The translations under genes and the position numbers were made by a program. Shown here piece after piece: positions 1 through 34,016 of a stretch of 34,016 nucleotides of DNA. Under the pieces are notes generated by a model. The model saw only the letters and a list, made by a program, of their open reading frames with translations. It was not told where the DNA came from and did not search any database. The DNA comes from Natronolimnohabitans innermongolicus JCM 12255 (GTDB lineage: Archaea > Halobacteriota > Halobacteria > Halobacteriales > Natrialbaceae): contig NZ_AOHZ01000090.1 of NCBI RefSeq assembly GCF_000337215.1, forward strand, positions 1 to 34,016. Direction: 5' to 3'. Every line of letters begins with the position of its first letter. The first letter of the stretch is position 1.

Positions 1-17
1 ATGTGTATAAGAGACAG
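1..17 (+). other. Nextera transposase adapter remnant (not genomic)
   Basis: The first 17 bases read ATGTGTATAAGAGACAG, which is the Tn5 mosaic end used in Nextera libraries (AGATGTGTATAAGAGACAG) without its first two bases. The minus-strand reading frame of the neighbouring gene is sensible up to this point. This is untrimmed adapter at a contig end, and any start codon or TATA-like string inside it is meaningless. Confidence 0.96.
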
Positions 18-541
18 ATTTCGGTTCGCTCGCGCGCCGTCGAGATCGGAACGCGCTCCCAGGAGACCGGTCTGGACTCCCAGACCGCCCGATTGACGAG
101 TTCGTCCAGTTCGATCAGTGCTTCGTCCTCGAGCGGCGCCGTCTCGAGGGCGACCGCGACGCGATCCTCGCCGATCTCGAGGCCGGCGTAGATCGAGTCG
201 CCCTGCTCGAGGGGGAGACACCGCCTCGCGGCGCCGCGAAGGAGGTGACTGGCCGTGTGCGCTCGCATGCAGTACATCCGAAACGACCAGTCGATCGAAC
301 ACAGCACTCGGCTGCCGATCCGGAACGACGGCTCTGCGTCGAGTACGTGGACCTGCTCGCCGTCCTCGAGTCGGACGTCGACGACCGCCGCGTCGCCGAT
401 CGTCCCCCGGTCGGCCGGCTGGCCGTCGCTCGCCCCGTAGAAGTAGCTCGTCTCGAGCCAGACCCGGCGCCCGTCGACGGACGTCACCTCGGTCTCGAAT
501 CGCGTGGTGTAGGGCTCGCTGGCTGCCCGTTGTCCGGTCAT
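18..541 (-). CDS. alaX: Alanyl-tRNA editing protein (AlaX-like), truncated at contig edge
   Basis: Read on the minus strand from ATG 541, this gives 174 residues and runs off the genomic sequence at base 18. AlaX proteins are free-standing homologues of the AlaRS editing domain that hydrolyse Ser-tRNA(Ala) or Gly-tRNA(Ala). The N-terminal beta-barrel part is recognisable: a tyrosine-rich strand SYFYGASDGQPADRG (the family's FYpxGGQpxD motif), then the zinc site motif HTASHLL in the context MRAHTASHLLRGA. The second zinc motif (C-x3-H), expected near the C-terminus, lies beyond the contig edge. It is transcribed in the same direction as the MBF1 gene, 85 bases downstream of it. The family assignment is firm. 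The subfamily cannot be decided from the fragment. Confidence 0.85.
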
Positions 542-626
542 TGGGCTCACTCTCTCCCGAGCAATGAAAAGTCTGCTTGCCGAGACGGTCGTCGCGGGGT
601 GTCGCGGAGACGACGCGCGATCGGTG

Positions 627-1157
627 CTACTCGGCCAGTTCGACGTCCAGGTGCTCCTCGAGCGCGTCGATCAGGCCGCCGCCGATACCGGCCTGGGTCG
701 CGCGACCCTGTTCGACCGCGAGGATGTGCTTTTCGCGCGCGCCGAGTTCGTCGGCGAGTTCCTCGCGCTGGAGTCCCGCTTCCTGGCGGGCCTCGACCAG
801 TTTCTCGCCGTAGCCGGAGACGAGATACGGCAACGGGTCCTCGTCGTAGTTCGTCCCCTCTTTCTCCCAGTGTTCGGAGTCGCCGTCCCAGACGGGGTTG
901 GCTTTGGCGACGTTCTGGGCCGCCTTCTGCTTGCGGCTTGGTTCGTCGCGACCGCCGCTCGAGTCCTGCCCCTGTCCACGAGACCCGCCGCGAGACTGCG
1001 ACTGTTGTTGCGTGTCGTCGTGGGGCGCACAGTCCGGACAGACCTCGAGTTCGGCGCCGGCGACGCTCGCCAGTCGAAGCTTCTCGCTTTCAGCCCCGCA
1101 GAGTTCGCAGTTCGTCCCGCCGCCGCCGGTGGACGATCCGGTCGAATACTTAGCCAT
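627..1157 (-). CDS. mbf1: Multiprotein bridging factor, archaeal MBF1
   Basis: This 176-residue protein begins MAKYSTGS. A zinc ribbon near the N-terminus has two CxxC pairs (CELC and CPDC), then comes a long Gln/Ser/Arg/Gly-rich low-complexity linker, then a C-terminal Cro/CI-type helix-turn-helix (about residues 110-170, with VEARQEAGLQREELADELGA and a following recognition helix). This order is that of archaeal MBF1, a transcriptional coactivator family that links regulators to TBP. ATG 1157 was chosen over an in-frame ATG at 1181 because a TATA-like ATTTAAAA is centred 27-28 nt upstream of 1157, which suits a leaderless transcript. The upstream ATG would lie inside that box. Confidence 0.9.
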   Translation of the reverse strand: MAKYSTGSSTGGGGTNCELCGAESEKLRLASVAGAELEVCPDCAPHDDTQQQSQSRGGSRGQGQDSSGGRDEPSRKQKAAQNVAKANPVWDGDSEHWEKEGTNYDEDPLPYLVSGYGEKLVEARQEAGLQREELADELGAREKHILAVEQGRATQAGIGGGLIDALEEHLDVELAE

Positions 1158-1180
1158 GGTACCCTTTGGCAACTGTCGCA

Positions 1181-1188
1181 TTTTAAAT
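1181..1188 (-). promoter_or_regulatory. TATA box of the MBF1 gene
   Basis: ATTTAAAA on the minus strand is centred about 27 nt before ATG 1157. That predicts transcription starting at or next to the start codon, the usual leaderless arrangement in haloarchaea. Confidence 0.6.
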
Positions 1189-1251
1189 CACCGCCTCGAG
1201 CGCGGTCAGATCCGTGTGACCTCGGCGCAGGCGCCGAGAGAAAAGAAAGGG

Positions 1252-1260
1252 CTTTTATAA
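1252..1260 (+). promoter_or_regulatory. TATA box for tRNA-Leu
   Basis: TTTTATAAT lies about 47 nt before the mature tRNA 5' end. With initiation about 26 nt downstream, the precursor would carry a 5' leader of about 20 nt to be removed by RNase P. Confidence 0.6.
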
Positions 1261-1302
1261 TCACACTGGTTACGATTGAGTGCAGTAAGACAAAGACAGC
1301 GA

Positions 1303-1489
<187 letters not shown>

Positions 1490-1527
1490 ACGAAAACTAC
1501 TCGACACAGCGACAGGTTTTGGCGACA

Positions 1528-1819
1528 CAGCGTTGCGGGCGCTGTCCCGTAGGGGTCCGCCGATGAGCGATCGGCAGCGCCGATCGCGAATACCGTCGTG
1601 AAGCGGCGCGTGGCGCGAAGCGTCACGCGAATGCGAACGGCGTAGCCGTGAGCGGCGCGGAACGACGGCAGTTCGAATCCGGTCCCACGCATCGCAAGCG
1701 CGGGCGAAGCCCGCGAGACGCGAGGCGGCGAAGCCGCCGAGCGCAACGATGCAGGTGATGTAAACCCATCTCGGGATTGAAACATTTCCCCTCGTGGACA
1801 TCACCCACGCACAACTTCT
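1528..1819 (+). pseudogene. Degenerate second copy of tRNA-Leu 3' half and trailer
   Basis: This copy begins at the anticodon arm (CAGCG-TTGCGGG-CGCTG) and has no acceptor 5' strand or D arm, so it cannot fold as a tRNA. The loop triplet corresponding to GAG reads GCG. The variable arm is intact to CCGCCG at 1562. A 108-base block then separates it from the T-loop segment GTTCGAATCCGGTCCCACGC (1671-1690). The trailer repeats copy 1, with the loop of the second hairpin changed from GTT to GAA while the stem is preserved. It carries a further insertion of about 26 bases at 1759-1784. Two insertions in one non-functional copy indicate relic status. Confidence 0.8.
1563..1670 (+). repeat. 108-base hairpin-rich insertion in the tRNA-Leu relic
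   Basis: The block splits the relic between its variable arm and T arm. It is nearly all inverted repeats: CGATCGGC-AGC-GCCGATCG (1568-1586), a ten-pair stem centred on the GAA loop at 1617-1619 with one G-T pair, and ACGGC-GTA-GCCGT (1637-1649). CCGTCGT (1593-1599) also pairs with ACGACGG (1662-1668). It has no coding potential. It resembles a small palindromic element such as a MITE-like or REP-like unit. I see no clear target-site duplication. Confidence 0.6.
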
Positions 1820-1965
1820 GAGGAAACCGATACGACACAGCGATAGCGCTGTGTATGTCGGTTTCTTCGTATTCACGTCCTCAAGCGATGCGTCTCTCGA
1901 GTGTCAATACCCAGCGGGCGACCGCGGACAGTAACCGCTTTCCTGCCACAGTCAAACCCCGATAT

Positions 1966-2529
1966 ATGGAGTACGTTCCTCGAGAGCGCGTCACCGCTCT
2001 CACCGCCGTTTTGAGCGTCGTCTCGCTGGCGGTCGTCTTCGCCGCGGCGGGCGGCCGAATACCCTCGTCGACGGTACCGGCCGCACCGCAGTGGGTCCTC
2101 GATGGCATTCCGCATCTCAACGTCGCGATCAGCGCGGCGGCGATCGTGACGATCACGATCGGCTGGCGAGCGATCCGCCGGGGTGACGTCGACCGCCACC
2201 GCACCGCGATGATCGCCTCGTTCGGGCTATTCGCGGCCTTCCTCACGTTCTACCTCTATCGGTTGATCGCGACCGGCGGCCCGCAGCCGTTCCCCGGACC
2301 GGACGCCGTCCAGCAGTTCGTCTATTACCCGGTGCTCGCCGTTCACATTTTCCTGGCGATCGTCTGTATTCCGCTGGTCTACTACGCTCTCCTGCTGGCG
2401 TTTTCGCGCCCGATCGCAGAGTTGCGTCGGACCAGCCACGCCCGCATCGGCCGCTACGCCGCGGCCCTGTGGCTGATCTCGTTCTCGCTGGGTATCGTGG
2501 TGTACGTGCTGTTGCACGTGGTTTACTGA
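1966..2529 (+). CDS. DUF420 family membrane protein
   Basis: This 187-residue protein begins MEYVPRER. Five hydrophobic helices are visible: about residues 9-29, 47-67, 78-101, 115-147 and 157-187, the last ending at the C-terminus. Length, the five-helix plan and the spaced histidines at helix ends (HLN, HRT, HIF, HARIGR) fit DUF420 proteins. Some relatives of this family sit beside haem-copper oxidase and haem assembly genes, but no such gene is present here, so a respiratory role is only an inference. An upstream in-frame ATG at 1855 would add 37 polar residues overlapping the tRNA-relic repeats, so 1966 is preferred. The gene ends about 260 bases before the convergent purF, with triloop hairpins between. 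Confidence 0.75.
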   Translation: MEYVPRERVTALTAVLSVVSLAVVFAAAGGRIPSSTVPAAPQWVLDGIPHLNVAISAAAIVTITIGWRAIRRGDVDRHRTAMIASFGLFAAFLTFYLYRLIATGGPQPFPGPDAVQQFVYYPVLAVHIFLAIVCIPLVYYALLLAFSRPIAELRRTSHARIGRYAAALWLISFSLGIVVYVLLHVVY

Positions 2530-2695
2530 CGCGACTCGAGAGAACCAACCGCCGGTTTCGCGATGTGGAGGGAAATCACGAGGCACCGATCGCATCCGCG
2601 AGCGAACGAAGTGAGCGAGCGGGCCGACGACTGACCCGGAAGCCACGCCGTGCGCGGCTGAAGGGGAGAGAAGAGGCTTTTCGTCGAAGCTACGC

Positions 2696-2772
2696 GGGAC
2701 CGTCGGTCCCTCGCTGTCCGAGAGAGCGAAGCTCTCTCGAGATTTTCCCGAGGGTGCGCCTTCGGCGCACCC
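2696..2772. terminator. Three tandem triloop hairpins between convergent genes
   Basis: There are three perfect stems in 77 bases: GGGACC-GTC-GGTCCC (2696-2710), CGAGAGAGC-GAA-GCTCTCTCG (2719-2739) and GGGTGCGCC-TTC-GGCGCACCC (2752-2772). They lie between the DUF420 stop and the convergent purF stop and could protect or terminate both transcripts. Archaeal termination usually relies on T tracts, and the only one here is a short TTTT at 2743-2746, so a terminator role is plausible but unproven. The stems resemble the hairpins around the tRNA-Leu repeats. Confidence 0.45.
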
Positions 2773-2788
2773 GCAGAGGAAACGTTCG

Positions 2789-4300
2789 TTAGTCGTCCGC
2801 GGGCAGCTGCTGTCCGCCGATATCGGGGCGGCTCACGTCGCGGTCGGTCTCCTCGCCGTCGATGTCGTAGGGGTACTCGCCGGTGACACAGCCCAGACAG
2901 AGGTCGATGCGCTCCGTGCCGAGCACGTCGGCGACGGCATCGGTCGAGAGGTAGGCGAGGCTGTCAGCGTCGATCTTGTCGCGGATGTCGGCGGTCGACT
3001 TCCCGGCGGCGATGAGTTCCTCGCGGGTCGCCATGTCGATGCCCATGTAGCAGGGGGCGACGATCGCGGGCGCGCCGATGCGGACGTGGACCTCCTCGGC
3101 GCCGCAGTCTTTGAGCAACTGGACGAGTTGCGTCGAGGTCGTTCCGCGGACGATCGAGTCGTCGATGACGGTGACGGTCTTGCCCTCGATCGTCGATTTG
3201 ATCGGGTTCAGCTTCAGGCGAACGGCGCGTTCGCGCTCGTCCTGGGTCGGCATGATGAACGTCCGGCCGACGTAGCGGTTTTTCATCAGGCCCTCGGCGA
3301 ACTCGACGCCGATGTCGTCGTCGTCGCGTGGCTCGCCGTCCGCAGTCGTCTCGCCCGCCGCGTCGGCGTAGCCCGAGGCGAACGCGCGTCCGGAGTCGGG
3401 GACGGGCATGACGACGTCGGTCTCAACGCCGCTTTCCGCCCAGAGTTTGCGGCCCAGATTGCGCCGGGCCTCGTAGACCAGCGTCTCGTCGATGACGCTG
3501 TCCGGCCGGGCGAAGTAGACGTGCTCGAAGAAGCAGTGAGCCGTGTTCTCGTTCTCGATCAGCTGGTAGGAGTCGAAGCCCTGGCCGTCGTCTTGCAGGA
3601 CGACGAGTTCGCCGGGACGGACGTCCCGGACGAGTTCGCCGTCTAACGTGTCGATCGCCGCCGACTCGGAGGCGAGGATGTAGCCGTCCTCGAGTTCGCC
3701 GATACAGAGCGGGCGATTCCCCTGCGGGTCCCGGACGCCGAGGACGGTGTCGTCGTGGCTGATCGCGAGCGAGTACGAGCCGTGGATGCGTTGCATCGTG
3801 TGCTTGACCGCGCGCACGAGGTCCTCCTCTAACAGGTTGCGCGCGAGGTCGTGGGCGATGACCTCGGTGTCGCCGTCGCTGGTAAAAGCGTGGCCGAGCG
3901 CCGCGAGTTCGTCGCGGATCTCGTCGGCGTTGACGAGGTTGCCGTTGTGGCTCAGGCCGAGCGAGCCGCTCTTGAACGAGACGGAGAAGGGCTGTGCACA
4001 GGAGGAGTCGACCGAGCCCGCAGTCGGGTAGCGGACGTGGCCGATCCCCGTCGAGCCGTTGAGGACGTCAAGGCCGTCCTCGTCGAACGCCTCGCCCACC
4101 AGCCCCATCTCCACGTGGCTGTGTTGCTGGAAGCCGTCGTGGGTGACGATCCCGGCCGACTCCTGACCGCGATGCTGGAGTGCGTAGAGCGCATAGTACA
4201 ACGGTCGTGCCGCCGATCGACCGTCGAGTGAGACGCCGACGACGCCGCACTTTTCGGTCATTCCTGTTCGCCGGGGAGTCTCGCCCCGCCCATCAGTCAT
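2789..4300 (-). CDS. purF: Amidophosphoribosyltransferase (glutamine PRPP amidotransferase)
   Basis: This 503-residue enzyme catalyses the first committed step of purine synthesis: PRPP plus glutamine to phosphoribosylamine. The N-terminal Ntn glutaminase domain is clear: MTEKCGVVGV with catalytic Cys18, then ALQHRGQESAGI, and GHVRYPTAGS. The C-terminal phosphoribosyltransferase domain has the PRPP loop VIDDSIVRGTTS at about residues 375-388. The start could be ATG 4300 or ATG 4261, the latter placing Cys at position 5. A TATA-like ATTTTTATC centred 28 nt upstream of 4300 favours 4300, giving a 17-residue segment before the nucleophilic Cys that would have to be removed, as in other PurF propeptides. 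Divergent from the MutS-family gene. Confidence 0.95.
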   Translation of the reverse strand: MTDGRGETPRRTGMTEKCGVVGVSLDGRSAARPLYYALYALQHRGQESAGIVTHDGFQQHSHVEMGLVGEAFDEDGLDVLNGSTGIGHVRYPTAGSVDSSCAQPFSVSFKSGSLGLSHNGNLVNADEIRDELAALGHAFTSDGDTEVIAHDLARNLLEEDLVRAVKHTMQRIHGSYSLAISHDDTVLGVRDPQGNRPLCIGELEDGYILASESAAIDTLDGELVRDVRPGELVVLQDDGQGFDSYQLIENENTAHCFFEHVYFARPDSVIDETLVYEARRNLGRKLWAESGVETDVVMPVPDSGRAFASGYADAAGETTADGEPRDDDDIGVEFAEGLMKNRYVGRTFIMPTQDERERAVRLKLNPIKSTIEGKTVTVIDDSIVRGTTSTQLVQLLKDCGAEEVHVRIGAPAIVAPCYMGIDMATREELIAAGKSTADIRDKIDADSLAYLSTDAVADVLGTERIDLCLGCVTGEYPYDIDGEETDRDVSRPDIGGQQLPADD

Positions 4301-4323
4301 GGAAGTCAGTAGGGCACCCAGAC

Positions 4324-4332
4324 GATAAAAAT
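4324..4332 (-). promoter_or_regulatory. TATA box of purF
   Basis: ATTTTTATC on the minus strand is centred 28 nt before ATG 4300. It implies a leaderless transcript and decides between the two candidate starts. Confidence 0.6.
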
Positions 4333-4552
4333 CCCCGTGTTTGTGCTCTCAATCCAGCCGTCGTCGGTAGTCGATATCCATGTTTATGTATATGTTCGCG
4401 ATCAGCGGCGGAAGCGACGCCGTCGTCCGGTCTCGTGGTGATTCCCTCGAGCGAGTCGGCCGGCGTCGCGATGCGCCGCCATCGCCAGCGGTCGAGCGCG
4501 CCGGCCGATGGCACAGGTTGAAGGCGATTCCCTCGAACACCTCGAGTAGACT

Positions 4553-6373
4553 ATGCGACTCGAGGAGTACTGGGGCGTCGGGCCGAAGACCCGGGAGACG
4601 CTGACCGAGGAGTTGGGACGGGAGCGAGCGATCGAGGCGATCGAGAGCGGCGACGTTCGCGCGCTCGCTGACGCGGGACTGGCCCGCGGACGGGCGACGC
4701 GGATCCTGCGGCGAGCGACGGGCGGCGGCGGGATCGACGTGCTGGCGACGAGCGACGCGCGCTCGGCGTACAAGGAACTGCTCGATCTGGCGGTCGAGTA
4801 CGCCGTCACGCGACGCGCTGCGGATCGGATTCGCGTCCTGACGCCGCTGACCGACCGCGACGCTATGAACGAGCGCCTGGACGACGTCCTCGCGGCTCGA
4901 GACGCCTGGGCCGCCCTCGCCGAGGACGACCGAGCGGCCGTTCTCGCGGCCTACGAGCGGTACGACGAGCGCGAGGAGAGCGAGCACGCCGCCGTCGAGA
5001 CCGCGCTCGCCCTGCTCGAGGCCGGGGTCGACTCGGGGCCGTTCGACGCGGTCGCCGACCTCGAACGCGAGCGACTCGCGGCGGCGGCCGACGCACTGGC
5101 GGCGCTGGACGGCGACCGTGGGCGCGTTCGTGCGGGCGCCGACGAGGAACTCGACCGCCTGCGGGCGGCGCTCGGTACCGTCGAGGATATGGACGCAAAC
5201 GCCCTCGAACTGATCGACGAACTCCGTTCGGACGGCGTCCGGGACGTCTCCCAGTTCCGAGAATCGTTCGAGGACCACCTGCTCACCGAGACCGAAGTCA
5301 CGGTCGATCAGGTTCGCGACGCGATGCCGACCGACGCGACCGACGCCACGGATTTCGTGGGCGCGACGCTGCGAACCCTGCGAGGAGACCTCACCGCGGC
5401 GATCGACGAACGCGAGGCGGTCGTCGCCGGCGAGTTCGAGGCGACGCTCGAGGCGAACCGCGAGGCCGTCGATCAGGCCGTCGGCGCGGTCGACGACATC
5501 GCCTTACACCTCTCGCTCGCGCGGTTCGCGCTGGCCTACGACTGTACCCGGCCGACGTTTCGCGACGGGGACCGAGCCGCGGTGTCGGTCGTCGGCGCGC
5601 GCAACCTCACGCTCGCGACGCCCGACGCCGGCGATGGCGACGGCGGCGACGGCGGGCGGACACAGACTCAGACCGTACAGCCGATAACCTACGCGCTGGG
5701 CGACCACGGCGTGAGCGAGGTCCCCGTCGGCGTGAACGCGGTCCCCGGCGAGGAGCGCGTCTCGGTGCTCACCGGCGCCAACAGCGGCGGGAAGACGACG
5801 CTGCTCGAGACGCTGTGTCAGGTCGTCTTGCTGGCGATGATGGGACTACCCGTCCCCGCCGAGCGCGCGGAGGTGACGCCCGTCGACTCGCTCGTGTTCC
5901 ACCGCCGGCACGCGAGTTTCAACGCTGGCGTCCTCGAGTCGACGCTGCGGTCGGTCGTGCCGCCGCTGTCGACCGGCGGCCGAACGCTGATGCTGGTCGA
6001 CGAGTTCGAGGCGATCACGGAGCCCGGAAGCGCGGCCGACCTGCTGCACGGACTCGTCACGCTGACCGTCGAACGCGAGGCGCTGGGCGTCTTCGTCACC
6101 CACCTCGCGGACGATCTGGAGCCGCTGCCGACGGCGGCCCGCGTCGACGGCATCTTCGCTGAGGGGCTGAACCCCGACCTCGAGTTGCTGGTCGACTACC
6201 AGCCGCGGTTCGATACCGTTGGTCGGTCGACGCCGGAATTCATCGTCTCGCGACTCGTCGCGAACGCGGACGACCGGGGCGAGCGAGCCGGGTTCGAGAC
6301 GCTCGCCGAGGCGGTCGGCAACGACGTCGTCCAGCGGACGCTCGTCGACGCCCGCTGGGCGGAAGACGACTAG
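4553..6373 (+). CDS. MutS-family ATPase with N-terminal helix-hairpin-helix
   Basis: This 606-residue protein belongs to the MutS2/MutS5-like branch. Residues 1-50 (YWGVGPKTRETLTEELG and following) form a helix-hairpin-helix of the kind that binds DNA backbone. A long, acidic, helical core follows. The C-terminal MutS ATPase has Walker A TGANSGGKTT (residues 407-416) and Walker B MLVDEFEA (Asp483, Glu484), then a VTHL segment. There is no MutS1-type mismatch-recognition domain with a Phe-x-Glu motif and no C-terminal Smr nuclease, so canonical mismatch repair is not implied. Relatives are thought to act on branched or recombination intermediates, which is inference here. The 3' end is convergent with the DUF6735 gene, 41 bases away. 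Confidence 0.88.
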   Translation: MRLEEYWGVGPKTRETLTEELGRERAIEAIESGDVRALADAGLARGRATRILRRATGGGGIDVLATSDARSAYKELLDLAVEYAVTRRAADRIRVLTPLTDRDAMNERLDDVLAARDAWAALAEDDRAAVLAAYERYDEREESEHAAVETALALLEAGVDSGPFDAVADLERERLAAAADALAALDGDRGRVRAGADEELDRLRAALGTVEDMDANALELIDELRSDGVRDVSQFRESFEDHLLTETEVTVDQVRDAMPTDATDATDFVGATLRTLRGDLTAAIDEREAVVAGEFEATLEANREAVDQAVGAVDDIALHLSLARFALAYDCTRPTFRDGDRAAVSVVGARNLTLATPDAGDGDGGDGGRTQTQTVQPITYALGDHGVSEVPVGVNAVPGEERVSVLTGANSGGKTTLLETLCQVVLLAMMGLPVPAERAEVTPVDSLVFHRRHASFNAGVLESTLRSVVPPLSTGGRTLMLVDEFEAITEPGSAADLLHGLVTLTVEREALGVFVTHLADDLEPLPTAARVDGIFAEGLNPDLELLVDYQPRFDTVGRSTPEFIVSRLVANADDRGERAGFETLAEAVGNDVVQRTLVDARWAEDD

Positions 6374-6409
6374 CGTCGGTTCGTCCCGTCGGTATCGTCC
6401 CCGTCCGCG

Positions 6410-6415
6410 TTTTTT
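6410..6415 (+). terminator. T tract after the MutS-family gene
   Basis: A TTTTTT run lies 36 bases beyond the stop codon, in a short convergent gap, and its last base is the first base of the opposing stop codon. Oligo-T tracts are the known intrinsic termination signal in archaea. Confidence 0.45.
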
Positions 6416-7038
6416 CAGCCGCTCGAATCGTCGAATTCGGGTTCGTCCGGTCCGCGTCGGTCGCCGCGAGCGTTCGTCCCGGCGCGTCTCGAGTCCCGGT
6501 GGACGGCCCCGCGTCGATCGGGCGGCACGTACTCTTCGTCGACCGAGTCGGTTTCGCCGTAGGTGTAGAGGGTCCCACCCTCGTCTTCACAGACTCGCGC
6601 TTCGAGGTACGTCCGAGCTGCACGACGCGAGAGGACGCCCATCTCGACGACGTCGGCCAGCGTGGTCTTGGTGGCGCGAAACCAGGTTCTAACGCGTCGG
6701 TCGGCGCGCGCGTCGTCGACGGCGACGATCGCACCGCGGCCGCCGTCGCGGCCCTCGAGCCACTCGAGCCAGCAGACGCGGTAGGTGGAGACGCGGTAGT
6801 CGCTGCCCGGTTCGACGAGGTACAGCACCTCGTAGGGACAGGGATCGAGGTGGGCGGTGAGGATGCGATCGCGGTCGATCGCCGCCGCGAGCAGGGGTGG
6901 GTCGACGGCGCCGCCGGCGAGTGGCGTCTCGGCGCTGATGCGATCGGCGAACGTGACGGTATCGCCGCCCCAGTGGCTGTATCTGAGATCGTACCGCCGG
7001 TCCGGACGGCGGTACGCGACGAGGGCCCTATGTCCCAT
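6415..7038 (-). CDS. DUF6735 family haloarchaeal protein
   Basis: This 207-residue protein begins MGHRALVAYRRPDRRYDLRY, followed by SHWGG. I recall that N-terminal pattern as typical of a conserved haloarchaeal family (DUF6735) of unknown function. A conserved-looking stretch VLYLVEPGSDYRVSTYRVCW lies at about residues 70-90. The last 45 residues are charged and low in complexity and probably disordered. There is no signal peptide, membrane segment or catalytic motif. It is transcribed in the same direction as the small zinc-ribbon gene upstream, with a gap of about 147 bases. Confidence 0.7.
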   Translation of the reverse strand: MGHRALVAYRRPDRRYDLRYSHWGGDTVTFADRISAETPLAGGAVDPPLLAAAIDRDRILTAHLDPCPYEVLYLVEPGSDYRVSTYRVCWLEWLEGRDGGRGAIVAVDDARADRRVRTWFRATKTTLADVVEMGVLSRRAARTYLEARVCEDEGGTLYTYGETDSVDEEYVPPDRRGAVHRDSRRAGTNARGDRRGPDEPEFDDSSG

Positions 7039-7185
7039 CGCGATCCCCGAGCGAACACCGCGATCGGTTCCTCGTGGACCCCAGTCGGAGCGGAACGTGT
7101 GGGTCGGACTGCATCGACGGTGCTGGCCGCCTATCCGTACTTGAACCTGCGGATCGACGGACCGATCGCTCGGCCGTCGCGGCGA

Positions 7186-7353
7186 TCACTCCGTCCGAAA
7201 GTCGAACCCGCCGCGCTCGCGCATGTCGATCTCGCCGCACTCGGGACAGCGATCGTAGGCCGTGTCGAAAACCGCGTCGCAGGAGGGGCAGCGATACTCG
7301 ACCCCGGGGTCGTCGGGCGACAGCGTTTCCTTGAGTCGATCAAGCAGTTCCAT
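7186..7353 (-). CDS. Small zinc-ribbon protein (55 residues)
   Basis: The minus strand encodes MELLDRLKETLSPDDPGVEY, then RCPSCDAVFDTAYDRCPECG, then EIDMRERGGFDFRTE and a TGA stop. The two CPxC knuckles (CPSC and CPEC) 12 residues apart form a rubredoxin-type or zinc-ribbon site. Composition is acidic at the start, and the length suits the many tiny CPxCG zinc-finger proteins of haloarchaea, several of which act in regulation or stress responses. The function of this one is unknown. It lies between the DUF6735 gene and the divergent HAD hydrolase. Confidence 0.8.
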   Translation of the reverse strand: MELLDRLKETLSPDDPGVEYRCPSCDAVFDTAYDRCPECGEIDMRERGGFDFRTE

Positions 7354-7484
7354 CGCGCTGTCGTTCGGCCCGAGTCCGGGTCAGCAGCCGGCATGCAATT
7401 GCTACGCCGATCAGCGTCCGGCACGCGTTTCACCGAGGCCGACGAGCAAGAGGGAAACCGCTTCGGTACGTACTGTAACGGCGA

Positions 7485-8144
7485 ATGGGCGAACCCTACG
7501 ACGCAGTCCTCTTCGACAACGACGGCGTGCTGACGACGCCGACCGACCGCGAGGTACTTCTCGAGGCGATGCACGACGCCTTCGCCGACGTCGGCGTCCT
7601 CGATCCGAGCCGCGCACAGGTCCGAACGCTGCTCGGACCGAGCGTCGACTCCCTGCGCGAGGTCGCCGACGACCACGATGTCGACCCGCACGAGCTCTGG
7701 CAGGCACGCGAACGCGCCGCGATCGAGACCCAGCTGCAGGAACTCGAGGCCGGCCGCAAGCGCCGCTACGACGACGTCGACGCCGTCGCCGACCTCGAGG
7801 ACGACGTGGGAACGGCGATCGTCAGCAACAACCAACACGAGACGATCGGGAACATTCTCGAACGATTCGACCTCGAGTGGGTCGACCGCTGGTACGGCCG
7901 GGAGCCGACGGTGAAGGGAATCGACCGCAAGAAGCCGACACCGTACTACCTCGAACTGGCCCTCGAGGAACTCGGCGCCGAGGACGCGCTGTTCGTCGGC
8001 GATAGCTGGGTCGACGTGGAGGCGGCCGACGCCGCCGGAATCGACGCGGCGTTCCTTCGCCGCGACCACGTTCAGGGCGTCGGCCTCCCGCGGGAGCCGG
8101 CCTACGAGATCGAGTCGCTCGCGGAGATTCCGCGCCTGCTCTGA
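7485..8144 (+). CDS. HAD superfamily hydrolase
   Basis: This 219-residue protein begins MGEPYDAVLFDNDGVLTTPT. Motif I is DxD (nucleophile Asp11, acid/base Asp13). A helical cap follows (about residues 17-95). Motif II is a Ser/Thr in TAIVSNNQ, the motif III lysine lies in DRKKPTPYY, and motif IV is VGDSWVD with Asp173 and Asp177. The plan matches HAD subfamily IA phosphatases of the phosphoglycolate phosphatase type. The substrate cannot be read from sequence. It is followed on the same strand by the amidohydrolase, 95 bases away. Confidence 0.88.
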   Translation: MGEPYDAVLFDNDGVLTTPTDREVLLEAMHDAFADVGVLDPSRAQVRTLLGPSVDSLREVADDHDVDPHELWQARERAAIETQLQELEAGRKRRYDDVDAVADLEDDVGTAIVSNNQHETIGNILERFDLEWVDRWYGREPTVKGIDRKKPTPYYLELALEELGAEDALFVGDSWVDVEAADAAGIDAAFLRRDHVQGVGLPREPAYEIESLAEIPRLL

Positions 8145-8239
8145 GCGGGATGGAGTGATCGACCACGCTCGGCATGCTCGACGCTCGAGACCGAGTCCAA
8201 GCCCGAACCGTTCAAGGCCCGGAGCCCGAACACCTTCGT

Positions 8240-9274
8240 ATGGAACGCACGGGAACGATCCTCCGGGGTCGCGAGTTCGAGCCCGTCGAGGGGCGGGTCG
8301 TGATCGACGACGACGACGGACGGATCGAGGCCATCGAGGAGACGGCAGTCGACTCGTCGGCGATCATCCTGCCGGCGTTCGTCAACGCCCACACCCACAT
8401 CGGCGACTCGATCGCGAAGGAAGCCGGCGGCGGGCTCTCCCTCGAGGAGCTGGTCGCGCCGCCGGACGGGCTGAAACACCGGCTGCTTCGGGCGGCCACG
8501 CAGGACGAACTCGCCGCGGCGATGCGTCGATCGCTGCAGTTCATGCAAGAGAGCGGAACCGCGGCCTGCCTCGAGTTCCGCGAGGGCGACGTCGAGGGCG
8601 TCGAGACGCTCGAGCGCGCTTCGGCGGGCCTCGAGATCGAACCGATCGCGTTCGGCCGCGGCTCGATCGACGCGATGCGCGCGGGCGACGGCTACGGCGC
8701 GAGCGGGGCCAACGACGCCGACTTCGCGGACGAACGGGAGGCGACCCACGAGGCCGGAAAGCCGTTCGCCATCCACGCGGGCGAGGTCGACGCGAGCGAC
8801 ATCCACCCCGCGCTGGACCTCGAGCCGGACGTCCTCGTCCACATGGTCCACCCCGAACCGGACCACCTCGAGCGCGTCGCCGACCAGGAGGTACCGATCG
8901 TCGTCTGTCCGCGATCGAACCTCGTCACCGACGTGGGGCTCTCGCCGTACCGAGAACTCCACGAGCGAACGACGCTCGCGCTCGGGACGGACAACGTGAT
9001 GCTCAACTCGCCGTCGATGTTCCGCGAGATGGAGTTCCTCGCGAAACTCTCCGACCTCTCGGCGACCGAGATCCTTCGGATGGCAACCGTCAACGGCGCC
9101 GAAATCGTCGACCGCGAGTACGGACTCGTCGAACCCGGCTACGAGGCCCGGCTTCTGATTCTGGACGGCGACTCGCACAACCTCGCGGGCGCCCGGGATC
9201 CGGTCCGGGCCGTCGTTCGACGCGCCGGCGTCGACGACGTCCGGGAGGTCGTCTTCGGTCCCGACGGCGATTGA
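8240..9274 (+). CDS. Amidohydrolase family protein (cytosine deaminase/chlorohydrolase-like)
   Basis: This 344-residue metal-dependent hydrolase carries the amidohydrolase metal ligands in order: HTH in NAHTHIGDS (His51, His53), HAGEVD (His179), a histidine in VHMVHPEPD, and LGTDNVML (Asp251). The closest overall feel is the ATZ/TRZ and aminopyrimidine deaminase branch: beta-sandwich strands at both ends (MERTGTILRG and RLLILDGDS), a TIM barrel between. The protein is shorter than most deaminases of that branch (about 420 residues), so the substrate is uncertain. ATG 8240 was chosen over an in-frame ATG at 8174 because the family's first strand begins here. Confidence 0.82.
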   Translation: MERTGTILRGREFEPVEGRVVIDDDDGRIEAIEETAVDSSAIILPAFVNAHTHIGDSIAKEAGGGLSLEELVAPPDGLKHRLLRAATQDELAAAMRRSLQFMQESGTAACLEFREGDVEGVETLERASAGLEIEPIAFGRGSIDAMRAGDGYGASGANDADFADEREATHEAGKPFAIHAGEVDASDIHPALDLEPDVLVHMVHPEPDHLERVADQEVPIVVCPRSNLVTDVGLSPYRELHERTTLALGTDNVMLNSPSMFREMEFLAKLSDLSATEILRMATVNGAEIVDREYGLVEPGYEARLLILDGDSHNLAGARDPVRAVVRRAGVDDVREVVFGPDGD

Positions 9275-9366
9275 GCGCCGAACCGGGTCCTGTTATCTCC
9301 CGCGACGGTCTGTCGTATCCACGACAACGCTATTGTAGTGTCAAGTTGTATGCTACCACACAGCAC

Positions 9367-9852
9367 ATGTACGATTGCATCCTCGTCCCGACCGACGGCT
9401 CGCCGGAGGTGGAAGGCGCCCTCGAGTACGCGTTCGATCTAGCTCGAACCCACGACGCGACGGTTCGAGCGATCTACGTCGTGAGCATCGCCGGCTACGG
9501 GAACATGCCGATGGAGGCGGCACTGGACGGGCTCAGCGACGCCCTCCGGGGCGACGGACGGGCGGCCGTCGATCGGGTCGAGGAGCTCGCACCGCCGGAC
9601 GTCGAGGTGGAAACGGCGGTGCTCGAGGGGTCGCCGAGCCGGGTTATCGCCAGTCAGGCGCAGCCGGGGACGTGCGATCTCGTCGTGATGGGGACTCACG
9701 GCCGCGGCGGTATCGATCGCCTGCTGCTCGGCAGCGTGGCCGAACGGGTCGTTCGGCGCGCGTCGGTTCCAGTGTTGACCGTTCAGGTCGGCTCGGACGA
9801 CGACGACGATGGAGACGGCCGCCGAGAGCGACCGCCGGTCGCCGTCGAGTAA
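9367..9852 (+). CDS. Universal stress protein, UspA family
   Basis: This 161-residue protein begins MYDCILVPTDGSPEVEGALE, the standard UspA opening. The nucleotide-binding pattern G-x2-G-x9-G-S is complete: GTHG, nine residues, GS, in GTHGRGGIDRLLLGS, so it belongs to the ATP-binding class. The acidic C-terminal tail (SDDDDDGD) is typical of halophiles. UspA proteins respond to stress by binding ATP and, often, partner proteins. The gene stands alone and is convergent with birA, with 37 bases between stops. Confidence 0.92.
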   Translation: MYDCILVPTDGSPEVEGALEYAFDLARTHDATVRAIYVVSIAGYGNMPMEAALDGLSDALRGDGRAAVDRVEELAPPDVEVETAVLEGSPSRVIASQAQPGTCDLVVMGTHGRGGIDRLLLGSVAERVVRRASVPVLTVQVGSDDDDDGDGRRERPPVAVE

Positions 9853-9889
9853 CGGCCTCGAGCGGCGGTGACACAGCCGTCACCGACCG

Positions 9890-10831
9890 TTAAACGGGCC
9901 GCAGGTGCTCGCAGTCGCCCGCCGAGACCGTCACCCGTTCGCCGTCGTCGGTTTCGACCACGAGGGCGCCGAACTCGGTGACGTCGATCGCCTCGCCGAC
10001 CACGTCGCCCGACGGGCGCTCGACCCGAACGCGCTGGCCGAGCGTGAGCGCCAGTTCGCGCCAGGCCGGAACGACGGACTCGAGGTCGGTTCGGTACTCG
10101 TCGAACGTCTCGAGCAGCCGCTGGACGAACCGTCGTCGGTCGACGTCGCCCGCCTCCTCGCGGATGCTCGTCGCCCCTTCCGGGAGGTCGGTACTGTCGA
10201 TGTTCGCGTTGACGCCGATCCCGACCGCGAGCCACTCGACGCGGTCCATTTCGCCTTCCATCTCGGTGAGAATCCCGACGAGTTTGTCGTAGTCGCCGTC
10301 GTCTCCGACGGGAACGACGACGTCGTTGGGCCACTTGATCCGCGCGTCGACGCCGGCCTCGCGGGCCGCATTCGTCGTCGCGACCGCCGCCGAGAGCGTG
10401 TACAGCGGCGCCTGCGCGGGCGTGATCTCCGGGCGGACGAGGACGCTCAGCCAGACGCCGCCCGAGGGGGACGACCACTCTCGCTCGAGGCGACCCCTGC
10501 TGCCGGTTTGTTCGTCGGCCAGAACGGCAACGTCCGCGGCGCCTTCGGCGGCCAACTCGCGGGCGCGGTCGTTCGTGCTCCCGATCGAGTCTCGATACTC
10601 GATGGAAAACGGCGCCTCGAGTTCGAACTCGACGGCCGGTCCGTTGTACGCTGGCACGTCGCGGAGTTCGTAGCCGGTCGATCCGCTCTCGATCGCGAAA
10701 CCGTCCTCGCGGAGGCCGTCGATCTGCTTCCAGACGGCCGCCCGCGAGACGTCGAGCGACTCGGCCAGTTCCGGCCCCGACACGGGGCCGTCGGCGAGCG
10801 CCTCGAGGATGGCTCGTCGCGTCTCGTTCAT
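9890..10831 (-). CDS. birA: Bifunctional biotin-protein ligase and repressor BirA
   Basis: This 313-residue protein begins MNETRRAILEALADGPVSG. It has an N-terminal winged helix (about residues 1-60, with SRAAVWKQIDGLREDGF as recognition region), then the ligase domain: SIGSTNDRARELA, the biotinyl-AMP loop SRGRLEREWSSPSGG, IKWPNDVVV with the catalytic lysine, then the small C-terminal SH3-like domain (QRVRVERPSGDVVGEA). It attaches biotin to acyl-CoA carboxylase carrier protein and, through the winged helix, may repress biotin genes. No biotin gene is visible in the window. ATG 10831 starts right at the winged helix, and the in-frame region upstream is not protein-like. Confidence 0.93.
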   Translation of the reverse strand: MNETRRAILEALADGPVSGPELAESLDVSRAAVWKQIDGLREDGFAIESGSTGYELRDVPAYNGPAVEFELEAPFSIEYRDSIGSTNDRARELAAEGAADVAVLADEQTGSRGRLEREWSSPSGGVWLSVLVRPEITPAQAPLYTLSAAVATTNAAREAGVDARIKWPNDVVVPVGDDGDYDKLVGILTEMEGEMDRVEWLAVGIGVNANIDSTDLPEGATSIREEAGDVDRRRFVQRLLETFDEYRTDLESVVPAWRELALTLGQRVRVERPSGDVVGEAIDVTEFGALVVETDDGERVTVSAGDCEHLRPV

Positions 10832-11083
10832 GCCCTCGAGAGGGGGCCGCGAGCACTTCAATCGGCAGGTTCGCCTCGCCGGTACGTTCGAGGGTCGGGG
10901 AAGGTTCGCCAACCTATTTTGCTGCGGACACGATAGCGAACGCATGAGCGAAATCGGTGCCGTCTGCCCTCCTGGTGTCCAGTTGGACCAGCCCAGGACC
11001 GCGACTGTCGTGGGACGACAACGGCTGTCTCGCCCGTATAGTCGTCGATCGACCGAACTCGAGTCCCATCGACCGCGACAGCG

Positions 11084-12430
11084 ATGAGTAGGGAGCAAGT
11101 GACCGTCGACGCGGAGCGAACGGGGCCGCTGGATACGTTCCGCCAGTTCTTCTCCTTACAGCGGGACGTGTTGGTGCTCTCGCTCGCGATGTTCGCGTTC
11201 AGCCTCGGCTTCCAGATGACGAACCGGTTTCTCCCGGACTACCTCGTCTATCTGGGGGCGGGCGGCTTCGTCGTCGGTCTCTTCGCGACGCTCGGGAACG
11301 TCATCGGCGCGGTGTTTCCCTACTACGGCGGCGTCGTCTCCGACCGCGTCGGCTCGCGCTATGCCCTTACCGTCTTTGGCTTCCTCTCGACGTTCGGCTT
11401 CGCGATCTGGCTGGTCGCGGCCTACGTTCCGGCGATCGACCTCGGCGTCGTCGTCCTCGAGCCGTGGGTCTGGATCTTCGTCGGCCTGCTGCTGGCCCAG
11501 TGCTGGAAGTCCTTCGGCATCGGCGGCCACTACGCGATCGTCAAGCAGTCGACCGAGCCGAGTCGGCTGGCCCGCGGCTTCGCCAGCACGGAGACGTTCC
11601 GGCGGACGGCCTTTCTGCTCGCGCCGCTGATCGTCGCCGTCCTCGTCGCCGATCAGCTCATGCCCGGCTTCCTGTGGGTGCTCGTCATCGCCATCGTCTT
11701 CGCGATTCTGGGAACGATCGTCCAGCACTTCCTCTACGAGACCGACGCGGATTCGGTCGGGAAGGAGTTCGAGGGCGTCGGCCAGATCCGCAGCGACCTC
11801 CGCTCGCTGCCGGACCCCTTACGGCCGCTGCTCGTGGCCGACGCGCTCGTTCGGTTCGCCAACGGCATGGTCTACGCCTTCTTCATCCTCGTGATCACGC
11901 AACTGTTCGAGATCGGGCTCACGACGACCCTGCCCGTCGTCGGAACGATCGACCTCTCGCCGGCCGCCTTCTTCGGCGTCTTGCTCGGCGTCGAGATGCT
12001 CGTCGCCCTGCTGACGATGGCGCCGACGGCCAAGATCGCGGAGCGCACCGGACTCAAAACGGTCGTCGGCTTCGGTTTCTTCGTCTACGCGATCTTTCCG
12101 GTCCTGTTGCTCTTCGGGCCGCAGTACGTCGACGCCGTCAGCGAGACCTGGCTCCTGATCGCGCTCTTTGCGTTCTCGGGACTGCGCTTTGCGGGGCTGC
12201 CGGCCCACAAGGCGCTCGTCGTCGGGCCAGCCGAGCAGGGCGCCGGCGGGCGCGTTACGGGTTCGTACTACCTCGTCCGGGGCGCCATCGTCATCCCGAG
12301 CGGCGCGCTCGGCGGCTTCCTCTGGCAGTTCGTCTCGCCCGAACTCTCCTTTACGATCGCGACGGTCGTCGGACTGGCCGGCGTGGCCTACTTCGCCGCC
12401 TTCGGCCAGGAGTTCGAGGCGTACGCTTGA
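11084..12430 (+). CDS. Major facilitator superfamily transporter
   Basis: This 448-residue membrane protein has about 12 hydrophobic helices. The MFS signature between helices 2 and 3 is YYGGVVSDRVGSRYALTVFG, with a weaker counterpart in the second half (PTAKIAERTGLKTVVGFGFF). A cytoplasmic loop (about residues 215-245) separates the two six-helix bundles. The substrate cannot be inferred, and there is no adjacent pathway. The start ATG overlaps, as ATGA, the stop of a short upstream reading frame (10944-11087). It is convergent with tyrS, with 25 bases between stops. Confidence 0.88.
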   Translation: MSREQVTVDAERTGPLDTFRQFFSLQRDVLVLSLAMFAFSLGFQMTNRFLPDYLVYLGAGGFVVGLFATLGNVIGAVFPYYGGVVSDRVGSRYALTVFGFLSTFGFAIWLVAAYVPAIDLGVVVLEPWVWIFVGLLLAQCWKSFGIGGHYAIVKQSTEPSRLARGFASTETFRRTAFLLAPLIVAVLVADQLMPGFLWVLVIAIVFAILGTIVQHFLYETDADSVGKEFEGVGQIRSDLRSLPDPLRPLLVADALVRFANGMVYAFFILVITQLFEIGLTTTLPVVGTIDLSPAAFFGVLLGVEMLVALLTMAPTAKIAERTGLKTVVGFGFFVYAIFPVLLLFGPQYVDAVSETWLLIALFAFSGLRFAGLPAHKALVVGPAEQGAGGRVTGSYYLVRGAIVIPSGALGGFLWQFVSPELSFTIATVVGLAGVAYFAAFGQEFEAYA

Positions 12431-12455
12431 GCCGGCAGAAGAGGCCGGTAACGAC

Positions 12456-13436
12456 TCAGTCCCGAATCTCGCGAAGCTTCTCCCGCCCGGGCGCGATCAG
12501 TTCGTCGAGGTAGGTCGCGAGCGTCCCCTTCGCGTCCGCGGGGTGGAGTTCGCCCGACTCGAGGTCCGCAGCCAGCGACTCGTACTCGTCGTAGCTCAGA
12601 TCACCGCCGTACTTCTCGGGGCGTTCGACGGTAACCTCGTCGAACCGCGGGAAGACGTGGTACTCGAACAGCTCGAGGACGGGATTCTCGAGGTCGTCCT
12701 CGGGGTCCCGCGTCGGCGGACAGAACGCCGAGTTGACCTTCTCTTCCAGTTCTTCGGTCGAATCCTCCATCGAGATCGTCACGCCCTCGCTCGAGGACAT
12801 CTTCCCCTCGCCGCTGGTGAGGTCGGCGACGATGGGCGTATGGAGACACGGTCGGGCCTCGTAGCCGAGGTCCGAAATCTCCTCGCGGTGGAGCATGTGG
12901 ACCTTCCGCTGGTCCATGCCGCCGACGGCGAGGTCGAGGTCGAGGTACTCGATGTCCAGTGCCTGCATCAGCGGGTAGACGAGGTGGCTGACCTTCGCCG
13001 TCTCGCCGGACTGGAGTTCGGCCATCGCGCGCTGGGCGCGGTTCATCGTCGTCGAGAGCTCGAGTTCGTGGAGGTCGAGGGTGTACTCCTCGTCGAGTTG
13101 GAACTCGGAGCCGTAGACGAACTCCGTCGACTCTTCCTCGAGCCCGTAGGCGATGAACTGGGCTTTCATCTGCTCGGCGGTGTCGCGGATCTCCTCGAAG
13201 GTCCCCTTGCCGTTGAGGTAGGCGTGGACGTCCGCGAGCAGGACGACGACCTCCATGCCGGCCTCCTGGAGGTCGATGAGCTTGTTCGCGGTCAGCAGGT
13301 GCCCGAGGTGGAGCACGCCGGAGGGCTCGTAGCCGACGTAGGCGCGCTTGCCGTCGGGATCGGCGGCCAGTTCGCGCACCTCCTCGTCGGTGACGACCTC
13401 GTCGGCGTTTCGCGTGAGCAGGTCGTAGGTATCCAT
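12456..13436 (-). CDS. tyrS: Tyrosyl-tRNA synthetase
   Basis: This 326-residue class I synthetase is of the archaeal/eukaryotic TyrRS type. Key motifs: GYEPSGVLHLGHLL with HLGH (His43, His46), the tyrosine-binding GGMDQRKVHMLHRE region, and the KMSKS equivalent KMSSS (residues 212-216) in TSGEGKMSSSEG. The short C-terminal anticodon-recognition region lacks the S4 domain of bacterial enzymes, as expected. ATG 13436 was chosen because GTATAAAT lies about 28 nt upstream. The long in-frame extension to 14168 is antisense to the conserved gene at 13572. Confidence 0.96.
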   Translation of the reverse strand: MDTYDLLTRNADEVVTDEEVRELAADPDGKRAYVGYEPSGVLHLGHLLTANKLIDLQEAGMEVVVLLADVHAYLNGKGTFEEIRDTAEQMKAQFIAYGLEEESTEFVYGSEFQLDEEYTLDLHELELSTTMNRAQRAMAELQSGETAKVSHLVYPLMQALDIEYLDLDLAVGGMDQRKVHMLHREEISDLGYEARPCLHTPIVADLTSGEGKMSSSEGVTISMEDSTEELEEKVNSAFCPPTRDPEDDLENPVLELFEYHVFPRFDEVTVERPEKYGGDLSYDEYESLAADLESGELHPADAKGTLATYLDELIAPGREKLREIRD

Positions 13437-13460
13437 GTGTGAATCGAAACGGCAGGAGGG

Positions 13461-13467
13461 ATTTATA
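13461..13467 (-). promoter_or_regulatory. TATA box of tyrS
   Basis: The minus strand reads GTATAAAT, centred about 28 nt before ATG 13436. This predicts a leaderless transcript. Confidence 0.65.
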
Positions 13468-13571
13468 CCCGCTGAATGTGCTCGCGGACGTGCCGATCGA
13501 CGTCGAGCCACCGGCGCGACGAATGCTTGCCGAACACCCTTCCCGGTCGGTACCGTACTCTCGATGATCGC

Positions 13572-14228
13572 ATGGGTATCAGAGAGGACTTCGTCAACGC
13601 CGTGCGTCGGAGCGTCTGGCCGCAGATCCACTACCTGTTGGCGGGGACGTTCGACGGCTACGCCGTCAGCCACACCACCGCCGAGGAGTACGCGCTGACG
13701 ACCCACTGCACGGAGGAGCGCCTCGAGGAGATCCTCGCGGAACTCGGCTTCTCGCGAAACCCGATCGCCTCGCTGAAGGTGCGCATGGACGGCAACACCT
13801 CCGAAGGATCGTGGGTCTGGCGAGCCTCGCCGCTCGCGGACATGCAGTTGCACGTCGTCCTCCACGAGGTCGAGAACACCGAGAAGGTCGACGTCTACGC
13901 CCACTGGGAGTGCTCGTGGATCCGCCACCCCTACAAACACTACGTCGCCCGCGGCTACGACGCCGAGAAAGGCGTCGAACTGGCCCGTCGGTGGCTGATC
14001 AACTACGACGAGGAGTGTCTCAACGGCTCCGACGGCATCGGATACGAGGTTGACGACTCGTTCTCGCGGCGGGCGAGCGAGTACCTCTCGCTGTCGTACT
14101 ATCAGGTCGAAGAGGCCCTCGCTGCCGCCAGATCGAAACTCCCGTTCGCCGACGGCGATCGGAGCCACGTCGTCGGCCGCGAGAACGACCGCGACGCCGT
14201 CTCGCCGACGATCACCGACGAGTTCTGA
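13572..14228 (+). CDS. Conserved haloarchaeal protein of unknown function
   Basis: This 218-residue soluble protein begins MGIREDFVNAVRRSVWPQIH. I do not recognise a named domain. It has several Trp and His residues in the middle third (GSWVWRASPL, HWECSWIRHPYKHYVARGYD), and an acidic, Tyr-rich second half. There is no signal peptide or membrane segment, so it is probably cytoplasmic. Codon use and acidic composition match the housekeeping neighbours, and it displaces long antisense frames, so it is a real gene. It is divergent from tyrS (135 bases) and convergent with phosphopantothenate synthetase (15 bases between stops). Confidence 0.75.
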   Translation: MGIREDFVNAVRRSVWPQIHYLLAGTFDGYAVSHTTAEEYALTTHCTEERLEEILAELGFSRNPIASLKVRMDGNTSEGSWVWRASPLADMQLHVVLHEVENTEKVDVYAHWECSWIRHPYKHYVARGYDAEKGVELARRWLINYDEECLNGSDGIGYEVDDSFSRRASEYLSLSYYQVEEALAAARSKLPFADGDRSHVVGRENDRDAVSPTITDEF

Positions 14229-14243
14229 GCGGGACGATTCGGA

Positions 14244-15023
14244 TCAGAGGTCGCCCGCTCGAATCCGCTCTTCGGCCTCCTCGAGCGCCGCCTCGCGGTC
14301 GAACGCGTCGACGATCTCGCGTAACTCATCTGCGTCGGCGTCGGCGAGGTCTCGCGCGTGGGCGGTCATGTTCGGCACCGCGCGGATGATGTTGTCGACG
14401 ATCGGCACGTCGGCGACCTGGGGCGACCGCGAGAGGGGGTTGAGATCGATCACGATCTCGGTCTTGCCCATCTCGTCCAGGGCCTCCGCGCGGTCGCCGT
14501 CCTCGAGCGGGACTAACACGACGTCGGCCGCGTAGATGCCGTCCTCGTCGACCTTCGCGCGCTGGTGGTCCAGGTTCGGAATCCTGGCGTCGGCCTCGAG
14601 GCCCTTCACGTCCTCGGCGCCGTGCTCGCGCAGGTGGGCCGCGATCGCGCTGATTCGCTCCGGCGTGCGGTTGAAGAGGTTGACCTCGAGGTCGGCGCCC
14701 GTCGCCGCGGCGAGTTCGACCATCTCGCCGGGGACGAGCGCGGCGACGTTCCCGTTGATCGAGAGGACGGGCTGGTCGGCCAACAGCAGGTGCGCCGCGG
14801 CCGCGCGTTCGGCGTCGTCCGCGCTGGGAATCGTCTCCTCGCCCAGCAGGTAGTCGAACGCGCTGCCCCGACCCTCGGCGTGCATCCCCTGGAGGTGCGT
14901 GATCCCCTTCTCGACACCCTTCTCGATCCGGTGGCGCGTCAGCAGATCCTGATACCTCGGGTGGTCCTCCGGAATCTCTTCCTCGTCTTCGACGTCGGCG
15001 GAGACGGTGTCGTACTCTGTCAC
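14244..15023 (-). CDS. 4-phosphopantoate--beta-alanine ligase (phosphopantothenate synthetase)
   Basis: This 259-residue archaeal enzyme condenses 4-phosphopantoate and beta-alanine, with ATP, to 4'-phosphopantothenate. It replaces bacterial PanC in the archaeal coenzyme A route. Family features seen: HPRYQDLLTRHRIEKGVEKG near the N-terminus, AEGRGSAFDYLLGE, LSINGNVAALVPGEMVELA, EVNLFNRTPERISAI, and VVLVPLEDGDRAEAL followed by KTEIVIDLNPLSRSPQVADV. The start codon is GTG at 15023, supported by a TTTTTTATC box 25 nt upstream. The upstream pathway enzyme, pantoate kinase, is also in this window (19930-20763). Confidence 0.92.
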   Translation of the reverse strand: MTEYDTVSADVEDEEEIPEDHPRYQDLLTRHRIEKGVEKGITHLQGMHAEGRGSAFDYLLGEETIPSADDAERAAAAHLLLADQPVLSINGNVAALVPGEMVELAAATGADLEVNLFNRTPERISAIAAHLREHGAEDVKGLEADARIPNLDHQRAKVDEDGIYAADVVLVPLEDGDRAEALDEMGKTEIVIDLNPLSRSPQVADVPIVDNIIRAVPNMTAHARDLADADADELREIVDAFDREAALEEAEERIRAGDL

Positions 15024-15043
15024 GGTCGATCACTCGAGTCAGG

Positions 15044-15053
15044 CGATAAAAAA
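15044..15053 (-). promoter_or_regulatory. TATA box of phosphopantothenate synthetase gene
   Basis: The minus strand reads TTTTTTATC, centred about 25 nt before the GTG start. It supports this unusual start codon and a leaderless transcript. Confidence 0.6.
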
Positions 15054-15110
15054 CGGCGCGGTCGACCGGCGGCCGACGGTCGACGCTCGGTGCTCGAGAG
15101 CAGACGTGAT

Positions 15111-15120
15111 GTATTTAAAT
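15111..15120 (+). promoter_or_regulatory. TATA box of the methyltransferase gene
   Basis: GTATTTAAAT lies about 57 nt before ATG 15173, so transcription should begin near 15142 with a leader of about 30 nt. The in-frame ATG at 15119 overlaps this box and cannot be in the transcript. Confidence 0.6.
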
Positions 15121-15172
15121 GGGCGATACGCATCGCGTAAATGCACACCGCTACGGCGTCCCAACGGCCAGT

Positions 15173-15889
15173 ATGGCGACGGAACGGCGAGACGACGGGC
15201 GAACGGCGGATCGAACTCGCGACGCGAAAACCGCACACACGACCGACGGCGGCGACGAGGCACACCTCGAGCGGAGCAAAGCCGTCTGGAACCGCTGGAG
15301 CGACTGGTACGCGCTGAGTGAGCGAGACCTCGAGCCGATCCGCGAGGCAGCGATGGACCGACTCGAACTCGAGTCCGGCGACCGGGTTCTCGACGTCGGC
15401 TGCGGGCCGGGGGTAAACCTCGAGCGGCTCCGCGACGACGTCGGTCCGAACGGCGAGGTGGTCGCCGTCGACTACAGCCCGGAGATGGTGGCGAAGGCCC
15501 GCCAGCGGGTCGCCGATCACGGCTGGGAGAACGTCGCGGTCCGTCGGGCTGACGCGACACAGATGGCGTTCGACGACCCCTTCGACGCGGCGCTGGCGAC
15601 GCTTTCGTTCTCCCTCATGCCCGACGTCCGCCGAGCGAGCGAGAGCGTGTCCGACGCGCTCGCCTCCGACGGCCGATTCGTCGTTTTCGATGTGCGGTGC
15701 GTTCAGCGCGGCCCCGCGCGACTCGCGAACCCGCTCCTCCGGCGGTTCCTGCGCTGGTACGCTAACTGGCATCCGGACGAAAACGTCCTCGACTCGCTCG
15801 AGGCCGTCTTCGAGCGGTGCGAGGTCGTCGAGCGCTACGCGGCAGGGGCGGGCTACACGGCCGTCTGCGAAAAACGCGCCGAGGCGTGA
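15173..15889 (+). CDS. Class I SAM-dependent methyltransferase
   Basis: This 238-residue protein has a charged, probably flexible N-terminus (about 40 residues). A Rossmann methyltransferase follows: motif I VLDVGCGPGVNLERL, acidic motif II VVAVDYSPEMVAKARQRV, motif III region VAVRRADATQMAFDDPFDA, and ALATLSFSLMPD. The fold and the DVGCGPG loop make SAM binding secure. The substrate is unknown: it resembles the broad methyltransferase domain 11/25 group (UbiE-like). It is divergent from phosphopantothenate synthetase and convergent with the HTH regulator. Confidence 0.87.
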   Translation: MATERRDDGRTADRTRDAKTAHTTDGGDEAHLERSKAVWNRWSDWYALSERDLEPIREAAMDRLELESGDRVLDVGCGPGVNLERLRDDVGPNGEVVAVDYSPEMVAKARQRVADHGWENVAVRRADATQMAFDDPFDAALATLSFSLMPDVRRASESVSDALASDGRFVVFDVRCVQRGPARLANPLLRRFLRWYANWHPDENVLDSLEAVFERCEVVERYAAGAGYTAVCEKRAEA

Positions 15890-15933
15890 CGTCCCGGCTC
15901 GAGTCGGGTCGGATGGCTCCGCCGCGCTCAGAC

Positions 15934-16581
15934 TCAGGGGCCGTCCTCGAGCGCGCGCTCGACGGCGTTGGCCTCGCCGCGCCGGAGCAGTTCCGAGGCC
16001 GTCGAGACCGCACAGTCGAGTTCCGCTGCGACGGCTTCGATACCGTTCTCGCGCGGAATCTCGTAGAATCCGACCTCCCGTGCGACCCGAAGCGCCTCTC
16101 GCTGGCGCTCCGAGACGGTCGGCGCGGTGACTCGCACGTCGTCGCTGACCCAGCGAACGTCGAGTGCCATTCCGTCCGGCGTGCCCTCGAACAGCGCAGC
16201 CAGCGCGTTCGGGTGACCGACGACGGTCGTCCGCATCGTCCGGTCCGATCGCAGTTCGATCGGCGGCACGATCACGAGCGTCTCTGCGGCGAGTGCGTCC
16301 AGCATCGACGCGCCCCGGGACTCGAGTTCGCGGCGAAGGTACAGGAAGAATCCGTCGTCCGCGGGCGTCGTCTCGTACTCGAGGACGGTTTCGCGGCCCT
16401 CGAGCAGGCTCTCGTACGCGTCCCTCTCGCCGTCTACGAACGACGTGACCGTCTCGACGCCGTCGTGGGCGTGGCCGCCGACGACGATTTCGCGTTCGAT
16501 CGCGGGCGAGTCACAGATACCCGCGTGAAGCGCCGGAATCGTCGCCGAACTGTGGCGGATCTCGAGCCCGATCGATTTCAT
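15934..16581 (-). CDS. HTH_10 (bacterio-opsin activator type) transcriptional regulator
   Basis: This 215-residue protein begins MKSIGLEIRHSSATIPALHA. The N-terminal two thirds is a beta-rich sensing domain seen in many haloarchaeal regulators. The C-terminus is the HTH_10 domain: TVSERQREALRVAREVGFYE, then IPRENGIEAVAAELDCAVST and ASELLRRGEANAVERAL. Proteins of this type activate or repress nearby or distant genes, and the ligand is unknown. ATG 16581 was chosen over an in-frame ATG at 16611 because the family normally starts near this point. Confidence 0.85.
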   Translation of the reverse strand: MKSIGLEIRHSSATIPALHAGICDSPAIEREIVVGGHAHDGVETVTSFVDGERDAYESLLEGRETVLEYETTPADDGFFLYLRRELESRGASMLDALAAETLVIVPPIELRSDRTMRTTVVGHPNALAALFEGTPDGMALDVRWVSDDVRVTAPTVSERQREALRVAREVGFYEIPRENGIEAVAAELDCAVSTASELLRRGEANAVERALEDGP

Positions 16582-16718
16582 GGCTCGAGTATGTGGCTGC
16601 TGGTACTTCAATGACCGATGCCTATCGGGCGCGAGTGTACGCGACTCGCCGCAAACGAGAACGAACGCTGGCGAGACGGAAAACAGCGATCGGCGATCGG
16701 TGCAGACGGCGGCCCAGA

Positions 16719-19607
16719 TTACTCGGTGAACGTGATCCAGCCCTCCGGAGCGTGGGCTTTCACGTTGTTCATTGCTTCACGGGCCTCCGTGCGGCTTTCG
16801 TAGGTCTGGGTGCTCTCCGCCATCGTCGAGCCGTACTCGTCGACCAGCCGCCAGACCCACCCCTCGCGGTCGTCGGCCGTGTGGAGTTCGAAGGAAACGC
16901 TGTCGATCTCGAGGATGCTCGCGTCGGCGATCAGCTCCCGGGCGTCCTCGAGCGCCGCGCGGGCGGCCTCGGTCGACTCGTGCGTTTCCGTTCCCGCGGC
17001 GATCGTGCGGCCGTCTTCGTCGATGAGCCGCCAGCGCCAGCGATCCTCGTCGTCGGCGACGAGTTCGAAGGAGGCGACGTCGAAGTCGACGCGGCCGGCC
17101 ATCGGCGCGAGCTGGCGGACGGTCTCGACGTCGTCGAGGACCGCGGATTTCGCCGCGGCGGCGCCGACGGAACTGGCGACGACCTCGCGGTCGCGATCGA
17201 CGAGGTCCCACGTCCAGCCGTCCGCGCCGTCGAGTCGGATCACGGCGTCCTCGATCGTGAAGACCGGCGCGTCGCCAACGTGATCCTGCAGGGTCCGTGC
17301 GCCCTCCATCGCCCGGTCGCGATCGTCGTACGTGACCGTCGAGTCGGCGATCTCCTCGCGGTCGCGGTCGAGCAGCCGCCAGTGCCAGCCGCCGCTGTCG
17401 TAGAGCTGGACGGCGACGTCGCCGATCGTGTGGTTCCGGGCGCTCGCGGCCGCGTCGCGAACGTCGTCCAGACGCTCGACGAGTTCGTCGCGCGTGGCGT
17501 GTGAGCTGCCCGATTCGGCGACGATTTCGCCCGACGGGAGGACGAATCGCCACTGCCAGTCTTCGGCCGCGTAGGTCTGGAACGCGGCGCGATCCATGGT
17601 TCGAACGTCCGAATCGAGGTGCTCGAGCAGGCGGTTCATCGCCTGTCGGGCGGCGCCGCGGGTCGGGTGCGTCGCGGGGTCCTCGGCGACGAGTTTGCCG
17701 GCCTCGTCGATGAGCCGCCAGCCCCACTCGTCGTCCTCGTCGACGAAGAGTTCGAACGCGGCGGTCTCGATCTCGAGCAACTCGGCGTCGGGCGCCTGCT
17801 CTTTGAGCGTCATCATCGCCTCGGCGGCCTCGCCCCTGGAGGTGTGTTCCTCGCCGCTGTCGGCGAGCACGTTGCCGTCCTCGTCGATCAGGCGCCAGCG
17901 CCACTCGCTGTCGTCGGCCTCGTAGACCTGAAACGCCGCGTGCTCGAACTCGATCAGGTCGGCCTCGCTCGCCTGCTCGCGGACGCGCTCGATCGCCGCG
18001 GTCGCCGACTCGGCGTCGGGGTGGGACTCGGTGCTCGCGGCGACGACGTCGCGGTCGTCGGTGACGAGTCGCCACTGCCAGTCGGGGCCGTCCGCGTCGG
18101 TGTACTCGACGGTCGTGCCGCCGTCCGCCATCGCCTCGTCGACGGTCGTCGGGAGGTCGTCGTCCTCGGGCGTCGGTCCGTCGCCTTCGGTCGGGTAAAT
18201 CTCGTACTCCGCGTCCGCGATTTCGATGACGTTCGCCTGGCGGGCGCGGTCGCCGAACCGATCGGCGCTCGCCTCGACGTCGCGCTGGGTCGTCGCGTCG
18301 GTCGGGCTGGTGGCGACGACGTGTTCCGCCTCGTCGACGAGCCGCCAGCGCCACTGCGAACCGGACCGGTAGTGCTCGTAGGTCGGCTCGCCCGCGACCG
18401 TCACCGAGGCCGACTCGAGTGCGGGAAGCAGCGCTTCGGCGGCCTCCTCGGCGTCGCGCCGGCTGTCGTAGGCGTCGGACGCGGTCGCGACGACCGCGTC
18501 GCCGTCGTCGACGAACCGCCAGCTCCAGCCGTCGGCGCGCTCGAGGAGTTCGACGCCGACGTGTTCGACGTCGAGCAGGCGCGCGCGATCGAACCGTTCG
18601 GCGAACGTCTGGGCGGCCTCCTCGGCCCGCTCCTGGGTTCGGTAGCCGGTCTCGCTCGAGGCCAGCGGCGTCCGCTCGTCGTCGACGAGTTGCCAGTACC
18701 ACCGATCGCGTTCCTCCTCGTAGGTGAACGCGGCGCCCTCGATCTCGATGACGTCGGCGTCGGGTCCGCGGTCTTTGAGGAAACTGACGGAGTTTTCCGC
18801 GCCGTCGCGTTCGTCGAACTCGCCGGCGCTCGCGCCGACGACGCTGCCGTCGTCGCGGGCCAGCGTCCACTGCCAGGTCCCGTCGCGGTCCTCGTAGAGC
18901 CTGAACGCGGAGGTCGTCAGCTCCATTAGCCCAGCCGAACTGATCTGGGACTGGACGCGTTCGATGCTCTCGGTCGCGTCGGGACGGGTCGGCGCACTCG
19001 AGTCGCTGGTCGCGAGCGCCTCGAGGTGGAGGACGTTCCACCGCCAGTCGCCGTCGTCGTCGCGGAAGACGGCGAACTGGGCGCCGTCGGTCGCGTCGCC
19101 GGTGAGAATATCGGGGTCCTCGGTCGCGCCTTCCTCTTCGACGAACATCCCCTTCTGGCCGGTCAGAATCGGCACGAGGGCGGTGACGCCGGCGATGATA
19201 CCGATACCGGATGCGTAGACGGAGATCACCTGCACGCTGTAGTCGGTTCCGAGTTCGCGCCAGTTGTAGGGATACGCCCAGCCGAAAAAGACGACGCCGC
19301 CGAGTGCGATCACCAGTCCGAGCGCGCTCGCGTAGATCCCGATCCGTCGCACCGGGAGCATCAACACGATGCCGAACAGACAGAGTGCGAGCCCCGTCGC
19401 CGCCGTTATCCCGGACGCGCGGATCAGCGTATAGGAGTCCGCGCTCCCCGCGTAGCCGACGACGAACGCGAAGATTCCCGCCGCCCCGAGGACGTAGCCG
19501 ATGATAAACACCCAGTAGCCGTAGACGTCCGTACTCGAGTCGGGTTCGCCGACGTAGTGTTCGTACAGCCGAAACAGGTTCCGGTGAATTTCATTTGCTG
19601 AAGACAT
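16719..19607 (-). CDS. Membrane-anchored protein with 13 DUF1508-like repeats
   Basis: This 962-residue protein begins MSSANEIHRNLFRLYEHYVG. Four hydrophobic helices lie within about residues 29-150. From about residue 185 to the C-terminus run 13 repeats of about 60 residues. Each has a W-x-W core followed by a (L/F)xDxxGxVVAxS strand, a Tyr/His and Ser/Thr-Arg turn and a helix, for example EWRWRLIDEDGNVLADSGEE and GWVWRLVDEYGSTMAESTQT. This is the DUF1508 (YegP-like) pattern, normally found once to three times per protein. The acidic repeats are probably cytoplasmic or surface-exposed binding modules, but topology is unclear. No ligand is known. A TATA-like AGCTTTATTA lies about 37 nt upstream. 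The repeats diverge from each other, so the array is old. Confidence 0.85.
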   Translation of the reverse strand: MSSANEIHRNLFRLYEHYVGEPDSSTDVYGYWVFIIGYVLGAAGIFAFVVGYAGSADSYTLIRASGITAATGLALCLFGIVLMLPVRRIGIYASALGLVIALGGVVFFGWAYPYNWRELGTDYSVQVISVYASGIGIIAGVTALVPILTGQKGMFVEEEGATEDPDILTGDATDGAQFAVFRDDDGDWRWNVLHLEALATSDSSAPTRPDATESIERVQSQISSAGLMELTTSAFRLYEDRDGTWQWTLARDDGSVVGASAGEFDERDGAENSVSFLKDRGPDADVIEIEGAAFTYEEERDRWYWQLVDDERTPLASSETGYRTQERAEEAAQTFAERFDRARLLDVEHVGVELLERADGWSWRFVDDGDAVVATASDAYDSRRDAEEAAEALLPALESASVTVAGEPTYEHYRSGSQWRWRLVDEAEHVVATSPTDATTQRDVEASADRFGDRARQANVIEIADAEYEIYPTEGDGPTPEDDDLPTTVDEAMADGGTTVEYTDADGPDWQWRLVTDDRDVVAASTESHPDAESATAAIERVREQASEADLIEFEHAAFQVYEADDSEWRWRLIDEDGNVLADSGEEHTSRGEAAEAMMTLKEQAPDAELLEIETAAFELFVDEDDEWGWRLIDEAGKLVAEDPATHPTRGAARQAMNRLLEHLDSDVRTMDRAAFQTYAAEDWQWRFVLPSGEIVAESGSSHATRDELVERLDDVRDAAASARNHTIGDVAVQLYDSGGWHWRLLDRDREEIADSTVTYDDRDRAMEGARTLQDHVGDAPVFTIEDAVIRLDGADGWTWDLVDRDREVVASSVGAAAAKSAVLDDVETVRQLAPMAGRVDFDVASFELVADDEDRWRWRLIDEDGRTIAAGTETHESTEAARAALEDARELIADASILEIDSVSFELHTADDREGWVWRLVDEYGSTMAESTQTYESRTEAREAMNNVKAHAPEGWITFTE

Positions 19608-19929
19608 TCGTAAACTTGAGCTGATAACTGAAACCCATCATAATAAAGCTCCGGCCACTAAATTGGCATCTGACATGTATTTTTGTTAATCGATCTCGTT
19701 CGAGTACGGGTAACTCGAGCTGGGTACGGTACCGGCAAGATGGTACCGAACCGCTTCTTACCGGCGAGTTAGGTCTCGTACCCACTCGAGCCAATCGACC
19801 GTCGAGACAGCGTTCTCGATCCAGGCGGTGAAATAAAAACGAGATACTCGGTCGGCAGCGAAGCCGGAAGTTCGAGACGAAAAACCCCTCCAGAATGTGA
19901 TGGAACGAAGCGGTACTTAACCGACGCGC
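19608..19929. other. Intergenic stretch without a gene
   Basis: This 322-base gap separates the start of the DUF1508 gene from the stop of pantoate kinase. It contains the TATA-like box of the former (19641-19650 on the minus strand) and a small inverted pair GGTACCG/CGGTACC near 19727-19747. I see no reading frame with plausible protein composition, no tRNA and no repeat shared with the rest of the window. Confidence 0.5.
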
Positions 19930-20763
19930 TCACCGCAACATGGCGCCGGCGGGGTGGGTCGCACAGACCGACGGCTCGTAGCCCGCATCGGAGAGCCCCG
20001 TCCCGAGCGCGAACACCGTCTCGCCGAGCATGGCCATCGACGCCTGTCCGTCCGCGTCCGTGACGTCGCCGATCGTTCGGGCCACCCGATCGGTCAGCAG
20101 TTCGGCCTCTCGAGCGAACAGCCGCGAAGCGTACATAAAGGAGAGGAGCGTCGGTTCCTCGACCACCCGGGACAGCGCCTGCTTTCCGGCGGCCGTCAAC
20201 TGGTCGGTCTCGCCCGAGAGGACGTCCGCCGTCGACAGTTCACCGAAGGTGACGTATTCGACGCGCGCTCGCGCGGGAATCGCGTCCATCCTGTTCACCT
20301 GCGGGCTCCCGGGCTCGAGGCGGATCGGGACGCCGCCGGAGGCCTGTGCGACCACGTCGCCGAGTCCGGTGCCCGCCTGCACCTCGGCGCCGTGGGCGAT
20401 CGTGACGAGTTCGTTTCGCGAAAGGGCCCGTTCGAAGACGTGATTGGCCGCGAGCGCCGTCCCGAGGGCCATCGCCCCGGAGACGCCGAAGCCCGAGCCG
20501 AGCGGAACGTCCGACGTGGCTTCGACGCGGGCGGTGACCTCCAGGGTCTCGAGGACGGTTTCGACGGGATCGATCGGCAGTTCCTCACCGTCGAGAACGA
20601 TCGTCGATTCGGCCGCTGTGGTCTGTTCGACGGTTACCTCGACGCCGTCGGTGAGGGTCACCCCCGCGCCACGAGAGCCCGCTTTCGTCGGATCGTCGTC
20701 TGGGTGGGCGCTGAAAAAGCCCGTGATGTGCCCCGGTACGAACGCCGTCGCCTCCTCGCGCAT
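19930..20763 (-). CDS. Pantoate kinase (GHMP family)
   Basis: This 277-residue archaeal pantoate kinase phosphorylates pantoate with ATP, supplying 4-phosphopantoate to the phosphopantothenate synthetase encoded at 14244-15023. The N-terminal MREEATAFVPGHITGFFSAH is characteristic, with GSRGAGVTL next. The GHMP phosphate-binding loop is TSDVPLGSGFGVSGAMALG, and GAEVQAGTGLGDVVAQASGG follows. ATG 20763 is supported by a GTTATATC box 26 nt upstream, giving a leaderless transcript. The in-frame extension to 20892 would run through this box. It is divergent from the exported hydrolase at 21045. Confidence 0.92.
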   Translation of the reverse strand: MREEATAFVPGHITGFFSAHPDDDPTKAGSRGAGVTLTDGVEVTVEQTTAAESTIVLDGEELPIDPVETVLETLEVTARVEATSDVPLGSGFGVSGAMALGTALAANHVFERALSRNELVTIAHGAEVQAGTGLGDVVAQASGGVPIRLEPGSPQVNRMDAIPARARVEYVTFGELSTADVLSGETDQLTAAGKQALSRVVEEPTLLSFMYASRLFAREAELLTDRVARTIGDVTDADGQASMAMLGETVFALGTGLSDAGYEPSVCATHPAGAMLR

Positions 20764-20785
20764 TGGGGGCCATTGCGACTCGGTC

Positions 20786-20793
20786 GATATAAC
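20786..20793 (-). promoter_or_regulatory. TATA box of pantoate kinase gene
   Basis: The minus strand reads GTTATATC, centred 26 nt before ATG 20763. The distance predicts initiation at the A of the start codon. Confidence 0.65.
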
Positions 20794-20976
20794 AGTACAC
20801 ATTCGGGACGGGAAGACGAGACCGAGTTCGTCGCCGACCTCGATTCGAGACGTTCTGCGACCGGTTCTTCCACAGAACGGAGACGAGGCCAATTACGATT
20901 GTCTCGGTAAGATTCGATAGTCGTTTCAGAACCATCGTATCGAAAGCCAGCGTAACCGCAACCGTTGTTATTTAAC

Positions 20977-20986
20977 GTATATAAAA
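20977..20986 (+). promoter_or_regulatory. TATA box upstream of first exported hydrolase
   Basis: GTATATAAAA lies about 63 nt before ATG 21045. Initiation about 26 nt downstream gives a leader of about 36 nt, longer than for the leaderless neighbours. GGAG near 21001 would lie at the very 5' end and is too far from the start to act as a normal ribosome-binding site. Confidence 0.55.
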
Positions 20987-21044
20987 CGACTCACATTCGA
21001 GGAGATAACGTCACCGCGGATTGTGTGTATTAAGTTATCGCCTC

Positions 21045-21911
21045 ATGGCAGAGAAAGACACACAACAGACACTGACGGGGGAATCGACGCGACTGAACCG
21101 TCGCTCCGTGCTGAAAGCGACCGGAGCGACGATCGTCGGGGGCTCGGGGCTGGCTGCAGCATCCGGATCGGCAGCGGCGTTCGGTCACGAAATCGAAACG
21201 ATCGAGATCGACGAGGGCGGCTGGTTCAGCGGCTGGAGCGCCGACGGCGACCTTCCGGTCGAAGACGAACTGTTCGTCTTCATCCACGGCTGGTTCGGTG
21301 ATACGACCGTCGAGAGCCAGGCCGACGACGTGCTCAGTTCGATGGAAGACGCCGGCTACGATCCCGACGCCGCCGTCGCTCTCGAGTGGCCCGCGACGAC
21401 GCTCAACTTCTTCGGCGCCGAGAGCGACACCGAAGACGTCGGCGACGTCGCCGCCGGACTGGCCGAGGACTTCTCCGACGCCGGCGGCGGGAACATCCGC
21501 CTCGTCGGCCACTCGCTCGGCGGACGCTGCGTCCTCTGGGCCGCGACGAAACTCAGTTCGGGCTACGAGATCGACACCGTCGCACCGCTCGGCGCGGCGG
21601 CGGACGGATCGGAACTCTGTGGCGACCCGTGGATCGACGGCATCGACAACGCCGGCGAGGTTCGCAACTACCACTCCGAAAACGACTCGACCGTCGGCGC
21701 AGCCTACGGCGGCCTCGGTGATACCGCCCTGGGTAACGAGGGCGCCGACTGCGATCCGGACGGCTACACCGACGTCGACGTGACCGGCAGCGTGGGCAGT
21801 CACATGGCCTTCCTCGGAGATCCGGACGTCGGTGCGGACCTCGCTGCTGCCGTCGACGGCGACGCCGACGACGGTGACGATGACGACAGCGGCTGGTGGG
21901 GCTGGCTCTAG
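21045..21911 (+). CDS. Tat-exported alpha/beta hydrolase, copy 1
   Basis: This 288-residue protein has a twin-arginine signal (LNRRSVLKATGATIVGGSG, then an Ala-rich stretch to about residue 46) and no lipobox cysteine, so it should be exported folded and released or held by its tail. The alpha/beta hydrolase core shows the oxyanion strand FVFIHGWFGDTT, the nucleophile elbow VGHSLGG with Ser157, and a candidate catalytic histidine in VGSHMAFLGDPD. Two cysteines in the mature part could form a disulfide. It ends in an acidic run followed by a Trp-rich tip, DDDDSGWWGWL. Esterase or lipase activity is inferred. The next gene is a paralogue in tandem. Confidence 0.85.
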   Translation: MAEKDTQQTLTGESTRLNRRSVLKATGATIVGGSGLAAASGSAAAFGHEIETIEIDEGGWFSGWSADGDLPVEDELFVFIHGWFGDTTVESQADDVLSSMEDAGYDPDAAVALEWPATTLNFFGAESDTEDVGDVAAGLAEDFSDAGGGNIRLVGHSLGGRCVLWAATKLSSGYEIDTVAPLGAAADGSELCGDPWIDGIDNAGEVRNYHSENDSTVGAAYGGLGDTALGNEGADCDPDGYTDVDVTGSVGSHMAFLGDPDVGADLAAAVDGDADDGDDDDSGWWGWL

Positions 21912-22271
21912 CTGCGCGGCACAGCTGTCGACTACTGATTGACCGACTGCGGACCGCTATCCGCCGTCGCAATTTAATTCCGTTCTCGCTACCCACCGTG
22001 GTCGACACTCGAGCCCGATGCGCGAGTGGTCTCGAGGCATCCCGTCGACTGATACCGACCAGCCACCAGCGCATACCGTCCAGAACGATCCCATACGATC
22101 GTTCAAGATCGACATTTTGGCTGCTATCGCGGGTAAAACACCTCCAACATACACTATCAGTGTTAGACACACTGGCGATATAGAATAACAATATTAATTG
22201 CCCCCACCTAAAGATATTCAGATCAGAGCAAGTAAAATTAACACTGAAAGAGCGGATTCGATTGCTGTAGC
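21912..22271. other. Intergenic stretch between the hydrolase paralogues
   Basis: This 360-base gap contains no plausible gene. Its last 140 bases are markedly A/T rich, including ATATAGAATAACAATATTAA (22177-22196) and GTAAAATTAAC (22232-22242). The latter lies about 35 nt before ATG 22272 and is the best promoter candidate for copy 2, so the two paralogues probably have separate promoters. Confidence 0.5.
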
Positions 22272-23165
22272 ATGTCAGAGAAAGACATCCCCGGTGAACG
22301 GTCTCCGACTGGCGAATCGCTCACGGCGAACCGACGGACGATGCTCAAAGGAACTGGCGCGGCAATCGTCGGTGCGACGGGTCTGGCCGCGACCTCGAGT
22401 TCCGCAGCGGCCGTCTCGAGTTGGGACATCGACGTACTCGAAGTCGGTGACAGCGTCTTCGGCGTCGGCTCGACGCCGTCGATTCCCGTCGGCGACGAGG
22501 TTTTCATCTTCGTCCACGGTTGGTTCGGCGACACGACCGTCTCGAGTCAGGCGTCGGACGTCGCCGATTCGATGACCGACGCCGGTTACGAGGCCGACGA
22601 GTACGTCGGCATCGAGTGGGACGCGACGACAATCAACTTCCCGGCCGCCGAGAGCGAGACCGAAGACGTCGGCGAGGAACTCGCCGAGATGCTCGAGGAG
22701 TTCTACGACGACGGCGGCGGTGACGTCCGCCTCGTCGGTCACTCCCTCGGCGGCCGCGTCGTCCTCGAGACGATCAACCACATCGACGACGGCTATTCCG
22801 TCGAAACCGTCGCCCCGCTCGGCGCCGCCGCCGACGGCGAAATGGTCTGCGAGGACGGCGGCGGATTGCTCGACGATAACTGGTACGACGGTATCGCAGC
22901 CAACGCCGACGAGGTCCGGAACTACCACTCCGAGAACGACTCGACCGTCGGCGCAGCCTACGGCGGTATCGGCGGCGCCGCGCTGGGAACCGACGGCTCC
23001 GGTTGCCCGAGCGACACCGCGGCGAACTACACGGACGTCGACGTGACCAGCAGCGTCAGCACCCATCTGGGCTTCCTGGGCGACGCCGACGTCGGTGCAG
23101 ATCTCGCCGCCGCGGCCGCTGGCGACACCGACGACGACGATGACAACGGCTGGGGCTGGTTCTGA
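22272..23165 (+). CDS. Tat-exported alpha/beta hydrolase, copy 2
   Basis: This 297-residue paralogue of the preceding gene shares its whole plan: Tat signal ANRRTMLKGTGAAIVGATG, oxyanion strand FIFVHGWFGDTT, elbow VGHSLGG with Ser158, the segment VRNYHSENDSTVGAAYGG (nearly identical in both), histidine in VSTHLGFLGDAD, two cysteines, and an acidic tail ending DDDDDNGWGWF. Differences cluster in the signal peptide, residues 45-65 and a small insertion before NWYDGIAANA. The pair arose by tandem duplication and has diverged, so substrate preference may differ. It is followed by about 210 bases with hairpins before the convergent aspS. Confidence 0.85.
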   Translation: MSEKDIPGERSPTGESLTANRRTMLKGTGAAIVGATGLAATSSSAAAVSSWDIDVLEVGDSVFGVGSTPSIPVGDEVFIFVHGWFGDTTVSSQASDVADSMTDAGYEADEYVGIEWDATTINFPAAESETEDVGEELAEMLEEFYDDGGGDVRLVGHSLGGRVVLETINHIDDGYSVETVAPLGAAADGEMVCEDGGGLLDDNWYDGIAANADEVRNYHSENDSTVGAAYGGIGGAALGTDGSGCPSDTAANYTDVDVTSSVSTHLGFLGDADVGADLAAAAAGDTDDDDDNGWGWF

Positions 23166-23325
23166 CTGCGAGAGTCGGAAGCGCCGCGAGAGGCGAAAGG
23201 ACCGCCACTAACAAACGGAACAAGTTGGCTCGAGCGACGGTGCTCTCGAGACGACGCCGTTCGTCTCGTTTGCTCGTAGAGACTCCACCCTACGGGCTCG
23301 AGCGTTAGCGATCTCGCGGGAACAA

Positions 23326-23385
23326 CGCGGGATCGTAGATCCCGCGAGCTCCCGCTCGACAGTTACGCCGTCGCCTTACGGCGAC
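23326..23385. terminator. Hairpins between convergent hydrolase and aspS genes
   Basis: There are two stems: CGCGGGATC-GTA-GATCCCGCG at 23326-23346, and GTCGCC-TTAC-GGCGAC at 23370-23385, which overlaps the aspS stop codon (23376-23378). They lie at the 3' ends of both converging genes. The triloop form matches those near tRNA-Leu and purF. A role in termination or 3'-end stability is plausible but unproven. Confidence 0.4.
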
Positions 23386-24680
23386 AGGCGTTGTCTATCT
23401 CGCGGGAACAGCACAGCCTCTCGGATGTTGTCCAGTCCGAGGATCGTCATGATCAGCCGTTCGCCGCCGAGTCCGAAGCCGGCGTGGGGCGGCATGCCGT
23501 ACTTGAACATCTTCGTGTAGTACTCGAACTGGTCGGGATCGAGTCCCTGCTGTTCGAATCCCTCGATGAGGGCCTGGTGTCGGTGCTCGCGCTGCCCACC
23601 CGAGACGAGCTCCATGCGCGGGTGCATCAGGTCGAAGCCGGTCGAGAGCTGCTCGTCGTCGTCGTGGTCCTTGATGTAGAACGGCTTGATCTCGCTCGGC
23701 CAGTCGGTGATGAAGTAGTGGCTGCCGACGTCCTCACCCAGGGCCTTCTCACCCTCGGTCGGGAGGTCGTCGCCCCAGACGAGCTGTTCGTCGAGTTCGC
23801 CCGTCGCGTTGATGCGCTCGATGGCCTCCTCGTAGCTGAGACGCGGGAACTCGCCCTCGGGTACCTCGAACTCCTCGGCGAGGCCGAGCGCCTCGAGTTC
23901 GTCGCTACAGTTCTCGTTGACGGCCTCGTAGGCGGCGCGGACGACGCCTTCGGCGACGTCCATGGCGTCGTCGGCGTTACAGAACGCGCCCTCGAAGTCG
24001 ATCGAGGTCGCCTCGTTCAGGTGCCGGGGCGTATTGTGCTCCTCGGCGCGGAAGATGGGACCGATCTCGAAGACGCGCTCGACGTTCGAGCCCGCGATCA
24101 GCTGCTTGAACAGCTGCGGCGACTGGTTCATGAACGCTTCCTCGCCGAAGTAGGTGATCGGGAAGAGCTCGGTGCCGCCTTCGGTGCCGGTGGCGACGAT
24201 CTTCGGCGTGTTGATCTCGGTACAGCGGAACTCGCGGAACTGATCTCGGACCGCCCGGAGGATTTCGGCGCGGATCTCGAAGATCGCCTGCACCTCGTCC
24301 TTGCGGAGGTCGAGCGTCCGGTTGTCCAGTCGCGTCGAGAGGTCGGCGTCGACCTTCCCCGACGGATCCAGGGGCAGTTCGGGCTCGGCCTCGGAGATGA
24401 CCTCGACCGTCTCGGGTGTGACCTCGACGCCGGTCGGCGCGCGGGGCTCTTCCTCGACGCTGCCCGTCACGCTGACGACGCTCTCTCGAGAGACGCCGAG
24501 ACCGGTCTCGACGAGGTCCTCGTCCATGTCGTCTTTCTCGAACTTGACCTGAATCTTCCCGGTGGCGTCCCGGAGAATCAGGAAGGCGATCCCGCCGAGG
24601 TCGCGGATCTCGTGGACCCAGCCGGCGACCGTCGCGTCGTCGCCCGGCTCGGCCGCAGCAGTATAGGTTCTGTCCTGCAT
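23376..24680 (-). CDS. aspS: Aspartyl-tRNA synthetase, probably non-discriminating
   Basis: This 434-residue archaeal-type class IIb synthetase has an N-terminal OB fold for the anticodon (residues 1-100) and a catalytic domain with motif 1 region [20 protein letters not shown], motif 2 [19 protein letters not shown], and motif 3 [11 protein letters not shown]. In the OB fold, [12 protein letters not shown] has His23 where discriminating archaeal enzymes have Trp (GWVWE in Thermococcus). His there is associated with charging both tRNA-Asp and tRNA-Asn. This agrees with the known amidation route to Asn-tRNA in haloarchaea. ATG 24680 has a CTTAAG box 28 nt upstream. Confidence 0.95.
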
Positions 24681-24981
24681 ACCACCCGATTCCGGTCGCC
24701 GGAACTTAAGCGCAATCGTTCGAAGCGGGACAGTCGGGACACCCGGTACAGCGGTACCGAGTCACTCGCTTCCTGAGACGGATTGCCGTCCCGATGTCCC
24801 GGCACAACCGCCGCCCGGGTCGCGGGTGCGCCGGAACTGACGGACAGTAACCCGTCTGAGACGATCGACGGGTCTCGATGACGAGTGTGGTCGCCTCGAG
24901 CACTATGGTTCGATTATCCGCCGACCGCGTCGATCAGGTTTCCTGCGATTATCATTTGTATCTGTGACCCGAGTCACCGAT
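24681..24981. other. Divergent promoter region between aspS and the sirtuin gene
   Basis: This 301-base gap has the aspS TATA-like GCTTAAGT (24704-24711, minus strand) at one end and the sirtuin box GATTATCATT (24947-24956, plus strand, about 31 nt before its ATG) at the other. Between them is only the palindromic GGTACAGCGGTACC near 24743-24757. I see no small gene or RNA. Confidence 0.45.
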
Positions 24982-25761
24982 ATGGACGATCTCGAGTCAT
25001 TCGCCGACGAGATCCGCAGTGCAGAGACCGTCGTCGCCTTCACCGGCGCGGGGATCTCCGCCCCCTCGGGCGTCCCCACCTTCCGCGGCGACGACGGCGT
25101 CTGGGAGAAATTCGACGAGGGCCAGTTCACCTACGGTCGGTTCCAGCGCGACCCCGAAGCGTTCTGGGACGATCGCGTCGGCCTCCAGCGGGAGATGTTC
25201 GACGGGACGTACGAACCCAACGCGGCCCACGAGGCGCTGGCCGAACTGGGACGGACCGACCACCTCGAGGCGATCCTCACGCAAAACACGGACGGACTGC
25301 ACGGAGACGCCGTCGACGCGGTCGTCGGCGCCGACGACCCGGAGCCGGCGATCCTCGAACTCCACGGCAACTCTCAGCGCGTCCGGTGTACCGGCTGCGG
25401 GACGCGCAGGGACGGCGATCCGATCTTCGAGCGCGCGGCGAACGGCGATCTCCCGCCGACCTGCGACTGCGGTGGCGTCTACAAACCCGACGTCGTTCTC
25501 TTCGGCGAGCAACTTCCCGGTGCGGTCATCCAGCGCGCCCGCACGCTCGCCCGAGAGAGCGACGTATTCATCGCGATCGGCTCTTCGCTCGTCGTCCAGC
25601 CCGCAGCGTCGCTCCCGCGACAGGCGGCATCCTCCGGCGCTACTGTGGCGATCGTCAACCTCGAGTCGACGCCCGTCGACGGTGCGGCCGACGTGATCCG
25701 TCGCGAAGACGTGACCGACGTGTTGCCGCAGCTGGTTGAACTCGTGACGGACAGCGCATAA
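24982..25761 (+). CDS. cobB: Sir2-family NAD-dependent protein deacylase
   Basis: This 259-residue sirtuin shows all family motifs: AFTGAGISAPSGVPTFRG (NAD binding), TQNTDGLH, catalytic histidine in LELHGN, a zinc site from CTGCG and CDCGG, KPDVVLFGEQLP, GSSLVVQPA, and NLESTPVDGAADV near the end. The second cysteine pair is CDC, not CxxC: PPTCDCGGVYKP. That spacing occurs in some haloarchaeal members. It would remove acetyl or other acyl groups from lysines, releasing nicotinamide and O-acyl-ADP-ribose. A decayed copy of its 3' end lies 4.6 kb downstream, beyond the biuret island. Confidence 0.93.
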   Translation: MDDLESFADEIRSAETVVAFTGAGISAPSGVPTFRGDDGVWEKFDEGQFTYGRFQRDPEAFWDDRVGLQREMFDGTYEPNAAHEALAELGRTDHLEAILTQNTDGLHGDAVDAVVGADDPEPAILELHGNSQRVRCTGCGTRRDGDPIFERAANGDLPPTCDCGGVYKPDVVLFGEQLPGAVIQRARTLARESDVFIAIGSSLVVQPAASLPRQAASSGATVAIVNLESTPVDGAADVIRREDVTDVLPQLVELVTDSA

Positions 25762-25984
25762 CGCAGCGCCGCACCCGACGGTTCGGAGCCATCGCGACGG
25801 CCGAGACGAATCACACACTGATCTGTCTGATTCACACATCCGCGGTACTCGATTGTAAACCCATTTCAAATAACACGGCCACACTGTGATCTATACGGAG
25901 ACAATGACCACATTCGTTTGATCCTAATAGCTATCCTTACTGTGCCAACTCCTGGAGGGTTCCTTAGGATATACTGACCAACTG

Positions 25985-25994
25985 TTAAGTATAT
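25985..25994 (+). promoter_or_regulatory. TATA box of the NCS1 permease
   Basis: TTAAGTATAT is centred about 24 nt before ATG 26013, which fits a leaderless transcript. The surrounding 150 bases are unusually A/T rich for this genome. Confidence 0.6.
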
Positions 25995-26012
25995 CTGTGC
26001 TCTCGACCAATT

Positions 26013-27383
26013 ATGACGAAGTATGATGGAGCAATAGGGAAGGTTTCGCACAAATTGCGCGAATTTTTCAAACATGATCCAGACCAAGACGAATGGGCGG
26101 AGCGGCGCGTGCCGGGTTCCGAGCGACTTGGTGTTTGGGAGCCAGCGACCGTCTGGATCGGATTCGCCATTGCGTTTTCAATCGCGTTTATCGGGAGTCA
26201 GATCTACTTCGGCCTCGGAATGCCCGAAGCGTTGTACGCGATCGTGATCGGAAACGTCTTCCTCGCGATCTATTCGTCACTGATCGCCGTCGCCTCGGTA
26301 GACGGCGGCTTGAACTTCCCGCTTCAAATGAAGGAGGCGTTCGGGAAGAAGGGAGCACTACTACCGATCGCTGTTGTCGGACTCCTCGTCAACGGGTGGT
26401 ACGCCTTTCAAGCGTGGTTGGCGGCCGACGTTATTCGCGCCGCGTGGGATCCGAGCTGGTATCTCCTCGTCGTCGGAGTCGTGATACTCTTCGGACTGCC
26501 ATCGCTGATCGGCGTCGGTGCGATGTCGGACGTCGTCGAGAAATTAGTCATTCCGATCATGGTGTTGTTCGCCGCATACATTCTATTCGCACAGGTGATC
26601 CCCGCGGGAACGAGTATTCTCAGTCAACCGGCCCCCGGTGAATCGATTCCGTTCTTCGTCGGCGTCGGTCTCACTTGGGGGACTTTCGCGGTGAGTGGGA
26701 CGGCAACGGGAGATATCGTGCGATTCGCCGAAGATTCGAAACAAGCGGTCCTCGCGACGATAATCGCCTTCCTCATCTGCAACACGAGTATGATGGTTCT
26801 CGGTGCGCTCAGCGCCGCTGCGCTCAACAGTCTGGATCCGTACTTCGGAATGATCGGGCTACTCGGATCCATTCCCGTCGTGGCGGTCGCCGTTGTGAGC
26901 CTCTGGTCGACCTGTGACGCCTGCCACTACAACGCGACGATGAGTTACACGAACCTCTCGTCGATCATCTCGTGGCGGATTGCCGGCGTAATCGGGATCC
27001 TCGCGGCGCTGATCACGGCGACGACGGAGGTCATTTCCAACCTCGAGAACTGGCTCAATCTGATTAGCATCCTCGTGCCGCCGATCGGTGGCATCATCAT
27101 CGCCGATTACTTCCTGCTTCGCCGCGGCTTCGGCTACGCCGAGACCCGCGTCGCAAACTACAACTGGGCGGCGATCACCTCGTTCGCCGTTGCCGTCGGC
27201 GTCAACTACTACGCCTACGTCACTTATCCGCAACTGCTGCCGGGGTTAGCCGGATTGCTCCTGTGTCTCGTCGCCTATCCGGTTAGCGTGAAAGTCGGCG
27301 TGGCTGTCCTCGGAAGAACGCAGATGGGCTCGACGTTCGAGCCTCACAACAGCGTCACCGAGACGGGACCGGCAGACGACTGA
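26013..27383 (+). CDS. NCS1 family permease (nucleobase/hydantoin/ureide type)
   Basis: This 456-residue transporter has about 12 hydrophobic helices and the NCS1 plan of cytosine, purine, allantoin and hydantoin carriers: a charged N-terminus (HDPDQDEWAERRVPGSERLG), then WEPATVWIGFAIAFS, the loop LNFPLQMKEAFGKKGALLP, ISNLENWLNLISILVPPIGG, and IIIADYFLLRRGFGY. It is convergent with the amidase-biuret hydrolase operon, which suggests it imports the substrate of that pathway, but biuret transport by NCS1 is only inference. A/T-ending codons are more common in its first 250 codons than in the housekeeping genes, consistent with acquisition. Confidence 0.87.
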   Translation: MTKYDGAIGKVSHKLREFFKHDPDQDEWAERRVPGSERLGVWEPATVWIGFAIAFSIAFIGSQIYFGLGMPEALYAIVIGNVFLAIYSSLIAVASVDGGLNFPLQMKEAFGKKGALLPIAVVGLLVNGWYAFQAWLAADVIRAAWDPSWYLLVVGVVILFGLPSLIGVGAMSDVVEKLVIPIMVLFAAYILFAQVIPAGTSILSQPAPGESIPFFVGVGLTWGTFAVSGTATGDIVRFAEDSKQAVLATIIAFLICNTSMMVLGALSAAALNSLDPYFGMIGLLGSIPVVAVAVVSLWSTCDACHYNATMSYTNLSSIISWRIAGVIGILAALITATTEVISNLENWLNLISILVPPIGGIIIADYFLLRRGFGYAETRVANYNWAAITSFAVAVGVNYYAYVTYPQLLPGLAGLLLCLVAYPVSVKVGVAVLGRTQMGSTFEPHNSVTETGPADD

Positions 27384-27831
27384 CGGTCGCGGTCTTTTTT
27401 AGTGCAGTACCAACGGGGATCTCAAGCGAACAGTCGTGCGGTTGTGACAGTGAGAGTAAAATGGTGGAGAGATCAGCCGCCAGAAACCGGACCAATGCGC
27501 TAAATTCGCTGGGTGAGAGGATAACGTCCGCATCGAACGAGTTAGCCGTTCAAATCGTCGCTGATCGTCGAGACAGCGTTCACTCCTTCGCCAATCAGAT
27601 CGCCTTCGGGTTCAACGCTGCTTTTCTGTCCTTCGGAGATCGTGACTTCCGTTCCGCCGTACTTCCGAGACGCTTTCGGACGCCCTGTGGAGAGGGGGGC
27701 GACTCGTCCGCTCGAGTTCACTGTTACTATCTTCTCCTTCGAGAAGAACAACGACCGAAATTGTGGTCGGATCGACGATACCTCCGATACTCAGACTGGA
27801 AAATCGGGTTCCCAACTACTGATAGATCGTC
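27384..27831. other. Gap between convergent permease and amidase; one doubtful small ORF
   Basis: This 448-base stretch has no recognisable gene. The best frame is on the minus strand, 27542-27751 (69 residues, starting MFFSKEKIVTVNSSGRVAPL), with a moderate GC3 and a reasonable, Ser/Gly-rich composition, but no domain I know and no clear promoter. It could be a small unrecognised protein or a gene remnant. Plus-strand frames here are basic and Arg/Ser-rich and look spurious. Confidence 0.3.
27395..27400 (+). terminator. T tract after the NCS1 permease
   Basis: A TTTTTT run lies 11 bases after the stop codon in the context GGTCTTTTTTAG. This is a good archaeal intrinsic terminator, making the permease a single-gene transcript. 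Confidence 0.55.
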
Positions 27832-29211
27832 TTAGTTCGATGAGGACGGTATCGGTTCCGCCGTCGCTCGGGTCGAGCCGGCGGTCTCACTTCGAATCGC
27901 CGCGCCGATGGATGCGATTCGGGCGTCTTCGAACGCCTCCCCGACGACCGTTACGCCGAACGACGGTCCGTCCTCGAACGAGCGAGTTGGAACTGCAACG
28001 GCCGAGAGATCGAGGAGGTTCACGAAATTCGTATAATAGCCGAGGTTCGAGTTCAGCTCGACCGGGTTCGACTGAACTGCGTCGATCGTGTAAGTGGTTC
28101 CCGCCGTCGGAACAACCAGCGCATCGATTCCAGCGAGGACCTGCTCGGCTTCTCGTCGAAGCGTCTTGAGCTGGTCGAACGCTTCGAAGGTATCGACGGC
28201 GGAGTACGCGTCTCCACCGCGGATGATGTCGGCGACGGTCGGATTCACTTCGTCAGGATGGGCCTCGATAAACTCGCCGACGGCCGATAATCGGTCCGCG
28301 ACCCACGGACCACCGTAGAGCAGTTCGGCAGTTTTTCGGAAGGGCGTGAAGTCAACCGTCGTTAGCTCCCCGAACCGCAGTTCCACTTCCTCGATCGTGT
28401 CGTCGAACAGCTGTGCAGCCTCCTCATCGCCGAAAAACTCCAGTTCGTCTGTGGTTGGAACGCCGATCGTGATACTGGAGAGTTCGGTCTTCGATGGTTC
28501 GAGATCGTCGGCCGAGCGACGTGAATACGGATCATCGGAGTCGAACCCGGCGGCGACGCCTTCGACGCGAAGCGCGTCGTCGGTCGTCCAAGCGAAGATA
28601 GACACACAGTCCAGGTCGGCACAGGCCGGGACGACACCACGAGTACTGAGCACCCCGCGCGTCGGTTTCAGTCCGACGAGTCCGTTGAACGCCGCGGGGA
28701 TGCGTCCCGAACCGGCAGTGTCTGTGCCAAGCGCGAACGCGACATGCTCCCGTGCCACCGCCACCGCAGAGCCGCTGGAAGACCCGCCAGAGATGTACGC
28801 GTCGTTGTGTACGTTCCGACACTCTCCGTACGGGCTTCGCGTCCCGACGAGACCCGTGGCGAACTGATCCATGTTCGTCTTGCCGATCAGAATCGCACCG
28901 GCATCGATCAGCCGGTCGACAACGGTGGCATGAGCCGCCGGTTCGTACGCGTAGGCCGGACAGCCGGCAGTCGTCGGGAGGCCCGTATAATCGATATTAT
29001 CTTTCACGGCGAAGGGGATTCCGTAGAGAGGGTTCTCTGCGAGGTCAACATCGCCGAGTTCGGCTACCTCCGCCAGGACGTCGGCTCGATCACGAGTCGC
29101 GATCCACGCGTTCGTATCGTCCGTTTCGATCCGATCGAACGCGTCTTGGACGAGGTCTTCGGGGGTTCGCTCACCGGCTTCGTAAGCGTCGAGTAGTTCC
29201 ATTACCTCCAT
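27832..29211 (-). CDS. atzF: Allophanate hydrolase-type amidase (amidase domain only)
   Basis: This 459-residue amidase-signature enzyme has the Ser-cisSer-Lys triad at Lys70 (GIPFAVKDNID), Ser144 (GGSSSGS) and Ser168 (GTDTAGSGR). The Lys-Ser-Ser spacing (74 and 24) is the same as I recall for AtzF (Lys91, Ser165, Ser189). The segments RIPAAFNGLVGLKPTRGVLS and VVPACADLDCVSIFA, and LYGGPWVADRLSAV later, are specific to allophanate hydrolases among amidases. It would convert allophanate to ammonia and CO2. Family members are usually about 600 residues with a C-terminal domain, which is missing here. Its ATG directly follows the TAG of the biuret hydrolase gene, with a second in-frame ATG nine bases on, so the two are an operon. 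Confidence 0.85.
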   Translation of the reverse strand: MEVMELLDAYEAGERTPEDLVQDAFDRIETDDTNAWIATRDRADVLAEVAELGDVDLAENPLYGIPFAVKDNIDYTGLPTTAGCPAYAYEPAAHATVVDRLIDAGAILIGKTNMDQFATGLVGTRSPYGECRNVHNDAYISGGSSSGSAVAVAREHVAFALGTDTAGSGRIPAAFNGLVGLKPTRGVLSTRGVVPACADLDCVSIFAWTTDDALRVEGVAAGFDSDDPYSRRSADDLEPSKTELSSITIGVPTTDELEFFGDEEAAQLFDDTIEEVELRFGELTTVDFTPFRKTAELLYGGPWVADRLSAVGEFIEAHPDEVNPTVADIIRGGDAYSAVDTFEAFDQLKTLRREAEQVLAGIDALVVPTAGTTYTIDAVQSNPVELNSNLGYYTNFVNLLDLSAVAVPTRSFEDGPSFGVTVVGEAFEDARIASIGAAIRSETAGSTRATAEPIPSSSN

Positions 29212-30075
29212 CTACGCGACACCCGATTCGACGGCTTCGATAAACCGCTCGGAGTCCGATACCCAGCCGAAGACGCCGCCTTGCATCTTTATCTGCTTGA
29301 TCGCGGCCTCGCGGTTTCCGTCGTCCGTCGCGCCCGTAGCGTCTTTCAACAGGAGACACCAGTAACCACGATCGTTCGCTTCCCGCATGATGGTATGGAC
29401 GCAAACGTCGGTCGTGATTCCGGCGATCACGAGGTGGGTCGTACCGAGCCGTTCGAGAACCAGCCCGATGTTCGTGTTCGCGAACGCCCCTTTCGTCGGT
29501 TTATCGATGACGGGTTCACCGGGCTCGGGAGCGAGTTCATCGATAATGTCCCAGTTTTCGTGTTCGCGTGTCAGAAGCGGTCCGACCCCGCCAGCCGGTG
29601 TTTCCCCGATTCCGTCTCCATCTCCGGCCATCTTGCTTCGAAGTAGTTTGTTGAAAGGAGCATCCGAGAGATCCTGTTTGTGCCCCTCCCGGGTATGAAC
29701 GACATCGATATCGGTTCGACGAACCGCCTCGAGGACGTTACTGATCGGTTGAACGGCTCGCTGCGTCCGTGAAAGATCGTATCCCATCGCGTCGACGTAG
29801 CCGTTTTCACCACAGAAGTCCCGTTGCATATCGATGGAGAGAAACGCAGTGCGACCGGAGTCAAACTCCACCATCGCCGTTTCTCCGAAGTCGGGACAGT
29901 CCTCGACCGGAACTCGGAACAGATCGCCTTTCGGAGCTCCATACAGCCATTCGGGGAACTCAATTACTCCTGTCTCTTCGTATTTCTCGTACGTTTCTTG
30001 AACTCTTTTGAGATAGTTATCTCTCGCGTCTTTTTCAGCAAATTCCTTGCTTTCCCCGGAAGTGCTTTGCTTCAT
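29212..30075 (-). CDS. biuH: Isochorismatase-fold cysteine hydrolase, probable biuret amidohydrolase
   Basis: This 287-residue protein has a 75-residue N-terminal extension and then a cysteine hydrolase domain with triad Asp82 (SIDMQRDF), Lys192 (IDKPTKGAF) and Cys225 (GITTDVCVHT). Stretches that match bacterial biuret hydrolases as I recall them are CGENGYVDAMGYDL, VVHTREGHKQDL, PLLTREHENWDII, MREANDRGY and IKMQGGVFG. It would hydrolyse biuret to allophanate and ammonia. The gene for an allophanate hydrolase follows with no gap, which strongly supports biuret over ureidoacrylate. A triuret hydrolase remains possible because the two are close homologues. ATG 30075 was preferred over the in-frame ATG at 30141, which lies upstream of the likely TATA box. 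Confidence 0.82.
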   Translation of the reverse strand: MKQSTSGESKEFAEKDARDNYLKRVQETYEKYEETGVIEFPEWLYGAPKGDLFRVPVEDCPDFGETAMVEFDSGRTAFLSIDMQRDFCGENGYVDAMGYDLSRTQRAVQPISNVLEAVRRTDIDVVHTREGHKQDLSDAPFNKLLRSKMAGDGDGIGETPAGGVGPLLTREHENWDIIDELAPEPGEPVIDKPTKGAFANTNIGLVLERLGTTHLVIAGITTDVCVHTIMREANDRGYWCLLLKDATGATDDGNREAAIKQIKMQGGVFGWVSDSERFIEAVESGVA

Positions 30076-30106
30076 TGTCCTATGACAGACCAGTTTGGAG
30101 AAATTG

Positions 30107-30114
30107 TTTAAACT
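30107..30114 (-). promoter_or_regulatory. TATA-like box of the biuret operon
   Basis: The minus strand reads GTTTAAAC, about 35 nt before ATG 30075, giving a leader of about nine nt. Upstream (30139-30175) is an A/T-only-like tract, and an inverted pair ACTTCA-ATATC-TGAAGT sits at 30182-30198. Confidence 0.45.
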
Positions 30115-30326
30115 TCCGTCTAACCAATGTGGGGGTATCAAAATAATTTATATCTATATATGTCTAAATAACTCCGATATGACTTCAATATCTGAAGTGC
30201 AGTGCGCGAAGAATTTCCGACGGTGGTACCGATGGCGAACGCCAGATCGACGACCGAGCGCGGTGCGTTGATGACGTCAACACGATCGGATCTATCGGTG
30301 GCAGTAGCGATCTCATTCCCCCCGAG

Positions 30327-30425
30327 CCTCGAGTCGACGTCCGTCGATAGCGCCGCCGCCGTGATTCGTTGCGAGGACGCGACCGACGGGTGTCGCGGCT
30401 CGCGGAATTCGTGGCGGAGGCCGAA
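30327..30425 (+). pseudogene. Remnant of a sirtuin gene 3' end
   Basis: Bases 30327-30388 match the end of the intact sirtuin gene (25662-25725) with mostly third-position changes: CCTCGAGTCGACG, CGTCGA, GTGAT, ACCGACG are shared. The translation SLESTSVDSAAAVIRCEDAT parallels NLESTPVDGAADVIRREDVT. After a one-base shift the match continues as GVSRLAEFVAEA against VLPQLVELVTDS. The 5' part of the gene is absent and the preceding 30 bases match poorly, with an extra PPS-coding insert before LEST. This is a broken paralogue or a leftover of rearrangement, not a functional gene. Nothing else in the 418-base gap between the biuret operon and the kinase is recognisable. Confidence 0.75.
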
Positions 30426-30493
30426 CACGATCGACACCCGTCCGGCGCACGTTGTCGAACGGACGTCCTGCCTCTTCGTTGGTGACGAGCGGC

Positions 30494-32971
30494 TCACACA
30501 CCGTCTGCATCTGCGAGTGGCAGCGTAAACGAGAACGTCGCTCCCTCGCCAGGTTCGGAGTCGACCCAGATCTCGCCGCCGACGGACTCACTCCGCGAGC
30601 CTGCCGAGTGCGAACTCGCTTCGCTCGCTCGAACGCTGTGGCGCTCGACGATGCGTTTACAGAGCGCGAGGCCGATTCCCGCTCCCGAGTGCTCGTCGGT
30701 GGCGTGCAGGCGCTGGAACACCTCGAAGACGCGCTCTCTATCGTCCGCGTCGATACCGATCCCCTCGTCGGAGACCGAGACGATCGCCTCCGGGCCGTCC
30801 CGAACGGCTGAAACGTCCACTCGGGGCGGATCGTCGCCACTGTACTCGATCGCGTTCGACAGCAGGTTCTGGAACACCTGGCGTAATTGTTCTGGATCTC
30901 CCTCGACGCGAGGCAGTGACTCGGACTCGATCTCGGCGTCGCTTTCCTCGATCGCTAGCTGGAGATCAGCGCGGACGTCCGCGAGCACGGCGTCCAGATC
31001 GACCGGCTCGAAGGGATCGCCGCGCGTTTCGACCCGTGAATACTCGAGCAATCCCTCGATCATCTCGCGCATGCGGTCGGCGCCGTCGACGGCGAATGCG
31101 ATGAACTCCTCGGCGTCCTCGTCGAGTTCGTCCGCATAGCGATGCTCGAGCAACTGGAGGTAGCTCGCGACCATCCGTAACGGTTCCTGGAGGTCGTGTG
31201 ACGCGGCGTACGCGAACTGTTCGAGACGCTCGTTTGATTTTTCGAGCCGGCGCTCGAACTGCTTGCGCTCGGTGATATCGGTCAGCGCACCGCGGAACGT
31301 CACCGGATCTCCGTCGTCGTCGTACTCGACGTGACCGCGTGCAACGACCCACCGGAGGTCGTCATCGTCGTTCCACACGCGGTATTCTTCTTCGTACTGC
31401 TCTCCCGATTCGATGGCGTCCTCGATCCGTTGTTCGACCCGCTCGCGATCGTCGCCGTGAATCGCCGAGACGAAGCGGTCGAACGAGACGCCCTCCGCGG
31501 CCGCGTCGGGATCGATCCCGAACTTCTTGGCGAACGACGTACCCGTAACCAGCCGATCGTCGGGAATGTGCCACTCCCAGGTCCCGACAGCGCCGGCTTC
31601 GGTCGCCGCCTCCAGCCGCTCTTTTGCGTCCTCGAGATAGCGCTCGCGTTCGACCCGTTCGGTCACGTCGTTCGCCGCGCCCAGCCAGCGGGTGATTTCG
31701 CCGTCCTCATCCAGAAGCGGCGTCGCACGCGAGACGATCCAGGCTACCGTCCCGTCCTCACGAACGACCCGGTGTTCCAACTCGAAGCTACGTTTCGTAC
31801 GAACGGCGTCGTCGATGGTTTCTCGAACGCGCGGCCGGTCTTCGGGCGGAACGTGTTTTTCAATCCACGACGGACCGCGTTCGTCAGTATCCGCGAGGAA
31901 ATCCGCCCCTTCTAAACTCCGTAGCTCGCTCCAGTCCGCGTTCGTACTGAACACCGCATCCGACGTGGTGGTAACCAGCGCGCGAAAGCGCTCTTCGCTC
32001 TCGCGCAGCTGTTCGTACGCTTCTTGCGTTGCCTGCTGGAGTAACTCCTGTCCGCGCAACACGATGTCCGATGCGAGCTGTGAATCCGCCGCGTCGGGAT
32101 CCTGAAGCAACTCTCGCTCCCCGTCCGCCCGAAGCTCCTCGACGACCGGGGTGATGTCCTCGACGCTGTGGACGATGTAGTCGATTTCGCCCGCCCCGTC
32201 GAACACCGGCGAGTTGATCGGGCTCCACCAGCGCTCCTCGAATTCGTCGCCGTCCGACTCGCGATCGGGGATCGGATAGTGGGTCACCGGCATGACGTCG
32301 GCCTCTCCGGTCGCCGCTACGCTCTCGAGCGACTCGCGCAGATTTTCGACGCCATCGGCCGGATCGTCGGGGTTGTTCGGAAAGATTTCGAACAACGTCT
32401 TCCCCAGCATCTCCGACCGTTCGGTCATCGTCGCCTCCAGATAGGCATCGCTCACGGCCACGATTTCGTAGTCCTCGGGCTGTACGATGAGGTAGTTGCC
32501 GGGAACGTTCTCGAACAGCCGGCGAAAGGTCGCTTCAGTGGTTTCCGCCTCCGGCCGTTTGCACTCGCTGACGTCGCGAACGGTTCCGATCGTTCCCTGT
32601 ACGGTATCGTCCACCTCGAGCACGCTTACCCGCACTTCACAGCGAAGGTGGTCCCCTTCGGTAGTTTCCAGAGTGAGATCGAGCACCTCGTTTGGGTCGT
32701 CGGAATTCGCCCGGAGGCGATCGACGGCTCGTTCGATCCTCACACTGTCCCCGCCGAAGAGCACGGACACGTGCTCGCCGAGCAGGTCTTCGCGCGCGTA
32801 CCCGGTCATCTCGACGATATCGTCGTTGACCGCGACGAGGCGACCCTCGGTGTCGAGTCGATAGATTCCATCGTCGAGCGCGTTGAGAAGGGTACGATAG
32901 TGCTGGAGAGCCTCGGTCTCGTCTGCATCGTTCCAACACGTCATTTCGGAGGTTCCAGCCCGGTTACCCAT
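30494..32971 (-). CDS. PAS-domain sensor histidine kinase
   Basis: This 825-residue soluble kinase has four PAS-type domains in series (about residues 22-140, 147-280, 320-455, 460-580), then the HisKA helix with His592 in YAASHDLQEPLRMVASYLQ, and the HATPase domain (N box QVFQNLLSNAIEYS, G1 DEGIGID, F box VFEVFQRL, G2 GAGIGLALCKRI). The PAS repeats lack a membrane anchor, so it senses a cytoplasmic cue such as redox, light or a ligand. A 19-residue insert splits the strand after IVERH. No response regulator is adjacent. ATG 32971 has a TTATCA box 28 nt upstream; a GTG at 32977 is the alternative start. Confidence 0.9.
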   Translation of the reverse strand: MGNRAGTSEMTCWNDADETEALQHYRTLLNALDDGIYRLDTEGRLVAVNDDIVEMTGYAREDLLGEHVSVLFGGDSVRIERAVDRLRANSDDPNEVLDLTLETTEGDHLRCEVRVSVLEVDDTVQGTIGTVRDVSECKRPEAETTEATFRRLFENVPGNYLIVQPEDYEIVAVSDAYLEATMTERSEMLGKTLFEIFPNNPDDPADGVENLRESLESVAATGEADVMPVTHYPIPDRESDGDEFEERWWSPINSPVFDGAGEIDYIVHSVEDITPVVEELRADGERELLQDPDAADSQLASDIVLRGQELLQQATQEAYEQLRESEERFRALVTTTSDAVFSTNADWSELRSLEGADFLADTDERGPSWIEKHVPPEDRPRVRETIDDAVRTKRSFELEHRVVREDGTVAWIVSRATPLLDEDGEITRWLGAANDVTERVERERYLEDAKERLEAATEAGAVGTWEWHIPDDRLVTGTSFAKKFGIDPDAAAEGVSFDRFVSAIHGDDRERVEQRIEDAIESGEQYEEEYRVWNDDDDLRWVVARGHVEYDDDGDPVTFRGALTDITERKQFERRLEKSNERLEQFAYAASHDLQEPLRMVASYLQLLEHRYADELDEDAEEFIAFAVDGADRMREMIEGLLEYSRVETRGDPFEPVDLDAVLADVRADLQLAIEESDAEIESESLPRVEGDPEQLRQVFQNLLSNAIEYSGDDPPRVDVSAVRDGPEAIVSVSDEGIGIDADDRERVFEVFQRLHATDEHSGAGIGLALCKRIVERHSVRASEASSHSAGSRSESVGGEIWVDSEPGEGATFSFTLPLADADGV
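30581..30637 (-). repeat. 57-base palindrome-rich in-frame insert within the kinase gene
   Basis: The kinase family consensus here is IVERH followed directly by GGEIWVDSEPGEG. In this gene 19 Ser/Ala/Glu/Arg-rich residues (SVRASEASSHSAGSRSESV) intervene, encoded by DNA containing TTCGAGCGAGCGAAGCGAG, an imperfect hairpin with GAA at its turn. A related string, GCGAGCGAACGAAGTGAGCG, occurs at 2598-2617 between genes. The insert keeps the frame and sits in a surface loop, so the kinase probably tolerates it. Confidence 0.65.
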
Positions 32972-33339
32972 ATACACGGTAGAGACCGGCGACGCTGATA
33001 AGTTCCATGCTCAGGCCGCATCACCACCCGGCAATGTGGAACGAACAGTGCACTTCGATGACCGTGTTGACACATCGTCCTGACCTCGTTTCGTGGTCCC
33101 CGAGACCCGTTCGAGGCACTGTTCGCGCTGATTTCGGGAGCCGATGCTGGCGAGTGTTTGAGGCGGTCAGTGGGTGCCGGTAAGGAGCGGTCGTCCCTCG
33201 AGAGGGATCGTTGTCTCGTCGAGGCTGCTCAGTTCTCCCGCTGACGTGCGCACTGTCTCCTCGTGAGCAGTCGAAGTGATGCGTCTGCCTATAGCACGAT
33301 GAATCGAATCACCCGCAAGAGTAGCGTTTCTCGATGCAG
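32972..33339. other. Intergenic stretch upstream of the kinase
   Basis: This 368-base gap holds the kinase promoter (TTATCA on the minus strand, 32996-33001). The rest has no convincing frame. One minus-strand fragment (ending GELSSLDETTIPLEGRPLLT, then GTH and a stop at about 33172) is protein-like but lacks a clear start and may be a remnant. Confidence 0.4.
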
Positions 33340-33645
33340 TTAGTTCACTGTTCCAGCACCGACATCGTCGGTATCGGCATCGAAATCACTGGTCTGAACG
33401 TCGCCGATCCACTCGAGTTCAAGCTCCAGTTCGATCTCGTCGCCGTCGTCGTCGTTCGCTTCACGCTCGAGTTCGACTTCGTACTCGAGGTTGCCGACCG
33501 GCGGTTCGATAGTTACGTTCTCGCCGTCGATCGCGATTGACACCGGATCGCCGGCCTCGAGGCTATTGGCAACCGCCCGCAGCGAGGCGGCAACGTCTGA
33601 CGGGGAGCGGTCGAACTCGCTGTCGATGAGATCGTCGTCGGACAT
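33340..33645 (-). CDS. Amphi-Trp domain-containing small protein
   Basis: This 101-residue acidic protein begins MSDDDLIDSEFDRSPSDVAA. The amphi-Trp pattern is clear: FDRSPSDVAASLRAVANSLE (helix), GDPVSIAIDGENVTIEPPVG (strands), EYEVELERE, then ELELELEW and a variable acidic tail. Haloarchaea carry several such small proteins of unknown function. The start at 33645 rather than 33660 is supported by an A/T-rich box CTATTTTCG centred about 30 nt upstream. It is single, and faces away from the mobile element at the window's right edge. Confidence 0.85.
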   Translation of the reverse strand: MSDDDLIDSEFDRSPSDVAASLRAVANSLEAGDPVSIAIDGENVTIEPPVGNLEYEVELEREANDDDGDEIELELELEWIGDVQTSDFDADTDDVGAGTVN

Positions 33646-33669
33646 CAACAGGGAATACATCGTCACATC

Positions 33670-33678
33670 GAAAATAGA
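33670..33678 (-). promoter_or_regulatory. TATA-like box of the amphi-Trp gene
   Basis: The minus strand reads CTATTTTCG, centred about 29 nt before ATG 33645. It favours that start over ATG 33660, which would be too close to the box. Confidence 0.45.
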
Positions 33679-33930
33679 TCTGCCTTGCGTTGACAGTGTG
33701 ATAGGTACCGTGCGGGCTACGACCCAGTACGGTCTCTCTTCGCAGCGGTGTCTCCGTCGCCGGTAGCATGCCGCTGTGCAGTGGTGACGGAGACAACGAG
33801 CTGTCTTCGAGTCGGACACCACCTTCGACAGCGTACACTCAACCCGAGGAGCCTGAACCAACGCAGCAGTAGCGAACCCCTCGGGGACTCGCAACGACTC
33901 CACGCGGTAACCTGTACGCATTTGTGGCGT
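33679..33930. other. Stretch with no recognisable gene
   Basis: This stretch lies between the amphi-Trp promoter and the mobile element. All frames are Arg/Cys/Ser-rich and unlike haloarchaeal proteins. An inverted pair TCTCCGTCGCC/GGTGACGGAGA spans 33753-33797. I see no RNA gene. Confidence 0.35.
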
Positions 33931-34016
33931 TGACATCCTCCTCCGCGTGAACACGGAGGAATCCTGAGCGTTGGAGATTTTAGGTTTACAGCTCCACCGA
34001 GCATCCAACCAGTACG
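33931..34016 (-). mobile_element. Right end of an IS200/IS605-family (tnpB) element, cut by window edge
   Basis: On the minus strand the sequence reads a reading-frame tail (VLVGCSVEL, stop TAA at 33986-33988), then GGATTCC, a hairpin formed by CCTCCG (33940-33945) and CGGAGG (33954-33959), then GGATGTCAA. A short GC hairpin followed by GGATGTCA(A/C) just after tnpB is the usual right end of IS200/IS605 and IS1341-type elements, and is also the 3' part of the TnpB guide RNA. The gene itself would continue past base 34016. The nine-residue tail alone is not proof. Confidence 0.55.

Follow-up and report, generated by a model that had tools for sequence, protein, structure and literature searches.

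A candidate three-gene module for biuret uptake and hydrolysis in the haloarchaeon Natronolimnohabitans innermongolicus

Introduction

Do a cysteine hydrolase, an allophanate hydrolase and a permease, encoded side by side in a haloarchaeon, constitute a route for the use of biuret as a source of nitrogen? The question is raised by positions 26013-30075 of the window, that is, of the whole 34,016-nt stretch of DNA that was analysed (Natronolimnohabitans innermongolicus JCM 12255, GCF_000337215.1, contig NZ_AOHZ01000090.1). A preliminary description had proposed biuret (or triuret) as the substrate, within a pathway that it regarded as probably undescribed in haloarchaea. The claim of novelty stands as regards the genes, a literature search of open-access papers having found no report of the complete set in haloarchaea, but it does not extend to archaea in general, for which biuret use had already been proposed (PMC12625717; PMC5793203). 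An N-extended biuH was put forward in ammonia-oxidising archaea (mSystems 2025), with no collocated atzF and an unsettled substrate (PMC12625717). In Biolog plates, the Haloarcula strain NA6-27 gave a positive score for growth with biuret (PMC5793203). Bacteria are known to possess the pathway, and for archaea a portion of it had been proposed; new here are the haloarchaeal hosts, a true allophanate hydrolase coupled directly to the N-extended enzyme, and the packing of the genes into a compact, transferable unit.

Results and Discussion

Organization of the Module

The module comprises three open reading frames, all of them intact, and the following features can be placed in and around it:

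26013..27383, plus strand: NCS1-family permease (CodB-like), predicted biuret importer, 456 aa (Pfam, NCBIfam and PDB matches)
27832..29211, minus strand: allophanate hydrolase (AtzF-like), amidase domain only, 459 aa (NCBIfam, PDB 4cp8, residues)
29212..30075, minus strand: N-extended BiuH-like cysteine hydrolase, predicted biuret amidohydrolase, 287 aa (PDB matches, residues, tree, model)
29869..30075, minus strand: sequence encoding the N-terminal extension (~69 residues) that characterises the clade (alignment and AlphaFold model)
25921..30159, no strand: putative transferred unit, delimited by the extent of DNA homology to a Natronorubrum daqingense plasmid (blastn, GC/GC3)
25659..25723, plus strand: 3' end of a sirtuin gene, left copy of the 65-nt direct repeat flanking the module (sequence comparison)
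30327..30391, plus strand: degenerate remnant of the sirtuin 3' end (83%), forming the right-hand copy of this repeat (sequence comparison)

On the minus strand, the BiuH-like hydrolase gene is followed by the amidase gene with zero gap between them, and the plus-strand permease gene converges on this pair, so that both elements of the arrangement initially described, the abutting hydrolase genes and the NCS1 permease facing them, are confirmed. The most likely function of the three-gene module, and a highly probable one judging from the sequences, is to take up biuret and hydrolyse it to ammonia.

The Hydrolase Conserves the Biuret-Binding Site of BiuH

The hydrolase presents the Asp-Lys-Cys triad that had been recognised from the start, formed by D82, K192, and C225, with K195 and Q265 as substrate residues. 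In Rlv3841 BiuH, hydrogen bonds to biuret are provided by Asp36, Lys145, Ile170, Thr171, Cys175, and Gln215, while Phe41, Tyr47, and Val174 line the pocket and Lys142 is the third member of the triad (PMC5806882). All biuret-contacting residues of BiuH (PDB 6AZQ) are identical in the hydrolase, namely D36, F41, Y47, K145, I170, T171, V174, C175, and Q215 in BiuH numbering, together with K142; F41, K145, T171, and Q215, shown or proposed to be important in Rlv3841 BiuH, are thus all retained. Besides these contacts, the fold and the triad are shared with Rlv3841 BiuH (6AZO, 6AZQ), with ~55% identity over the catalytic domain. On the contrary, ~50 additional N-terminal residues forming an ordered extension, Ala147, Ile in place of the conserved T179, and a position in a separate clade set the two proteins apart.

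Six positions separate TrtA from BiuH (PMC7948467). Five of them are BiuH-type in the hydrolase (Y47, Y53, D173, T200, and V218, against F, N, E, Y, and I in TrtA), while the sixth, at 147, is Ala, which is the TrtA state but is likewise found in the characterised RhdBiuH; in terms of TrtA F35, N41, A134, E160, Y187, and I205, the hydrolase has Y, Y, A, D, T, and V. TrtA of Herbaspirillum sp. BH-1 (6XIX) shares the isochorismatase-like fold and the triad with the hydrolase, but not five of the six discriminating positions, nor its place in the tree. Where BiuH has K145 and Q215, the characterised guanylurea hydrolase (GuuH) from P. mendocina MET carries Tyr and Glu, as opposed to Lys and Gln in the BiuH-like hydrolase. 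An isochorismatase-like hydrolase encoded on a Klebsiella plasmid (L124, 3270-5678), adjoining a nitrile hydratase operon, has Thr at the Lys145 position and Glu at the Gln215 one, and probably acts on another substrate.

Matches to solved structures amounted to 234 bits for R. leguminosarum BiuH (6azo), 230 for RhdBiuH, 151 for TrtA, and 91 for RutB, and the closest folds to the AlphaFold model of the hydrolase (mean pLDDT 91) are those of biuret hydrolases, which come first both by sequence and by fold, before TrtA and RutB. In this model the N-terminal extension is predicted to be mostly ordered, with a helix at 7-35 and strands at 52-58 and 66-72. The NCBIfam BiuH model matches the hydrolase at 8e-83. 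With the BiuH equivalog NF050097 the hydrolase scores 277 bits, below the cut-off of 370, while three other N-extended proteins score 280-295, TrtA-type enzymes 228-246, and classical BiuH 424-428 bits; since this cut-off is missed, the enzyme is here called BiuH-like and not certified as BiuH. The RutB model TIGR03614 yields 115 bits, versus a curated threshold of 377.95. Although the family cut-off is missed, the residues argue strongly for the hydrolase functioning as a biuret hydrolase.

In a phylogeny of 82 proteins with RutB as the root, the branch of which is very long, the BiuH-like hydrolase is found within a clade of 45 N-extended proteins (support 100/100), included in a 61-row group that also contains both characterised biuret hydrolases, 6AZO and 6XJM (94/98). 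The TrtA group lies outside this group and RutB is a distant outgroup in the RutB-rooted tree; branching inside the 61-row group is poorly supported, including the exact position of the N-extended clade. The placement with ureidoacrylate or nicotinamide hydrolases that the preliminary description had named as contrary to its reading is not observed, the hydrolase standing among biuret hydrolases. The enzyme lies outside the classical BiuH clade, in the N-extended sister clade. A placement with RutB, GuuH, or TrtA is rejected on the grounds of tree and residues.

The four haloarchaeal hydrolases are monophyletic (100/100), other N-extended members coming from Nitrososphaeria, Bathyarchaeota, Clostridia, Dehalococcoidia, Desulfovibrio, Enterococcus, and Acholeplasmataceae; the literature search found no enzyme assay for any member of the clade. 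A long-branched N-extended subclade (L079-L082; Pigmentiphaga, Acidobacteria, Chloroflexota) has lost Phe148, a residue retained by almost every other row; the specificity of this subclade may have shifted.

Neighbourhoods of the N-Extended Relatives

In four bacterial loci (L047, L051, L063, and L074) the N-extended hydrolase adjoins cyanuric acid hydrolase, whose product carboxybiuret leads to biuret (PMC7948467), and this feeding of biuret supports it as the substrate of the clade. These loci also contain AllF/AllG and carbamate kinase, with AllH seen in L047; allophanate hydrolase was not seen within the stretches of them examined, and an energy-conserving fermentation of cyanuric acid or biuret via carbamoyl phosphate is possible there. 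In general, the N-extended genes of bacteria and ammonia oxidisers often occur with AllFGHK rather than with AtzF, bacterial and thaumarchaeal relatives being often near AllFGHK, PucR, and NCS2 permeases. In anaerobes, the hydrolase appears to be paired with a carbamoyltransferase and carbamate kinase in place of allophanate hydrolase.

The N-extended enzymes of ammonia-oxidising archaea share with the one described here the 100/100 clade, ~58-64% full-length identity and, sometimes, an adjoining codB permease, but in ammonia oxidisers the neighbour of biuH is either AllFGHK or a GatA-like amidase without the allophanate hydrolase Arg, whereas here a true allophanate hydrolase abuts. In Nitrosospira sp. 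Nl5 (L077, 1544-6280), an N-extended biuH directly follows a gene for a 1206-residue protein that clusters with CT_A_B proteins and has a biotin carboxylase-like start, a possible urea carboxylase. Plasmid-borne use of biuret nitrogen is also a trait of the rhizobial cyanuric acid/biuret operon (L123), which encodes an ABC transporter, BiuH, AtzD, and a TrtA-like protein; the present module has no AtzD, ABC transporter, or TrtA, and contains one NCS1 permease instead. The Escherichia coli IncK2/Z plasmid pCh101 from chicken (L122, 5965-12627) carries a TrtA-type hydrolase together with DUF2877, FdrA, DUF1116, carbamate kinase, and cytosine permease genes, and hydrolases resembling this TrtA-type enzyme are present on many E. 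coli plasmids.

Allophanate Hydrolase and Permease

The amidase scores above both NCBIfam allophanate hydrolase cut-offs (PRK08186, 633 bits versus 487; TIGR02713, 580 versus 511; E-values of 6e-190 and 4e-174), and its best structure match is AtzF 4CP8, with 460 bits. Its triad, K70-S144-S168, lies in a region that aligns to AtzF 4CP8 without gaps, in agreement with the AtzF-like triad spacing observed early on. The triad and the Y299/R307 pair are likewise present in each of the three characterised allophanate hydrolases compared; in the Granulibacter structure, Tyr and Arg at these places are substrate residues.

The amidase domain, triad spacing, and Tyr/Arg motif are common to AtzF of Pseudomonas sp. 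ADP (4CP8) and the Granulibacter allophanate hydrolase (4GYR), but the amidase here, unlike them, has no C-terminal domain, the match stopping at profile positions 422/563 and 455/600. According to PMC3944691, the amidase fragment of AtzF retains activity on its own, so that the missing domain would be no bar to function.

The permease belongs to the NCS1 family by its Pfam Transp_cyt_pur match (95 bits versus a cut-off of 23.5; 5e-27). It gives 189 bits with the NCBIfam cytosine permease model, below the cut-off of 326, and matches CodB (PDB 7qoa) at 5e-35; its nearest characterised relative carries cytosine. The permease is linked to the module in three of the four haloarchaea, and its substrate is probably biuret.

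Urea Routes and Occurrence among Haloarchaea

Whole-genome profile searches, on a genome 99.78% complete, found no urease alpha subunit, no CT_A_B carboxyltransferase (control search positive in six genomes), no AllG, and no AtzD cyanuric acid hydrolase (control positive in all three AtzD-holding records). With no CT_A_B carboxyltransferase there is no urea carboxylase, as the preliminary description had assumed. Unless the assembly has missed a carboxylase gene, the CT_A_B and urease searches rule out a urea or guanidine route, and the lack of AtzD speaks against internal cyanuric acid as a source of biuret.

The BiuH-like hydrolase is present in 4 of 392 Halobacteriales genomes and the allophanate hydrolase (AtzF) in 5, including all four with the hydrolase; in the fifth it lies near a Rieske oxygenase. 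The chance of this co-occurrence would be ~5e-9 if genomes were independent, but they are not, the genes being linked and the four hydrolases being monophyletic, which precludes counting four independent events. In Halomicroarcula sp. SYNS111 (L136, 3504-12126) the BiuH-like gene is found amid genes for an Amidohydro_1 hydrolase, three amidases (one of them allophanate-hydrolase-like), and a periplasmic binding protein, with an IclR regulator slightly further on, and no NCS1 permease was seen at this locus. In the haloarchaeal MAG QS_6_64_34 (L041, 8893-11648), a tandem pair of allophanate-hydrolase-like genes (62% and 60% to the amidase) adjoins the BiuH-like gene, a third copy being located elsewhere (L133).

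Taken as a whole, the tree, active-site residues, neighbour gene, haloarchaeal co-occurrence, and absence of a urea route support the original biuret reading. Its bracketed extension to triuret fares less well: since five of the six specificity positions are BiuH-type, triuret is unlikely as the main substrate, although a side activity is possible.

Probable Transfer, Selection, and a Possible Insertion Site

On a plasmid of Natronorubrum daqingense the three genes recur with their arrangement unchanged, under no more specific annotations than cysteine hydrolase, allophanate hydrolase, and cytosine permease. DNA homology with this plasmid (blastn) covers 25921-30159 at 83-85% nt and includes the upstream regions of both transcription units, while no homology was found by blastn for the spacer at 27388-27819. 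Relative to the N. daqingense copies, dN/dS is 0.075 for the hydrolase, 0.104 for the amidase, and 0.059 for the permease, values that indicate strong purifying selection on all three genes. GC3 is 0.63-0.74 in the module, whereas the sirtuin and aspS genes on either side reach 0.84-0.89, and GC is also lower; this composition and the patchy occurrence suggest that the genes were acquired by recent transfer.

The 65-nt 3' end of the sirtuin gene is repeated in degenerate form (83%) on the opposite side of the module, which suggests insertion or recombination at this site. The aspS-sirtuin gene order is kept in many relatives, among which neither a matching module or kinase downstream nor a clean empty site was found. 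A scan for bacterial-type promoters, a method unsuited to archaea, gave no more matches than chance.

Proposed Pathway and Alternatives

The module would act as a nitrogen-scavenging unit gained by horizontal transfer, with the NCS1 permease importing biuret. Cys225 of the BiuH-like enzyme would then attack the biuret, with Asp82 as the base, Lys192 supporting Asp82, and Gln265 presumably supplied by the partner subunit, as it is in BiuH. Given the full conservation of the biuret-binding residues, the predicted products are ammonia and allophanate. The latter would be cleaved by the allophanate hydrolase through its Ser-Ser-Lys triad, with Tyr299 and Arg307 holding the carboxylate, to yield ammonia and N-carboxycarbamate, which would then fall apart into ammonia and CO2. 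In some relatives a C-terminal domain aids this N-carboxycarbamate step, which here would proceed without such a domain. The expected net yield is three ammonia per biuret.

Other readings place the substrate elsewhere. The N-extended clade might be a distinct subfamily of ureide hydrolases with a natural substrate other than biuret, set by the ordered extension, and with lineage-specific exits that would be allophanate hydrolase in haloarchaea, AllFGHK in anaerobes, possibly conserving energy through carbamoyl phosphate, and the GatA-like amidase in ammonia oxidisers; we regard this as improbable. A TrtA-like role for the hydrolase, with triuret or another longer ureide as its main substrate and carboxybiuret or biuret leading on to the allophanate hydrolase, is quite improbable: the active sites of TrtA and BiuH are near-identical, single-copy RhdBiuH has some triuret activity (PMC7948467), and the NCBIfam BiuH cut-off is missed, but the discriminating positions, the branching outside the TrtA group, and the lower TrtA score (151 versus 234 bits) all favour BiuH, and the module has neither a second hydrolase nor a carboxybiuret decarboxylase gene. 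Action of the clade on some other natural substrate, such as a ureide derived from oxalurate or allantoin, with the allophanate hydrolase as an incidental neighbour, is very unlikely. The frequent AllFGHK, PucR, and NCS2 surroundings and the substrate called unsettled in ammonia oxidisers (PMC12625717) would fit it, yet the biuret contacts are fully conserved, four relatives adjoin cyanuric acid hydrolase, all four haloarchaeal genomes with the hydrolase have a true allophanate hydrolase, and the genome has no AllG.

That the allophanate hydrolase takes part in degrading urea or guanidine, next to an unrelated amidase, recalls the urea amidolyase and guanidine pathways from which such enzymes are best known, but is hardly credible in a genome with neither CT_A_B carboxyltransferase nor urease alpha subunit, and for a neighbouring gene that abuts and encodes the BiuH residues. 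Likewise, patchy distribution, lower GC, and the adjoining degenerate sirtuin remnant could be expected of transferred genes decaying or unexpressed and without any role, but the frames are intact and dN/dS against the N. daqingense copies is 0.06-0.10 for each of the three, which makes such a fate extremely unlikely.

Conclusions

If the biuret reading is true, haloarchaea would be biuret users via a defined, compact, and mobile three-gene route. A module of this kind might account for the growth on biuret scored for the Haloarcula strain in Biolog plates (PMC5793203). As the first archaeal case found of an N-extended biuH coupled directly to a true allophanate hydrolase, the module described here would also provide a clean setting for the role of the N-extended BiuH in ammonia-oxidising archaea.
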